Assembly: GCA_021298215.1 (NCBI GenBank)
Contig: JAJTEE010000007.1
Location: forward strand, 20,590 to 84,589
Length of the DNA stretch: 64,000 nt
Reading direction: 5' to 3'
DNA from: Alphaproteobacteria bacterium
GTDB lineage: Bacteria > Pseudomonadota > Alphaproteobacteria > Paracaedibacterales > CAITNM01
Shown here: positions 1 through 64,000 of the stretch, one piece after another
Layout of the letters: each line of letters begins with the position of its first letter
Numbering within the stretch: the stretch's first letter is position 1
Made by a program: the position numbers and the translations under genes
Notes under the pieces: model-generated
Told to the model about the DNA's origin: nothing
The model's input: the letters and a program-made list of their open reading frames with translations, nothing else
The model's database searches: none

Positions 1-92
1 GTACCATCTAACTTATGATCAAGTTCAGTCTGCTGCTCTCTAAGCTTTTTCAGTTGCACTTGCAAGTTACCTACTTCACCAGAAACTACCAT
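1..92 (-). CDS. N-terminal fragment of a small coiled-coil protein (partial, runs off the window)
   Basis: From an ATG at 92 the frame is open leftward to the edge. It encodes about 30 residues rich in Gln, Glu, Leu and Lys (..QVQLKKLREQQTELDHKL..), which look helical or coiled-coil. A TTG at 110 in the same frame is another possible start. The LREQ..ELD pattern recalls short DUF465-type proteins, but too little is visible to assign a family. It lies downstream of tRNA-Phe on the same strand. Confidence 0.4.
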   Translation of the reverse strand, partial: MVVSGEVGNLQVQLKKLREQQTELDHKLDG

Positions 93-199
93 TCCAATGC
101 CTATCGTCAAATTACTACTCTATTAAATAAGACGATTTCAAAAAAATTCAAGAGAAAAAATTAAAAAAATGTAAATTTTTTGTAGCGCCAAAATAAAAA

Positions 200-275
200 T
201 GGTGCCCAGAGCCGGAATCGAACCAGCGACACAGGGATTTTCAATCCCTTGCTCTACCAACTGAGCTATCTGGGC
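200..275 (-). tRNA. tRNA-Phe (GAA)
   Basis: The reverse strand reads GCCCAGA ... TCTGGGC A CCA and folds as a complete 76-nt cloverleaf. The anticodon stem GGGAT/ATCCC encloses the loop TTGAAAA with anticodon GAA. The T arm contains GGTTCGATTCC, and CCA is encoded. Confidence 0.97.
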
Positions 276-395
276 AACATAAAATCGTTTATATCCTGAA
301 ATACGCTACCTTGTCTAGGCACAAAATATGCTGCTTTGCAAAACATAAGGAATTGGCTAGACTTTGAGCCGGAATATATAATTTTAATTTACGCA

Positions 396-1583
396 ATGCA
401 CGTTATTCGTTCTTTTAAATTCTTGCTTTTAATGGTTTTTCTAGGAATTGCAGTAGGAATTTCTCAACAGCCTCAACTTTTGGAGATGGCACGCATTCTT
501 AGCGATGTTTTTATGCGCCTTTTAAAACTTGTCAGCCTTCCTATCATCAGCTTTTCTTTACTTTCAACATTATCTGGAATTGGAAAGTGGTCTGAAATTA
601 AGAATTTAGGGCATAACGTTATTCGTTATACTTTAATTACTACCGTATTATCCGCCATTACTGCTTGGGTTCTTTATGTTCTTGTGGAGCCTGAGGCAAC
701 GATTCATGCAGCGACTGTTGTTCACGAGGGAATTGCTGACGCAAACACAACATATTTAGGCGCTCTCCTAAACATTTTCCCAAGCAATCTATTACAACCC
801 TTTTTAGAACATAATGTGATGGGGGTAATGTTTATTACGATTGTTTTAAGCTTTGCGGTCATGCAATTACCGACAGAAAAACGAGAGTTTTTGCACACTT
901 TTTTTGATAATCTATTTTCCACCGTCATGATCATCATTAAGTGGATTACAGGCCTTATGCCTTTTGCCGTATGGGCATTTCTGGTGGAATTCACACAAGA
1001 AGTGCAGAAAGGTTTAAAGATAGGAGAGCTCGCTTCCTATTTGGCAATTGTTGTTGCGGCCAACCTTATTCAGGCAAGCATTACGTTGCCACTCATGCTT
1101 AAGAAAAATGGTATTAATCCCCTTCAAGCTTTTAAGACAATGCTCCCAGCCTTGTCGTTGGCCTTTTTCTCGAAATCATCAGCTGCGGCTATGCCGCTTG
1201 CCATGCAGTGTAGTCATCGATGTGGTGTTAAAACAAAGGTGAGCCAGTTTAGTTTTCCTTTGTGCACCAGCATTAACATGAATGCCTGTGCCGCGTTTAT
1301 TTTGATTACGGTACTTTTCGTAGCGGAAAATTACGGTATGCACTTTACTTTTGTCGAGCGAATCTTATGGATCATTATGGCAAGTGTTGCCGCTATTGGT
1401 AATGCTGGCGTTCCGATGGGATGCTTCTTCTTAAGCTGTGCCCTACTAACGGCTATGGGCGTTCCGATTACGATGATGGGGGTTATTCTGCCGTTTTATG
1501 CATTACTTGATATGTTAGAGAGCGCTATTAATATTTGGTCAGATGCGTGCGTAACGCTTATTGTTAATAAAAAAGCCGAGTAA
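396..1583 (+). CDS. Sodium:dicarboxylate/amino-acid symporter (SDF/DAACS family)
   Basis: This is a 395-residue polytopic membrane protein of the GltP/DctA type, which imports dicarboxylates or acidic amino acids with Na+ or H+. The N-terminal segment LLKLVSLPIISFSLLSTLSG matches the conserved early SDF helix region. The second half carries the Ser-rich re-entrant loop (AFFSKSSAAAMPLAMQ) and the NMNACAAF stretch that corresponds to the NMDGT substrate/Na+ region of the family. I start at ATG 396 (MHVIRSFKF) because the membrane part begins there; a TTG at 336 would add 20 hydrophilic residues. Substrate is not predictable from sequence. Acquisition of host dicarboxylates or glutamate would suit an intracellular bacterium. 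Confidence 0.85.
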   Translation: MHVIRSFKFLLLMVFLGIAVGISQQPQLLEMARILSDVFMRLLKLVSLPIISFSLLSTLSGIGKWSEIKNLGHNVIRYTLITTVLSAITAWVLYVLVEPEATIHAATVVHEGIADANTTYLGALLNIFPSNLLQPFLEHNVMGVMFITIVLSFAVMQLPTEKREFLHTFFDNLFSTVMIIIKWITGLMPFAVWAFLVEFTQEVQKGLKIGELASYLAIVVAANLIQASITLPLMLKKNGINPLQAFKTMLPALSLAFFSKSSAAAMPLAMQCSHRCGVKTKVSQFSFPLCTSINMNACAAFILITVLFVAENYGMHFTFVERILWIIMASVAAIGNAGVPMGCFFLSCALLTAMGVPITMMGVILPFYALLDMLESAINIWSDACVTLIVNKKAE

Positions 1584-1602
1584 CAATACCCGGCTCTTTT
1601 AT
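1574..1602. terminator. Bidirectional intrinsic terminator
   Basis: A short stem AGCCG/CGGCT is flanked by an A-run on the left and TCTTTT on the right. It lies between the convergent transporter gene and the Lys-rich secreted gene, so it can serve both strands. Confidence 0.6.
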
Positions 1603-1620
1603 TATATGGTTTTAACCAGC

Positions 1621-2385
1621 TTATTTGCTCTTCTTACTTTTGGAAGATGACTTACCACTAGATTTTTTACTACTTGAGCTGTCTGATCCCTTTTTACCTT
1701 TTGAATCTTTGCCGCCCTTTTTATCTTTACTGGCTTTCTTTCCGGATTTCTTTTTAGAAACCGCCTTTAGCTTTTTCAACGCAACAGCCGCTTTTTTAGT
1801 AGCAGCCGTAGCTTGTTTTTTTGCTTTCAATGCTTTTTTTCCTAAAGCTTTTACCTTTTTAGCTTCATCAGGCACTAATTTAGCCGCTTCAGGATCAGCT
1901 GATTTCTTAGCTTTTGCACTAATTTTGTCGAGATCCTTTGCTGCTTTCTCTGCAGCGCCTTTCTTTTTACCAAGTATTGGCAACTCTTGTTTAGCTGCAT
2001 CTGCATCTTTTATCTTTGCTGCTTTTTTTGCTTCTTTTCCAGCATCGTCCGCAGCTTTATTTGCTGCTTCCGTGGCTTTTTCTAATTGATCTCCCCATTT
2101 CTTTAGAGCATCACTAGCTTTTTTCTTTTTAGCTTCTTCTTCTGCTTTAGCCTTTTCATCCTCATCATCAGCTTTATCTGTATCACCTTCGTCATCAGAA
2201 GAAGATTTATCAGCATCTTCTTCATTATTATCTTCTGGCGCAGCGTCATCTTTATCTGAATCCGCATCTTCTGGAGCAGACTCTGTTGATTCAGTGTCAG
2301 TGTCATCACCAGCACTATCATCAGCAGCATAAATAAAGCCGCTGTAGCAGAATATTCCGAATAAGAAATAATAAATAAATTTCAT
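1621..2385 (-). CDS. Secreted histone-H1-like Lys/Ala/Ser-rich low-complexity protein
   Basis: The 254-residue product starts with a clear signal peptide (MKFIYYFLFGIFCYSGFIYA, cut near residue 20-21). Residues about 22-85 are strongly acidic (Asp, Glu, Ser). The rest is Lys/Ala-rich and predicted helical, and it ends in a tail of Lys and Ser only. The basic part resembles the C-terminal domain of histone H1 and bacterial Hc1/AlgP-like proteins, but such composition is easily convergent. AGAAAGAG precedes the ATG. It lies 24 nt downstream of an acidic secreted gene on the same strand, so the two are probably cotranscribed. I recognise no family. Binding of nucleic acid or other polyanions after export is an inference from charge. 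Confidence 0.75.
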   Translation of the reverse strand: MKFIYYFLFGIFCYSGFIYAADDSAGDDTDTESTESAPEDADSDKDDAAPEDNNEEDADKSSSDDEGDTDKADDEDEKAKAEEEAKKKKASDALKKWGDQLEKATEAANKAADDAGKEAKKAAKIKDADAAKQELPILGKKKGAAEKAAKDLDKISAKAKKSADPEAAKLVPDEAKKVKALGKKALKAKKQATAATKKAAVALKKLKAVSKKKSGKKASKDKKGGKDSKGKKGSDSSSSKKSSGKSSSKSKKSK

Positions 2386-2409
2386 GATATAGCTCTTTCT
2401 GGTTGTTTA

Positions 2410-2805
2410 TTATTCTTCTTCAGATGAATCTACGGACTCTTCCTCATTGTCCTCCGGAACTTCGTCTACTGAAGCATCATCAGGACCTTCCTCAGAAGCA
2501 TCAGGTTCTCCTATTTCTGGTGAAGACTCGGGCAAATCAGCATCGGAATCATCATCTTGAATCTCTGGCTCAGAGATTTTTTCTTCTTCTGATGAGCCAT
2601 CAGTTGGCTCTGAATCATCACCGTCTTCGGTTGGCTTTGAGTCAGGATCTTCTTCTGTCGGATTTTCATCAGATTTTAAATCAGTATCTTCTTGAGTCTC
2701 ATCAGCAGATTGCTCTTCTGCATTGTCAGATGAATACAAATCCGTTGCGTACATCATGCTTAGAGTACAAAAGAAGAATAAAAAGATACGCACCATAACA
2801 ACCAT
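2410..2805 (-). CDS. Secreted acidic (Asp/Glu/Ser/Pro-rich) protein
   Basis: The product is about 131 residues with an N-terminal hydrophobic signal (MVRIFLFFFCTLSMMYA). Almost everything after it is Asp, Glu, Ser and Pro, so the mature protein is highly acidic and probably disordered. Possible starts are ATG 2805 and ATG 2796, the latter placing the Arg directly before the hydrophobic core; neither has a good Shine-Dalgarno. It precedes the Lys-rich secreted gene in the same orientation, giving an acidic/basic pair. No family is recognised. Confidence 0.65.
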   Translation of the reverse strand: MVVMVRIFLFFFCTLSMMYATDLYSSDNAEEQSADETQEDTDLKSDENPTEEDPDSKPTEDGDDSEPTDGSSEEEKISEPEIQDDDSDADLPESSPEIGEPDASEEGPDDASVDEVPEDNEEESVDSSEEE

Positions 2806-3101
2806 CAATACAAATAATAATTATTTACTAAAACTATACTGCATAAATGTTAAAAAAGTGTTTATTTTGGGTTTAAATCACTATGTTTATTTTTTAAAGT
2901 ATAGAGGAAATTTGAAATAAAATTTTTAAAATCCACCGATTTTAAAAACTAAATTTGATTATTTATATCTTTTGTTTTGTTTTAAAATTTCATTTTTTGC
3001 TACTTTTTTGAAAAATTTTTAAGAATATTTAAAAAAACACCCTTGGTTCAAATCGTATTCCGAGCTACACTATAAATAGTTGTCAATTGAATCGCTTAGA
3101 T

Positions 3102-4562
3102 ATGCCCAAAACAAATTTAGTCCAAGATGAATTAGAGTTACGCCCCCGAATTAGTGTTATTGGTGTTGGTGGAGCTGGTGGAAACGCCGTCAACAACATG
3201 ATTAGAGCAAAACTCGAAGGTGTTGAGTTTATCATTGCGAATACAGATGCACAGGCTCTTACGCAATCACTAGTGCCAAAAGAACGTCGCATTCAGCTGG
3301 GACTTCATGTTACTCAAGGACTTGGAGCTGGTTCAAAACCAGACGTGGGCCGTGCAGCTGCTGAAGAATCAATCGAAGAAATTTTAGACCTTGTGCGCGG
3401 TAGCAACATGTTATTTATTACAGCTGGTATGGGGGGTGGAACAGGAAGTGGTGCCGCTCCTGTTATTGCACGCGCTGCACGAGAAATGGGTATTTTAACT
3501 GTAGGTGTTGTAACAAAACCTTTCAATTTTGAAGGAGCACATCGCTCACGCACGGCAGAAGGTGCAACAGATGAATTACAGCAGTATGTTGACACATTAA
3601 TTATTATTCCAAACCAAAATCTTTTCCGGTTAGCAAATGAACGTACAACATTTGCTGATGCATTCAAAATGGCCGATGATGTACTTTATTCGGGTGTGCG
3701 TGGCGTAACGGATTTGATGATTATGCCGGGGCTTATCAACTTAGACTTTGCTGATATTCGTGCCGTTATGGCTGAAATGGGTAAAGCAATGATGGGAACA
3801 GGCGAAGCAGAAGGTGAGCGTCGTGCATTGGATGCTGCGGAAGCGGCTATTTCAAATCCTCTTCTTGATGATGTGTCGATGAAAGGAGCGCGCGGTGTGC
3901 TTATTAACATCACCGGCGGTTATGACATGACCTTATATGAGGTAGACGAAGCGGCTAATCGTATTCGCGAAGACGTGGATGCGGAAGCGAACATTATTTT
4001 TGGATCAACGTTTGATGAGCGTTTAAATGGTCGTATGCGCGTATCGGTAGTAGCTACAGGAATTGGAGCAGCGCCTGTTGCGATGCATAACCAACAACGT
4101 GCAGCAGCTACTGCTGCAGCACAACAAGCGCAAACAGCTACGGATGGACTTGGAATTACACGTCCTGTAACAGGCAATAATATTTTTTCCGCCTTTTCAG
4201 GCTTTAATCAAGCAGCCACGCAAACAGCAGCGCAAGAAACAAGCTTTGCAGAGACAATACGTGACGTTGCTGAACAGCAAGAAATTGACGAAGAGAACAT
4301 GGACTCTATAGAGGAAATCACGGAAAACTTTGTTGAGTTAGATGATGAAGATCAGCCCGATGAAATCAGCATGACGGAAACTTCTCAGCCAGAAGAAAAA
4401 ATAGTAGAAAAGAAAAAAGGACCGAGTCTTTTTGAACGGTTTACTGGAGTAAGTCGTAAGGCACCGCAGTCAGCATCGGTTATTGAAACTAATTTTCAAC
4501 AGCCATCTAACCAGAAAAAAGATGATTTAATTGATATCCCAGCCTTTTTGCGCCGCGGATAA
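3102..4562 (+). CDS. ftsZ: Cell division protein FtsZ
   Basis: FtsZ is the tubulin-like GTPase that forms the cytokinetic ring. Visible features are the N-terminal [15 protein letters not shown], the tubulin signature [11 protein letters not shown], the T7 loop [11 protein letters not shown] with its catalytic Asp, a variable Gln/Ala- and Glu-rich linker, and the C-terminal partner-binding peptide DIPAFLRR. Length is about 486 residues, normal for alphaproteobacteria. I start at ATG 3102; a TTG at 3087 would add five residues. It stands alone, away from a dcw cluster, after about 290 nt of very AT-rich DNA in which TATAAAT near 3071 may be a -10 box. A terminator follows. Confidence 0.97.
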
Positions 4563-4583
4563 AATCTTATCACTCAATTCTAG

Positions 4584-4606
4584 CCTGCCCTTGTGGCAGG
4601 TTTTTT
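4584..4606 (+). terminator. Rho-independent terminator after ftsZ
   Basis: A perfect 6-bp stem CCTGCC/GGCAGG with a 5-nt loop is followed by six Ts, 21 nt after the ftsZ stop codon. Confidence 0.9.
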
Positions 4607-4710
4607 ATGTTCAATTCACCATTGTTGTTTACAAGTTCTAAAAAACATTCGTAGACTTTTAGGTAGGACTTTTTTAATTATCCCTATTAACCCTTTAAAA
4701 TGGAGAAACT

Positions 4711-5421
4711 ATGAAAAAATTTTTACTACAAGCTGCTACTTTAGCGTTTGCTTGCTTTAATACGACGCAGATATTTGGAGCAACAGAAGGTGAAAACTCA
4801 ACTTTAACTGACATTGCGTTAGAGGTGAAAGACGCTGCTCCTAGTCGTACGCTTACCATCAGCAAATGTGTGCTGGATTTCTCAACACCGAACAAAATTG
4901 CAGCTTCTTCTGGTAAAATTGCAGTGTATTTGTTAGGCGAAAAAGCAAACAATACTCTCGATCTGACGGATATTGCATACCTTACCTTTGAAGGAATTGC
5001 TGCTGGTGCTAGAAGTAATCCAGACAAATTTGGGAAATTGGCCCCTTATTTTAGTAATCCAGAGGCAGTGTATACAAATTTCATGCAAATTGCTGGCTCC
5101 ATTGAAGTAGCGCAACATGAATTAACAATTTTGGGAGATTTGACAACCTGTACAACTTTTGTGCAAGGAACTATTGCTAAAGATCTTCCTGCTTTGCTGA
5201 CAAAATTAAATGTTTCTCCAGAAGATCAAGCTGATGTTGCGTTGTTAGCAACGGTATTTACCCCTATGTTTTCCCAATTATTAAACAAGGCATATACAGG
5301 AGCTATGGCTGCTGCAGGAAGTGCCACAACCGCTGCTGATAAAATAACAGAGGAAGTAACGACTGGCCAATGTGGTTGTTTCCCATGGACAGGAACACCA
5401 AAAAAGAAAACTGAAAAATAA
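4711..5421 (+). CDS. Secreted protein of unknown function
   Basis: The 236-residue product has a signal peptide (MKKFLLQAATLAFACFNTTQIFGA, cut near 24). The mature part is Thr/Ala/Leu-rich and mostly helical. It ends with a Cys-containing tail (..GQCGCFPWTG..) and a Lys-rich end. GGAG lies 7 nt before the ATG. The gene is monocistronic, between the ftsZ terminator and a GC-rich hairpin. I recognise no family. The paired Cys could form a disulfide after export. Confidence 0.75.
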   Translation: MKKFLLQAATLAFACFNTTQIFGATEGENSTLTDIALEVKDAAPSRTLTISKCVLDFSTPNKIAASSGKIAVYLLGEKANNTLDLTDIAYLTFEGIAAGARSNPDKFGKLAPYFSNPEAVYTNFMQIAGSIEVAQHELTILGDLTTCTTFVQGTIAKDLPALLTKLNVSPEDQADVALLATVFTPMFSQLLNKAYTGAMAAAGSATTAADKITEEVTTGQCGCFPWTGTPKKKTEK

Positions 5422-5432
5422 AATACTACTTT

Positions 5433-5450
5433 GGGGGCTCTGCCCCCTTA
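5433..5450 (+). terminator. Terminator-like GC hairpin
   Basis: GGGGGC and GCCCCC form a strong stem 11 nt after the preceding stop codon. The following sequence (TTACCTTTC) is only a weak T tract, so termination is plausible but not certain. Confidence 0.45.
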
Positions 5451-5502
5451 CCTTTCTGGCTTACTGTGCTAAGCTTACTTAGTACTTCCTCCTATAAGAT
5501 AG

Positions 5503-6600
5503 ATGACTATATATCGCGTTATTGGTTGCATGACAGGCACTTCGTGTGATGGCCTGGATTTAGCCTATATTGAAACCAATGGGGAAGATATTGTGGTTGT
5601 TGGTGCTTCCCAGATTATTCCTTTTGAGCCTGAGTATCGCAAACTCTTATTAGAGCGAATTCAAGAACGTAAGGCTACGCACTCTGGGGATGCAAACCTT
5701 GCAAAAGCCATTGCCGAATTTCATAGCAAGCACATTCAGCAGTTTATTCAAGAACATAAACTAAGTGTTGATGCAATCGGGTTTCATGGCCAAACCGTGT
5801 GGCATGATCCAGCGCATCACACAACGGTGCAATTAGGAGATTGTCAGGATCTGGCGAATTCATTGGGGATTCAAGTAATTGGGCAATTTAGGCAACATGA
5901 CGTAAAAAATGGAGGACAAGGTGCTCCTTTAGTGCCAGTTTATCACTCTGCTTTGGCTGCAAATCTAGAAAAACCCCTTGCATTTTTAAACATTGGCGGC
6001 CTTTCTAATGTGACATTTATTGGTGTCGATCAAACCTTGGTAGCAGGTGATACGGGGCTTGGAAGTGCTTTGATTGATGATTGGGTAGCAACGCATACAA
6101 GTTTTTCCCAAGATACAGATGGTCGTTATGCAGCGCAGGGAAAGATACATCATGATTTGGTGAATGGGTGGCAAACACACCCCTTTTTCACTGAATCCTT
6201 CCCAAAGTCTCTGGACCGTATGGCATTTCATCACCTTTTAGACGATTGTGAAGGCCTAAGCTTAGAAGATGGCGCAGCTACCCTTACAGAATTTACCGCG
6301 CAAACTATTCTAAGAAGTTTGGAGTTATTACCAGAAAAACCCCATCAATTAGTTGTGTGCGGTGGCGGAAGCCACAATCTAACGTTGATGAAATCATTGC
6401 AGTACCATTTTAAAAATGTGGTAAGTGCCTTTTATATTGGTTTTGATTCGGATGCGATTGAGGCACAGTTGATGGCGTATCTGGCGGCACGTTTTTTTAA
6501 AAAGCTTCCCTCAACTTTTCCAAGTACAACAGGCGTTAAAGCGCCTGTAATTTCTGGGGAGCTATTTTTGCCAAATGTATCTAAGGCAATGAGCGCGTAA
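5503..6600 (+). CDS. anmK: Anhydro-N-acetylmuramic acid kinase
   Basis: AnmK phosphorylates and opens 1,6-anhydro-MurNAc to MurNAc-6-phosphate during recycling of murein turnover products. The protein (365 residues, full length) shows the family N-terminus GCMTGTSCDGLD, GFHGQTVWHDP, the ASKHA nucleotide-binding motif GDTGLGSALIDDW and the C-terminal VCGGGSHN adenosine loop. No other recycling gene is adjacent. Its presence implies that the cell still makes and remodels peptidoglycan. Confidence 0.95.
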   Translation: MTIYRVIGCMTGTSCDGLDLAYIETNGEDIVVVGASQIIPFEPEYRKLLLERIQERKATHSGDANLAKAIAEFHSKHIQQFIQEHKLSVDAIGFHGQTVWHDPAHHTTVQLGDCQDLANSLGIQVIGQFRQHDVKNGGQGAPLVPVYHSALAANLEKPLAFLNIGGLSNVTFIGVDQTLVAGDTGLGSALIDDWVATHTSFSQDTDGRYAAQGKIHHDLVNGWQTHPFFTESFPKSLDRMAFHHLLDDCEGLSLEDGAATLTEFTAQTILRSLELLPEKPHQLVVCGGGSHNLTLMKSLQYHFKNVVSAFYIGFDSDAIEAQLMAYLAARFFKKLPSTFPSTTGVKAPVISGELFLPNVSKAMSA

Positions 6601-6715
6601 AGTTAAACATGAATCCCGCAGCAAAGACCATGGTGCGTCACGGAGGACGCCATTGGAGAGTCTATGATTTTTTTCACTGGCTCCCAACCCTCGTCGGGAC
6701 TTCGCTTCGCTCGGC

Positions 6716-7201
6716 TTATTTTTTGCGAAATTTATCTAGGGTGATGACGTTTGAACCGTCGGTTGGGATCTCATCTTTTTTGCTATCAGCAGGCGCTTTA
6801 TCGCCTTTAATAATTTTTCCTGAGGGTTCAGAGTGTTCCTCTTCAAAAGCCGGACTAAACTGCAGACCAAACTTTACGGAAGGATCCACAAAGCTTAAAA
6901 GGGCCGAATACGGAATATAAAGTTTTTCATGAGCATCATCAAAGCATAGAGTAACGGCAAAGCCATGTTCATCAGCTTTTAAGTCCCAGAATTCGTACTG
7001 TAAAACAATGGTGATTTCATCGCCGTATTGATCTTTTAGGTATTCTGGCACTTCAACGCCTGGATACTCAGTTGCGAAAGTGATGTAGTAGTGGTGATTG
7101 CCTGGCAATCCGTTTTTAGCTGTGTACGATAACGACTTATGAACAACGTCGCGCAAGGCTGTTTGCACCATTGCTTCATAGTCTAACGGATCTTTTGCCA
7201 C
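6716..7201 (-). CDS. sspB: SspB-alpha, ClpXP adaptor for ssrA-tagged proteins
   Basis: SspB tethers ssrA-tagged substrates to ClpX for degradation. The 161-residue protein has the alpha-type core (YYITFATEYPGVEVP..., ITIVLQYEFWDL, PYSALLSFVDPSVKFGLQF), an acidic linker, and a C-terminal tail (VITLDKFRKK) of the kind that docks on ClpX. The start is GTG 7201, preceded by GAGGAG at a good distance. It lies directly downstream of ssrA on the same strand, so the tag RNA and the tag adaptor are neighbours. The tag encoded next door departs from the usual alphaproteobacterial sequence, so the binding groove may have adapted. Confidence 0.93.
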   Translation of the reverse strand: MAKDPLDYEAMVQTALRDVVHKSLSYTAKNGLPGNHHYYITFATEYPGVEVPEYLKDQYGDEITIVLQYEFWDLKADEHGFAVTLCFDDAHEKLYIPYSALLSFVDPSVKFGLQFSPAFEEEHSEPSGKIIKGDKAPADSKKDEIPTDGSNVITLDKFRKK

Positions 7202-7240
7202 AACGTTTTCTCCTCAATCTCTACCTGATTAGTTTAATAC

Positions 7241-7604
7241 GGGGGATGTTCTGTTGCAAGGCCATCCCCCAGGCCCCTAAAGGGTTACTACTTCAACGAA
7301 CAGGGTTCGTTTAGGCAGCAACATCAACACCAACCTTACGGTTCATGTTGAAAGCAACTGGAGCAACGAAACCAAAACGGTTAGAGTTAGCAGCAACTGC
7401 CTTCCTTTGACGTGTGCGAGTTAATGCGACACTTATTATTGTTAGCCCGATAACGACGGTACCATGCCGAGCGAAAGATTCATCTTTATTACAGGTGTCG
7501 ATCCTATGTCGCCCCCATATTACCATGGTGGAGGCGCCGGGTACCGCCCCCGGGTCCACTCTGCTTATTTCACAAACCGTTTATCGCCATAGATGACAAG
7601 CATC
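7241..7604 (-). ncRNA. ssrA: tmRNA, circularly permuted two-piece form
   Basis: The acceptor piece comes first (about 7604-7526). It has T arm CCGGG-GGCGGTA-CCCGG, then CGCCTCC, discriminator A and an encoded CCA ending at 7526. After a spacer of only 9 nt the coding piece starts at 7516 with GGGGGCG, which pairs with CGCCTCC over 7 bp, followed by ACATAGGATCGAC. The tag frame stops at TAA 7313-7311. It likely resumes at the GCT before AAC TCT AAC and encodes about 26 residues, A-N-S-N-R-F ... V-D-V-A-A. A hairpin follows the stop, and a strong GGGGGATG/CATCCCCC stem closes the gene. Permutation is the known alphaproteobacterial arrangement; the tag is unusually long. The exact ends are inferred. 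Confidence 0.93.
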
Positions 7605-7611
7605 AACCTAA

Positions 7612-7639
7612 ATTATACTCATTTTTTCGAAAATTTCAA
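7612..7639 (-). promoter_or_regulatory. Sigma-70 promoter of ssrA
   Basis: On the reverse strand TTGAAA (7639-7634) is followed after 16 bp by a perfect TATAAT (7617-7612). The predicted start lies near 7604, about 50 nt before the T arm of the acceptor piece. Confidence 0.8.
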
Positions 7640-7655
7640 GAAAGTGATAGAAGAA

Positions 7656-8036
7656 TTAAGGAAGAGAGGTGGTTTTGAGGATTGCTTCGAATGAAATGCT
7701 ACCATAATAATGCGGGTATTGCTCTCCACCTGCTCTATTGGCTTCGATTTTTAAGTATTCGGAGTTAAGTTTTGTAGCATCAATTTCAAGCAGATAACAT
7801 TCCTTGTCGTTGAAGAATTTTTGCCAGGTTTTATTCCATTGATGAGACAAACTTAAGTGGATAAAACCATCTTGATGATCAAGCGCTGAACCCGTGAAGG
7901 TTTTTGTTTTTTGGAAAGATTGCCATTCAACAGGCGTGAGGATTTTGAAGAACTTCTTTTCATTCTCTATTTCATTATTTATTGTGCTGCAAGCCGAAAG
8001 CATTAAACCAAACAAAAAATAAATGGGTATCCTCAT
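7656..8036 (-). CDS. DUF952-family lipoprotein
   Basis: The 126-residue product begins with a lipoprotein signal (LMLSAC lipobox, Cys about residue 16). The rest matches the DUF952 pattern: a W-rich start, DGFIHLSLSHQ near the middle, and GGEQYPHYYGSISFEAI near the end. DUF952 proteins are usually cytoplasmic; a lipid-anchored version is unusual. Function is unknown for the family. It overlaps the end of the upstream gene by 4 nt, so the two are probably translated together. Confidence 0.7.
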   Translation of the reverse strand: MRIPIYFLFGLMLSACSTINNEIENEKKFFKILTPVEWQSFQKTKTFTGSALDHQDGFIHLSLSHQWNKTWQKFFNDKECYLLEIDATKLNSEYLKIEANRAGGEQYPHYYGSISFEAILKTTSLP

Positions 8037-8527
8037 AAGGATACGGTAGCTTTTTTTGGAAGCTGTATCAACGATAATTGCATCACGTGCAGCAGGGCCT
8101 TTTCAACCATAGGGTTACCATAAAACTTATTAATACGATTTTGAATACGTCTTTCTAAGGTATCCGCTGAAGGTGGTTTTGGACCCAACCATAAGCGTGC
8201 CATAGCGTTGTACAAATCACAAAAAATCTCATCGCGAATCAAAATAAGATCAGCTTGAAGCTTGCGATATTCCTCAACTCCAGCACTTTTAATCTCAACC
8301 ATAATGGTGAGATGCCCTGCTAAAGCACCTTTTTTGATTATCGGCACAACAAGGGCTGGAACCATTAGGTAAGGAAGTCGCGGGATATAGCGGCGCTGAA
8401 TTTTTTGCAAATAACTTTCATTAGAAGCATTATCTTGAGCGATTACTTCTCTCCCAAACATAAAAAGCAGACTAAGAAGGCAAATCTTTTGAATTATAAA
8501 CATGCAAAAATTGTTTTTTATAATCAT
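8033..8527 (-). CDS. Small exported alphaproteobacterial protein of unknown function
   Basis: The 164-residue product has an N-terminal hydrophobic signal ending near AQDN. It then has a segment LPYLMVPALVVPIIKKGALAGHLTIMVEIK that resembles exported alphaproteobacterial proteins with a PPLVVPVIRGG-type motif, and a C-terminal helical part (LERRIQNRINKFYG...). FliL-like topology is possible but not shown. It overlaps the downstream lipoprotein gene by 4 nt and is divergent from hrcA across 42 nt. Confidence 0.55.
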   Translation of the reverse strand: MIIKNNFCMFIIQKICLLSLLFMFGREVIAQDNASNESYLQKIQRRYIPRLPYLMVPALVVPIIKKGALAGHLTIMVEIKSAGVEEYRKLQADLILIRDEIFCDLYNAMARLWLGPKPPSADTLERRIQNRINKFYGNPMVEKALLHVMQLSLIQLPKKATVSL

Positions 8528-8569
8528 TTATAGTAGCTTTTAGTGTATATGATAAATTGTTAATAAATT

Positions 8570-9607
8570 ATGTCCGTGACAGATTTAAGTTTACGATCCT
8601 TAGAAATTTTTCGTGAACTTGTTGATACCTATGTAGAAACGGGAGAACCAGTTGGCTCTAGAACGCTGTCACGCCGTATTAAAACACCTTTATCTCCAGC
8701 GACAATTCGTAATGTGATGGCTGATCTTGAAGAAGCTGGATTATTGTACGCGCCGCATACCTCTGCAGGGAGACTTCCTACAGCTGAAGGGTTAAAGCTT
8801 TTTGTACATGGGCTATTAGAAGTTGGGGATATTTCTGAGAGCGATCGTTTAGAAATTGAGAATCACTGCACGTCAAAGGGCAAAAGTGTTGAAGACATAT
8901 TAGAGCAAGCCACGGGTATGTTGTCGGGTTTATCAAAGTGCGCCGGGCTTGTGATGGCGCCAAAATCGCAATCAGCGATTCGTCATATTGAATTTGTGCA
9001 TTTAGGGCATCAGCGAGCATTAGCCGTGCTTATAAGCCAAGATGGAGTTGTTGAAAATAGGCTGATCGATTTGCCGGAAGGCATTACGATTTCGATGCTT
9101 ACGCAGGCCTCTAATTATATTAACAGCAATTTTTATGGAGCGACGCTGCAAGAAGTTTTACAGCGCATTCATTCGCAAATGGATAAAAACAAGCACGAAC
9201 TTGATCTTCTAACACAGAAGGTAATTGAAGCAGGTGTTGGAGTATGGAGCGGCGATAAGGAAACCGGATCGCTTATCATCAAGGGTCAGAGCAACTTATT
9301 ACAGAATGTCCAAGAAATTGCAGATTTAGAAAAAATTCGTGGACTGTTTGATGTGATGGACACCCAAGAAAGCTTGCATAAACTTTTGAATGCCTCGATT
9401 CAGGCTGATGGAGTGCAAATTTTTATAGGTTCTGAAAATAATTTATTTTCATTATCAGGTTGCTCCATGGTAGTATCTCCATACGAAAATGCTCAACGCC
9501 AAGTAGTTGGAGCTATTGGCGTAGTTGGGCCAGCAAATATGAACTACGGAAAAATTATTCCGCTAGTGGATTACACAGCAAAGTTGGTAACTAGGTTATT
9601 AAGTTAG
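8570..9607 (+). CDS. hrcA: Heat-inducible transcription repressor HrcA
   Basis: HrcA represses chaperone genes by binding the CIRCE inverted repeat and needs GroEL for activity. The 345-residue protein shows the N-terminal winged helix with the conserved ETGEPVGSRTLS, SPATIRNVMADLEEAGLL and PHTSAGRLPT, followed by the GAF-like domain and dimerisation insert. It heads hrcA-grpE, 12 nt apart. Its likely operator in this window is the CIRCE at 43944-43970 before groES; I see no CIRCE upstream of hrcA itself. Confidence 0.96.
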   Translation: MSVTDLSLRSLEIFRELVDTYVETGEPVGSRTLSRRIKTPLSPATIRNVMADLEEAGLLYAPHTSAGRLPTAEGLKLFVHGLLEVGDISESDRLEIENHCTSKGKSVEDILEQATGMLSGLSKCAGLVMAPKSQSAIRHIEFVHLGHQRALAVLISQDGVVENRLIDLPEGITISMLTQASNYINSNFYGATLQEVLQRIHSQMDKNKHELDLLTQKVIEAGVGVWSGDKETGSLIIKGQSNLLQNVQEIADLEKIRGLFDVMDTQESLHKLLNASIQADGVQIFIGSENNLFSLSGCSMVVSPYENAQRQVVGAIGVVGPANMNYGKIIPLVDYTAKLVTRLLS

Positions 9608-9619
9608 TGGAAGGTAAAT

Positions 9620-10150
9620 ATGGATACACAGGACGTGACAGAGAGCACAGAAGAAAAAGTTGACGCAGCACCAGAAGGTGAAATTTCTGAAAGCGAACGC
9701 ACGATTTTGGAGCTAAAAGATCAACTTTTACGCGCTTTAGCCGAGACGGAAAACACAAGACGGCGTGGTCAAAAAGAAAAAGAAGATGCTTTAAAATTTG
9801 GTATTTCAAATATTGCTAAAGACATGGTGGGTGTTGCCGATAACCTGCGCCGCGCTATTGAAAATAAGTCAGAAAATGCCGCTGAGCTTGCTGAAGCTTT
9901 ATTTTCTGGTGTTGATCTTATATTAAAAGATTTAGAGAGCATTTTAGGACGTCATGGTATTGTGCGCATCGAAGCTTTCGGCCAGCAATTTGACCCGCAT
10001 TGGCATCAAGCTGTATTTGAGCAAGAAACACAAGAGCATGCCCCCGGCACCATTGTTCAAGTAATCCAAGATGGTTATAAAATTCATGATAGACTTTTGC
10101 GACCTGCAATGGTTGGTGTTGCTAAAGCTAAGCAACAAGGTGTTGCGTAA
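9620..10150 (+). CDS. grpE: GrpE nucleotide exchange factor of DnaK
   Basis: GrpE releases ADP from DnaK. The 176-residue protein has an acidic N-terminus, a long coiled coil (LKDQLLRALAETENTRRRGQKEKEDA) and the C-terminal beta domain (FDPHWHQAVFEQE...GTIVQVIQDGYKIHDRLLRPAMVGVAK). GGAAGG-like sequence precedes the ATG. It is cotranscribed with hrcA; dnaK is not in the window. Confidence 0.96.
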   Translation: MDTQDVTESTEEKVDAAPEGEISESERTILELKDQLLRALAETENTRRRGQKEKEDALKFGISNIAKDMVGVADNLRRAIENKSENAAELAEALFSGVDLILKDLESILGRHGIVRIEAFGQQFDPHWHQAVFEQETQEHAPGTIVQVIQDGYKIHDRLLRPAMVGVAKAKQQGVA

Positions 10151-10152
10151 AA

Positions 10153-11490
10153 TTGAGAGAAGGCAGTTTAGACGCACCTATTCGGCATGTCATTGATTGG
10201 GAAAGTGAATCTTTCTACGACGAGTTAGAACTTGATAAAGAGTTACGTCGAGTCTTTGATATTTGCCATGGGTGCCGTCGCTGCTTTAATTTATGCAATA
10301 GCTTCCCTACCCTTTTTGATTTGATTGATGAAAGCGCGTCCGGCGAGCTTGATGGAGTGAAAAGCGAAGATTTTCCTAAAGTTGTGGAAGAATGCACCCT
10401 TTGCGATTTATGTTTTGTGAATAAATGTCCGTACGTACCACCCCATGAATTTGATGTAGATTTTCCGCATTTAATGCTGCGTCATCGTGCCGTTGAAGCT
10501 AAGAAAAATGGGATTAGCTTTGTCGAAAAGCAACTTAGTAAAACAGATCAAATTGGCAAAATTGCTACAAAAGTGGCATCTATTGCTAACTGGGCCACAT
10601 CGACCTCCAATGGGCCAGTACGTAAGGTCATGGAAGTGACGGCTGGTATTGATAAGACAGTAGAATTGCCCACATATTCTAAATCAACGTTGTGCCAGCA
10701 AGTGGAAATGAGCCCAGCCATCACCAATGTAAAGGGACCTGCGTATGGTGAAAAAGCTGTCTTATTTGCAACGTGCTTTGGCAATTATAACAATCCTGCA
10801 ATTGGGCGAGCAGCGCTAAGCGTTTTGGCGCATCAGGGTGTTGAAACAGAGGTTATGTATCCCGGCTGTTGTGGCATGCCGTTGTTTGAAAAAGGTGATT
10901 TAAAGGCCGTTGCTGAGCAAGCCGAGAAAATTAGTACAGCGCTTAAACCTTACATAGAAAAAGGCATTCCCGTTATTTCAATAATTCCTTCATGTAGCTT
11001 AATGTTGAAATCGGAATGGCCATTATTGTTGCCAAAGAATGAAGATGTGCAACGTTTGAGCAAATGCGTGATGGATATTAGTGAGTATGTGATACATTTG
11101 CATAAAAAATATTCATTAGCGCATGGATTAGAGCCTTTAGAAAGTAAAAGTGTCACACTGCATTTGGCGTGCCATAGCCGCGCACAAAATATAGGCGCAA
11201 AAGCGGCTGAGATGCTGCGCCTTATTCCAGAATTAAATGTGCAGATAATCGAGCGCTGCTCAGGCCACGGTGGTACATGGGGTATCATGAAGGAGCATTT
11301 TCAAACAGCGCTAAAAGTAGGAAAACCTACGGCAAAGCAGGCTTTGAGCGCAGATAATCCGATTGTATTGTCTGAATGCCCGCTGGCAGCAAAACATATT
11401 TTGCAAGGAATGCACATGCAAAAAGAAAAGGTAAATACCTACGCCACCATGCATCCGATTGAGTTAATGGCGAGAAGTTACCAGGTTTAA
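10153..11490 (+). CDS. GlpC/heterodisulfide-reductase-type Fe-S oxidoreductase subunit
   Basis: The 445-residue protein has two N-terminal 4Fe-4S motifs (CHGCRRCFNLCNSFP and CTLCDLCFVNKCPYVPP) and two C-terminal Cys-rich CCG-type regions (PGCCGMP and CSGHGGTWG). This is the architecture of GlpC and HdrD subunits that pass electrons to quinone or a partner dehydrogenase. Substrate is unknown; alphaproteobacterial relatives are often found with rubrerythrin, but none is adjacent. The start is TTG 10153, with AAGG about 10 nt before it inside the end of grpE, so it is translationally close to hrcA-grpE. Confidence 0.8.
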   Translation: MREGSLDAPIRHVIDWESESFYDELELDKELRRVFDICHGCRRCFNLCNSFPTLFDLIDESASGELDGVKSEDFPKVVEECTLCDLCFVNKCPYVPPHEFDVDFPHLMLRHRAVEAKKNGISFVEKQLSKTDQIGKIATKVASIANWATSTSNGPVRKVMEVTAGIDKTVELPTYSKSTLCQQVEMSPAITNVKGPAYGEKAVLFATCFGNYNNPAIGRAALSVLAHQGVETEVMYPGCCGMPLFEKGDLKAVAEQAEKISTALKPYIEKGIPVISIIPSCSLMLKSEWPLLLPKNEDVQRLSKCVMDISEYVIHLHKKYSLAHGLEPLESKSVTLHLACHSRAQNIGAKAAEMLRLIPELNVQIIERCSGHGGTWGIMKEHFQTALKVGKPTAKQALSADNPIVLSECPLAAKHILQGMHMQKEKVNTYATMHPIELMARSYQV

Positions 11491-11568
11491 AAAAATTGAC
11501 AATATAACTTGAAAATTTAACAATAAAAAACTAAATTACAGTTATAATTTTTATTTAGATCTATCCTA

Positions 11569-12733
11569 ATGTTCAAAAAGTATTTCTTTATAACGTTGTC
11601 TTTATTTAATTTTGGAGTAAATGCGTCTAGTCTAGGTGATTTAAGCATTGAAGAGATTCAAGAAGGACGAAATTTTCTAGCCAGAAAATTGTCTGCAGAT
11701 ACAGTGCAAAAAGCCGATGATATCCGCCTTGAAGGGGTGCGTGTTATAAAAAAATTAAAGAGTTTTAATTTTTTAGAACAATTGCCTTTTCTGGATTTCT
11801 TAGGGGCGCGACTACAGTATAGACTTGATAACGATCCAACACTGGCTAGAATTATAGATGTTTTTGAAAGATCAACTTGTTTTAGTGCTGATCTAATTAA
11901 TCTTATAAATATTACGAATATCAAATCATCACCAGGAGCAGCAGGAGTTATTATCGGCAGCGAACATGAAACAGACTACGATTTAATACTAGGGTATGTG
12001 CGAGATGAAATAACAAAATTATTTCCCGAAGCGGCACGAAGGGTTTTAGAAGAAAATCCTGGTGACCCCGTAGAAGGTTTGGTTCGTTTTCTAGATATAC
12101 ACAAAGACTCAGGTAAGACCTAAAGCAAAAAGTGGAAGCAAAAAAGATAAAAGACAAAACGCCTTTGAATTACTTGCTGCTTCTTTAGCAGATAAAGTAG
12201 AAGAGCAAAAAATTAACCTAAAAGAAGAAGCAAAAGTTGCAGAAGCTACAGAGATAGATGAAAGCTCAGGAGTAGTAGTTTCTCAAAGTAATGAAATAAA
12301 AACCTCATCCAGTACAGTTTCTAAGTCGTTTGCAGCAATGGAAGAAGCTTCAGGTTATTCTTCCAACATTGAAACCAGTATCGCTGAAGATTTATCTGAA
12401 CAATTTTTAAGAATATCTCAACGTATTTTTTTTCAAGGCTGGTTATCACGCCAAGATCTGAAGAAAATTGATACTTTATTCGCTCAGGAAGAAATGGCAG
12501 ACTCTACAATTTTTTACAACTTTTTAAAAGGCCTTGTAAGCAAACAAAAGAACATAAAACCTAGTGCACAATTTAAAGAAGCACATGGAGGCAGCCACAA
12601 ACTTGCTGTTTTAGTCTCTGAGACGGGTAAAAAGATCCTATTCCCTTTTGCGCATCATCCTGGCAATAGTTTGGACAGAAATTCTCGCAACCTTCTTATT
12701 GATGGATTTAAAGAGTTATTTGGAATTTCATAA
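11569..12733 (+). pseudogene. Secreted protein with HicA-like C-terminal module, split by a frameshift
   Basis: The first frame (11569-12123) starts with a signal peptide (MFKKYFFITLSLFNFGVNA) and stops after 184 residues. From about 12110 the next frame is open without a break to 12733, through a Lys/Glu-rich linker to a C-terminal globular end. A single-base shift between about 12100 and 12120 would join them into one protein of roughly 388 residues. The C-terminus contains A-H-G-G-S-H-K, G-K-K-I and F-A-H-H-P-G, resembling the GSH-containing HicA fold. The second part also has an internal ATG at 12338. It could be decayed, or expressed through frameshifting. Confidence 0.7.
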
Positions 12734-12779
12734 GGGTTCTCTTGAAATTCGCCTAAAGTTTAAGTACCTTATGAGAGTT

Positions 12780-12856
12780 GCGTCCTTAGCTCAGCTGGAT
12801 AGAGCGGCGGCCTTCTAAGCCGTAGGTCAGAGGTTCGAATCCTCTAGGACGCGCCA
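12780..12856 (+). tRNA. tRNA-Arg (TCT)
   Basis: A complete 77-nt cloverleaf runs from GCGTCCT to AGGACGC G CCA. The anticodon loop CTTCTAA gives anticodon TCT, the T arm contains GAGGTTCGAATCCTC, and CCA is encoded. Confidence 0.96.
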
Positions 12857-12879
12857 TTCTTTTTGATTTGTGAGGATTT

Positions 12880-13599
12880 ATGAAGGTTTTGGTGGTTATT
12901 CCAGCACGATTGGAATCAACACGATTAGCCAAAAAGGCTTTAGCTGACATTGCCGGCAAAACAATGATTGAACGCGTTTTTGAACAAGCAAAAAAGAGCG
13001 ATATTGGCGACGTTGTGGTTGCTACCTGCGGCCGTGAAATAGCTGATATTATTGAAAAGGCAGGTGGAAAAGCAATTATTACCGATCCTAATCTTCCTTC
13101 TGGCACCGACCGTGTATGGGCGGCTTATGTTGCCATGGGCAAGCCTAAAGTTGACGTAATTATCGGTTTGCAAGGAGATTTGCCATTTCTAGATCCGGCA
13201 CTATTGCAAGAAATTATCAAACCACTTAAAAACCCAGATGTAGATATGGCAACCCTTGGAACGCTGATTAAGGACAAAAAAGACTTAGAAAATCCCAACG
13301 ATGTAAAAATTGTGATGGACGAGCCACATAATGGCATAGCGCGAGCAATGTACTTTTCACGAACTGCCGTACCCTATGGAGCAAAGGAATTTTATCACCA
13401 TATAGGTATTTATGCGTCACGCCCTAAAGTGCTTGAAGCTTTTGTTAAGCAGCCTCCATGCTATTTGGAAAAAACAGAACGTTTAGAACAACTTCGCTTT
13501 TTGCAGCACGGTTTTCGCATCGACGTGGCACTGGTTGATTCAAGGCCATTGTCAGTAGATACAAACGATGATTTAATGCAAGCACGAGCAGCTGCATAA
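12880..13599 (+). CDS. kdsB: 3-deoxy-manno-octulosonate (KDO) cytidylyltransferase
   Basis: KdsB activates KDO as CMP-KDO for lipopolysaccharide inner-core synthesis. The 239-residue protein shows VVIPARLESTRLAKKALADI, the SGTDRVWAA motif, the metal-binding LQGDLPF and the C-terminal GIYASRP...LEKTERLEQLRFL. It heads a tight cluster with ccmCDE. Its presence implies that the cell still makes LPS. Confidence 0.95.
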   Translation: MKVLVVIPARLESTRLAKKALADIAGKTMIERVFEQAKKSDIGDVVVATCGREIADIIEKAGGKAIITDPNLPSGTDRVWAAYVAMGKPKVDVIIGLQGDLPFLDPALLQEIIKPLKNPDVDMATLGTLIKDKKDLENPNDVKIVMDEPHNGIARAMYFSRTAVPYGAKEFYHHIGIYASRPKVLEAFVKQPPCYLEKTERLEQLRFLQHGFRIDVALVDSRPLSVDTNDDLMQARAAA

Positions 13600-13613
13600 A
13601 ACAGGAGTAATTC

Positions 13614-13766
13614 ATGAAGAATATAATCGCGTTACTTATTGCTTTGATTTTTATAGGTCTAGGTATTTTTTTAGGACTTGGTATTCGGACAAAGGTACAA
13701 GTTGTTGAAAAACCTATCCTTGTGGAACTTACTGAAAAACGCACTAATGACACCAGCAAAGCTTAA
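13614..13766 (+). CDS. Small single-span membrane protein (50 residues)
   Basis: An ATG with AGGAG 7 nt upstream opens a 50-codon frame. It encodes one hydrophobic helix (residues about 4-24, Ile/Leu/Gly-rich) and a charged tail ending ..EKRTNDTSKA. It sits 14 nt after kdsB and overlaps the start of ccmC by 20 nt, so translation is probably coupled. I recognise no family; a small accessory of the cytochrome c maturation cluster is possible. Confidence 0.6.
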   Translation: MKNIIALLIALIFIGLGIFLGLGIRTKVQVVEKPILVELTEKRTNDTSKA

Positions 13767-14427
13767 GCGTTTATTTTTTTGGATCAAAAACCCCGCATTA
13801 TGGGCTTTTTTAATAATATCTCCTGCTGCCTTAATTAGCGCCCTTTACATCTCTCCCGATGATTACCTACATGGCGAACTTGTACGCATTATGTATATTC
13901 ATGTTCCTGCAGCCTGGCTGGGGGTAGGAATTTATGTGGGAATGGGAATTTTTAGCTTTACAAGTCTTGTGTTGCGCTCACCTTTTTATAGTGTATGCGC
14001 GAAAAGCCTTGCCCTTCCCGGCTGTATTTTAACGCTTATTTGCATCCTTACCGGCTCTATCTGGGGCAAATTTGCTTGGGGAGCTTGGTGGGTGTGGGAT
14101 GCACGCCTTACTTCGGTGGTTGTGCTTTTATTTTTGTATATCGGCTATCTTAGTTTTTGTGAGAATGGCCCTAACCCGGCTGCTAGCGTTTTAAATGTTA
14201 TTGGGCTCATTAATATTCCTATCATTAAATGGTCGGTGGATTGGTGGTTTACGCTGCATCAACCAAGTTCGTTTTCATTAACGCAAAAGCCAGCAATAGC
14301 CTTTGAGATGCTAATCCCTCTTGCCTTAATGACATTTGCTTTTCTAGCGTGGACGATTTGGGTATTTACAAAGCAATTTGATATAAATCTGTTACGATTT
14401 CAACGAGTAACCTATGAAAAAATATAG
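13747..14427 (+). CDS. ccmC: Haem exporter/handling protein CcmC
   Basis: CcmC delivers haem to CcmE in the periplasm for cytochrome c maturation. The protein (226 residues from ATG 13747) has six membrane segments. It carries the conserved periplasmic His at MYIHVPAAW, the WWVWDARLTS Trp-rich haem-handling motif (family WGTWWVWDARLTS) and KWSVDWWFTLHQPSS. A longer frame reaches back to 13678 but overlaps the small upstream gene, so ATG 13747 is preferred. ccmA and ccmB are not in the window. Confidence 0.95.
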   Translation: MTPAKLKRLFFWIKNPALWAFLIISPAALISALYISPDDYLHGELVRIMYIHVPAAWLGVGIYVGMGIFSFTSLVLRSPFYSVCAKSLALPGCILTLICILTGSIWGKFAWGAWWVWDARLTSVVVLLFLYIGYLSFCENGPNPAASVLNVIGLINIPIIKWSVDWWFTLHQPSSFSLTQKPAIAFEMLIPLALMTFAFLAWTIWVFTKQFDINLLRFQRVTYEKI

Positions 14428-14578
14428 ATTACCGCTCAGTCATGCGCTTAGTTTTGCGGCTATTTTTGGGATTATCATTAAGTCAGGAGCTCATTTTTTC
14501 GTCGCTTTGGCTTATATGCTTGCCTTTTTAGTGCTTGTAGGCACTCTAATTTTTGAGAATACAGACCCAAAAGACTAA
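14414..14578 (+). CDS. ccmD: Haem exporter accessory protein CcmD
   Basis: The 54-residue product has one central membrane helix (GAHFFVALAYMLAFLVLVGTL), the usual CcmD layout with a conserved Tyr in the helix. It starts inside the end of ccmC (14-nt overlap), and ccmE starts 5 nt after its stop. CcmD helps release haem-loaded CcmE from CcmABC. The family is poorly conserved, so position carries much of the assignment. Confidence 0.8.
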   Translation: MKKYRLPLSHALSFAAIFGIIIKSGAHFFVALAYMLAFLVLVGTLIFENTDPKD

Positions 14579-14582
14579 GCTA

Positions 14583-14972
14583 ATGAGTCCTCAAGCAACA
14601 TTACGAGCCGTGAAGATTACTCTAATAGTAAGTCTCTTTGTAGGAATCGGTTTATTTTTGGCAGGTGCTTTGCGTGAAAATATTGTGTATTTCAAAACAC
14701 CCCATGAAATTTTGCAAATGCAAGAAATGCCTACCAAACTGCGATTAGGCGGCCTTGTTGTGAAAAATTCTTTAAAATCTAAAAATGGCCTGTACCAATT
14801 TGAAGTAAGAGATAATTCTGCAACGATGTTAGTGCATTACGCAGGCAGACTCCCTGATTTATTTCGGGAAGGGCAGGGCGTAGTTGCCATTGGAAGTTAT
14901 GATAGAGGCTCAAAGACTTTTATTGCAAGTCAGTTGTTGGTAAAGCATGATCAGTATTACCGGCCTAAATAA
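14583..14972 (+). CDS. ccmE: Cytochrome c maturation haem chaperone CcmE
   Basis: CcmE binds haem covalently through a His and passes it to the ligation machinery. The 129-residue protein from ATG 14583 has an N-terminal membrane anchor, the OB-fold core (LRLGGLVVKNSL..., FEVRDNSATMLVHYAGRLPDLFREGQGVVAIG) and the C-terminal haem site LLVKHDQYYRP with its His and Tyr. Its stop codon abuts the stop of the convergent transporter gene. Confidence 0.96.
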   Translation: MSPQATLRAVKITLIVSLFVGIGLFLAGALRENIVYFKTPHEILQMQEMPTKLRLGGLVVKNSLKSKNGLYQFEVRDNSATMLVHYAGRLPDLFREGQGVVAIGSYDRGSKTFIASQLLVKHDQYYRPK

Positions 14973-16208
14973 TCAATTTTTTGGATATAGATAATTTTTC
15001 TCATAAAAAACATTAATTGTTGCCGCAAGGGAGTAATTAATCAAGGCTACAAAGCATGCCACGATGCTGATTATTAAAGGAGACAAAATCAAAAAGTAAG
15101 AATGTGCAAGACCATACTGTTTGCTTAATAAATATCCACCTGCATAGCTAATGCTAATACCTAGATAAAACCAGAATGTAGAGTTAAAGAAAGGCTTATT
15201 TTTTTCAAATAAGGAAAAAACTAACACCATGCTAGGAGCCAAAAAACCTGCGTAAAAAAATGCAAATAAAAACTGATAAACAAGAGGACCATACGCTGTA
15301 AATATATTAAAAAAACTCAAGCTTAATACAACAAAAAGCATACCAAGCAGAGATTTAAACATAAGCCTAGGCCACGTAATATAGTCTGCAATGTTTTTAG
15401 CAACTAACAAGAAAACTCCTACTGCTGCATAAAAAGATATAAAACCTAATTTTTCTCCTACCGGAACAATCGATACATTTAAAAGATATGGCTCAATAAA
15501 AAAAGAGTTATAGGTTTGCGCAGCGCCACAAACGCAGCCAACTAAAGTTGCCAAAATTTTTGCCATATTTCCCGGTAAAATTAGAGAGCTTTCGTTGATC
15601 TTTCTTGCTCCTTGTTTTTTGATATCAATAATAGAGTTTTTATTAAGAAAGAAAATTAGACCGGCTAGAAAACTCGCCACCAAAACAATAACCCCTGTTA
15701 TTTGGCGACTATACCAAGCAAAACAAACATCAGAAATCCCATAGCCTATCATTGACGCTACAATAACAAGAACGCTTATACTAATATCTGTTGCAGCATT
15801 ATGATTTTTCATTAAGTATATGATTGGCGTGATGATGGTTGCTGGAAACAAAAAGATATTAAGTGAGGCTATGGCTAAAACGATAGATTTTGTCTGGTAA
15901 AAATCTTCCAGGAAAAACAAATACAAATATATAGAAACAGCTGTAAAAATGTTTCCCAAAACAAGAAATTTTTGAGCTTTTAAAAAACCATAGTTTTCTG
16001 TGTAAGTTCCAAGAATATACGCTCCCATATTTCGAGCAAAAAAAGTGACCACCGCCCAAAGACATACGAACGAAACGTAATAAGAAGAACTTTGTCCTAA
16101 TGTGCTATGGAGCTGGATGTCAAACCAGGTTAAGCGAGTACAACAAAACGATTGAAGCATCACGATGCAAAGAAGGGAGATACTTCCACGTGTTAATAAA
16201 GAATTCAT
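14973..16208 (-). CDS. MFS-like multi-pass transporter
   Basis: The 411-residue very hydrophobic protein has about 12 predicted membrane segments and a short charged loop in the middle (SIIDIKKQGARKINESS), the usual split between the two halves of a major facilitator protein. There is no clear substrate motif. It is on the same strand as thyX but 174 nt downstream of it. Import of a host metabolite is plausible, but no substrate can be named. Confidence 0.65.
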   Translation of the reverse strand: MNSLLTRGSISLLCIVMLQSFCCTRLTWFDIQLHSTLGQSSSYYVSFVCLWAVVTFFARNMGAYILGTYTENYGFLKAQKFLVLGNIFTAVSIYLYLFFLEDFYQTKSIVLAIASLNIFLFPATIITPIIYLMKNHNAATDISISVLVIVASMIGYGISDVCFAWYSRQITGVIVLVASFLAGLIFFLNKNSIIDIKKQGARKINESSLILPGNMAKILATLVGCVCGAAQTYNSFFIEPYLLNVSIVPVGEKLGFISFYAAVGVFLLVAKNIADYITWPRLMFKSLLGMLFVVLSLSFFNIFTAYGPLVYQFLFAFFYAGFLAPSMVLVFSLFEKNKPFFNSTFWFYLGISISYAGGYLLSKQYGLAHSYFLILSPLIISIVACFVALINYSLAATINVFYEKNYLYPKN

Positions 16209-16382
16209 CGGCTGAACCCCTTTTTGATGCTCTTAACTAAAGTAAATAGAATATTCTTGCAAATATAGCAAGGTATGTTTAAAAATTATTATTTAATAAC
16301 AAAAATAAAATTTTATCTATAATTTAGATGTTTACTGCTAACATTAAAACTCTTCAACTTAAAATAAACCTTATTTGGCTAA

Positions 16383-17312
16383 TTAACCAGCTAGGGTTTG
16401 CTCCATCTCGGCCCATTCACGCGCGGTAAGACCACTGTTTTCTTTCGTTACGGTCTCACCTTTTAGGCGTCTGCGCAAGACTTCAAGCATCTTTGCAGAA
16501 AACACAGCAGCACCAACGCGGTAATCCATGAAGGCATCGTACGCGAATGGTACCCAGCGCTTTAAAACGTCAATCATCACATTCGAGTAGGCTTGAATTT
16601 CATATTGCGCATGCGCATCTGCACGCAACCTTAGGAAATGCATAAGGTTGTGCAAATCAATTTTCCAGTACCACTGCGTATAATAATTAACAGGCAAATT
16701 CATACGAGCAAGCTCACGCGCAAGCCCTGGTCTGTCGTCTTCTTCCTTGGCATTTAGAAGATATTCGTACGTATCGTACGCTTGCATCGCATCACGCTTT
16801 AAAAGTTCAAGTACTTTTTGAGCATACTCACCTTCTAAGACTTCACCTCGTCCTTGGTTATTAATAGTAGACTGAGCTGCAAGATGCTGTGGCTCTGGCA
16901 GGTAAAACTCTCTATCTAAAATAGAATAACGAGCCGAATATTCATTCACATTTGCCGTGCGGTGGCGAATCCACTGGCGCGCAATAAAAATAGGCACTTT
17001 AATGTGAAATTTGATTTCGCACATTTCAAAAGGGGTTGTGTGCCAATGGCGCATTAAATAATTGATTAAGCCACGATCTTCCGTAACTTTCTTTGTGCCT
17101 TTACCATAAGAAACGCGGGCTGCTTGAACAATGGCGGAGTCGTCCCCCATATAATCCACTACGCGTACAAAACCATGATCAAGTACAGGTAAAGGTTTAT
17201 AAAGGAGTTCTTCTAACGCTGGTACCGTTGCACGCTTTGTCTGAAAAGACTCTGAGATTTGCTCTTCTAATTCTTGAGAGTGCTGAGTATTTAGGCGAGC
17301 AACGTTTTCCAT
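16383..17312 (-). CDS. thyX: Flavin-dependent thymidylate synthase ThyX
   Basis: ThyX makes dTMP from dUMP with methylene-THF and FAD. The roughly 309-residue protein contains the signature [15 protein letters not shown] (RHR, seven residues, then Ser), [25 protein letters not shown] before it, and [18 protein letters not shown] with the dUMP/FAD-binding residues. The start is taken as ATG 17312, directly after a GTG. Confidence 0.96.
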
Positions 17313-17386
17313 CACTTGTATATTTTTAAATTACATTACAGACTATACTAGAGAAACTTGCACAAAAATCCAAGGAAAAAGCATTC

Positions 17387-17851
17387 ATGATACCCAAGCA
17401 TAAAATGATCAAAATGCGTGCGCTTGATAAGGATGATCTGCATCATATTGCTGAACAATTACGCGATGGGTTGTGCCCTATTCTCGCGATGGTGCATGAG
17501 AAAGAGAGCTTTACGCTATTGGTTAATCGCTTTTGCTGGAATCATGAAGACAAAATTGAGGATGAAACGCTGCATTATAGATCACATGTAGGTTTGCTTT
17601 TTCGCCATGTGGAAAAGGTACAGCGTAAGGGATTTGAGCAACATTCGAAAGAGCGCATTTTAAATCTTTTACATATTCATTTAAAAGAGGAAAAGGCAAG
17701 CACGTGGGTGCATCTTGTTTTTTCTAAGGGTTGTGAAATTCGTTTATGTGTTAAAAAGCTTGAGGCGTATCTGAGCGATCTTCATGATCCGTGGCCGACA
17801 CGTTCAAAACCGACGCATATACATGAGCATCTTGAAGAGTTAGCTAGCTAG
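17387..17851 (+). CDS. DUF2948 family protein
   Basis: The 154-residue protein begins MRALDKDDLHHIAEQLRDG and has LLVNRFCWNHEDK and LLFRHVEKVQRKGF, the conserved pattern of the alphaproteobacterial DUF2948 family (function unknown; often near histidine-biosynthesis genes in free-living relatives). It is divergent from thyX. Its last 12 nt overlap the end of the convergent TPR-like gene in a palindromic TTAGCTAGCTAG stretch. Confidence 0.8.
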   Translation: MIPKHKMIKMRALDKDDLHHIAEQLRDGLCPILAMVHEKESFTLLVNRFCWNHEDKIEDETLHYRSHVGLLFRHVEKVQRKGFEQHSKERILNLLHIHLKEEKASTWVHLVFSKGCEIRLCVKKLEAYLSDLHDPWPTRSKPTHIHEHLEELAS

Positions 17852-19024
17852 AGATTCGTTTATGCTAATTTCTAAATTTTGGATTTTACGAAAGAGGTTT
17901 GATCCACTTCTTTCAAGAGTTTCCATCGTTGCTTTCAAATTTCTTAATACTTCGAGAGCAGCTACTAGATCAGCGTCTTGGTGTTTTAGGTATCGTTGCT
18001 TTATATAATAAAATGAAATCCCTGGATTGGCGAGTTTTCCTGGGTGCTCCACAGCATGGTAATCTGCCAAACTTAGGAGAGCATCGCAATTAACTGTAGC
18101 GACTTCTTCTAATATTTGCTCCGCTTGCTTAAAAAGCTTTCTAGCTTCATTCACATCAGATAACACAGCAGCACGCTCATAAAGGTTACATCCGTAATGG
18201 TTACCAGCTTCTTGCTTATTCAGCTGATAGGCTCTGTTAAAATAATATTCTGCTGTTGGTGTACCTTCCATAAAAACCACACCATTTCGTAACCCATTAT
18301 CAATAACACCACCTGCTCCTAATAGAGCCGTGATATTGTCTGGTTCTATAGCTAAAGCACTTTGATAGTACCCAAGCACAGTCGCTGTGAAACGCTCTGC
18401 ATCTGTATTTTCTGCCAAGGCAATATACGCACGTGCGTTAGGATGGGTGGAAACAATTCTTTTCAGTCCGGTTTTGTATTCATGCTTTGTTAAAATAGAG
18501 TGCTGCAATTGATGATCGCGCTCCAACATAAGCGTTAAGAAATCGGCATTTCCTTCGAGAGCTAGATTTTTTGCTCTCTGCATAATACTAGCTATCTTTT
18601 CTTGATGCTTTTCAATTTCACCGTCGATCACCATGCAAATAACGTGGTACATTGCACTGATATCCCTGTCTTCATAAGCTGTTTTAATAAGAAGCGCTCG
18701 TGCTTCAGATAGTACGGAAACTATTTGATGATTTGGGAGACCAAATCTATAGACAAGACCTAGGGTTATCCAATCTTTTGCTGATCCTCTGCCGCTTTCA
18801 CAGACTCTTTGTTCAGCTCTTTTAAATTCCCCCCATGAAAGATCATAGGAGTGTCTTTGAAGAGGCTGCGTGATCAAATTAGCATGACTTACTGCATGCT
18901 TGAAAACATTAACGTCTGTGAAAAGGCGCTCTTCCTCAACAGCATCCATCCCTCTTACTTCAACACGAAATAGGACAGACATAATCCAGATGACAGTGGA
19001 GAGAGTAAAAATATTTTGTTTCAT
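17840..19024 (-). CDS. Secreted TPR-like helical-repeat protein
   Basis: From ATG 19024 (MKQNIFTLSTVIWIMSVLF) the roughly 394-residue protein has a signal peptide and then helical pairs with TPR spacing and residues (ATVLGYYQSALAIEPDNITALLGAG; AEYYFNRAYQLNKQEAGNHYG; EARKLFKQAEQILEEVATVN). TPR arrays mediate protein-protein contact. It sits alone between a DUF2948 gene and a sugar-nucleotide gene. Export plus TPR fits a periplasmic scaffold or a host-directed effector. No exact family is recognised. Confidence 0.7.
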   Translation of the reverse strand: MKQNIFTLSTVIWIMSVLFRVEVRGMDAVEEERLFTDVNVFKHAVSHANLITQPLQRHSYDLSWGEFKRAEQRVCESGRGSAKDWITLGLVYRFGLPNHQIVSVLSEARALLIKTAYEDRDISAMYHVICMVIDGEIEKHQEKIASIMQRAKNLALEGNADFLTLMLERDHQLQHSILTKHEYKTGLKRIVSTHPNARAYIALAENTDAERFTATVLGYYQSALAIEPDNITALLGAGGVIDNGLRNGVVFMEGTPTAEYYFNRAYQLNKQEAGNHYGCNLYERAAVLSDVNEARKLFKQAEQILEEVATVNCDALLSLADYHAVEHPGKLANPGISFYYIKQRYLKHQDADLVAALEVLRNLKATMETLERSGSNLFRKIQNLEISINESLAS

Positions 19025-19205
19025 TGATAAAAGTTTCACAGGACACACTAAGCATTAATATAAAATTTTATTATTAATTTAGTATTAAATATAAAATTTA
19101 AGAAAATAGCGCATCTTAAAAGAATCCTACCAACCTAATTCTAGAAGCTCTTTACCCTTTCTTAATGATATCTCAATAAAATCATAACTGATATGACATA
19201 TTTGT

Positions 19206-20216
19206 ATGTATATGCAATTATTTGTTACAGGCGGATGCGGATTTGTTGGTTCAAACTTTGTTCTTGATTGGATTCAAGAAAAGCAGCAACCATTAGCTAA
19301 CATTGATAGCTTAAATTACGCAGGACAATTAGCAAACCTTCAAGAGGTTGAAGATAATCCCTTATATACATTCATACACGGAAATATTAATAATCGGATC
19401 TTAGTTGCAAATAGTCTGAGTTTGCATGATCCAGATTGCATTGTGCATTTCGCCGCTGAATCGAAAACGACAAGTCCTTTACAAAAATCTGAGCATTTTC
19501 TTATTAATAATGTGATTGGTACCTTTAACCTGTTAGAGGAAACATTAGCATTTTGGCAAGGATTGCCTGAGAAAAGGAAGCAGACGTTTAAATTTATTTA
19601 TCTGTCTACGGACGAAGTTTATGAAGATGACTGGTCACACTATTCCCCTAAAACTCCTTACGCTGCTAGCAAAGCCTGCGCTGACCATCTGGTGAATGCG
19701 TATCAACATGCGTTTGGACTTCCAACTATTACCATTCATTCGGGTAATATTTACGGACCTCGTCAATATAGTGAAAAGATGATTCCTTCTCTTTTGCATC
19801 AAGCATTAGCTGGGCAACAGCTAGATGTTTATGGAAATGGTAAAAATATGCAAGATTGGCTTTATGTTGGCGATGCTGTTGCTGCCATTAATCTCATCAT
19901 TGGGCATGGAACATCAGGAGAGTCTTATTATATTGACGGTGGTAAAGAGCAATCAAACCTGAGCCTTATCAAAACAATGTGCACCATTTTAGAGGAAAAA
20001 ATCTCTCATGACCCTTCTATTCCCTCGTTTGATTCGCTTATTCATTTGATTAAGGAAAAGGCGAATCAATCGCATTCATTTCATTCTCATAATGAAAAAA
20101 TTGAAAGTGAATTGGGATGGCATCCCGATACACCTTTAAATAAAGGACTAGAATCAACCATCAACTGGTATCTAGAGCATTGGTCTGCGCCACATGCTGG
20201 CGATACACATTACTGA
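19206..20216 (+). CDS. NAD-dependent sugar-nucleotide epimerase/dehydratase (RmlB-like)
   Basis: The 336-residue SDR protein has the NAD-binding FVTGGCGFVGSNFV, FAAESKT, the catalytic STDEVY (Thr-Asp-Glu) and YAASKACAD (Tyr-xxx-Lys). These are the hallmarks of dTDP-glucose 4,6-dehydratase relatives. The later part (GNIYGPRQYSEKMIP, DWLYVGDAV) also fits. No rmlACD genes are adjacent, so the exact substrate is uncertain; a role in surface-sugar synthesis is likely. Its end overlaps the convergent cytochrome gene by 7 nt. Confidence 0.82.
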   Translation: MYMQLFVTGGCGFVGSNFVLDWIQEKQQPLANIDSLNYAGQLANLQEVEDNPLYTFIHGNINNRILVANSLSLHDPDCIVHFAAESKTTSPLQKSEHFLINNVIGTFNLLEETLAFWQGLPEKRKQTFKFIYLSTDEVYEDDWSHYSPKTPYAASKACADHLVNAYQHAFGLPTITIHSGNIYGPRQYSEKMIPSLLHQALAGQQLDVYGNGKNMQDWLYVGDAVAAINLIIGHGTSGESYYIDGGKEQSNLSLIKTMCTILEEKISHDPSIPSFDSLIHLIKEKANQSHSFHSHNEKIESELGWHPDTPLNKGLESTINWYLEHWSAPHAGDTHY

Positions 20217-20743
20217 GGTAATGGAGCTGGGCTGTCCGCAAGCGTACTAAGATATGCTATTAAATCGGCTCGTTCTTGAGCATTTGAAAGACCAACGAAG
20301 GACATTTTAGTACCTTTAATGTATTCTCTGGGTTTTTGTAAATAGGCATCTAGGGCCTCGTACGTCCACTTGCCACCGTGAGATTTCATGGCTTGAGAGT
20401 ATATGTAATCAGAAGCATGAGCCACCGCATTCATTACCACCCCCCAAAGATTTGGTCCAGTTCGATGTGGTGCGCCTTTATCAAACGTATGGCATTGGAG
20501 GCATTTTTTGGCGATTTTTTCACCGTTAGCAACACTGGCGGTTGATAATATTTTTCCTATGGGTTCTGATGTTTCTTGAGGTGTAGCAGCATTTGCAGGA
20601 ATTTCGTTTCCTGTTTCGATACCTAAAATGTTTTGCTTCAGTGGTGTTGGAGATATTAGATTTTCTGAAATTAAATGAAAAATCTGCATGCACAAAAGAG
20701 CAACAAGAACGCTTGCAAAGATTTTATTAAACTCCAAGTTCAT
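20210..20743 (-). CDS. Membrane-anchored class I cytochrome c (CycM-type)
   Basis: The 177-residue protein has an N-terminal hydrophobic anchor and a Pro/Thr-rich linker. The cytochrome domain carries haem-binding CLQCH, GPNLWGVV, and the distal Met in GTKMSFVG (axial ligand). It resembles membrane-bound cytochrome c552/CycM, which carries electrons from the bc1 complex to cytochrome oxidase. It overlaps the upstream hydrolase by 4 nt in a tolB-hydrolase-cytochrome string, and it is a client of the ccm genes nearby. Confidence 0.92.
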   Translation of the reverse strand: MNLEFNKIFASVLVALLCMQIFHLISENLISPTPLKQNILGIETGNEIPANAATPQETSEPIGKILSTASVANGEKIAKKCLQCHTFDKGAPHRTGPNLWGVVMNAVAHASDYIYSQAMKSHGGKWTYEALDAYLQKPREYIKGTKMSFVGLSNAQERADLIAYLSTLADSPAPLPQ

Positions 20744-21645
20744 ACCGCTATACTTTGATAAAAGTGGCGCATTGAAGATAGAATCTCTTCATCAAAAATC
20801 TTTGGCCGCGCATGCCCCATTCTTTGGATAATGGTAAGAGTCGCGTTATAATGGCTGGCCGTTTTTTTCGCATGCGCTATAGGCAACATAGGATCAGCAC
20901 TACCATGAATTACGTGCACGGGGCATGATGCTTTGATATGGTAATAACACATTGGGCCTTGCGCACAAGCCATCATATGATTATGCATAAGCGACGAAGA
21001 TACATTAGTTTTTCGTCGCAAATACGATTTTTCAAGCAATGGAACCCATTCGGTTTCATCAAAAAGAGTATCTTTTCCATTAAAGAGTTTTAGAACTTTT
21101 AAACTTTTAAAAAGCCAAGAATCAAAATCAGACTGATCAATCATTCCAATACTTTTAAGGCCCTCTAGCACGTCGGCTTCTGGCGCAGGCAAATCATTAG
21201 CAGCAACTGTTCCCATCATGGCTTTACTCATGGATGAAAAATCAACCGTGCTCATGATTAATGTGACACTTAGAACTTTGTCTGGAGATCTTTCCATGCA
21301 TAATTGAGCAAGATAACCTCCCATTGAAGTGCCCACTAAATGAGCTTTATCAATACTATATCCTTCTAAAATATGAATAATATCATCACTTAAATCCTGT
21401 AACTTATATGGATTCATCATGTAGTTGAGATGCGTTGACTGACCCACATCGCGGTGATCATATCGAATGACAAAAAAATCCTTGGAAAGTTCTGTGCAAA
21501 AGCTATCGCTCCACATGATACCCTGCCCGGCAACGCCCATAATGAGGATAATGGCTGGCTTTTTTTTATCACCAAAGCTTTCTGTCCAGAAACTAATGGA
21601 GTCTGATTGAATAATTTTTTCTGAAGCGCTAGTTTTTTCAGTCAT
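20740..21645 (-). CDS. Alpha/beta hydrolase
   Basis: The 301-residue cytoplasmic protein has the nucleophile elbow GTSMGG, the oxyanion region LIMGVAGQG, the RYDHRDVGQST strand-loop, an acid in HGSADPMLP and a probable catalytic His in MGHARP. Substrate is unknown; relatives are annotated as esterases or haloalkane dehalogenase-like. It overlaps tolB by 8 nt and the cytochrome gene by 4 nt. Confidence 0.85.
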   Translation of the reverse strand: MTEKTSASEKIIQSDSISFWTESFGDKKKPAIILIMGVAGQGIMWSDSFCTELSKDFFVIRYDHRDVGQSTHLNYMMNPYKLQDLSDDIIHILEGYSIDKAHLVGTSMGGYLAQLCMERSPDKVLSVTLIMSTVDFSSMSKAMMGTVAANDLPAPEADVLEGLKSIGMIDQSDFDSWLFKSLKVLKLFNGKDTLFDETEWVPLLEKSYLRRKTNVSSSLMHNHMMACAQGPMCYYHIKASCPVHVIHGSADPMLPIAHAKKTASHYNATLTIIQRMGHARPKIFDEEILSSMRHFYQSIAV

Positions 21646-22954
21646 TCGACATAATTGAGGTTAGCAAAGGTGACCAGCAACCATCTGTTGCGGATTTTTG
21701 CGTTGGAATTCTTCGACGATTCCTACCTGTTAAGTCGATCATATCAATTTGATTTTTATCCATAGCGCTGCCGGATCTGGAATACATAATGTAGCGACCG
21801 TTAGGAGACCAGGTTGGACTCTCAACGAGGTAGCCTTGTGAGACCAATCGCTCTCCAGTTCCTTCAGGTGAAATCACTCCAATATAAAATGTTCCTTCAA
21901 CTTGCTTTGTAAAGGCTATCAAATCTCCTCGTGGGGACCACACTGGCTGGAAATATTTACCTTTACCAAAACTAATCCGACGCACATTAGAACCATCCGC
22001 ATTCATAATAAAGATTCCCGGCTTTGACGGGCCATCGCGATCAGAGACAAATGCGATTTTTGTGCCATCGGGTGAATAGCACGGAGACGTATCGATGGAG
22101 CGATGCTCGGTTAGCTGAGTGTTTTTACCGGAGGCTATATCCATGGTATAAACAGCACTGGCGCCGTCTTTTTCATAGCTGAATACAACGCTATTGCTGT
22201 CAGGAGAGAATCGCGGTGCGAATGTCATGCCTGGGAAATGTCCCAGCACTTTGGATGTTTTACTTTTAAGATCAAGCACGTAAACATGCGGTTGGTTTTT
22301 AACATACGCAAGGTATGCAACCTTCTTAGCATCAGGAGAAATCCGTGGCGTTAAAACTAAGTGCTGTCCATCAGTTAAAGGTTGTGGATTAAAGCCATCC
22401 CAATCCATAATCATCAAACGCTTTTTTGGATTACGGCGATCGTTGTTTATCATTTCAACAAAAAGAATTTTTGAATCGAAGACGCCTGTTTCCCCAGTTG
22501 CACGTCCATAAATACTATCGGCCATAATATGCGTCATGCGGCGCCAGTTCTTTTTCTCGCCATCATAAGAAAGGCCAAGCATTTGCTGGCCTGTTAAAAC
22601 GTCGAAAAGCCTAAAGCTGATTGTGATTTTGTCAGAACTTAATTGCTTTACTTCTCCATAAATTAGAAATCTGGCTTTTAAAGGGCGCCAATTGCTCATG
22701 TTGGGGCCATCTTTAGAAAGGGAAGCAGCCGTTTGCAAGAAGGCAGTTTTTCCAATTGCCGTAAATAGTCCGGATGCTTCAAGGTCACTCGTTAAAACTG
22801 CAGCAATATCTTCGCCTAAATTATCAATGCTATCTGGATTATAAAAATCTACAATAGCCACTGGGTCAGGATTGACCTCTCCTTTTGTGATTTCTATTTT
22901 AAGAGCATGCAAAGAGCAAACGAAGAAAAAGGCAGCAATAAAAAAACGCGTCAT
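21638..22954 (-). CDS. tolB: Tol-Pal system protein TolB
   Basis: TolB is the periplasmic beta-propeller linking Pal and the Tol complex in outer-membrane constriction. The 438-residue protein has a signal peptide, the N-terminal domain (DFYNPDSIDNLGEDIAAVLTSDLEASGLF) and repeated propeller blades with SPDGTKIAFVSDRDG, SPRGDLIAFTK and SPNGRYIMYSR. The usual neighbours tolQRA and pal are absent here. Confidence 0.96.
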   Translation of the reverse strand: MTRFFIAAFFFVCSLHALKIEITKGEVNPDPVAIVDFYNPDSIDNLGEDIAAVLTSDLEASGLFTAIGKTAFLQTAASLSKDGPNMSNWRPLKARFLIYGEVKQLSSDKITISFRLFDVLTGQQMLGLSYDGEKKNWRRMTHIMADSIYGRATGETGVFDSKILFVEMINNDRRNPKKRLMIMDWDGFNPQPLTDGQHLVLTPRISPDAKKVAYLAYVKNQPHVYVLDLKSKTSKVLGHFPGMTFAPRFSPDSNSVVFSYEKDGASAVYTMDIASGKNTQLTEHRSIDTSPCYSPDGTKIAFVSDRDGPSKPGIFIMNADGSNVRRISFGKGKYFQPVWSPRGDLIAFTKQVEGTFYIGVISPEGTGERLVSQGYLVESPTWSPNGRYIMYSRSGSAMDKNQIDMIDLTGRNRRRIPTQKSATDGCWSPLLTSIMSND

Positions 22955-23041
22955 CTACAATCAAAAATCAAGAACATATATAAAAAATTATAGCAAGATT
23001 TTGGGGAATACTTAAAGGGGGGGAGTTTTTTTTGTTCAAAC

Positions 23042-23995
23042 TTACGCAGTCTCAATAAAATTCACCATCACTTTAAAAAAGCGTTCAGCACCTTTTTCTA
23101 GGATGCCATAATGCGTGGCGTTTTCGATATCGATGCGCCTTTTGGAGCATATTAATGTATTCATCAGTCCATCCACGTCAGCGCTTAGGCTCGCTGTATC
23201 GTTTTCACCACGCAGCACAAGTGTGGGGCACTGTATTTTAGACGCGTCATAAATAGGGTTTTGATTATATGTTCGGAGCGCATCAGCCAACACGCCTGTA
23301 GGAATGCGTATGTATCCCTTATTATTGGTGCGATTTGCCCACGCTATATCGGTATTTTCCATGTAATCAAGCAGCTGTTCTAAGGTTTGGGGATCGCGCC
23401 AATTAAAAGTATCATGCATTTTTAATTCACGCTCCCAAAGACCGCACCAACGCTCTCGGGCTGCAAGACGATAACCCTTGATGCCGGGATTAAGTTTTGT
23501 TGGATTTTTTGGATCTGCGAGTTCTTGCCATTGCGGATTGGGATAACTGTAGACAGGACCTAGCAAAATCAATTTATTTACCCAATTGAAATGCGTAGTT
23601 ATATAGCCACTGATGCTACTTCCCCAGGAAAATCCGCAGAGAATAATGGGGAGAGTTGGATGACGTTCTTTGATAAAGCTCATCACGTCTAAGACATCTT
23701 GCATCGCATCCTTATGGGTAATAAGGGGAGAACTTCCAGCTGAGGCATCCATTTCAAGCGGTTTTGAAGAATCTCCATACCCACGATAATCCAGCGAATA
23801 CGTTGCATAACCTTGCATTTTTAGGTAAGCCATCATCGATAGCTGCCCTTGCGCGCTTGGTAAATCAAAAATAATGCTCGGCAGCGTTGCTCCATGCAAA
23901 AGCAAAACAACAGCTTTTGGTTGTGCAAGCGTATTCAGGCGAACTGCAATATTAAGAGAAGGAGCAGCAGTGCTTGGAAGATAGTAAGATTGCAT
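23042..23995 (-). CDS. Alpha/beta hydrolase (second, unrelated to the tolB neighbour)
   Basis: The protein is about 317 residues from ATG 23995; a TTG three codons upstream is another possible start. It shows LLLHGATLPS, DYRGYGDSS, the nucleophile elbow GFSWGS, an acid in RGENDTASL and a His in THYGILEKG. It has no signal peptide. Substrate is unknown. It is separated by 87 nt from tolB and by about 20 nt from the DsbA-like gene upstream, so it may be cotranscribed with the latter. Confidence 0.82.
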   Translation of the reverse strand: MQSYYLPSTAAPSLNIAVRLNTLAQPKAVVLLLHGATLPSIIFDLPSAQGQLSMMAYLKMQGYATYSLDYRGYGDSSKPLEMDASAGSSPLITHKDAMQDVLDVMSFIKERHPTLPIILCGFSWGSSISGYITTHFNWVNKLILLGPVYSYPNPQWQELADPKNPTKLNPGIKGYRLAARERWCGLWERELKMHDTFNWRDPQTLEQLLDYMENTDIAWANRTNNKGYIRIPTGVLADALRTYNQNPIYDASKIQCPTLVLRGENDTASLSADVDGLMNTLICSKRRIDIENATHYGILEKGAERFFKVMVNFIETA

Positions 23996-24015
23996 ACGAG
24001 TCAAATGTAAAGTGG

Positions 24016-24759
24016 TTAGTCAGCTAACATAAGCTTTGGATTTTCTATCAGCTTACTTAAATCCTCCTCTTCAGCCGGAGGTAAAATATATGCCTCATTT
24101 CTTTTAATTAAAAAGATGGAAAGCACACTGCCACCAAGTGTTTCTGCCAATTGAGTTTTTGCAAGAATATCTTCTTTCCTTTTTTCATTCTGGCACTCTT
24201 GTGTAAGCTTTTTGAAATCCAACCCTAGTGCTTTTATAGTTTTTTCCGAATTATTTTTAGCTCCTTCTAGAGGATCAAAAGTAAGAGCTAGCGAAAATGC
24301 TTTCTGCGGATCTTGCGCTGCTGCTGCCGTAATACATATGCCTTGCTGCGTCGATTTCTCTCCAAAAATGGTTATAGGAATGATATATACAGAGCAAGAT
24401 AGCTTGCTAAGCACTTTTTGAACATTTTTCAAATAAGTTAAGCTATTTATATCAGCCATATCGGCAAAAATAACGAGACTTTCGTCATTGCCTTTCTTAA
24501 CACAAAAACCAGCTTGCAAGAGTTCTTTACGCCTTTCGAATGCATGGTCTTCAATATTTTTCTCTTCTACTTTCGCAAAAGTATTAGCTGATTTATTAAG
24601 AAGGGAGACAAGAAAATGCGGATTCTTTTCGGTAAGATCTTCCAATGCTTGTTCCAGCGACGCAAAAGAGTGATCTCCCTTCATAGCCAACCATAAAATA
24701 ACGCTTATGATTAACAAAAAGTTGACAATGGACAAAACTGAAACAAATTTAGAATTCAT
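24016..24759 (-). CDS. Membrane-anchored DsbA/Com1-like protein lacking the CXXC site
   Basis: The 247-residue protein has an N-terminal anchor (residues about 8-26), then a fold resembling the Com1/DsbA thioredoxin type: strand VIFADMADINSLTYLKNVQKVL, YIIPITIFGEKS, a helical insert with AAAAQDPQKAFSLALTF, then GLDFKKL and the closing GSVLSIFLIKRNEAYILP. Where family members have CXXC after the first strand, this one reads D-M-A-D-I-N, so it cannot do disulfide exchange there. It may have a scaffold or chaperone role. Assignment rests on pattern only. Confidence 0.5.
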   Translation of the reverse strand: MNSKFVSVLSIVNFLLIISVILWLAMKGDHSFASLEQALEDLTEKNPHFLVSLLNKSANTFAKVEEKNIEDHAFERRKELLQAGFCVKKGNDESLVIFADMADINSLTYLKNVQKVLSKLSCSVYIIPITIFGEKSTQQGICITAAAAQDPQKAFSLALTFDPLEGAKNNSEKTIKALGLDFKKLTQECQNEKRKEDILAKTQLAETLGGSVLSIFLIKRNEAYILPPAEEEDLSKLIENPKLMLAD

Positions 24760-24820
24760 GATGACGTTTTGATGAAAGAATATGGGATATCTTAAGTTAT
24801 TGCTTCTTTAAGAGCAATAA

Positions 24821-25582
24821 TCAATCTTCTGCTTCAATCGCCCTTATTTTCTTTTGCCTTAACCCAAGCGCTGTTATAACCTGATCGGCGCTGCAACCGC
24901 CTTTATCAAGAAGACTCAAATAGGTAACCCTCAAATCTTCTGTAATAGTATTAAGTGCATTGATCATGGTCATGATCTTAAAAGAAAATTGATGCCTAAT
25001 ACCTTCAAGAATCACTCCATAGCCATCTACATTATCATGGGCAAACTTCAGGTAAGAAAGCAATTGAAGATTTTCTTGCATTTCTAGGGCGCTACGCTGG
25101 ATTAAGTCGATAGTGTGGATGAGATCAATGACATCTAGCTTAAGATCTTTGTTGAGCATTGCATGCAAAATGCTGATATAACCTAGAAAATGAACATCAA
25201 GATTTTCCAAAATGTACAAGAAATTTTGCAAGCCTGTGTTTTGGTCTTTAAGCATTGCCACAAGAGTGTCTTTATCTTGTTCATTAAATTTACACGTGAT
25301 ATTTTCTTCGTTTAAAAGCTCGTCTATTTCTAAATTTTTCAATTGCTCGGCAAGTTTTTTACAATTTTTTGCAAAAGACTTGGAAACGAGTTTATACAAT
25401 TCTTTGGTAATTTTTCCGGCTTTTGTTAGGTCTTTAATGGCTTCCCGCACGTTTTCCTGCATGGTTTCAGGAACGCAGCGACTAATTTCTTCCATGCCCG
25501 GCGTTATTATTTCAGGTCCAGTCAGAGTGCTACTGAAACCTGAATGATGAATACCTATGATAAAAAGAAAAACAACCAGCAC
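24821..25582 (-). CDS. Secreted helical protein of unknown function
   Basis: The 253-residue product starts with a short signal (MLVVFLFIIGIHHSGFSS). The mature part is almost entirely helical, with Leu/Lys/Glu heptad-like stretches around residues 60-100 and 110-200. Four Cys are scattered through it. It is followed downstream by the DsbA-like gene and preceded by the three-copy family, all on the minus strand. No family is recognised. Confidence 0.65.
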   Translation of the reverse strand: MLVVFLFIIGIHHSGFSSTLTGPEIITPGMEEISRCVPETMQENVREAIKDLTKAGKITKELYKLVSKSFAKNCKKLAEQLKNLEIDELLNEENITCKFNEQDKDTLVAMLKDQNTGLQNFLYILENLDVHFLGYISILHAMLNKDLKLDVIDLIHTIDLIQRSALEMQENLQLLSYLKFAHDNVDGYGVILEGIRHQFSFKIMTMINALNTITEDLRVTYLSLLDKGGCSADQVITALGLRQKKIRAIEAED

Positions 25583-25630
25583 TTAGATAAAATTACTTAG
25601 CATTCCTTTTTAAGGATGCTTTAATTTTCC

Positions 25631-26768
25631 TTAAAAAAGGTTAATGTTGGTCTTCATTCTGGAAATATTTGATCGAGAAACACTTGGTAAGCATGCTTCT
25701 TCGTGCAATTTTTGGTCGGCTATCTCTTGCTGCTTTTCTTCTTCATATCCCTCATTATTTTTAGTGTTCTGATCAAGATTACCTAAAAAGCGAATACGGC
25801 GTTCTTTTTTAGCAGCTTTTCTTATTTGATTAGCTGGTTTTAAAATACCGGGCAACGTGACTATTTTGCTACGCGCTTTTATTCCTTCTGTTCTTGCTTC
25901 TGCTTCTAACTTTATTTTGAGATCTATCGCTTCCTGCTCTAACCTTATTCTTTCAAGTGCAGGGTTATCTTTTTCAGTTTCTACCCCCCAACAATAAACG
26001 CAATAAACTGGCATTGCTTTCTTTTCTGGCCAATTCATCCTTATTTCTTCTTGCACCGTGTAAGCAGGGTAGCGAGAAAAGAGAATATGAGCAGTTTCTA
26101 TCAATCTACTCATAAATTCATAAGGCGATTGCCAAAGATGCACATATAACGCTCTGCCCTTTAAATCATACAATTTAACGTCGACGTACTCCGCGCTTAT
26201 TTTATACTCATCTTGATCGCAAAAAATAATGCCCTTTGGGGTGTGCTCTATAGTGATCAATAACTTCACCCATTCCTATTACAGAATGGCTCATTTGCCA
26301 TTTATAAGAAGACTGATATGCGACTATTTCTTCTACTGTAGGTTTATAAAATTTAGAACGTATTGCTTCATTAATAAACTCAGCACGTATAAGCTCATTC
26401 ACAAAGTCCTCACGAGAAGAATGCCATTTAAGTCGTAGAGGATATCTAAAGCTTTTATCTTGCCACTTAGTTAAGTATATCTCATCACATGGCTGCTGGT
26501 ATTGACTAATATCTTCATCCAAAGAGTCTGTCAAATTCGATACAATGCGTATCCAATTTTTTCCGTGATATATAGTCGCACTTCCCCCATCAACATCAAA
26601 ATTATCTTCCCAATCAGGCATTTTTTCCCAATTGTTTTTTGCTAATTCAAAGGCTGTGCTCCAATATTGTTCTGACTCTTTTGAGGAAGTTTCTGCCGGT
26701 AAAGCTTCAACAACAATTGCTGAATACAATTGGAATAGACTTAAAAGAATAAAAATAGTTTTTTTCAT
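25631..26768 (-). pseudogene. First member of a three-gene secreted family, split by a frameshift
   Basis: Two overlapping frames (26768-26208 and 26269-25631) together give the same layout as the two intact-length neighbours: signal peptide (MKKTIFILLSLFQLYSAIVVEA), a W-x-x-M-P-x-W-E-D-x-F motif, LRLKWHSSREDFV, then TIEHTPKGI, YEFMSRLIETAHI, and a basic tail. The shift lies at about 26230-26270, before the TIEH segment. No stable single frame exists, so it is decayed or needs frameshifting. The C-terminal region has drifted most. Confidence 0.75.
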
Positions 26769-26896
26769 AAAAATTTCTTATGTAAAAAGAGTATTACGCA
26801 AAATTAAAAGACGATATCTAGCATAAAATACAATATTGAGCAATTAAACTAACAAATTACTAAGAAAAAAATAAGCATTTCTTTGTTCTTACCCAT

Positions 26897-28270
26897 TTAG
26901 CTCATTTTTCTATCTTTTCTTCCTAATAATTTCGGTAGAGAAAACATTTTAGAAAATGTGCCACTTAGTGGAGATGAAGTTAATGAATCAGGCTCTATAT
27001 TTCCACCTATTTCTACAGAAGAAGCTAATGAACCGGACGCCTCGATTTCCTTTATATCAGGTAAAATAAAGTGCACCTTCTTTTTGCCATCTTTCTCGTT
27101 TATTACTTTTGAGTTAGCAGAACCATTTTTATCATGCGGCTGTTCTTCTTCCTCTTGTCTTTTTTGCTCTATTGCAGCTAAACGTTGTTTTTCACGTGCT
27201 TCTCGCCTTATTCTTTTTTGCTCTTGTTTTAACCTCAATTGTTCCTGCCTTAAAACTGATTGCTGTTTTCGTTTAAAGTTTGGATCGCTCTCTGATGTTA
27301 AAGGTCCATAATAATAGCACTCGTAATAGCGCCTTTCTCTGCCCTGCCCATCAATTTGTGATCTTCCTTGTGTGGTATAAGCAGGATATTCCGCAAAAGA
27401 AATATGACCGGTTTCAGCTAATCTCATCACAAATTCATAATAGGACTGCTGGTAATGCAAACATAACATTGTGCCATCAGGACGGTATAATGGAACAACC
27501 TTATGGTGTGCTTTTAGTTCACCATTTTCTCTGTAGTACAATATATCATCATACTCGTTTCGTAATGTGATCCCTCTTTTCCCATGCTTTATTGTTCTGC
27601 ATTCACCATAAAAATAGAGATTAACCACTGTATGCTCACCTTCGCATTCAGAGAAAATCTTACGTGTTTGTCTTATAGGCGGGTTATAAACTTTGGCAAA
27701 AATAAGCTCAGCAAGGAAATCATTACGTGAGGAATGAACTTTAAGACGTAATGGGTACTCCAGAGCCTTGCCTCGATATTGGCTTATATATATTTCATTG
27801 CTTGGATTTTTATAGTGACTGAATTCATCTTCGCTTTGATTAAAAACAAAATTAGGCGCGATTCTTACACCATACTCATCATGGTGAACAATGTAGTGTC
27901 CTTCAAAAATGGGAAAATCATCTTCCCATTTTGGCATATCAGCCCACCATTCTTCCGCTTTTTTTCGCATCCCAGACCAAAATACTTTTTGTCTTTCATG
28001 ATATTCATTTAACTTCCCATTATATTCTTCTAATTTTTTTTCATATTCTGCTGCTACTGCTTGAGCTTTTGTTGTTTCTTCTGCTTCTTCTTGAGCTTTT
28101 GTTGTTTCTTCATGGGGCATTCTCAGCCAGTATTCATTTCTTATTTTTGACCTTTCTAGAGTTGCAAAGGCTCTTTGAGGGTATCTAGGTTTTTCAGGTT
28201 CAATTAAAGCTTCAACAATCGCTGAGTAAATATGGAGAGCACTAAAAAGAACAAAAAGGATTTTTTTCAT
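26897..28270 (-). CDS. Second member of the secreted WEDDF/YYEF family (intact)
   Basis: The 457-residue protein has a signal peptide (MKKILFVLFSALHIYSAIVEA), a Glu/Lys-rich coiled coil (residues about 40-105), then the family core: WWADMPKWEDDF, LRLKVHSSRNDFLAEL, HTVVNLYF, LCLHYQQSYYEFVMRLAETGHISF and RRYYECYYYGPL. A Gln/Arg/Glu-rich helix and a Ser-rich tail follow. It is the only member of the tandem triplet with an unbroken frame. I know no matching family. Duplication plus export suggests a host-interaction role, which is inference. Confidence 0.75.
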   Translation of the reverse strand: MKKILFVLFSALHIYSAIVEALIEPEKPRYPQRAFATLERSKIRNEYWLRMPHEETTKAQEEAEETTKAQAVAAEYEKKLEEYNGKLNEYHERQKVFWSGMRKKAEEWWADMPKWEDDFPIFEGHYIVHHDEYGVRIAPNFVFNQSEDEFSHYKNPSNEIYISQYRGKALEYPLRLKVHSSRNDFLAELIFAKVYNPPIRQTRKIFSECEGEHTVVNLYFYGECRTIKHGKRGITLRNEYDDILYYRENGELKAHHKVVPLYRPDGTMLCLHYQQSYYEFVMRLAETGHISFAEYPAYTTQGRSQIDGQGRERRYYECYYYGPLTSESDPNFKRKQQSVLRQEQLRLKQEQKRIRREAREKQRLAAIEQKRQEEEEQPHDKNGSANSKVINEKDGKKKVHFILPDIKEIEASGSLASSVEIGGNIEPDSLTSSPLSGTFSKMFSLPKLLGRKDRKMS

Positions 28271-28392
28271 AGAATTTTCTTACGTTTAAATGATGATATA
28301 AAAAATTAAAGGATGACCTATAGCACAAAATGCGGCTCCGCACAATTAAACAAAATGAACTGCAATGAAAAGATGCTTTTCTTCTGTGTGCT

Positions 28393-29602
28393 TTAGCTAG
28401 CATCCCTCACTATTTCCCTTTTAAATGAAAATATTTTGGAGAAATAGTGAGTCCTATTTTGTTGTTTTTCTGAAGGAGCTTCTAAATTTTCTTTACACTC
28501 TCCTTCAGCATTTGTTTGACTATGATTACCAGAAATCTGTAAGCTAAGCTGTTGCATCCTTTCTTCTTGTTTCTTTTTCTCAAACTCTTCCACCAAACGA
28601 CTTTGGCGATCTTCTCGTTTCATTTTTCTTTGTTCTTGCCGTGCTTTTGACAGCTGTTCCTTTATAAACAGAGGGCTTTCTTCTTCTCTAAGCGGTCCAT
28701 AATAATAACATTCATAATAACGTCGCACTTCCATGCCCTTGCTATCAATTTCTATCCTTGCTTGAATCGTATGAGCCGGATAGTTTGCAAAGCCAATGTG
28801 TCCCGTTTCAATTAATCTCATCATAAATTCATAATAAGATAGTCGGTAATGCAAATATATTTTTTTTCCGTCAGGTCTAGTTAACCCAACTGAAGTAAGG
28901 GGTCGCATTATTCGATCACTTAGATCATCTGATAAAACAATCCCTATTTTCTCTTCATGTTCTATGGATCTACATTCCACACATTTTTTTCCTGTTTTTT
29001 CTTCCACATCAAAAAAAAGATTACACACGGTATGGTGACCATGCCAATTGCCAGAGCTGTTATACATTTGCCTCTCTTCTTTGGTGCCCGTATAAAGCCC
29101 ACTGCGTATAAGTTCGATAACAAAATCATCACGAGAAGAATGCCATTTAAGACGTAATGGATGCGTAAAAGGCTCTCCTCGCCAATGGGTTAAATATATT
29201 TCTTTGACCGGATTCTGATACAGACTAATTTCGCCCTCAATATCATTTTGATCAAAAGCTTGCACCAGATTCGATATCATTCGTATACCATTTTTATCGT
29301 GATATATAGTTGCAGAGCCATTATCAATAGTAAAATCATCTTCCCAGACGGGCATGTCTTCCCACCATTTTTCAGCTGCTGTTTTTGTGGAATTCCAAAA
29401 TTCTTCTACTTTTTCGTAATATTTTCTTGTTTTTTCAATGTGTTCTCTTTCTTCTTTCTCAAGAATTGCAGCCATTCCTGCCCTAAGCAGAGAGCGATTT
29501 ACACCATAAAAATTTTGCACAGGCCGTCTTATACTGAAAGCTTCAACAATTGCTGAATGAAGGTGCATCACACTAAAAAAAAATAAAAAAAATTGCTTTC
29601 AT
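28393..29602 (-). pseudogene. Third member of the secreted WEDDF/YYEF family, frameshifted in a poly-T signal-peptide tract
   Basis: The mature part (29571-28393, about 390 residues) is open and clearly homologous to its neighbours (WWEDMPVWEDDF, LRLKWHSSRDDFV, YYEFMMRLIETGHIGF, RRYYECYYYGPL). The expected start ATG 29602 is one base out of frame. It reads M-K-A-I-F-F-I-F-F then TAG, across runs of eight and nine Ts. Removing one T restores M-K-A-I-F-F-I-F-F-S-V-M-H-L-H-S-A-I-V-E-A, matching the sister signal peptides position for position. It could be off-phase, rescued by transcriptional slippage, or a sequencing error. GTG 29571 alone would give a shorter signal. Confidence 0.75.
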
Positions 29603-29746
29603 AAAATTTTCTTACACTGAGAACATGATATAAAAAATTAAAGAACGATATATAACATACGCGCTTATTTCACGCAACGCATACACAATTTAAAATCTCG
29701 ACAATCGCGAGGTAATATCCTAAAAAGAGAAGATTAGGAGAATTTT

Positions 29747-31030
29747 ATGCGTTTAACACAGTACTTCTTACCCACTTTGAAAGAGACCCCAGCGGAAGCT
29801 CAGATATCTTCGCATCGTTTAATGCTGCGTGCTGGCTTAATTAATCAGACTACCTCTGGGATTTATACGTGGTTACCCATGGGTGAGAAAATTCTTAAAC
29901 GCCTCGATCAAATTGTAGCTGAAGAACAAGATCGGATTGGGTGCCATCGCATTACGATGCCTACTATTCAGCCGGCACATTTATGGCAAGAAAGTGGTCG
30001 ATACGAGGACTACGGCAAAGAAATGCTGCGCATTAAGGATCGCCATGAGCGAGAGATGCTTTATGGGCCAACCCATGAAGAGGTTGTTACGGATTTAGTA
30101 CGCCAATATGTGAATAGTTACCGCCAATTGCCGTTATGTTTATACCAAATCCATTGGAAGTTCCGTGATGAAATTCGCCCCCGTTTTGGTGTGATGCGCG
30201 GACGTGAATTTTACATGAAAGATGCGTATTCTTTTGATCTTGATATGGAAAGTGCGCGCCGTTCATATGAAAAAATGTACAACGCCTATTTAAAAACGTT
30301 TGCACGAATGGGGCTAAGGGCAATTCCAATGCGTGCTGATAGTGGTGCGATTGGCGGTGATTTAAGTCATGAATTCCATGTGGTGGCGGATACGGGCGAA
30401 AGCGCTATTTACTATGATAAGGCTTTTGAAAATATTACCGAAGCTGATTATTCTATGGAGAAATTGGGTAAGCTGTATGCAGTGAGTGATGAAAAGCATG
30501 ATCCAAAAAATTGCCCAATTTTAGAAGAACAACTTGTTTCAAGACGTGGTATTGAAGTTGGACACATTTTTTACTTTGGAACAAAGTATTCAAAATCAAT
30601 GAACTTGAAGGTTTCAGGCCAAGATGGTAAACCAGTTTACCCTGAAATGGGATCGTATGGCATTGGTGTTTCACGACTGGTGGCAGCCATTATTGAAGCA
30701 AATCATGATGAGCATGGCATCATTTGGCCTGAGCAAGTGGCGCCTTTCCGCATAGGGCTTATTGATGCGAAAAATGATGCGCAAACGCAGGCTATTAGCG
30801 AGCAGTTGCATGAGCGTTTAATCAATGCTGGCGTTAGCGTTTTGTATGATGACCGTAGTGAGCGCGCTGGTGTTAAATTTTCTGACATGGATTTAATTGG
30901 ATTACCCTGGCATGTGATTGTTGGTGGAAAAACCCTGACGAACGGGACGGTGGAAATTAAAAATCGCCGCACTGGTGAGCGAGAAGATTTGAGCTTAGAT
31001 GCAGTTGTTAATAGATTTGCCAAACAATAA
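29747..31030 (+). CDS. proS: Prolyl-tRNA synthetase, short alphaproteobacterial/mitochondrial type
   Basis: The 427-residue class II synthetase charges tRNA-Pro. It has motif 1 near [22 protein letters not shown], motif 2 [26 protein letters not shown], and motif 3 [13 protein letters not shown]. The C-terminal anticodon domain ends [13 protein letters not shown]. At 427 residues it lacks the large editing (INS) insertion, as usual for alphaproteobacteria. AGGAG precedes the ATG. Confidence 0.97.
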
Positions 31031-31103
31031 AATTTTAGATAAAAGCAATAAATAGTTAACCATAAGTTCATTTTTTTATTGTATATTCAGGGCATATATC
31101 CAT

Positions 31104-34013
31104 ATGCCACTATGTATGCGCTTTTTTGTTCTGTTTATCTTAGGAATTTTCTATAGCCTAACGGCTACAGAATCTCATCATGCAGACCATCAGCCTCAGC
31201 TAAGAGGCACTATGCATACTTTCAAAACATTAATTAATGATGCCTACCATGAAGATTGGGACAAAGTACAACCAATACTTGAGGAATATCGCTGGGATGC
31301 ATTTCCCGAAAAAACTAGAAATATTGTGCAAGTTATTAAGCGAGAAATGGAACGAGCTACAGCTAAATCAGCTACAGAAACTAAAGAAGAAAATCATGAT
31401 CAACAAATTATTGCTGCTGTACATGCCACATTTTTTTCGCCGGAGCAGGAACAACAACCTTCATCACTAGCTTTGGAGCAGCAGGTTGATGACTATTGCC
31501 AGCATTCACGAGTATATCATTTTGTGGATGATGAAGGGAAAAAGATTATTAAACAAGCACTATTGGCAAAAGGAAAAATGCCCGAAGTAGGCTATTTAAA
31601 AGAATGTGAACATTTCTTTTGGGATTGCAACGATAAGATACCTACTAGTAGAAGAAATGTTCAAAAAATTCTTAAAGCTTTATACAGCAATCCGTACTCT
31701 ATGCATCCTCTTCAATGGAGTCAGTTTGAAGATTTTTGTGCCCCATATCGTCAACATAACGCTTTTGCAACGCCAATGGGTCCAGAAGTTATGGTTGATT
31801 GCTTACCAATTTATCTAATATACCTAAGTCCCAATTGGGAAACATTTATGGAATTTTGCAAACCTAACATGTACTCATCTCAATACGGCTATAGTAGACT
31901 TTTGACAATTAATACTCTTCTACCAATCTATCAAGCATTTCATGGAGACTTGGAAGAGATAAATACATTTAAAAAATTTTGTAATTCAGTAGGGAATGAA
32001 ATTTACGGATATTATGATGAAAGAAATTTAGAATTATTATCAATTTATCAAAAATTTCATGATCAAGCCCGGCTCAAAGATGATTTAATTAATTTCTGTA
32101 GACCTTACTTGCAAGAAAAAGAGGGATACGCAAAAAAGCTCTATTTATCAGCGCCAGAAGAGCTTCAAAGCATAGGAGGTCTGAGGGTACTTTTGAAAGC
32201 ATATGCTGCCTTCACAGATCCAATCGAAAGAGATGGGTTTATCAACTTCTGTACACAATATAAAACTGATCCTCTTAATCAAACGGACAAAATATCAGCA
32301 CTTTTGTACGTTTATCAAACATTCACTGATCCAACTGAAAGACAACAATTTATCAACTTCTGCAGTGAATATGAAGCAAGTGAAGACTCATACGCAATGA
32401 GTAAACTTTTGCCCGTTTATCAAGCATTTCATGGAGACCCTATAAAATTAAAAGAATTTATAAGCTTTTGTAGTGAGCATGGCAAGACCACAGAATTACG
32501 TAAGTATCCACGTGAGCTAGCAGCGGAAATGGCTGATCTTTTATCAATCTATCAAGCATTTCATGGAGACCCTATAAAATTAAAAGAATTTATGAATTTC
32601 TGCAGCCCATATAACAGGTACAAGCACGCGGTCATAATGATCAAACTTCTACCGATTTACCAGTATTATCTGGATGATTTTGAACAATTTGTTAGCCGTC
32701 ATGGCTGCGATAAGACAAGATTAATTTCTACATACATTCCTCGTGCCTATTTACGTTATGAGCGTGCACTAGCAGCTTTGCAAACTCAGAACGATAGAAC
32801 TTCAAGTTATGCATTATACGAAACAAAATTAAATGAACAGCTGCCTGTAATAAATCCAGCGGATCCACATATAGCACAAGTTAGAGGAATCCAAGCAACA
32901 GCGAATGCACATGAGTTTGACCCATATTATCCGATAGATTATGCCTTATTAAAGGCATGGTGTAATGACCAAGAATATGCTCACGCTCCTGCTCAACAAG
33001 AACACGTCATTCACAATGGGGATCAGAGCCTAAACAATTATCAGACAAACCAAGAGGTTGCAGATTTCATTCGTTATTTAGATAAAATAGCTGCTGGTAA
33101 TGAACCTATCAACAAGATGCCACCAGCACGTGCTGTAAGTTTGGTTAAACAAATGTTAGGTCTAGAACCAAAAGCAGAAGATACTACAGGTAGATTTGCT
33201 CCATACTTAGGCCATTCGATGGATTATCGAAAGAATATCGGAGAGAATATTACTGGCGCTGATGGGAATACTTATGTAGTTGAAAGTGGCGACGAAGTGC
33301 TTGGTCGCGTCTGGTATTTCATGAAAATGCACGGAAAAAAACAAGTAAAAAAAGCATCCACAGGAACCACAACAATGGAGGCGATGAAAAAGGCATTAAA
33401 AGATGAAAAAGCTTATAAACGCTCTATTGTGTTGGCCATCCTTGATGCTGCTGAAGTCTTTGAAAGTGGAGCGGATACGCATTGCCAATCATGCATAACT
33501 GGCGAGCTGCTTAAAGCTATTGCTCCTTTACTACCAGGCTCAGCACTAAGACCACTTATCGCAGCACCCGAAGAGCTCCCTGCTCCAGTTGATCAACATG
33601 TTGAAGACCAACAGCTTGAAGCTCGTATTGCTGCTGCACCGCGTCTGGCCGAGAGACTTTTCGTAAACATTAATCGCGAAGGAAGAGGAATAAACACAAA
33701 TAGGTTATTTAACCAGCGTAGTAATCCTGAGCTTTGGGAAATTTATCAAGCGTACTATGATGATTTCTATCAGCGCATACGTGATGAAAATGGTGACATT
33801 ATTCAAGGTTTAAAACGCGATGCTCTGGGTAATTTGATCCTATATCACAAGAATGAGAATGGAAATATGGTTGCCCTACAAGTACTGGATCAACAAGGAA
33901 ATCTTTTAGCCCCAGAAATCGTCTATGACCAAATGCAATTTCAACTACTCGAGCTAAACTTTACCGAACTGCTACGTAAAGAATTTGAAGAACAACGCGG
34001 CTTGAAGCATTAG
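31104..34013 (+). CDS. Large secreted protein with tandem YQAFHGD..FxxFC repeats
   Basis: The 969-residue protein has a signal peptide (MRFFVLFILGIFYSLTA) and an acidic N-terminus. From about residue 190 to 540 it carries at least seven imperfect units of about 40-45 residues with core L-L-P-I-Y-Q-A-F-H-G-D and then F-x-x-F-C. Two units share an identical 43-bp DNA stretch. The C-terminal third contains H-C-Q-S-C-I-T-G-E-L-L near residue 795-805, a Pro/Glu linker and a Gln/Asn/Glu-rich end. I recognise neither the repeat nor the C-terminal domain. It lies between proS and ftsH with its own leader. Confidence 0.7.
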   Translation: MPLCMRFFVLFILGIFYSLTATESHHADHQPQLRGTMHTFKTLINDAYHEDWDKVQPILEEYRWDAFPEKTRNIVQVIKREMERATAKSATETKEENHDQQIIAAVHATFFSPEQEQQPSSLALEQQVDDYCQHSRVYHFVDDEGKKIIKQALLAKGKMPEVGYLKECEHFFWDCNDKIPTSRRNVQKILKALYSNPYSMHPLQWSQFEDFCAPYRQHNAFATPMGPEVMVDCLPIYLIYLSPNWETFMEFCKPNMYSSQYGYSRLLTINTLLPIYQAFHGDLEEINTFKKFCNSVGNEIYGYYDERNLELLSIYQKFHDQARLKDDLINFCRPYLQEKEGYAKKLYLSAPEELQSIGGLRVLLKAYAAFTDPIERDGFINFCTQYKTDPLNQTDKISALLYVYQTFTDPTERQQFINFCSEYEASEDSYAMSKLLPVYQAFHGDPIKLKEFISFCSEHGKTTELRKYPRELAAEMADLLSIYQAFHGDPIKLKEFMNFCSPYNRYKHAVIMIKLLPIYQYYLDDFEQFVSRHGCDKTRLISTYIPRAYLRYERALAALQTQNDRTSSYALYETKLNEQLPVINPADPHIAQVRGIQATANAHEFDPYYPIDYALLKAWCNDQEYAHAPAQQEHVIHNGDQSLNNYQTNQEVADFIRYLDKIAAGNEPINKMPPARAVSLVKQMLGLEPKAEDTTGRFAPYLGHSMDYRKNIGENITGADGNTYVVESGDEVLGRVWYFMKMHGKKQVKKASTGTTTMEAMKKALKDEKAYKRSIVLAILDAAEVFESGADTHCQSCITGELLKAIAPLLPGSALRPLIAAPEELPAPVDQHVEDQQLEARIAAAPRLAERLFVNINREGRGINTNRLFNQRSNPELWEIYQAYYDDFYQRIRDENGDIIQGLKRDALGNLILYHKNENGNMVALQVLDQQGNLLAPEIVYDQMQFQLLELNFTELLRKEFEEQRGLKH
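32418..32592 (+). repeat. 43-bp perfect direct repeat inside the repeat-protein gene
   Basis: Identical 43-bp copies occupy 32418-32460 and 32550-32592, exactly 132 bp (44 codons) apart. They encode the same Y-Q-A-F-H-G-D-P-I-K-L-K-E-F core. Perfect identity next to diverged units indicates recent unit duplication or gene conversion. Confidence 0.9.
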
Positions 34014-34099
34014 GAAAAAGAAATGCTAAGTTTAATGGCATTTTCGAATTGTTTATGCTAGATTGGCATCAACTTACACCTGAATAAATTGAGGAAATT

Positions 34100-35944
34100 T
34101 TGCAGAATAATTTTAAGAACTTTGGTGTTTTTGTGATCCTTTTTGCAACGGTTTTTATCCTGGCACAAATGTTCAGCGGGGGGCAATCTGGACACCATTC
34201 TACGCAAATCCCTTTTTCTGAATTTTTAAACGCCGTTAAGCACGATAAAATTAGTGACGTCACTATTGATGGCAACAACGTTCTTATTAAAGCAAAAGAT
34301 GGCAGTTTCTATACAACCTATGCACCGGATAAAACATCGTTAGTTCCAATTTTAGCTGACAAAGGTGTAACGTTTCAGGCCCTTCCACCTGAGCAAACCC
34401 ATTGGTTGATTCAGCAACTTCTTTCATGGCTGCCGTTTTTGTTGTTTATTGGATTAATGGTATTTTCGTTACGCCAAATGCAAGCGGGAGGAAATAAAGC
34501 CATGGGGTTTGGCCGATCGAAAGCCAAACTTATGAATGAACAACAAAGCAAAATTACTTTTGCGGATGTGGCAGGCATAGACGAAGCAAAGGCTGAATTA
34601 GAAGAAATTGTGGACTACTTGAAAGAACCACAAAAGTTTCAAAAGCTTGGTGGAAAAATTCCAAAGGGTGTGCTGCTTGTTGGTCCTCCGGGAACTGGTA
34701 AAACATTGCTAGCAAAGGCTATTGCTGGTGAAGCTGGCGTTCCTTTCTTTTCTATCTCAGGTTCTGACTTTGTGGAAATGTTTGTGGGCGTTGGTGCAAG
34801 CCGTGTTCGCGATATGTTTGAACAAGCAAAAAAGAATTCACCGTGCATTGTGTTCATTGATGAAATTGATGCGGTGGGACGTCATCGTGGTGTTGGCCTT
34901 GGCGGTGGTAACGATGAGCGCGAACAAACGCTTAACCAATTGCTTGTGGAAATGGATGGTTTTGAAGAAAATCAAAGCGTGATTATTGTTGCCGCAACGA
35001 ACCGCCCAGATATTTTAGACCCTGCGTTACTAAGGCCAGGACGTTTTGACAGGCGCGTTGATGTATCTAATCCTGATCTTAAGGGCAGAGAGCAAATTTT
35101 GTTGGTGCACATTAAAAAAGTACCGTTAGCGAGTGATATTGATATTAAGGTTATTGCGAGAGGCACGCCGGGCTTTTCCGGTGCTGATTTGGCAAACTTA
35201 GTGAATGAAGCAGCGCTAATGGCCGCACGTCATAACAAGATTGCCGTGGGCATGCATGAGTTTGAGCAAGCTAAAGATAAGATTTTGATGGGTGCTGAGC
35301 GTCGTTCATTAACGATGACAGAAGAAGAGCGCAAATTAACAGCATACCATGAAGGCGGCCATGCCATTGTTTCGTGCTACACAGAAGGTTCTTACCCTAT
35401 TCATAAAGCGACGATTATCCCACGAGGCAGAGCACTTGGAATGGTTATGCGTCTGCCGGAGCGTGATGATATTTCGTGGTCACGTCAAAAGCTTATTTCC
35501 GACCTAAAAGTTGGTATGGGTGGACGTATTGCGGAAGAACTGATTTTTGGCAGCGATAAAGTGACGACAGGAGCTTCTAATGACATTCAACGTGCTACCG
35601 AAATTGCCCGTCGCATGATTACGGAATGGGGACTAAGCGAAAAACTCGGCTTTCAATCTTATTCCACTGCTAGTGACCGCGAATTTACAAAGCCATATTC
35701 AGGCAAAACTGCGGAATTAATTGATGCCGAAGTAAAAACATTAATGGATACATGCTACAAAGAAACAGAGGCTTTACTGAAGAAGCATATTAAGAAGCTG
35801 CACTTGTTGGCAAACGCTTTACTAGAGCATGAAACGTTATCAGGAGAGGAAATTCAATCTTTGCTTGAAAAAGGTAAGATTGAGGAGCCTGGAAAAATTA
35901 AAAAACCACGTATCCGTTCATCGGTTCCTTCTGTAAATGGCTAA
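34100..35944 (+). CDS. ftsH: ATP-dependent membrane zinc metalloprotease FtsH
   Basis: FtsH degrades misfolded membrane proteins and regulatory proteins. The 614-residue protein has membrane helices at about 8-24 and 104-124, Walker A GPPGTGKT (195-202), Walker [13 protein letters not shown], the second region of homology [17 protein letters not shown] and the zinc site HEGGH. The start is TTG 34100, supported by GAGGAAA six nt upstream. It overlaps dnaG by 8 nt. Confidence 0.98.
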
Positions 35945-37658
35945 CCATGAACTCAGTCCTGTTCTTGATGAGATCCGAAATCGCCTAAGATTATCGGACC
36001 TCATCGGCCGTTCAACGAAGATTTTTAGAAAAGGCAAAACCGTTAAGGCTTTATGCCCTTTTCACCATGAAAAGACTCCTTCTTTTGGTATTGATGATGC
36101 CAAAGGGGTTTATCATTGCTTTGGCTGTGGTGCAGGCGGCGATCATTTTAAATTCCTTCAAGAAATACAAAATTTGAATTTTGTTGAGAGCGTTCAGGTT
36201 TTAGCTAATGAATTAAGCATTAAGTTGCCTGAAAAGGAAGGATTTCAACCCTCCTCACAAAATGATGCAATATTCAAGGTTTTAGAAGAAGCTTGCGCTT
36301 GGTATCAAGAGCAATTGAAAAAGAACGTGGGTGAGGCTGCGCGCACCTACCTAGATAACCGTCAAATCACTCAAAACAGCGTTGAGCTCTTTCGTTTAGG
36401 TTTTGCTCCTAGCCAGGGATTACTGGCGCATTTGAAAAGCAAGAACTTCAAACAGGAAGATATTTTGTCAGCAGGGCTGTGCCTAAAGGCTGAGAAAGAT
36501 GGTCATGTTTATGATCGTTTTCGCAATCGCCTAATGTTTCCAATCATAAATCATAAAAATCAAGTGATTGCTTTTGGTGGGCGCATTCTTGAAAAAGGCG
36601 AACCAAAATATCTTAACTCTCCTGAAACGCCCGTCTTTCAAAAACGTTACGTATTGTATGGAATGCAGCAAGCGCGAAAATACCTAAAAGAAAAAGCCAT
36701 TGTAGTTGAGGGATATATTGATGTTATCAGACTGCACCAAGATGGACTACCTTTCGCTGTAGCCCCGCTGGGAACAGCTTTAGGAATTGAGCATTTGCAA
36801 CAAATTTGGCGTTATGCTCCCTGCCCGATTATTGCCTTTGATGGAGATGCAGCAGGGGAAAAAGCTGCCTTTCATGCTATCGAAAAAAGTCTGCCGTTTT
36901 TAAGCCCAACTCAAAGTTTGAAATTTTTGTTTTTGCCTAAGGGTGAAGATCCGGATTCTTATGTTAAAAATTTTGGAAAAGCGGCCTTTGAGAAACTACT
37001 TAGAGCCATTCAACCGATTTATGCACTTCTTTGGCAGGATGTTACTAAAAATTTTTCGCTTAATAACCTAACACCTGAAGAATTTTTGCAAATAAAGGAG
37101 CTATTGAAAGCTCACTTACAACACATACAAAACGTAGAATTACGCAAGGCATATTTTAAGCAATTCGATGTCTTATTAAATGGCATTGAAAAGCGTGAAC
37201 CAGCAGCTTTTCAAAAAAAGAAAATAGCTCTTCCGCAGCAACATAATATAACGCTCGAGAAAATTTTACTGGTAACTCTCCTTAATCATCACTATTTATG
37301 GGAAGACGTTAGTGAGTTGTTAATGGGAATAGAGTTCAAAGATCCTGTAGTAAATTCTGATAGGTTAAGGTTGATTGAATATTTTTCTGAAGGCTACCAT
37401 AATAAAAACATCAATGAGGCGATGCCAGCAGAATTAATGAATTTACAAAAATTTGCAGACGAGCGCTTCTATAGCCGTGTACCCTTCGCAAAAATCGGCT
37501 ATAGTCAAGAATTAGCAAAAAGCGGGTGGATGGACGTTTATAACAAATTGCATAATCAGCAATTTTTATATAGTGACCAGCAACAACAGGCAGAACACTT
37601 AAAAAGTGATTTTACAGCCTCAAACTGGCAGCGTTTAAAAGCTATAAAAGAGAGTTAA
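35937..37658 (+). CDS. dnaG: DNA primase DnaG
   Basis: DnaG makes RNA primers at the replication fork. The 573-residue protein has the CHC2 zinc finger ([11 protein letters not shown]...CFGCG), the RNA polymerase core and the TOPRIM motifs [11 protein letters not shown] and [12 protein letters not shown]-terminal helicase-interaction region follows. It is a little shorter than the usual 600 or more. It starts inside the end of ftsH, so it is translationally coupled, and it precedes rpoD by 22 nt. Confidence 0.97.
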
Positions 37659-37680
37659 AATTAGAAAGAAGTTAAAAGAT

Positions 37681-39540
37681 ATGGCAAAAGCATTAAAAAA
37701 AGATCTTCTTCAAGAGACAGATCAAGAAGGAGAAATCCCTCTTATTGAACTAGGTAAGACCAATCCAGCGCTTCGAAAATTAATACATCGCGGTAAAGAA
37801 CGCGGTTACATTACATATGACGAACTTAACGAAGCCCTGCCTCAAAATCAGTTAAGCTCAGAGCAAATAGATGAAGCCATGACAACTCTTGCTGATATGG
37901 GTATAAGCGTTGTGGATTCGGATGATGTTGAAGAAGCCCCATTATCGGGTGAACTACAACATGATCTATCTGCCTTCAAATTTGATGATCAAGCGGAAGA
38001 GGAAGAAGAAGAGGATATTTCTGGTCGCACAGATGACCCGGTACGCATGTATTTGCGGGAAATGGGCAACGTTGAATTGCTATCGCGCGAAGGGGAAATT
38101 GCTATTGCCCAACGAATTGAAAGTGGGAAAATAACTCTTATTGGAAGCTTGTGCGAAAGCCCTATCACGTACAACGCGATTAAAGAGTGGCAAGAAAAAT
38201 TAGCCGCCACTCAAATGCTGGTACGTGACATTATCACTTTTGATAGTAATGCAGCGTATGAAAATACCGTTGAAGATTTTGAAGAAGAAATCGAAGGCGA
38301 CGAGCAAGAAGTTAAAATCCCAGAAGTTGACGACGCAACACGAACACGACTATTGGAGCAACTGAAAAATTTCCTAAGCGCTCAGGACGAGTATATTAAG
38401 TCATTAGCAAAATCTGGGAAGTCAAAAGAACTTACGACCATGCGCGAGAAACTCATCACGGCATTTGAAGATATCCGTATGAACCCTGCACGTATTGAAG
38501 ATTTACTAATTTTACATTCAGAAGTGATACGCCCAATCAATATTGCAGAACGTGAGCTTATTAGTTTAGCTGAATCCTGCGGCATAAAAAGAGAAGAATA
38601 TTTAAAAGAATATAATGGTGTAAAAATCGATAAAGCTTGGATTGCTAAAGTTGAAAAAAACACTAAAAAGGGCTGGAAAGATTTTTGCGGCAAGTATAGC
38701 TCAAAAATCGAAGAGCTTATAAAGCTGACAGCATCCATTGAGAAAAATATTGGAATTGCGCACGAACGATTTAAAGAAATTGTTAGCTGTATCCAAAAAG
38801 GCGAAAGAGAAACAACACGAGCAAAAAAAGAAATGATTGAAGCAAACCTGCGTTTGGTTATTTCGATTGCCAAAAAATATACAAATCGTGGCTTGCAGTT
38901 CTTGGACCTCATTCAAGAGGGCAACATTGGTTTGATGAAAGCGGTTGATAAGTTTGAGTATCGTCGCGGTTATAAGTTTTCAACCTACGCAACCTGGTGG
39001 ATTCGTCAAGCAATTACGCGCTCTATCGCAGATCAGGCACGAACCATTCGTATTCCGGTGCATATGATCGAAACGATCAATAAATTGGTGCGCACTTCCC
39101 GCCAAATGATGCATGAAATTGGCCGTGAACCAACGCCTGAAGAATTAGCAGTAAAACTCATGATGCCACTTGATAAGGTGCGTAAAGTCATGAAGATTGC
39201 CAAAGAGCCAATTTCCCTTGAAACGCCAATTGGTGATGAGGAAGATTCGCATTTGGGCGATTTCATCGAAGATAAGAATGCGATGCAGCCTATTGATTCA
39301 GCGATCCATGCGAACTTGAAAGAAACAACCACGCGCATTCTGGCAAGTTTAACGCCTCGTGAAGAGCGCGTACTTCGCATGCGCTTTGGTATTGGTATGA
39401 ATAGCGACCATACACTAGAAGAAGTTGGGCAACAATTCGCAGTAACCCGTGAACGTATTCGCCAAATTGAAGCGAAGGCATTGCGTAAGTTAAAGCACCC
39501 TAGCCGCTCGCGTAAATTACGAAGCTTTTTAGATACGTAA
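37681..39540 (+). CDS. rpoD: Primary sigma factor RpoD (sigma-70)
   Basis: The 619-residue protein has an N-terminal region 1.1, an acidic stretch, and region 1.2 [25 protein letters not shown]. Regions 2.1-2.4 contain [58 protein letters not shown]. Regions 3 and 4 end in the -35-reading helix [20 protein letters not shown]. It closes the ftsH-dnaG-rpoD string and is followed by a strong terminator. Confidence 0.98.
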
Positions 39541-39563
39541 GAAGAAATTCAGTTTAAGAGCAT

Positions 39564-39594
39564 GGGAAATCCTTGTTAGGGATTTCCCTTTTTT
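39564..39594 (+). terminator. Rho-independent terminator after rpoD
   Basis: The stem GGGAAATCC/GGATTTCCC with a short loop is followed by TTTTTT, 24 nt past the rpoD stop. Confidence 0.92.
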
Positions 39595-39601
39595 ACACGA
39601 T

Positions 39602-40006
39602 TTATCTTATCTCTTCGTAAAAATACTTAATAACTTCGGGAGTTAGATGACTTGCTCCTTGTTCCGATAAATATTCTGGACCATGCTCTTGAATATACCA
39701 AGCAAGCCCAGTGATATCGTCGTCGTGAGGATCTTGAATGTTAATTGTTTTGAGATAATCACGAATGGCATTAGCGGGATAACTAGTAATTCCACATTCA
39801 ACGCATTGAGGATAAGGACACCAGGGCATTTCTGGTTGAGGTTCACTGAAATATTTCCCATTACAGCAAGGCCACTGCCATTGATAAGAGCCTCTTTCGT
39901 TACTGTTTACATTAGAGGATTCGAGCCCAGGATCTTCATCAGAAGAGTTTATCGGGGATATCACTAAAAATACTAAAAACACACTTAAAATGAATTTATG
40001 TAACAT
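39602..40006 (-). CDS. Small secreted Cys-rich protein
   Basis: From ATG 40006 (GGAG seven nt upstream) the 134-residue product has a signal peptide (MLHKFILSVFLVFLVISPINS). An acidic segment follows, then a Cys/Trp/Pro-rich patch (WPCCNGKYF...PWCPYPQCVECG) and a helical C-terminus. Five Cys within about 30 residues could bind a metal or form disulfides. No family is recognised. It sits between the rpoD and rpsU terminators. Confidence 0.7.
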   Translation of the reverse strand: MLHKFILSVFLVFLVISPINSSDEDPGLESSNVNSNERGSYQWQWPCCNGKYFSEPQPEMPWCPYPQCVECGITSYPANAIRDYLKTINIQDPHDDDITGLAWYIQEHGPEYLSEQGASHLTPEVIKYFYEEIR

Positions 40007-40060
40007 TTTTTCTCCGATAGAAATTAGCACTAAACTTCATTATGATCCTTTATTTTGCAT

Positions 40061-40086
40061 AAAAAAAGAGAGGCATAAAACCTCTC
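40061..40086 (-). terminator. Rho-independent terminator after rpsU
   Basis: On the reverse strand GAGAGG and CCTCTC pair and are followed by seven Ts, 30 nt after the rpsU stop. Confidence 0.88.
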
Positions 40087-40115
40087 TCAAATCTTTTTGT
40101 AACGCAAGTGCTTAA

Positions 40116-40319
40116 TTAATAGCCATCACGATCCATACGCTTGCGCATTAGTTTACGATAACGACGCATAGCTTCAGATTGTTCACGAACCCGCTTTTCT
40201 GAAGGCTTTTCGAAATGACGACGCATCTTCATTTCTCGGTATATACCTTCACGTTGCATCTTTTTCTTTAATGCCCTAAGCGCCTGTTCGATATTATTAT
40301 CACGGACTTGGACTTCCAC
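40116..40319 (-). CDS. rpsU: 30S ribosomal protein bS21
   Basis: The 67-residue basic protein matches bS21 throughout ([20 protein letters not shown], then [20 protein letters not shown]). The start codon is GTG 40319. It helps the ribosome choose mRNA starts. It stands alone, downstream of cspA and with its own terminator. Confidence 0.95.
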
Positions 40320-40381
40320 TGAGTAATCACCCGCCTTTCAAGTATTCATTATTATCATGAATAAAAATAAAACTCAATAAT

Positions 40382-40407
40382 AAAAAAGCCGCCTTAATAC
40401 AGGCGGC
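40382..40407 (-). terminator. Rho-independent terminator after cspA
   Basis: GCCGCC/GGCGGC with an 8-nt loop is followed by six Ts on the reverse strand, 25 nt after the cspA stop. Confidence 0.9.
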
Positions 40408-40432
40408 CTTTTAAAAATTAATGCTAAGAATA

Positions 40433-40636
40433 TTAGCTCAATTTTATGTCAACAGCAGACGTTCTGCCTTTGTTGCTAGCTAGCTCAAAGCTAACCTTTT
40501 GCCCTTCATTCAACGTAGGGATTCCAGCGCTTTGCAACGCACTGATATGTACAAACACATCAGCTCCACCCTCATCAGGCTGAATAAATCCGAATCCTTT
40601 TGTTACGTTAAACCACTTTACTGTACCGGTTGCCAT
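40433..40636 (-). CDS. cspA: Cold-shock domain protein (CspA family)
   Basis: The 67-residue OB-fold RNA chaperone carries RNP1 KGFGFIQP and RNP2 VFVHISAL and begins [15 protein letters not shown] precedes the ATG. A long AT-rich leader upstream would fit post-transcriptional cold control, as in other csp genes. Confidence 0.96.
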
Positions 40637-40959
40637 TTTTTTTCTCCTGTAATTTCTTTCTTAATCAAAAACAAACCTTTTAGAGTTTATTATCTTAATG
40701 TCTACGTGGTCTGGATAACTTGAAGAATATCAATTGTTTTGGATAAGCAAAGAATGTTCGGAGTAATTAGGCAGACGTGAGTATCTTAAGAGTATTAAAC
40801 TTACACTTTAGATTATGCATTAATTTATACATATGTCAATATTTTATGTGTTTTTCTAATCCTATTCTTTTGAAATAACCTTATTTGAAAATTCTTCCAA
40901 AATCTTCTATTCCAGAAAAATTAAACAAGAGAAAACTCGAGCTCCGAAATTTTTGGACA
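40637..40959. other. Intergenic region: cspA leader, no gene seen
   Basis: This 323-nt AT-rich stretch holds the cspA ribosome-binding site (next to 40637) and presumably its promoter and long 5' leader. I see no convincing ORF, tRNA or terminator in it. Confidence 0.5.
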
Positions 40960-41721
40960 TTACTGCTCCTCAGTATTTTTCTTTTTCACGTATGTTAGTC
41001 CTTGCACGTTTAAATCTAAGCACCTTTTTTGCCAAGTTAGAGAGCGAGGCTCTAAAGATTCGGGGACTTGAATATTTGCTTCGGCGCTCTTTACCAGAAA
41101 CAAAATACCATTACCTTTTAACATCGCGCCCAACTCTGTTATTGGTCTTTCAGCACGTAGATTACAACTCATAACAATGTGGGAATTTGAAGGCGCTTGC
41201 GTAGGAACTACAACGTTAAAATATTTAGGGTACGCGGCATTTACAATGTCTGCTAGCAGTTGTAGTGATTCATGATGTTGAGGTCTTTCTTCAAATAGTT
41301 CTAATTTTATTGGAGTAGAGAAACTCCAATCTTTATTAGTGTACGTATTTCCTAAAGCCAAGATAAGTGGAATAGCCGACAGACCATTCTCGCAATCGAT
41401 ATAAGTGAGAGAAATAGGTATGTTTTCAATCTTTTCTCTCTTCCATTTTTTCTTGCCAGAAAGAAGTTTATTTAGTGTCTTTGTCCATGGTTTATAAAAC
41501 TCTTGCAGCGCAAGCGGCCGAAGAGCTTGGCATAATTCCTGAACAGTTGTGGCGACTGGGCGTTGGAAGACGCATGCAATATCTGAATCTATACATCCCA
41601 TATATTGCACATATTTCTTTCTTAATTCTTCTGAAGCATATTCTTCAGCTTTGGCATAAGCGCTATTTTCTATTTGTATAAAAATCAACAGAAGCAGAAG
41701 CATTAGCAAATATTTTCTCAT
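40960..41721 (-). CDS. Secreted protein with methyltransferase-like pattern
   Basis: The 253-residue product has a signal peptide (MRKYLLMLLLLLIFIQIENSAYA). After a Cys-containing N-terminus comes YIDCENGLSAIPLILALG, LELFEERPQHHESLQLLADIV, HIVMSCNLRA and LKGNGILFLVK. The order and spacing resemble the Rossmann strands of a SAM-dependent methyltransferase, with a broken glycine loop (E-N-G-L-S). If so it is probably inactive or divergent. No exact family is recognised. Confidence 0.55.
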   Translation of the reverse strand: MRKYLLMLLLLLIFIQIENSAYAKAEEYASEELRKKYVQYMGCIDSDIACVFQRPVATTVQELCQALRPLALQEFYKPWTKTLNKLLSGKKKWKREKIENIPISLTYIDCENGLSAIPLILALGNTYTNKDWSFSTPIKLELFEERPQHHESLQLLADIVNAAYPKYFNVVVPTQAPSNSHIVMSCNLRAERPITELGAMLKGNGILFLVKSAEANIQVPESLEPRSLTWQKRCLDLNVQGLTYVKKKNTEEQ

Positions 41722-41776
41722 CTATATTTTTCTTAATAAAAAGTATTTCTGTTAAAATAGCCTAACATATTAGACA

Positions 41777-41808
41777 TAAAAAAACAGGCCCCGATGTGGA
41801 AGCCTGTT
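41777..41808 (-). terminator. Rho-independent terminator after groEL
   Basis: On the reverse strand AACAGGC and GCCTGTT pair around a 12-nt loop and are followed by a T run. It lies about 100 nt past the groEL stop, beyond a repeat element. Confidence 0.85.
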
Positions 41809-41828
41809 TGGATTTTAGACCTTGTCGA

Positions 41829-41893
41829 ATGGATCCCGCGATCAAGTCAGAGAGTAGATCTTTGCGTTCAGACTAACTCTCTCGCAGGAATGA
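41829..41893. repeat. Dispersed palindromic repeat element, copy 1
   Basis: It begins ATGGATCCCG and ends CAGGAATGACA, with an inner imperfect inverted repeat (AGAGAGT ... ACTCTCT). The same outer ends occur at 56590-56650. The pattern is that of small non-coding palindromic repeats scattered in many proteobacterial genomes. Confidence 0.7.
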
Positions 41894-41904
41894 CAGTGAA
41901 TAGA

Positions 41905-43569
<1,665 letters not shown>

Positions 43570-43597
43570 TTAAAATTTTTAAAATTGTTTGTAATAC

Positions 43598-43894
43598 TTA
43601 AGCAGCTTTGTCGATGATACCCATGATGTCAGCTTCTTTCATCACTAGGTAATCTTGACCATCGATTTTAATTTCGGTGCCAGACCACTTGCCAAACAAC
43701 ACTCTATCACCTTTTTTCACGTCCAGCGCAACAACAGCACCTTGCTCATTGCGCGCTCCGGAACCAACGGCAACAACTTCACCTTCCATTGGCTTTTCTT
43801 TTGCTGTGTCTGGAATAATAATTCCACCAGGGGTTTTTTCTTCTAATTCAATGCGTTTGATCATTACACGATCATGCAAAGGGCGAAATTTCAT
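43598..43894 (-). CDS. groES: Co-chaperonin GroES
   Basis: The 98-residue protein has [14 protein letters not shown], the mobile loop [18 protein letters not shown] and [18 protein letters not shown]. It is first in groES-groEL, directly downstream of the promoter/CIRCE region. Confidence 0.98.
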
Positions 43895-43943
43895 GTATTT
43901 TCTCCTTCATTTATTTGGTTTTGTTTGTAACAAGATTAAGTTG

Positions 43944-43997
43944 TTAGCACTCAATCTTTATGAGTGCTAATTAAGCTAAAAAAACTTAATATGTCAA
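43944..43997 (-). promoter_or_regulatory. groESL promoter with CIRCE operator for HrcA
   Basis: TTGACA (43997-43992) and TTAATT (43974-43969) are 17 bp apart on the reverse strand. A perfect CIRCE, TTAGCACTC-N9-GAGTGCTAA, occupies 43944-43970 and overlaps the -10 edge and start site. HrcA bound here would block initiation; hrcA is at 8570-9607. Confidence 0.95.
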
Positions 43998-44114
43998 GAG
44001 ATATCTTTGTTTTAGACATCTATAAAATTTACGAAACAAACGAGAATTTATTAATACATTATTGACAAAGGGACTGATACTCTTATTCTAGAAATAGGTT
44101 TATGAAATAAAATA

Positions 44115-45026
44115 ATGAAAATTCCAACATTTTTAATTTTTTCTCTTTTTTCTATTTTTATTTTTCCAGTGTCTGTTTTTTCAACAACCAGTTGGACATC
44201 TGCGGAAGATGAAATATTAAGAGTTGCTGTTGCTATACAAGGCGCGAAAAAGTGGTCAACAATTGCTGAGCGATTACCCGCTAAAATTGGTAAGCAATGC
44301 AGAGAAAGGTATATGAACCACCTTGACCCAACAGTTGATAAATCAGATTTTACAGAAGCAGAAAGAGAGTTGTTATGTAAGATGATAGATCAACATACAA
44401 GCACGAAAGAAGACGGAAAAAAAGAGATTGCCTGGGCGGAAATAGCTAAATCTTTTAGACAATATGACCCGACAACTGGGACTATTGTTAAACGAAGAAC
44501 TGATCTTTTCCTCAAAAATCATCGCAATTCGTCAATACATAAAGCAGAGAGAAAAAACAGGACCTGGACTGATTCAAGAAAGAAAAAAAGAGATTCTTCA
44601 AGCATTCAGACAGATGAAAGCATTACAGACAATGTCCCTTCATCCTTCCTCCCCCTTTTACCAAGTGTTTTTCCTTTAGTAGCATCAACAGACACACGAA
44701 ACACAGGAACTGAAGACGATCAGCAAAAGATAAAGAGAGCAAAGATAGAAATCTTAACACAAGAAGACATAACATCTACAGAAGCAGATGAAGAAAAAAA
44801 TACAGGTGAAGGCGTAGATATCCTTCATGGACATACACTCTCTTTAGCAAATTACCCTGCTGACGCCCATGATGATCAGTCATATGATTCATTTGGAGAA
44901 GAGCTCAGAGGTCTACTCCTACCAAAATCAGAAAGCACAAATTCGCTATATGGCCTAACACCGATAGAGGATAGGCCTCCAGAATTCCCTAATTTTACTG
45001 AAGAAAATTACGCAGAAGACATGTAG
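44115..45026 (+). CDS. Secreted two-repeat Myb (R2R3-like) domain protein with NLS-like stretch
   Basis: The 303-residue protein has a signal peptide (residues 1-24, ending PVSVFS). The first Myb repeat spans about 26-73: W27, G-A-K-K-W47-S-T-I-A, LPAKIGKQCRERYMNHLDP. The second spans about 77-140: F79, AW107AEIAKSF, and KRRTDLFLKNHRNSSI, parallel to the plant/protist R3 pattern GRTDNAIKNHWNS. Residues 143-160 (KAERK then RKKKR) look like a bipartite nuclear localisation signal. The rest is Ser/Thr-rich and acidic. Tandem Myb repeats are eukaryotic transcription-factor domains. Export plus NLS suggests a nuclear effector taken from a host. Motifs are seen directly; the role is inferred. It is divergent from groESL. 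Confidence 0.88.
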   Translation: MKIPTFLIFSLFSIFIFPVSVFSTTSWTSAEDEILRVAVAIQGAKKWSTIAERLPAKIGKQCRERYMNHLDPTVDKSDFTEAERELLCKMIDQHTSTKEDGKKEIAWAEIAKSFRQYDPTTGTIVKRRTDLFLKNHRNSSIHKAERKNRTWTDSRKKKRDSSSIQTDESITDNVPSSFLPLLPSVFPLVASTDTRNTGTEDDQQKIKRAKIEILTQEDITSTEADEEKNTGEGVDILHGHTLSLANYPADAHDDQSYDSFGEELRGLLLPKSESTNSLYGLTPIEDRPPEFPNFTEENYAEDM

Positions 45027-45087
45027 ATTTACTAATAATTAACACGCTTTTGAGATACTTGAGGTAGCTCAACCTCAAGATATTGCT

Positions 45088-46266
45088 ATGTATTACATCC
45101 CTTTAAAGATGCTCATGGGTGATAAAGGAAAATACTTAGGAATTATCTTAGGTGTTTCTTTTGCTGCCTTAATTATGACACAACAACCAGGCGTGTTTTT
45201 GGGCATCATGTCTCGTGCTTATAGCTTTGTTTCCGATATAAGCCTACCAGATATTTGGGTAATGGATCCGCATGTAAAGTATATTGATGATGTAAAGCCC
45301 TTACCCAGCACAAAGCTTTATCAAGTCGCCAGCACAAAGGGGGTAGAATGGGCGGTGCCTTTGTACAAAGGAAGCATTCAAGCGCGGTTACAAAATGGTG
45401 TTTTTCAAACGTGCAACCTTATCGGCATTGATGATGCCACGCTTATTGGTGGCCCAGCCAAAATGCTTGAGGGAAAACTTGAAGATTTACGCCAAAGCAA
45501 TAGCGTAATTGTGAGCATTGAGGGCGCTAAAGGTAAACTTGCTGCTCCACCAAAACAAAAAGGCGATGCCCCTACTCCTCTTAAAATTGGAGATACTCTA
45601 GAGATTAATGATCATTACTGCGTTGTAAGAGGTATTGCCGAAACAACGGCGACTTTTCAATCCATGCCTGTCATTTACACGACATACAGCCGCGCTACAG
45701 GATTCACCCCGCCCCAACGCAACTTGCTGAGTTTTATCTTGGTAAAGGCTGCACCTAACATAGACCCGCACGCCCTGACAAAAGTAATTAACGAAAAAAC
45801 CGGCCTTGCTGCCTATACAAAAGCTGCCTATACAAAAGAAGAGTTCAAAGATCTCACGCTCAATTATTATCTGAAATTTACTGGCATGCCGATTAATTTT
45901 GGGCTTTCAGTCTTGCTTGGTTTCTTTGTGGGCGCCGCGATTGCAGGACAAACATTTTATAATTTTACCCAGGAAAATTTACGTTATTTCGGCGTTTTAA
46001 AAGCTATGGGAACAAGCCAAAAAACGTTAATGCGCATGATTTTACTGCAAGCTTTTACGGTTGGAATTATTGGTTATGGTCTTGGCGCTTGCCTAACCTA
46101 TTTATTTTATGCATTTTCGACCTCTCATGCCTTATTAGCTTTTAAGTTTCCTTGGCAATTGATGATTTTCAGTATTATTGGAATCTCTGCTATTTGCGCA
46201 TTTGCGGCCTTCTTAAGTATCTATCGTGTCTTCAGACTAGAAGCAGCCATTGTTTTTAAGGGATAA
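45088..46266 (+). CDS. ABC transporter permease of the MacB/DevC (FtsX-like) type
   Basis: The 392-residue protein has one N-terminal membrane helix and a large periplasmic domain (residues about 45-265). Three C-terminal helices form the FtsX-type unit (FFVGAAIAGQTFYNFTQENLRYFGVLKAMGTSQKTLMRMILLQ). The ELLRYGVLKALGAS-like motif is typical of DevC/MacB permeases. The partner ATPase directly downstream is truncated, so the transporter is probably not functional unless served by another ATPase. Confidence 0.85.
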   Translation: MYYIPLKMLMGDKGKYLGIILGVSFAALIMTQQPGVFLGIMSRAYSFVSDISLPDIWVMDPHVKYIDDVKPLPSTKLYQVASTKGVEWAVPLYKGSIQARLQNGVFQTCNLIGIDDATLIGGPAKMLEGKLEDLRQSNSVIVSIEGAKGKLAAPPKQKGDAPTPLKIGDTLEINDHYCVVRGIAETTATFQSMPVIYTTYSRATGFTPPQRNLLSFILVKAAPNIDPHALTKVINEKTGLAAYTKAAYTKEEFKDLTLNYYLKFTGMPINFGLSVLLGFFVGAAIAGQTFYNFTQENLRYFGVLKAMGTSQKTLMRMILLQAFTVGIIGYGLGACLTYLFYAFSTSHALLAFKFPWQLMIFSIIGISAICAFAAFLSIYRVFRLEAAIVFKG

Positions 46267-46268
46267 AG

Positions 46269-46451
46269 ATGACCGAGAAAAATTTGGCCGTTGTCTGTAA
46301 AAAAATTATTAAAAAATATAGCTTAGGAAAGCAAAGTTTTTTAGCCCTCAATAAAGTTGATTTTGAGGTAAATACCGGCGAATTAATGATTATTGCCGGG
46401 CCTTCTGGCAGTGGGAAACGGTGGCAGTGCCACCGTCCAGTCAATCAATAG
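46269..46451 (+). pseudogene. ABC ATPase truncated just after Walker A
   Basis: The frame starts as a DevA/LolD-type ATPase (VVCKKIIKKYSLGKQSFLALNKVDFEV) and reaches Walker A GPSGSGK. It then breaks: the next residues are unrelated and a stop follows after 60 codons. The break coincides with a perfect 19-bp palindrome. Signature motif, Walker B and H-loop are gone. The remaining coding sequence is not found before the next gene. Confidence 0.88.
46418..46436. repeat. 19-bp perfect palindrome at the ATPase break point
   Basis: ACGGTGGCA-G-TGCCACCGT has 9-bp arms around one base and lies exactly where homology to ABC ATPases ends. It may be the scar of a deletion or of an excised element. Confidence 0.75.
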
Positions 46452-46484
46452 ATGTCACACGTATTAATTTTGGGAAGCACGATT

Positions 46485-47057
46485 ATGGAAAAATATACTA
46501 AAAAATCTATCACTCTCTCATTTTCTGAACAGCAATTTATTGAGTTCTTGTATGGAACAGAGCGTGCTAAAGATTTGATGAAAATAAAAAATGTAAAAGA
46601 ACAGGATTATTATAGAAAAGTTTATAATAATTGGAAAAATGGCAAAAAATATACCTGGAATTGGGGGGCTTGTTTCTTTAATAATTTATGGATGGTCTAC
46701 CGTGGATTATTTTTAGGCGTAGTTTTAGAGAATAGTATTTTTATGTTATTGCCTAAAAATACTGTCGTTATCTTATCCGCTATAATGTTTTTTGTTCTCG
46801 GATTTTTTGGTAATACCTTCTTGAAATACTTATTTGAATATCAGTTGAGAAAAAAAGCTAATAAAAAAGTTTGCCATGCACAGTTCGACTCCTTAGCTAC
46901 TAGTTTGGCGATAGTAGCGCTGGTGATGAATTTTTTCTCTCCGGTTCTAAAAGTTTTTATCACACAGACGCACATGGAAATAATCGAACTAACATTTTTT
47001 GTAGTAATACCATTATTCCTTCACCTGTATTACTACCATATCAAGCAAGCAGGATAA
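46485..47057 (+). CDS. DUF2628-like inner-membrane protein
   Basis: From ATG 46485 (GGGAAG upstream) the 190-residue protein has a soluble N-terminus (FSEQQFIEFLYG..). The motif WNWGACFFNNLWMVYRGLF is close to the W-x-x-x-F-F-x-x-x-W-x-x-Y-R-K pattern of DUF2628, and four or so membrane helices follow. Function of the family is unknown. It is convergent with frr with an 8-nt gap. Confidence 0.7.
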   Translation: MEKYTKKSITLSFSEQQFIEFLYGTERAKDLMKIKNVKEQDYYRKVYNNWKNGKKYTWNWGACFFNNLWMVYRGLFLGVVLENSIFMLLPKNTVVILSAIMFFVLGFFGNTFLKYLFEYQLRKKANKKVCHAQFDSLATSLAIVALVMNFFSPVLKVFITQTHMEIIELTFFVVIPLFLHLYYYHIKQAG

Positions 47058-47065
47058 AAAACCGT

Positions 47066-47620
47066 TTAAACGTGCATAATATCTTTTTGTTTTGTAGCAG
47101 CCAACGTATCAATTTTTTTGATGTGATCATCGGTGATTTTCTGCATTTCCTCTGTTAAGCGACGCTCGTCATCTTCTGAAATTTCTTTATCTTTTTCCGC
47201 TTTTTTAATGGTGTCATTTCCTTCGCGGCGTACGTTGCGTACATGAATTTTTGCTTCTTCCGCATATTTTGATACAAGCTTTGCAAGCTCTTGACGGCGC
47301 TCTTCATTAAGATCAGGCAAAGCTACACGCACTAATTGCCCGTCAGAAGAAGGGCTTACACCAAGAGATGACTCACGAATAGCTTTCTCGACAGCTTTTA
47401 CCATTTCTTTATCCCAAACCTGCACAACAAGAAGGCGTGGTTCCGGCGCCGTAACAGTACCTACTTGAGAAATAGGCATCAAACTTCCATAAGCATCAAC
47501 CTTAATCGGATCAAGCAAATTAATGGAGGCACGCCCTGCCCGTAATCCTGAAAGTTCTTTTGTAAAGGCATCAATTGCTATTTGCATGCGTTGCGAAAAA
47601 CTCTCTAAGCGTACCGTCAT
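47066..47620 (-). CDS. frr: Ribosome recycling factor
   Basis: The 184-residue protein has the RRF core: LSGLRAGRASINLLDPIKVDAYG, PISQVGTVTAPEPRLLVVQVWD, RQELAKLVSKYAEEAKIHVRNVRREGND and a C-terminal DHIKKIDTLAATKQKDIM. With EF-G it splits post-termination ribosomes. In relatives it follows pyrH directly; here two inserted genes separate them, and a copy of its first codons and upstream region lies at 49450-49528. Confidence 0.97.
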   Translation of the reverse strand: MTVRLESFSQRMQIAIDAFTKELSGLRAGRASINLLDPIKVDAYGSLMPISQVGTVTAPEPRLLVVQVWDKEMVKAVEKAIRESSLGVSPSSDGQLVRVALPDLNEERRQELAKLVSKYAEEAKIHVRNVRREGNDTIKKAEKDKEISEDDERRLTEEMQKITDDHIKKIDTLAATKQKDIMHV

Positions 47621-47693
47621 AATTCCTCAAGGTTAAGCGATGAAAACTAATACTGCATATTAAGTTGCGATGAATCTAAAGGCAAGATAATAG

Positions 47694-49274
47694 TTATGTC
47701 TGATACAGAATATAAGGGAAGGAAGAGCTCATTAAAGATAAATTTTCTCCTGCGGGATTGTACCCAAAAATGAGAACATTATCTCCGTTTAATACGGTAA
47801 ACTTATCCAAGACAAAATAAACATCACCCCAGGATCTAGATAAAAATAGCACACCATCCTGCTCAAACCATTTCTTCCAATTTCCAAATGTACTGCTTAT
47901 CTCTGATATCCCAAAAGCATGCTGAGCATGGCAAGAAGTTAATCGTATTACCCCTAAATGCTTCTTATCTTGCAGAAAACCAAAAACTCCGCTTCTATCC
48001 AATAGACTGTCAATTTTTTCTTTTGATAACTGCTGAATAACCTGAACACTGGCATCAGAAAATCTTTGCACTAGTTTTTTCTGGAGGAGAGAATCTATAT
48101 CAGAAACAACGGTCTTCCAGCGAGGTATAGATGCTGAATAACTTAAACGTGGTAATATCGAAACCCCATTAAACTGCTGCCTTTTTGCAATTTCTCTAAT
48201 TTGAAATATGAAATGTTCTAGCACTCTATCAGGGTGTAAAAATTGCTCAGCAAATAATCTTCCATTTTCAGCAATTTCTTCAGCTTTTTCAGGATTATCT
48301 CTTGCCCAATTTATTTGAGTTAATAAGTCTGATAGATCAGGCGCAACTGGAATATAATGAACAAATGGTTTTAAAACCGACTCAAAATACATCTCATATG
48401 CGCTGGGATTAAAGCATAAATTCCCTAATAACATTCCCTCTGTTAATCTGCCCCCAAGTATCCAACTTCCTGCCCAACCATCTAAGCATAAATGGTATGC
48501 ATACTTTGTTTGATTCTCGATGCTTACAAACGTTCCTGTCGCTATTGTTGATAGAAAACCAAAATACGAGTTTTGCGCTGCAGGCAAATTTACATATTTA
48601 CAGTCTAATAACTCCGGATACATGCAAGAAAGCAGGCAAGCTCTGAACCTTTGCTGCTTTAACGCATCAAAGCCCGAAGGATGAGTGTGGCTTACGCGAG
48701 AAAAGGCTATTTTTGCTTTTTGCTTAAAAGTGAACCCCTTATCTTCCCAAACTTTTCGGGCTCTTTTGCATTCTTCAAATCTACTTCTATATGCTTCCAA
48801 ATCATCAAAAAAGCATGGATGGGTCAATATGATATTCTTAGTGTTATCGCCCTTTCTTTTATTTGCTGTAAATACTATGCTTTGTACTGGAGGGCCCACA
48901 ACATCTGTTGCTGCCAAATGAAAACTTATGTTGGGAAGAGAAGTAGATCTTCCTATTATCTCTAACCCTCTAATAAATTTATTTCCCCAGCTATACCCAT
49001 GATCTCCAGGAAACCAGCTGTTCTCTCCACTGCTTGGGCATAAAAATTTTCCATTTGCTCGATTATCTATAAAATCAACTTTGGCCCACCTATACCTTAC
49101 TTCTTCTTGAATGTTAAAGGAGTCAGGAGAAATTGCATCAAGTTGAGCAATAAATTGGTTGCGCATTACTTCATCTGCATCAATTTCTGGGGTAGCTGCT
49201 GCACGTACAACTGAAAATAGCGAAATTAAAAAAATTATATACTTTGAGTAAATTACTCTGAATTGCAAAAACAT
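47694..49274 (-). CDS. Secreted GT90/CAP10-type glycosyltransferase-like protein
   Basis: The 526-residue protein starts with a signal peptide (about 1-26). Residues about 180-360 match the CAP10/protein O-glucosyltransferase (GT90) domain: an Arg/Lys-rich KIAFSRV segment, KYAYHLCLDGWAGSW (257-271), then LKPFVHYIPV (301-310), PDLSDL (312-317) and EKAEEIAENGRLFAEQ (329-344). GT90 enzymes glycosylate EGF repeats in animals and capsule or LPS in fungi and bacteria. A further domain of about 150 residues at the C-terminus is unknown. It lies between frr and a degenerate pyrH end. Export makes a host-protein or surface-glycan target plausible; which one is not known. Confidence 0.8.
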   Translation of the reverse strand: MFLQFRVIYSKYIIFLISLFSVVRAAATPEIDADEVMRNQFIAQLDAISPDSFNIQEEVRYRWAKVDFIDNRANGKFLCPSSGENSWFPGDHGYSWGNKFIRGLEIIGRSTSLPNISFHLAATDVVGPPVQSIVFTANKRKGDNTKNIILTHPCFFDDLEAYRSRFEECKRARKVWEDKGFTFKQKAKIAFSRVSHTHPSGFDALKQQRFRACLLSCMYPELLDCKYVNLPAAQNSYFGFLSTIATGTFVSIENQTKYAYHLCLDGWAGSWILGGRLTEGMLLGNLCFNPSAYEMYFESVLKPFVHYIPVAPDLSDLLTQINWARDNPEKAEEIAENGRLFAEQFLHPDRVLEHFIFQIREIAKRQQFNGVSILPRLSYSASIPRWKTVVSDIDSLLQKKLVQRFSDASVQVIQQLSKEKIDSLLDRSGVFGFLQDKKHLGVIRLTSCHAQHAFGISEISSTFGNWKKWFEQDGVLFLSRSWGDVYFVLDKFTVLNGDNVLIFGYNPAGENLSLMSSSFPYILYQT

Positions 49275-49376
49275 AAATATTTTAAAATAAAATTACAATA
49301 TTAAGTATTTTATATCTATATTATTAAAAATATATTTACTTTTAGGATTTTAAAAAATTTTGAATTTTAATTTTTT

Positions 49377-49406
49377 ATGAGTGAAAATTCATCTTCACCT
49401 TGCACG
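49377..49406 (-). pseudogene. Remnant of the pyrH 3' end
   Basis: This 30-bp stretch matches the last codons of pyrH (51206-51235) at all but four positions. It would encode V-Q-G-E-D-E-F-S-L-I where PyrH has V-Q-G-E-G-E-F-T-L-I. It lies in the 387-nt gap between the GT90 gene and the next secreted gene. Confidence 0.75.
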
Positions 49407-49449
49407 CAATCATGAAAGTTTATTTGTCAAAGGCACCAATTACTATTTA

Positions 49450-49528
49450 CATGTGTTGCGAAAAACTCTCTAAGCGTACCGTCATAATTTTTCAAGGTTA
49501 AGTGATGCAAACTAGCACTGCATATTAA
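49450..49528 (-). pseudogene. Remnant of the frr 5' end and upstream region
   Basis: This 79-bp stretch matches 47585-47663 at 72 positions, covering the first codons of frr, its start codon and about 43 bp upstream. Coding homology stops abruptly on its left side. The rest of the 49275-49661 gap is AT-rich with no other gene visible. Confidence 0.9.
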
Positions 49529-49661
49529 TTCCCAAGCTATTCAAAAATAAGAGCAGTTTCTAGCTGAAATTATAAAAAATATTTTAAAATATACTTACCA
49601 GATTGAAATTATTACCCTTAGCTATTATATAAATAGCATTATAAATTTATAATTAAGAAGC

Positions 49662-51206
49662 ATGAAAAATATTATTTTGCGTTTCATATGCGCGCTCTCT
49701 CTTCTCTGCCCCATCGCGCAAAGCGCTGCGGTTGAAATAAACATCCTAAATGAGCTAGCACGAGATAGAGCACTAAGCATTATCCATAAATACAAAGTTT
49801 TTATGGAAGATTATTTTGATTTTAGCATGAAAGAATTAAGAAAAGGTAACGAAGATTATAATTATAATCAAACAGAAATAAATTTTCATATCAGAAGCTT
49901 AGAAAAAAAAGAAAATTTTATTAATAGCCTGCCCACAGACAATAAAAATTTTATAGACAAAATACTTAGAGATTTTTTTAGCAGCAGGTTTAGCATATTG
50001 GATTACCGGTACGACCTCTTTAAAAGAAGAGAACTAGTTGATGACAAATCAGAACGAATGTCGGAAAAAATAGCTTGCAATACGACGATGTGTCAGTTTT
50101 ATGACGAACTTATTTCAGAGACTTTTCATATTTACATGTCTTTAACCGATTCACATGTTGATATTTTAAGGCTAGTCAGCTTATCTCCAACTTTGTGGCC
50201 CTTGCTTAAAGGAGAAACCAGAGAATTACCTGATCCTGATCATGCTATATACAGCGATTCAACAAGAAGCAAGCTCAGGACTGATTTTGATCTTTATCTA
50301 TTTCTTACTTATGAGAAACCATGCGCAATGATAAGAATACCGATTTATGGTTTAGGTGTTCCAAATGACGAGAAAATGAAAGTAACAACCTCAGTGACAC
50401 AATATGAAAGAAGTCTATTTGATAAGAGATACTCATCATATAAAAAAGGAAAAGAAATACAGATCCCAGAATGGGTAACAACACAGCAATGCACTTTGTT
50501 AGAACAAGAGACCACAAGAAAAGTATCTCATGAAGATGAAAAAGCAATAAGTCCCAGATTTTCAACAGTTATTTTAACTGAAAAAGCAGTTACAGAAGAA
50601 ATTTCAGAAAAAAGTGATGTAATTGGAGCCGCCGCTGAAGAAGATATCTTTTTAGGAAATTTAGAGAATGACTATGCTGCAGGAGCTACGCATGAAGAAA
50701 CCCCCGTTGCTATTTGTGACATTTTTCAAGAGGAGGGATTTGACCTACAAGGGAGCATACCTTCTCCTGTTGGGCAGGCCGAAGTTGCACCAAAGATTTT
50801 AAAAACATTAAAAACCAACCCCTATGAGAAGCCATTACCAAGAGGATTAAGAGTTTTTCATCCTCATGAACAAAGTTTTCGTACGAATTTTAAAAGATTA
50901 AGCAGTAAACATCAGTCAACACTTGAGAAGATAAGGGAAGGAAAAGCAGAGAGCGTATCATATGCTGATTTTTCTTCACTATGGAAAGCTATTAACGGAG
51001 AGACTAGCATTGAAGAATCATCCGGTAGCTCACACAAAGTTTTACATGACGCTTCTGGAAAAAAAGTCACTGGTATCTTTGCCCATAACAAAGGCATGAC
51101 ATACACGAGAAAAACAATTCCTTATTTGCACGCAGCTATTCAAATGCTGGGGGATAAAAGACTCACGGAAGAGACAATATTTTCTCATGATAGAGTCCCT
51201 AGCTAA
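49662..51206 (+). CDS. Secreted protein with HicA-like C-terminal module
   Basis: The 514-residue product has a signal peptide (MKNIILRFICALSLLCPIAQS), a helical N-terminal half and a Glu-rich middle. The C-terminal globular part is about 405-505. The latter contains S-S-G-S-S-H-K (about 453-459), D-A-S-G-K-K-V, F-A-H-N-K-G and a closing helix. This is the order seen in the small RNase-like HicA fold (GSH, then a strand pair, then PxH, then a helix). A similar end occurs in the frameshifted gene at 11569-12733. Its last 8 nt overlap the convergent pyrH. The family assignment is tentative. Confidence 0.65.
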   Translation: MKNIILRFICALSLLCPIAQSAAVEINILNELARDRALSIIHKYKVFMEDYFDFSMKELRKGNEDYNYNQTEINFHIRSLEKKENFINSLPTDNKNFIDKILRDFFSSRFSILDYRYDLFKRRELVDDKSERMSEKIACNTTMCQFYDELISETFHIYMSLTDSHVDILRLVSLSPTLWPLLKGETRELPDPDHAIYSDSTRSKLRTDFDLYLFLTYEKPCAMIRIPIYGLGVPNDEKMKVTTSVTQYERSLFDKRYSSYKKGKEIQIPEWVTTQQCTLLEQETTRKVSHEDEKAISPRFSTVILTEKAVTEEISEKSDVIGAAAEEDIFLGNLENDYAAGATHEETPVAICDIFQEEGFDLQGSIPSPVGQAEVAPKILKTLKTNPYEKPLPRGLRVFHPHEQSFRTNFKRLSSKHQSTLEKIREGKAESVSYADFSSLWKAINGETSIEESSGSSHKVLHDASGKKVTGIFAHNKGMTYTRKTIPYLHAAIQMLGDKRLTEETIFSHDRVPS

Positions 51207-51924
51207 TGAGTGTAAACTCACCTTCGCCTTGCACGACTTTTCGAAATCCGTCAGATTCATAAATTGAAAAGACAGCGATGGGAATATGGTTTTCTTGTGC
51301 AAGAGCAATAGCCGTTGCATCCATGACATTAAGTTGCTTTTCACGTACTTCGTTGTATGTAAGCCGAGGCAAGAAGGTAGCGTTACTATTTTTTTTAGGA
51401 TCACTACAAAAGACACCTTTTACTTTTGTAGCTTTGAGCATCAAATTGCATCTCATTTCAGCTGCACGTAATGCTGCTGCTGTGTCTGTTGTAAAGTAAG
51501 GATTCCCTGTACCACCTGTAAAGATAACGACCCTACCCTTTTGCAAATGGTACTCAGCTCGGTGACTGGTGAAAGGCTCACATACAGTATGCATTGGAAT
51601 AGCAGACATCAGACGAACAGGGATATTTGCATGTTCTAGTGCATTTTTCAACGCAATGCCGTTAATAACGGTTGCAAGCATTCCCATGGAATCAGCTGCA
51701 GCGCGATCAATACCATGCTTTTCCATACCGTGAATACCACGATAGATGTTTCCTCCGCCGATCACTAAGCAAATTTGTGTACCAAATGCCAGCACAGAAG
51801 CTACATCTATAGCCAATTTTCGAAGCATTTCGTGAGAGATGCCATAGGCACCATCTTGATGAGGATCTGGGGATGCAAGAGCTTCCCCAGATAATTTTAG
51901 CAAAACCCGATTGTAGCCGGGCAT
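51199..51924 (-). CDS. pyrH: UMP kinase
   Basis: The 241-residue amino-acid-kinase-fold enzyme phosphorylates UMP to UDP. It shows LLKLSGEAL, the nucleotide-binding VIGGGNIYRG, the FTGGTGNPYFTTDTAAALRA motif and MDATAIALAQE. It follows tsf by 3 nt in rpsB-tsf-pyrH. Confidence 0.97.
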   Translation of the reverse strand: MPGYNRVLLKLSGEALASPDPHQDGAYGISHEMLRKLAIDVASVLAFGTQICLVIGGGNIYRGIHGMEKHGIDRAAADSMGMLATVINGIALKNALEHANIPVRLMSAIPMHTVCEPFTSHRAEYHLQKGRVVIFTGGTGNPYFTTDTAAALRAAEMRCNLMLKATKVKGVFCSDPKKNSNATFLPRLTYNEVREKQLNVMDATAIALAQENHIPIAVFSIYESDGFRKVVQGEGEFTLIS

Positions 51925-51927
51925 GGC

Positions 51928-52860
51928 TTAACCTGCTATCTTTGCTTGAGCTTGAACTTCGGCAGCAAAGTCTGTTTCTTCTTTTTCGATGCCTTCACCC
52001 AAATTATAGCGAACAAAGCCTGTTAATGTTATTGGTGAACCAATTTCTTTGGCAAACTGAGCAACAACGTCTGAAATTTTTGTTTTTCCGTCCATCACAA
52101 ATGCTTGCTCAAGTAACACAACTTCTTCATAGAACTTGCGAACGCGACCTTCAACCATTTTTTGAATAACATCATCGGGACGACCTGAAGCTTTTGCTTG
52201 CTCAATAAGTACAGCACGCTCACGTTCAAGTGCTGAGGCATCAAGAGATTCCACATCTAAAGATTGAGGAGAAGCAGCTGCTACATGCATAGCAATCTTC
52301 TTTCCTAGCTCTTGTAATTTCGCTGTATCGCCGGTTGATTCAAGTGCTACGAGAACACCAATACGCCCAAGTCCTGGTGCTGTTGCATTGTGCACGTATG
52401 TAGCCACAATACCATTTTGCACGCTAAGACGTTGTACGCGGCGCATGTTCATATTTTCACCGATAACTGCAATCAGACGAGTCATTTCTTCGCCAATGGT
52501 TGCTGTTTCACCTTTGAAAGGAGCTTGAGCAAGACTTTCAATAGTATAGTCTTTGCTTGCCGCAGCTTCTGCTGCTTGCAAAACCATTTTTTGAAATTGT
52601 TCATTACGAGAAATAAAATCGGTTTCTGCGTTAATTTCAACAGCTGCTGCTGCATTCCCAGATGCCGCAACACCAACTAAACCTTCGGCTGCAACACGAC
52701 CTGCTTTTTTAGCAGCCGCAGCCAAACCTTTTTTACGAAGCCAATCAACAGCTGCTTCTAAATCACCATTGTTTTCAACAAGGGCTTTTTTGCAGTCCAT
52801 CATGCCTGCGCCTGATTTTTCGCGTAATTCTCTTACTAAATTTGGGGAAATTTCCGTCAT
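51928..52860 (-). CDS. tsf: Elongation factor Ts
   Basis: EF-Ts recycles EF-Tu. The 310-residue protein has the N-terminal [20 protein letters not shown], the core with [16 protein letters not shown], and [15 protein letters not shown]. It lies 17 nt downstream of rpsB with AGGAG before its ATG. Confidence 0.97.
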
Positions 52861-52877
52861 CTATATTCTCCTTAAGG

Positions 52878-53672
52878 TTACGCAACAGGTGCTTCATCAG
52901 CAGCTTCTTGTACTGCTACCGCTTCTTCCATAATTTCTTCAACCGGTAAATTCGCTGACGCACCGATATCAATACCTGCAGCAACCATGCTTTGTTGCAA
53001 TCCATCAAGGATAGAATCCGCCATTAAATCGCAATATAGGCGAATAGCGCGCGTTGCATCATCATTACCAGGGACCGGGTAGGTGATAAGATCTGGTGTT
53101 GAGTTACTATCAATAATAGCAATAATAGGAAGATTCAAACGTTGAGCTTCAAGAACAGCGATTGCCTCTTTGTTTGTATCAAGAACAAAAAGCATATCTG
53201 GAAGACCACCCATATCGGCAATTCCACCAATAGCAAGCTCTAACTTATCGTGCTCACGTTGAAGTTTTAAAATTTCTTTTTTTGTCATGCGACCTGGATT
53301 AGCAAGCTCTTCTTGCATCTCCTTAAGACGCTTAATAGACTGGTTTACCGTTTTCCAGTTTGTTAATAATCCGCCTAACCAGCGGTGATTAATGTAGTAC
53401 TGACCGCAACGCTTTGCTGCTTCTTTAACAATTGCAGACCCTTGAACTTTTGTTCCCACAAATAATACGCGTCCACCAGCTTTTACGATATCACGCGCAG
53501 CTTCAAGCGCACGTTGCAGCATAGGTACTGTTTGTTGTAAGTCTAAAATATGAACTTCGCTGCGCTCTCCAAAAATATATGGAGCCATTTTAGGGTTCCA
53601 GCGACGAGTATTGTGTCCGTAGTGCACGCCTGATTCTAATAATTGGCGCATTGTAAATGTTGGCATAGCCAT
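52878..53672 (-). CDS. rpsB: 30S ribosomal protein uS2
   Basis: The 264-residue protein has [58 protein letters not shown] and [18 protein letters not shown]. The C-terminus has an acidic Ala/Glu tail. It heads rpsB-tsf-pyrH, with a structured leader and promoter upstream. Confidence 0.98.
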
Positions 53673-53706
53673 GGAAATATTCTCCTTTGTTTCCGATTAA
53701 ACCTCA

Positions 53707-53771
53707 TCAGGCCGACAATGCATCGGGGGGCAAGGTTGCCCAAAGCCTGACTGTGATATAGCGCTATTATA
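53707..53771 (-). promoter_or_regulatory. rpsB promoter and structured leader (candidate S2 autoregulatory element)
   Basis: On the reverse strand a perfect TATAAT (53771-53766) precedes the leader; the -35 is weak. The leader contains a closing stem CAGGC/GCCTG (53749-53745 with 53712-53708) around two hairpins, GGGCA../..TGCCC and CGA/TCG, forming a possible three-way junction about 35 nt before the ATG. Control of rpsB-tsf by S2 through leader RNA is known in gammaproteobacteria; a similar role here is inference. Confidence 0.5.
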
Positions 53772-53782
53772 TTCAAGTATAT

Positions 53783-53814
53783 GAAAAATGCTAGTAGTTT
53801 TTTGAAGTTTAATT
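53783..53814. repeat. 32-bp direct repeat, left copy
   Basis: It is identical over 32 bp to 55586-55617. This copy covers the -35 and upstream region of the rpsB promoter. Confidence 0.93.
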
Positions 53815-53926
53815 TTAAATCCTTCCCTCAATCACCTCGAGCAAGTTAATTTTATCATTGAATAAACATTTCTATTGTGGTAACAGATATCTGCTTTAAT
53901 TAAAAATTAGATAATACTCTCAAATA

Positions 53927-55585
53927 ATGAAAAAAATTTATAATTTATTTTTACTTACGTTCATTGCAATAAGATTTATTGAAGGAACAGATGCTGGTGT
54001 AAGTGGTTTTTCACCAACATTACCACCTTCTTCTCTCTCAGCCGAAAATACAGATCTACCCTACCGCCTTATATCTGGTGCAAGTAGTGCCTCTCTACTT
54101 CTACCTGCTGAAACAATAGAAAACTCTTATCTAGAACAAATAGAGGCAATAGCAGAAGGTCGTCGTGCTTACAACGAATCACTATTGGAATTTATAGAGA
54201 ATGAAGAGTTTCTGATTCAGCATCGCATCGGGCATTGTTCACAGTTGATAGGCATGGATTTAAGCTTCTCTGATCACCCAAGCATGCACCTACAAACTTT
54301 TATTAAAAGCATCAGAAACGATTTAGATGTTTATAAATTCCTAATAAAAGGCATACATGAAATAGAAGCTAATGATAATTACAATTCAAGACAAAAAAGA
54401 TTAATCATTTTATTCGGCATTATGAGTTGCAAGGAAGAAATTGAAAAACAAACTCAAAAAGAACTAGCCTATAAAAATAATGATTGCTATGAGCAATTCT
54501 ATTTTACAGAGATAAAAGAGCTTTTAAAAAAATCAACAATTATACCACCAGCTTATATATCCTTCTCCAAGAGATTACGACTTGACCTTCGAGACGGAGA
54601 GGTAAAACTTGGTATAGAGCTCCCATCAGACTCAAATTGCAAATTAACTTTGGCAGATCTTGCTAAAAAAATAAAAATATTCGAAAAATATAGAAAAAAT
54701 CGAATTGCATATAACATAAATGAAGACGATTTAAATATCGATCAACTATTGCAAGGAATTGTCGCTACCCAACTTAGAATAATTAACGAAAGTAAAAATC
54801 TTCTCCTTTCAAAGAGCTCAGCAGTAACGTTAACCTTTGCACCTATTGAAAATAGCGTAGAGTTCATGGCCGAAATCCCTGAATTGTTTTATAATTTACA
54901 CTACTGCTATATAACAGCGTCATCAGTTTTTAAAGAAGCGCAAACGATTTATCAGGATCTTATAGAAAAAGCAGAAGCTTTCAAGAAAAAGATAAACGAT
55001 GAAAAAGCAGCTGAAAGGATTAGACGTTATGAAAAATTTAAAGCTGAACAAAAGCATTTGGCTGAAGAAGCCAGAATAAGAGCAGAACAACGACGCATTG
55101 CCGATGAAGAACAACAAAAAATCGAGAGAGAACGAGTATACAGCCCAGAAAAAGAAGCCGCCACAGTAGCAGTTGAAGAATTGAAAGAAGAAGCAAGAAT
55201 TCAAATACCTGCCCATCAGAAAGTTAAAACCAAAGGTATAGCAAAAAAATTAGAACATACTCACGCAGCTGGCAGTACTGAAGCAGCGTCCAGTGCTGAT
55301 GAAACATCTTCTCTAATTATTCCTAAGCACATACAAGAATTTGTCCGTACAGTTATCGAGGCAGATTTTGGTACAATGGAGAATCTTTTTAAAGACGAAA
55401 TAGGAGCAACAGTTGAGTTAAGAGACAATAACAAACGCGTCATCAGCTTTCACTCCCCTGTAAATGGTAAACTGGTTAAATTTTATGTTGATACTCCTCA
55501 TGGCGCACAACTTGAAAAATTTAGAACCGCATGGAGAGAGCAAATGATAAAAGCACTTGTGCGAGCAGACATGAAGTTACGTTAG
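53927..55585 (+). CDS. Secreted coiled-coil protein of unknown function, bounded by direct repeats
   Basis: The 552-residue product has a signal peptide (MKKIYNLFLLTFIAIRFIEG). Mature residues are mainly helical, with a long Glu/Lys/Arg/Ala coiled coil at about 355-430. A C-terminal domain contains SFHSPVNGKLVKFYVDTPHG and a closing helix. That end has the strand order of the HicA-like modules seen elsewhere but lacks the G-S-H (it reads G-A-T). Perfect 32-bp repeats lie 112 nt before the ATG and immediately after the stop, suggesting recent insertion beside rpsB. Confidence 0.7.
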   Translation: MKKIYNLFLLTFIAIRFIEGTDAGVSGFSPTLPPSSLSAENTDLPYRLISGASSASLLLPAETIENSYLEQIEAIAEGRRAYNESLLEFIENEEFLIQHRIGHCSQLIGMDLSFSDHPSMHLQTFIKSIRNDLDVYKFLIKGIHEIEANDNYNSRQKRLIILFGIMSCKEEIEKQTQKELAYKNNDCYEQFYFTEIKELLKKSTIIPPAYISFSKRLRLDLRDGEVKLGIELPSDSNCKLTLADLAKKIKIFEKYRKNRIAYNINEDDLNIDQLLQGIVATQLRIINESKNLLLSKSSAVTLTFAPIENSVEFMAEIPELFYNLHYCYITASSVFKEAQTIYQDLIEKAEAFKKKINDEKAAERIRRYEKFKAEQKHLAEEARIRAEQRRIADEEQQKIERERVYSPEKEAATVAVEELKEEARIQIPAHQKVKTKGIAKKLEHTHAAGSTEAASSADETSSLIIPKHIQEFVRTVIEADFGTMENLFKDEIGATVELRDNNKRVISFHSPVNGKLVKFYVDTPHGAQLEKFRTAWREQMIKALVRADMKLR

Positions 55586-55617
55586 GAAAAATGCTAGTAG
55601 TTTTTTGAAGTTTAATT
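55586..55617. repeat. 32-bp direct repeat, right copy
   Basis: It starts at the base after the stop codon of the secreted gene and is identical to 53783-53814. Confidence 0.93.
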
Positions 55618-55644
55618 AAAACAAAGCTTTTTAAGTAGAAATTT

Positions 55645-56406
55645 TTATATCTCTTCAGATTCTTCAATTTTACTCAACCAACTTCTAGAAACTTTTAATT
55701 TTATTTCTGCAGAATTAGCTTCTTCGACCTTTTTTGTGGCCTTTTTTCTTTGTTTAGCGTCTTTTATGACAGCCAAATTAAAACGTACTTCCATTATTGT
55801 TAATGCATCCTTTTCTGGAGCTTCAATTACAGCGCTAATGGCAGAGTGTAAAACTTCATCTTTCTTAATACGTGAAGATAATTTCATGAAAATCCAAGCT
55901 AAAGCTGTTCTTTTTTGTAAACGTTTTTCGTTTACTGCTTTGCTTGCGCGCCCCCTCACTAATTCATCTTCAATAGTAACAAGATAATTCCATGCACGAG
56001 CAGTTGCCAACCTATCACTTATTAAGCATTCTTTAAGAGCAGTAAATGCTTCGCGCTGCACAGCTTCATTGGAAATACGCCCTAAAAATTTCCATACTCG
56101 CGCTTCTTTAAATGCTCTTTTTTGATATATTTTCCCTGATTCATTTATATGGCATGTAGAGTTAACAGCTAAAACTGCATCTATTAAAATAGAAAGGCTC
56201 GAAATTTGCTGAAAACAGTTATAAATTTGAGGAGCTTTCTTTAATGAAGAAATAGCATCTATTGCCTCAACGGCTTTATCTTTTTCAAAAATTTCAGATA
56301 CTGAAATTTTTCTTTTTAAATCTTCCCAATCCGGCTCAGTAGGAAGTTCTGCTGCATAGAGGAATATTAAGGAAATTGCACAAATTAAAGAAAGAAGCCT
56401 TAGCAT
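55645..56406 (-). CDS. Secreted helical-repeat protein
   Basis: The 253-residue product has a signal peptide (MLRLLSLICAISLIFLYA). Residues from about 100 contain four to five units of about 33 residues with pattern A-R-x-W-x-x-L-x-x-I and then R-x-x-A-x-x-A-x-x-E. The units are helix-turn-helix, like TPR/PPR-type solenoids but not a clear match. It may bind protein. No exact family is recognised. Confidence 0.65.
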   Translation of the reverse strand: MLRLLSLICAISLIFLYAAELPTEPDWEDLKRKISVSEIFEKDKAVEAIDAISSLKKAPQIYNCFQQISSLSILIDAVLAVNSTCHINESGKIYQKRAFKEARVWKFLGRISNEAVQREAFTALKECLISDRLATARAWNYLVTIEDELVRGRASKAVNEKRLQKRTALAWIFMKLSSRIKKDEVLHSAISAVIEAPEKDALTIMEVRFNLAVIKDAKQRKKATKKVEEANSAEIKLKVSRSWLSKIEESEEI

Positions 56407-56587
56407 TAAAAACCAAGATAATAATTACACTAATAATAGTGTGGCTGAAACTTTTTGAGGGAGTCAATTGCTGATCACATTTTACTGGAATCCCACGGCA
56501 AAGATCGAGGTGCTTCAGGAAGAGGTATATCAACTTCTCATCTCTCCCCGTTGAAAAACGAAATCCAGTTTTATATTGATTTTATCC

Positions 56588-56652
56588 CATGGATCCCGGC
56601 TTTCGGCGGGAAGACTAAGATGTCAATTCAATAGATCTCAGGAATGACAAGA
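56588..56652. repeat. Dispersed palindromic repeat element, copy 2
   Basis: It begins CATGGATCCCGGC and ends AGGAATGACAAG, like the element at 41829-41893, with an inner short stem CCCGGCTTTCGGCGGG. It sits just downstream of pdhC. The rest of the 56407-56658 gap shows no gene. Confidence 0.65.
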
Positions 56653-56658
56653 AACAGC

Positions 56659-57876
56659 CTACAAAACCAGCAAGCTTAGTGGATTTTCGATATAGCCTTT
56701 GAGGGCTTTTAGGAAACTTGAACCCACAGCGCCATCAAGGGCACGGTGATCAATTGATAAAGTGCATGTCATCATGTTTGCTGCAACAAGAGTGCCGTTT
56801 TTAACAATGGCGCGTTGTTCGCCTGCACCTACGGCCAAAATGCACGCTTGAGGTGGGTTGATGATGGCATCGAAATGCTTAATGCCATACATGCCGAGGT
56901 TAGAGATGGTAAAGCTACCGCCTTGATAAGCCTCTGGAGGAAGCTTTCCGGCACGCGCTTTTTCAGCCAAGTCTTTTACCTCAAGGCTTATTTCATTGAG
57001 AGATTTTAGGTTTGCGGCTTTAACAATTGGGGTGACAAGACCACCATCGATAGCAACGGCTACGCATACGTCAGCTTGGCTATAACGACGTAAATAATCG
57101 CCGTGGAAGGTAACGTTCGCATCCGGCTCATCCATTAGTGCGAGGGCTACGGCACGGACCACGAAATCGTTCACGGAAAGTTTGCCTTTTGCATTAGGCA
57201 TCGCGTTAAGTTTTGTTCTAAAGCTTAAGAGCTCATCAATTTCGCAGTCCACGGTTAGGTAGAAATGCGGAATGGTTTGCTTGGCTTCGGTGAGACGTTT
57301 TGCGATGGTTTTACGCATGCCATTAAGCTTAATATCTTCAAAACCACTCTCCCCGAATACACGTGGAGCGGCTTTAGCACCTTCAAGATCACGCTTTACA
57401 ATGCGACCATGCGGACCAGAACCTTGAACTTGATTAAGGTTAATACCATTTTGCGTGGCAATTCTTTTAGCCAATGGCGTTGCAAAAACGCGGCCACCTT
57501 TATCATGCGTAGGAGTAGGAGCTGGAGTAGATGCATGTGCTGTTGGTGCAGAAACCGCAGTAGACTGTTCTTCTTGTGGTTTGGAAACTGCTTGAGCCGT
57601 TGTTTCAGGAATTTTAATGGCCGAAGCATCTTCGCAATCTTCTAAGATAAGCGCTATCAACGTATTTACTTTGACGCCATCCGTGCCTGCAGGAACCAGA
57701 ACTTTTCCAAGAATACCTTCATCAACCGCTTCAACTTCCATCGTTGCTTTGTCGGTTTCAATCTCAGCAATGACATCGCCTGCCTTGATTTTATCGCCTT
57801 CGTTCTTTTGCCACTTAACAAGATTACCCTCTGTCATGGTGGGGCTTAAAGCGGGCATGAGAACTTGAATAGGCAT
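56659..57876 (-). CDS. pdhC: Pyruvate dehydrogenase E2, dihydrolipoamide acetyltransferase
   Basis: The 405-residue protein has one lipoyl domain (Lys in ETDKATMEVEA, about residue 43) and an Ala/Pro/Thr-rich linker. A peripheral-subunit-binding domain follows (VFATPLAKRIATQNGINL...GRIVKRDLE), then the catalytic domain with DHRALDGA near the C-terminus. It transfers acetyl groups to CoA. It is third in pdhA-pdhB-pdhC, with gaps of 0-1 nt. E3 (lpd) is not in the window. Confidence 0.97.
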   Translation of the reverse strand: MPIQVLMPALSPTMTEGNLVKWQKNEGDKIKAGDVIAEIETDKATMEVEAVDEGILGKVLVPAGTDGVKVNTLIALILEDCEDASAIKIPETTAQAVSKPQEEQSTAVSAPTAHASTPAPTPTHDKGGRVFATPLAKRIATQNGINLNQVQGSGPHGRIVKRDLEGAKAAPRVFGESGFEDIKLNGMRKTIAKRLTEAKQTIPHFYLTVDCEIDELLSFRTKLNAMPNAKGKLSVNDFVVRAVALALMDEPDANVTFHGDYLRRYSQADVCVAVAIDGGLVTPIVKAANLKSLNEISLEVKDLAEKARAGKLPPEAYQGGSFTISNLGMYGIKHFDAIINPPQACILAVGAGEQRAIVKNGTLVAANMMTCTLSIDHRALDGAVGSSFLKALKGYIENPLSLLVL

Positions 57877-57877
57877 A

Positions 57878-58861
57878 TTAATCCTTATAACAAACGGTTT
57901 TTACAGCTTGCACAATTTTCTGTGCGTTTGGCAACGCCAATTTTTCAAGGTTTGCTGCGTATGGCAGAGGCACATCTTCAGCACAAACACGAAGGGGTGG
58001 TGCATCTAAGTAATCAAAAGCTTTATCGCAAACAAGAGCGCAAATTTCAGAGCCAACTCCAGCAAAAGGCCAGCCCTCTTCGATGCTTACCAAGCGATTA
58101 GTTTTGCGAACGGATTCTAAAACTGTTTCCGTATCAAGAGGACGAATAGTCCGCAAATCAATCACTTCAGCACTAATACCCATTTCTTCTAGCATTTGTG
58201 CTGCATCAAGTGCGTGACGCACACAAATAGAAAAGGCGGTAAGAGTTACATCGGTTCCTTCACGTACCACCGCTGCCTTACCAATAGGTACGATGTAATC
58301 TTCGTCATCGGGCACATCAAAGCTTGAACCATAAATGAGTTCGTTTTCTAAAAAGACCACTGGATTTGGATCACGAATAGCGGATTTTAAAAGGCCCTTC
58401 GCATCACCGGCACTATAAGGTGCCACGACTTTAAGACCGGGGACATGAGCATACCAACTTGCAAAACATTGGGAATGCTGAGCCCCCACTCGCGCAGCCG
58501 CACCATTTGGGCCACGAAACACAATCGGACAGCCCATTTGACCGCCAGACATGTACAGCGTTTTTGCGGCTGAGTTAATAATATGATCAATCGCTTGCAT
58601 GGAAAAGTTGAAGGTCATGAATTCAACAATAGGCTTTAAGCCTAAAAACGCAGCACCAACCCCTAGACCTGCAAAGCCATGCTCGGTAATGGGGGTATCA
58701 ATGACGCGTTTTTCACCAAATTCATCCAAAAGACCTTGCGTTACTTTGTATGCACCTTGGTATTGTGCAACTTCTTCACCCATGACAAAGACATCTTTAT
58801 CGCGACGCATTTCCTCAGCCATTGCATCACGTAATGCTTCACGTACGGTTAATGTTGCCAT
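57878..58861 (-). CDS. pdhB: Pyruvate dehydrogenase E1 component, beta subunit
   Basis: The 327-residue protein has [68 protein letters not shown] and [11 protein letters not shown]. It lacks the N-terminal lipoyl domain that many alphaproteobacterial E1-beta subunits carry. It forms an alpha2-beta2 E1 with PdhA. Confidence 0.97.
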
Positions 58862-59881
58862 TTATTCCTCCACCAAGATATCGGTATAAAGCTCTGCTTC
58901 ATCAGGTTCCGGTGATGTTTGAGCAAATTCGATGACGTCTTTCATAATGTCTTTGATGCGTTTTTCGATATTTTCAAATTCGCCTTCGGCAACTTTTCCA
59001 GAAGTAAGGCCAAGATTACGCACGAAATCGATCGCATCTTGCTGCGTTTTAACTTCTTCAACCTCTTCTTTTGTGCGGTATTTAGCCGGATCAGACATAG
59101 AGTGACCGCGATAACGATAGGTTTTAAAGTGCAACAGCACAGGACCATTTCCAGCGCGTGCATGTTCAAGCGCCCACTCTGCTGCTTCACGAACTTCTAA
59201 AAGGTTCATACCATTAACAACGCGGCCAGGAATTCCCCATGGTTCACCACGGTTTTCAAAATTCGGATCAGACGTTCCTCGCGCTGTTGATGTGCCCATT
59301 GCGTATTCGTTATTTTCTATAACAAAAACAACGGGTAGCTTCCATAGCGCTGCCATGTTAAAGGTTTCATAAACTTGACCTTGGTTTGCTGCGCCATCAC
59401 CTAGGTACGCCACGCAAACACCATTATCGCCTTTATATTTGTGCGCAAAAGCAAGACCAGCTCCAATTGGCACTTGCGCGCCCACAATACCATGACCGCC
59501 GTAAAAACCTTTTTCCCTGCTAAACATATGCATCGAGCCGCCCTTACCTTTTGAATAGCCGCCTGCTCGCCCTGTAAGTTCGGCCATGACGCCACGGGGA
59601 TCCATATCACAAGCAAGCATGTGGCCATGATCACGATAAGAGGTAATAACGGTATCTTGAGGTTGCATAGCAGATTGAATACCCACCACAACGGCTTCTT
59701 GCCCTATATAGAGGTGGCAAAATCCACCAATAAGCCCCATACCATAAATCTGAGCGGAACGTTCTTCGAAACGACGAATGAGTACCATTTGCTCATATGC
59801 TTTAAGGAGTCCTGCTTTATCGAAAAAGCCAAAAGGACCAATATTTTCAACGGAAGAAATAGCTCGTGCCACGCGCGACAT
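58862..59881 (-). CDS. pdhA: Pyruvate dehydrogenase E1 component, alpha subunit
   Basis: The protein is about 339 residues from ATG 59881 and has YEQMVLIRRFEERSAQIYGMG and the thiamine-diphosphate motif GDGAANQGQVYETFNMAALWKLPVVFVIENN. The phosphorylation-loop-like YRYRGHSMSDPAKYRTKEE is also present. It is first gene of pdhABC. A TTG three codons upstream is another possible start. Confidence 0.97.
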   Translation of the reverse strand: MSRVARAISSVENIGPFGFFDKAGLLKAYEQMVLIRRFEERSAQIYGMGLIGGFCHLYIGQEAVVVGIQSAMQPQDTVITSYRDHGHMLACDMDPRGVMAELTGRAGGYSKGKGGSMHMFSREKGFYGGHGIVGAQVPIGAGLAFAHKYKGDNGVCVAYLGDGAANQGQVYETFNMAALWKLPVVFVIENNEYAMGTSTARGTSDPNFENRGEPWGIPGRVVNGMNLLEVREAAEWALEHARAGNGPVLLHFKTYRYRGHSMSDPAKYRTKEEVEEVKTQQDAIDFVRNLGLTSGKVAEGEFENIEKRIKDIMKDVIEFAQTSPEPDEAELYTDILVEE

Positions 59882-60005
59882 ACTCGCCAAAAAAATAAAT
59901 ACTAGGGGATATTATTACAAAATCTAAGCATTTTTTGCAAGAAATTAGTCGTGAAAGGTAGCTATCTACTAGATATAGAGCGAGATTCTTGCAAAATAAA
60001 ATACT

Positions 60006-60509
60006 TCAAAAAAAAGTTTTTATGTACGAACGTCTTTGAAAGATCTCGCAAATGCCCGTCATAAAAAGAATTCCTATGGGTACTCTCATTTCTATTATGC
60101 TGCATTCAAAACATTCGTTACTAGCCGCTGCATCAAGTAAACAAGCTATCAAAAAATAGGTACCTAGCTTAGCGCCATCATAAGGCAGTTTTTTACGAAT
60201 TTTTTTCCACCCTTGGTCATCTTCATTTTTGGCATCAAAAAAATTTCCCAAAATGCTTAAAGTCGTGAGGGCACAACGCCATTTTGCATAATTTGAGATA
60301 TCAGTATAAGAGTAAGGTGAAGACTGCAAAGTCATAGCTGCTGCAATGCTTTCCCACCCTAATTCCTTTTCATGATTTTCTTCTAAGTATTGGGCAGCAA
60401 CGCACATAGCGTGAAAGAACGCAGCGTCACCCGCTAAATCATTCTCCTCATGCACCGCTTTTAATGGCATCATGAAAACAAGGCAAATCAGAAAACGTTT
60501 AAACAGCAT
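60006..60509 (-). CDS. Small secreted protein, paralogue of the gene at 60563-61069
   Basis: From ATG 60509 the 167-residue product has a signal peptide (MLFKRFLICLVFMMPLKAV). A helical body follows, with SNYAKWRCALTTLSILGNFF and later LIACLLDAAASNECFEC. The NYA..R.ALTT.SIL segment aligns with the neighbour gene, so the two are related. The longer frame to 60566 would place hydrophilic residues before the signal. No family is known. Confidence 0.65.
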   Translation of the reverse strand: MLFKRFLICLVFMMPLKAVHEENDLAGDAAFFHAMCVAAQYLEENHEKELGWESIAAAMTLQSSPYSYTDISNYAKWRCALTTLSILGNFFDAKNEDDQGWKKIRKKLPYDGAKLGTYFLIACLLDAAASNECFECSIIEMRVPIGILFMTGICEIFQRRSYIKTFF

Positions 60510-60562
60510 AGGTATCAATATTAAAGAGCTACCTTTAATGAGAGAACAATGATCGCTTGATT

Positions 60563-61069
60563 TCAATCATTTTTGTTTATTCTATCTACTAAATGCTTGT
60601 TTAGGTCCATCGCCCCTGCAATCAAAAGGTAGATACTTGCTGAATAAACATCTCCTTGGAACCCACCACAAGTTTCTTGAGATAAAATACGGCTCGCATT
60701 CATGTAACACGACACTTTTACAGTTTGCATAAGTAACACGGCGAAGTTTTGAGATATTGCTTTCGGATCCCTATTTGAAAGAAAGCTATTTTCAACCATC
60801 CAACTTTGAAGACTACTTGGTAGGTAATTTTGGAGTGTTTGTACAAGGATACTTGTTGTTGTGAGAGCAGTTCTAGCTAATGCGTAATGCTATATTTGCT
60901 GGCTGTAATTAGGATCATGCAGCAGAAATGAAGCACCTAAATTTAGTGCTCCACTTGTTAACGAGATAGAATGAGCATGATGTTCATTAACGTCTTCCGC
61001 ATCTTGAACCGCATAAGTTGCTGCAAAAAAATAAAATAGAGTGAGACTTTGTAAAAATTTTAATAGCAT
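60563..61069 (-). pseudogene. Secreted paralogue interrupted by one in-frame TAG
   Basis: ATG 61069 opens a signal-peptide frame (MLLKFLQSLTLFYFFAATYA) that meets TAG at 60892-60890 after 59 codons. The same frame then continues without a stop to 60563 (HYALARTALTTTSIL ... GAMDLNKHLVDRINKND). Codon 60 aligns with a Ser in the neighbour gene, so a TCG-to-TAG change is the simplest origin. A later ATG (60799) lacks a signal peptide. Confidence 0.8.
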
Positions 61070-61168
61070 ATAGTAAAAAAGTTATCATTTATAAACACTA
61101 ATATGACTAGATAAGGTATAAAATTTCAATACTTTTCTGGATATATATCGCAATAGCAAAGTGTCCTC

Positions 61169-61690
61169 TTAATTAAATAACAGCGTATTATTAAAAGCTT
61201 GGAATAAAAATCCTACAGCAATAAGAGAGCGAATGCCTAGGTTAATCTCTTTACTCAAAATGTCTGAGTTATTTACTAATAGATGAAAAATACCATCTAT
61301 AGTAAAAATCATAGCCTGTTGAGCTTGATGGATTATCATTTTTTCCATTTGAATTCTTTCCTGTTGCTCGTCCCAACGAAGTTTTTTTAAGTCGCGATAA
61401 TTATCTGCACAAGCTGCTGTATAAACAATCGCTGAATAAAGCCTAAATAAAAAAAATAAATTATTTTCTTTAAAAGTATCCTGAAAAATATACTCAACCA
61501 TGTTTACCCCACAAATAGCAACGTTATGAGTACTACTGACTTTTTTATAAGTCTCAAATCTTTCAGATACAGGAATTGGAAAGCGTACGGTTGAAGAATC
61601 TACATCTTCTAGAAAGTATAAATCCATTGCTTCTACTTTTAAGAAAGCAATACAAACAAAGAAAAAAATAAAATATCCAAATTTTTTCAA
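61169..61690 (-). CDS. Small secreted protein of unknown function
   Basis: The 173-residue product has a signal peptide (MKKFGYFIFFFVCIAFLKVEA). The body is helical with several hydrophobic segments and two Cys. It is on the same strand as the two related secreted genes downstream and shares their size and helical character, but I cannot show homology. No family is recognised. Confidence 0.65.
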   Translation of the reverse strand: MKKFGYFIFFFVCIAFLKVEAMDLYFLEDVDSSTVRFPIPVSERFETYKKVSSTHNVAICGVNMVEYIFQDTFKENNLFFLFRLYSAIVYTAACADNYRDLKKLRWDEQQERIQMEKMIIHQAQQAMIFTIDGIFHLLVNNSDILSKEINLGIRSLIAVGFLFQAFNNTLLFN

Positions 61691-61759
61691 AAGCGTTCTA
61701 CAAAATTTACCATTGTTTAAAATCGTAAAAGCAAGATAATAAGGAAGTCAAATTATAGC

Positions 61760-62218
61760 TCACCAACGCTCTTCGACTGTCACTCCAAAAATATGTTCTT
61801 CGATGCGCTTTTTTGTGCTTTCGGTAATATCATTTGGCAATTGATTAAGGTCAAACCACCGCGTTTCTGCAATTTCACGATCATTAACAGTACCTTGGCT
61901 TTCAAGCTCTACTTTATATAACACAACGTAATCATCCCAGCCTGGCTTTGTATTGTAATACACACCCAATAATTTCACAGGCTTGCTTACAATACCCGCC
62001 ACCTCTTCTCGCACTTCTCGAATCACTGCTTGAGGTGCTGTTTCATAAGCATTTACTCCACCACCTGGAAAATACCATCCATCGATATAGGTGTGACGGA
62101 CCAACAAAACCTTTTTATTTTTGACAATAAGTGCACGCACGCCAACCGTTTTAATTCTAAGCGCTGATAACAGCAAACGCCTAAAAAATCCATAAATACA
62201 ATAAAAAACGTGCAACAT
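61760..62218 (-). CDS. Nudix hydrolase
   Basis: The 152-residue protein carries the Nudix box GGGVNAYETAPQAVIREVREEVAGI (G-x5-E-x7-REV-x-EE). The usual Gly after EE-x is Ala. It starts with a short basic/hydrophobic N-terminus (FFRRLLLSALRIK). It would hydrolyse a nucleoside diphosphate linked to another moiety; the substrate is not predictable. It lies 3 nt after the ABC ATPase gene on the same strand. Confidence 0.88.
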   Translation of the reverse strand: MLHVFYCIYGFFRRLLLSALRIKTVGVRALIVKNKKVLLVRHTYIDGWYFPGGGVNAYETAPQAVIREVREEVAGIVSKPVKLLGVYYNTKPGWDDYVVLYKVELESQGTVNDREIAETRWFDLNQLPNDITESTKKRIEEHIFGVTVEERW

Positions 62219-62221
62219 ATA

Positions 62222-63811
62222 TTACTCTAAAACGGCATTAAGAAGAGCTTTTGTATAGCTATGTTGAGGATTGGCAAAAATTTCATGAGCATCTCCTTGT
62301 TCAACAATTTTTCCTTGGCACATGACTATCATGCGATGTGCCATTGCTCGTACAACCTTTAAATCATGGCTGATAAAGATATACGAAAGATGATGATTTT
62401 TTTGCAAATCACGCAAAAGGTCAAGAATATCTGCTTGAATAGAACGATCAAGCGCTGATGTGGGCTCATCAAGAATGACAAGCTTGGGGTTTAAAACAAG
62501 GGCACGAGCTATAGCAACGCGTTGACGTTGCCCCCCTGATAATTCATGAGGATAACGTTCTAAAAAGGTTGCATTCAAACCCACTTGCTCTAGAGCTAAT
62601 TTCGCTCGTTGCTGTAGTACTTTTTGATCAAGATTAGCTTCATGAACTCTTAACCCTTCACACACCACATCAAAAATAGAAAAACGAGGATTTAAAGAGC
62701 CAAAAGGATCTTGAAAAATAATTTGCAAATCTTTGCGAAGTAAGCGCATCAGTTTTAGTGAGGCAGGAAGTTCTTTTCCAAGAAAAACAACTTTTCCTGT
62801 AGAGCTAACAAGGCGCAAAATTGCAAATGCCAGCGTTGATTTCCCTGAGCCACTTTCTCCCACAATGCCTAATGTTTCACCTTCCTTAAGAGACATAGAC
62901 ACCTTATCAACGGCGACTTTTGGTGGTAATTTCTTAAAGCTAAATAAGCTACGATTTTGAAAATGCACGCTTAAATTATGCGCTTCTAGTTGTACTGGGG
63001 CTTTTTTATCAATAGGACCTGGCTCACCTTTTGGCTCACACGCAATAAGACGTTGTGTGTAAGGATGCTTGGGAGAATTTAAAACATCTGCTGAAGTTCC
63101 CTCTTCAACTATTTTTCCAAGATGCATGACAGCAACTTGGTGTGCCAAATGCTTGACCATGCCAAGATCATGGCTAATAAGAAGCATGGACATTCCAAGG
63201 TCCGCTTGCAATTTTTGCAATAGCTTTACAATACCCGCTTGAATGGTAACATCTAGGGCCGTTGTTGGTTCATCGGCGATTAATAAATCAGGATTACAGG
63301 CAAGCGCCATGGCAATCATCACGCGCTGGCGCTGGCCTCCTGATAATTGATGCGGATAGGCATCAAGACGTTTAATGCCTTCCGAAAATTCGACCAACTC
63401 TAATAATTCTTTGACACGTTCTAATGCCTGCTTTTTTGAATATCCCAAATGCAGACGAACTGTTTCAGCAATTTGCTTACTAATGGTATGCAATGGATTA
63501 AGTGCTGTCATGGGTTCCTGGAAAATCATTCCAATCTTGCGACCACGGATTTGACGAATATCCGCATCGGTCATCTTTAAAAGATTTTGATTATCAAAAA
63601 GGATTTCCCCTGATGGATGGCTCGCCATTGGATAAGGTAACAATTTGAGAATTGAAAAGGCTGTTACAGATTTCCCAGAACCACTTTCTCCCACCAAAGC
63701 TAATGTTTCCTTTGGTTGAATAGAAAAACTTACCCCTTGTACGGCATCCACAACGGGCCTCCCAGAAGGTGAAAATCGAACGGAAAGATTTTTAACGTTT
63801 AGTAGCGACAT
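62222..63811 (-). CDS. Dual-ATPase subunit of a peptide ABC transporter (YejF/Opp type)
   Basis: From ATG 63811 the 529-residue protein has two full ABC domains, each with Walker A (GESGSGKS twice), signature LSGGQRQRV (twice), Walker B ([12 protein letters not shown] and [12 protein letters not shown]) and an H-loop. A linker joins them near residue 270. Such fused ATPases drive uptake of oligopeptides or microcin C-like compounds with YejABE. The permeases and binding protein are not in the window, though they may lie upstream past its edge. Confidence 0.92.
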
Positions 63812-63938
63812 GAGGGAACTATGCCATAGAAATACATAATTTTGCAAAGAGCTAATATAGAAATAAATATTAACACCACAAATGGAAGCAAGAGAGGACA
63901 ACTAATAACTGGTTCCGCATTATCCTTGCTAACCTGCT

Positions 63939-63966
63939 CCTCGATCAAAACCTGGTCGGGGTTTTT
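63939..63966 (+). terminator. Terminator-like hairpin
   Basis: CCTCGA pairs with TCGGGG (one G-T) around an 11-nt loop and is followed by five Ts. No plus-strand gene precedes it inside the window, so its client is unclear. Confidence 0.35.
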
Positions 63967-64000
63967 GTTTAAATAAAACAATAAAAAAATTAAAATAAAA

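Follow-up and report, generated by a model that had tools for sequence, protein, structure and literature searches.

Why would a bacterial chromosome carry, beside its chaperonin genes, an open reading frame (ORF) resembling a eukaryotic transcription factor with an export leader? We asked this of an ATG-initiated ORF of 303 aa at 44115–45026 (+) of the window, the 64,000-nucleotide stretch analysed here, which comes from a 1.53-Mb bacterial genome assembled into 36 contigs. From end to end the gene encodes an export leader, an R2R3 Myb domain, a basic stretch and an acidic tail. Our reading, to which we give a probability of roughly 0.6, is that the product is an effector that likely serves as a transcription factor once inside the nucleus of a host.

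Pfam-A returned only Myb families for the protein. PF00249, the profile against which an earlier note on this DNA had proposed to check it, matches well over its curated cut-off (1.8e-16, 60.4 bits, cut-off 24.4) in one stretch at residues 26–70, and PF13921 matches in two stretches (2.6e-15, 56.8 bits, curated cut-off 22.9). NCBIfam at 0.01 gave no family. Repeat R2 spans residues 26–72 (44190–44330, +), with the recognition helix IGKQCRERYMNHLDP. Repeat R3 spans residues 76–142 (44340–44540, +); it has no PF00249 stretch of its own, yet it aligns with c-Myb R3, from which it differs by about 20 inserted residues. Its placement comes from the c-Myb alignment, the predicted model (pLDDT 95–98 in the blocks covering this repeat) and the comparison of contact residues. 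The top match among solved structures is 1h88_C, the R1R2R3 chain of c-Myb in complex with DNA (whole-sequence E 1.1e-19), with query residues 27–139 aligned onto R2R3; other c-Myb chains, B-Myb, the plant protein WER and a Myb3 chain follow. In the confident predicted model the R2R3 core superposes on DNA-bound c-Myb to within 1.1 Å across 100 residues, forming two tandem repeats of the c-Myb R2R3 fold.

The earlier note had pointed to spaced aromatic residues. The five that it cited (W27, W47, Y66, F79 and W107) correspond to c-Myb W95, W115, W134, W147 and W166, and the sixth core position, W185, which it passed over, is R137 here; five of the six are kept as W, Y or F. K128, K182 and N183, which we take to be the base-contact residues of c-Myb, are all present as K60, K134 and N135, and eight of nine recognition-helix positions are kept, N179 being lost. 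The ORF product is a two-repeat eukaryotic-type R2R3 Myb domain encoded in a bacterial chromosome, and on this point the family match, the c-Myb structure match and the predicted fold all agree with the earlier note. Such a domain is predicted to bind Myb-type DNA sites. One could also picture the protein aiming at host RNA processing, like CDC5/Cef1, rather than at promoters. The predicted model ties c-Myb and CDC5/CEF1 in fold similarity. In sequence the c-Myb match is far stronger than that to the best CEF1 chain among solved structures (E 1.1e-19 vs 3.5e-10) and identity is 43% to c-Myb vs 34% to CDC5/CEF1, which would make an RNA-processing target very unlikely.

The surroundings of the gene are bacterial. 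Divergent from it stand two genes that, from their sequences, we take to be groES (43598–43894, −) and groEL (41905–43557, −). Between groES and the Myb gene lies a perfect CIRCE-type inverted repeat (43944–43970, +; none expected in the motif scan, which used what we recall as the CIRCE consensus). Promoter-like hexamers, TTGACA-16-TATTCT (10/12), precede the Myb gene at 44062–44089 (+); we consider this site weak because four such sites occur in the window vs 3.8 expected by chance. Downstream is an FtsX/MacB-type permease gene (45088–46266, +), which also adjoins the Myb gene in the related genome G005. The base composition of the Myb gene (GC 0.377, GC3 0.266) is like that of its neighbours. 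A protein search listed 27 entries, the Myb protein itself among them; the remaining 26 all carry Myb Pfam domains, and every one of these whose name gives an organism is from a plant. Eukaryotic DNA contaminating the assembly could bring in such a gene, and contamination is probably present in this material: in the 'Desulfosporosinus' metagenome-assembled genome (MAG) G435, the genome of locus L028, eight of ten matches hold internal stops and all frames measure 114 aa or less. We regard the G435 matches as probably eukaryotic and, the frames being mostly broken, rejected that genome as a real Myb carrier. Against contamination at our locus stand the uninterrupted 303-aa frame between bacterial genes, the base composition and the protein's own database entry, which comprises 5 sequences from 12 contigs of up to 330 kb. 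Because sister genomes share the neighbourhood, contamination is in effect refuted here and keeps a negligible probability.

PF00249 matches 7 of the 11 genomes of the genus, our own included (G000, G001, G002, G004, G005, G008 and G009); it has no match in the other four (G003, G006, G007 and G010) and none in 31 other genomes of the order, a match in G053 having been dropped as a 62-aa frame under the cut-off. All seven genus Myb genes share one neighbourhood, near groESL or frr. The groESL side, read away from the Myb gene and with a perfect CIRCE-type repeat beside groES, is found in G000, G001, G002, G005 and G008, with two receiver-like genes intervening in G005. The frr side, frr(-pyrH-tsf-rpsB), stands at the Myb gene in G000, G002, G004, G008 and G009; G009 has other genes at the expected place of groESL, and G001 has a methyltransferase gene on the other side of the Myb gene. 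Within the 2.5 kb read around frr in G007 there is neither groESL nor Myb, and a CIRCE scan of the stretch fetched from G006 found none. The frr protein of the window has no match in G003, in G010 or in the Myb-bearing G001; G001 and G003 are nonetheless rated 96 and 100% complete. The Myb gene is thus bacterial and positionally conserved within the genus. In a class-wide sample the family profile matches only 7 of 385 Alphaproteobacteria, three of them in this genus, which argues that a family match does not arise by chance.

Some leader-bearing genes share these loci. Related leader-bearing proteins are encoded at L018:8636–9217 and L018:9338–9928 (+) and at L021:9710–10441, and in G005 two of them separate the Myb gene from groESL. 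The product of L018:9338–9928 matches a receiver domain weakly (0.0031, under the cut-off) and is possibly an exported receiver domain.

Aligned with the window's protein, five genus proteins show 23–32% identity overall. The invariant columns include W27, W47, K60, Q61, C62, E64, R65, L70, D71, P72, W107, N135 and S139. Comparing G004 with G008 gives a dN/dS of 0.25 for the Myb domain, 0.44 for the leader and 0.54 for the tail, whereas frr has 0.026 and pyrH 0.049. The Myb domain is under selection, but fast-evolving. A captured gene decaying without function would account for the internal stop in the G002 frame, for the absence from four of the 11 genomes and for the fast drift. The dN/dS of 0.25 in the Myb domain speaks against such decay, as do c-Myb positions K128, E132, N183 and S187, unchanged in 6/6 intact genus members, and we consider it highly improbable.

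The protein begins with a hydrophobic leader (residues 1–23, 44115–44183, +), a predicted Sec signal peptide with a cut near S23|T24 under our home-made rule; the signal peptide read by the earlier note is to this extent upheld as a prediction. Leader-like N termini occur in 6/6 intact main Mybs of the genus, five of which pass the rule, the sixth (L003) having a hydrophobic start without a basic residue. We collected 74 distinct ORFs with a Myb match and used the 71 closed at the 3′ end. Of these, 50 pass the rule vs 48 of 195 neighbouring ORFs (Fisher 1.9e-11); among these controls are repeats and further proteins that are themselves likely secreted. The 21 misses include fragments, leaders without a basic residue and three ORFs without any leader (L016, L022 and L031).

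These leaders bear on whether the protein instead works inside the bacterium, as a regulator or nucleoid protein whose leader is a membrane anchor or chance. A DNA-binding domain there finds DNA without any host, the gene shares its intergenic stretch with groESL and the CIRCE element, and B. subtilis has a PF00249 match, meaning that Myb-like domains occur in free-living bacteria. We nonetheless hold an internal role to be improbable: leader-type N termini are commoner in Myb ORFs than in their neighbours, the contact residues are those used at eukaryotic Myb sites, and the seven matching genomes of the class-wide sample all measure 0.8–1.5 Mb, the size of host-bound bacteria.

An exported effector would also have to cross the outer membrane. 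Our genome has a sheath gene of a type VI secretion system (T6SS) that joins VipA and VipB in one 658-residue frame (L050:8377–10353, −), with a gp25-type gene near by. It shows no match to a VirB4-type T4SS. Its one secretin has MshL as best match, below the curated cut-off, and its one PilB/GspE-like ATPase lies on a different contig; these genes do not amount to a full type II system. In another lineage, a goat-caecum MAG, the contig stretch L027:3–4827 holds a row of vgrG, a MORN protein gene, DUF4280 (which we take to be a PAAR-like spike tip), a HIT protein gene and, last, a Myb gene. This row is the sole genomic link that we saw between a Myb gene and a secretion system. For these bacteria, the accessible part of a 2025 review names a probably non-standard T6SS as the most credible secretion system, and gives cercozoans and Euplotes ciliates as hosts of Finniella, with the bacteria in the cytoplasm (PMC11909080).

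Behind R3 lies a basic stretch with KKKR (residues 143–160, 44541–44594, +), the basic cluster seen by the earlier note and a possible nuclear localisation signal (NLS). The motif K[KR]x[KR] is present close to the end of the Myb match in 11/67 Myb ORFs vs 49/955 control windows (p 0.0011), a small enrichment, and the stretch gives only a hint of nuclear import. The C terminus (residues 244–303, 44844–45023, +) is acidic, also as noted earlier, with aromatic and leucine residues, and may be an activation domain. Under a rule fixed after the tails had been seen, 36 of 49 tails with at least 40 residues past the last Myb match are acidic-aromatic (with leucine), vs 21/191 controls (1.7e-17) and 6/44 leader-bearing controls (5.9e-9). 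Shuffled tails pass 27.5 times on average and 35 at most, nearly equal to the 36 observed; the likeness of the tails is mostly one of composition. These counts are a rerun on sequence past the last Myb match, since a first test (44/67) had also counted Myb-domain residues; in that test 8/9 rows of the window's genus were acidic-aromatic, with L005, L007 and the fragment L008 being near copies. Before both counts L022, L031 and ORFs under 150 aa were dropped, and the controls were cleared of copies of a single weak Myb-like gene; in the leader, NLS-motif and tail tests, some control ORFs represent one gene more than once because their loci overlap.

The tails bear on the choice between an activator and a competitor, the latter being an exported Myb domain that occupies host Myb sites and blocks the host's own Mybs, with a tail that is only a disordered spacer. 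For a competitor speak the early ends behind R3 of some Puniceicoccales and f31 members (18 of 67 ORFs have fewer than 40 aa past the last Myb match and were left out of the rerun; L023_2747-3775 is another example of an early end), the fast evolution of our tail (dN/dS 0.54) and the compositional nature of the likeness. The excess of acidic-aromatic sequence among the longer tails and the eight of nine genus rows weigh against it, and we rate blocking by a bare domain as unlikely.

We prefer an effector that acts as a host transcription factor, and propose how it might work. The leader would take the protein to the periplasm via Sec, and the type VI system of the genome, the pilus-type secretin or vesicles could carry it over the outer membrane. 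The KKKR stretch would then give nuclear import in the probable protist host. There, K60 in R2 together with K134/N135 in R3 would read an AAC-type Myb site, and the acidic-aromatic tail would recruit host transcription machinery, making the protein an activator. 3R Mybs time the cell cycle in plants and animals, and the protein might compete with 3R-type Mybs of its host. Export, nuclear entry, DNA binding and activation are all predictions, with passage over the outer membrane and nuclear entry as the weakest steps.

Where did the domain come from? The earlier note proposed capture from a protist. In our tree five of the six genus rows, the window's included, form a clade (100/97) inside a part with rows labelled eukaryotic, a label that is partly assumed as these 30 rows include proteins without an organism name. 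No donor group emerged for that claim: the tree, which has 72 rows on 99 usable columns and resolves little, names none, and the window's five-row clade joins no named group with a starred branch. L004, a positional counterpart, stands apart from the other genus rows on a long branch, and the f31 and Puniceicoccales rows mostly fall elsewhere. Constraint tests reject neither a single clade of all bacterial rows (p-AU 0.331) nor one that unites the six genus rows (0.519); they gave 0.074 for Finn+f31 and 0.060 for Puniceicoccales. These results establish neither a single capture nor several. The domain likely passed from a eukaryote into an ancestor of the genus, and would since have stayed at a single chromosomal position as the remainder of the protein diverged rapidly.

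The single protein as query over the genome collection found no relative; the alignment as query found 15 loci. The earlier note had treated the gene as a lone oddity, a view overturned by the positional counterparts in the genus and by several Myb sets in other bacteria. The profile matches 7/9 genomes in the order of G370 (family code f31, a different family of Alphaproteobacteria), with 22 matches in G424 and 17 in G370, and, among Puniceicoccales MAGs, 19 in G429, 3 in G430 and 4 in G431; one gene can match twice, and matches are not gene counts. Matches in G429 and G430 lie on contigs with bacterial genes, e.g. DnaX-type and Mur-ligase; the G431 flank tested has no Pfam match. It is possible, although we hold this only tentatively and rather doubt it, that several protist-associated lineages carry export-tagged Myb sets with activation tails, fired into the host to run its Myb programme, in at least one lineage via a VgrG-DUF4280 type VI module.

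To our knowledge, only a few bacterial proteins are known to serve as transcription factors in a host, and these rely on their own DNA-binding folds. Bacterial regulators of the RsfA kind carry a single Myb-like repeat, whereas two are present here. The protein shares with c-Myb and MYB3R two tandem repeats, the predicted fold and the main DNA-contact residues. It differs from them in its export leader, the lack of R1, the R3 insertion, R in place of W185 and its bacterial gene, which is a single frame without interruption. Trichomonas vaginalis Myb2/Myb3 are 36% identical, but are protist proteins, not bacterial ones. TAL effectors are delivered by type III secretion. Like HsvG/HsvB they are bacterial proteins that act as host transcription factors, according to the accessible part of a nucleomodulin review (PMC7819608), and by analogy the Myb protein likely works in the same way. 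Both have other DNA-binding folds, plant hosts and no host-type Myb. The one mention of Myb in the accessible part of that review is in the title of a cited work about XopD and MYB30.

Symbionts holding Myb-like genes are already in print. The accessible part of a study on endosymbiotic Clostridia of termite protists names Myb-like transcription factors among eukaryote-like genes, at least 20 of 42 of which are predicted to have signal peptides (PMC10579323). These Clostridia belong to another phylum, and that part of the main text mentions Myb once, without domain analysis, synteny, tails or delivery. That mention aside, the accessible parts of the open-access literature searched hold no account of an exported bacterial R2R3 Myb. 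New, so far as this literature goes, are the positionally conserved genus family, the anatomy of DNA contacts and tail, the sets in several lineages and the vgrG row. If our reading is true, symbionts can borrow their host's own regulators through an exported host-type Myb domain, with Myb genes kept in one neighbourhood across a genus and expanded elsewhere to around 20 matches per genome. Because the Myb recognition code is known, targets of the protein are predictable and testable.

Finally, we list observations made along the way. On contig C6 our genome has a second leader-bearing gene with one C-terminal Myb repeat (L002:1447–2055, −; PF00249 2.9e-7), adjoining a leader-bearing ankyrin protein. 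Near the Myb gene, the window encodes a Glycosyltransferase family 90 protein with a hydrophobic start (47694–49274, −; 4.7e-17). Five further ORFs of the window lack a Pfam match but, judged by eye, begin like leader-bearing proteins (39602–40030, 40960–41721, 49662–51206, 53927–55585 and 55645–56406); counterparts of the 514-aa one stand next to frr at three other loci of the genus. Elsewhere, Endozoicomonas L022 and Rickettsiales L031 were rejected as leader-bearing family members, as neither has a leader. The L022 frame (2896–3741, 'Endozoicomonas cretensis' contig) lies beside a DUF819 gene and pairs with protein P0021 in the tree (86/95); L031 adjoins a CTP synthase gene and may therefore be genuinely bacterial, though of a different kind. 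A leader-bearing 967-residue frame in G248 (L042:1–2901) has seven weak Myb-like repeats. In family f31, two Myb genes stand at the 3′ side of a cpn60 (groEL-type) gene (L026:167–3461), an adjacency that may be chance or shared history. One 11.8-kb Puniceicoccales contig (L023:1–11844) is an array of Myb genes, most with leaders, and some of its proteins hold two R2R3 pairs.
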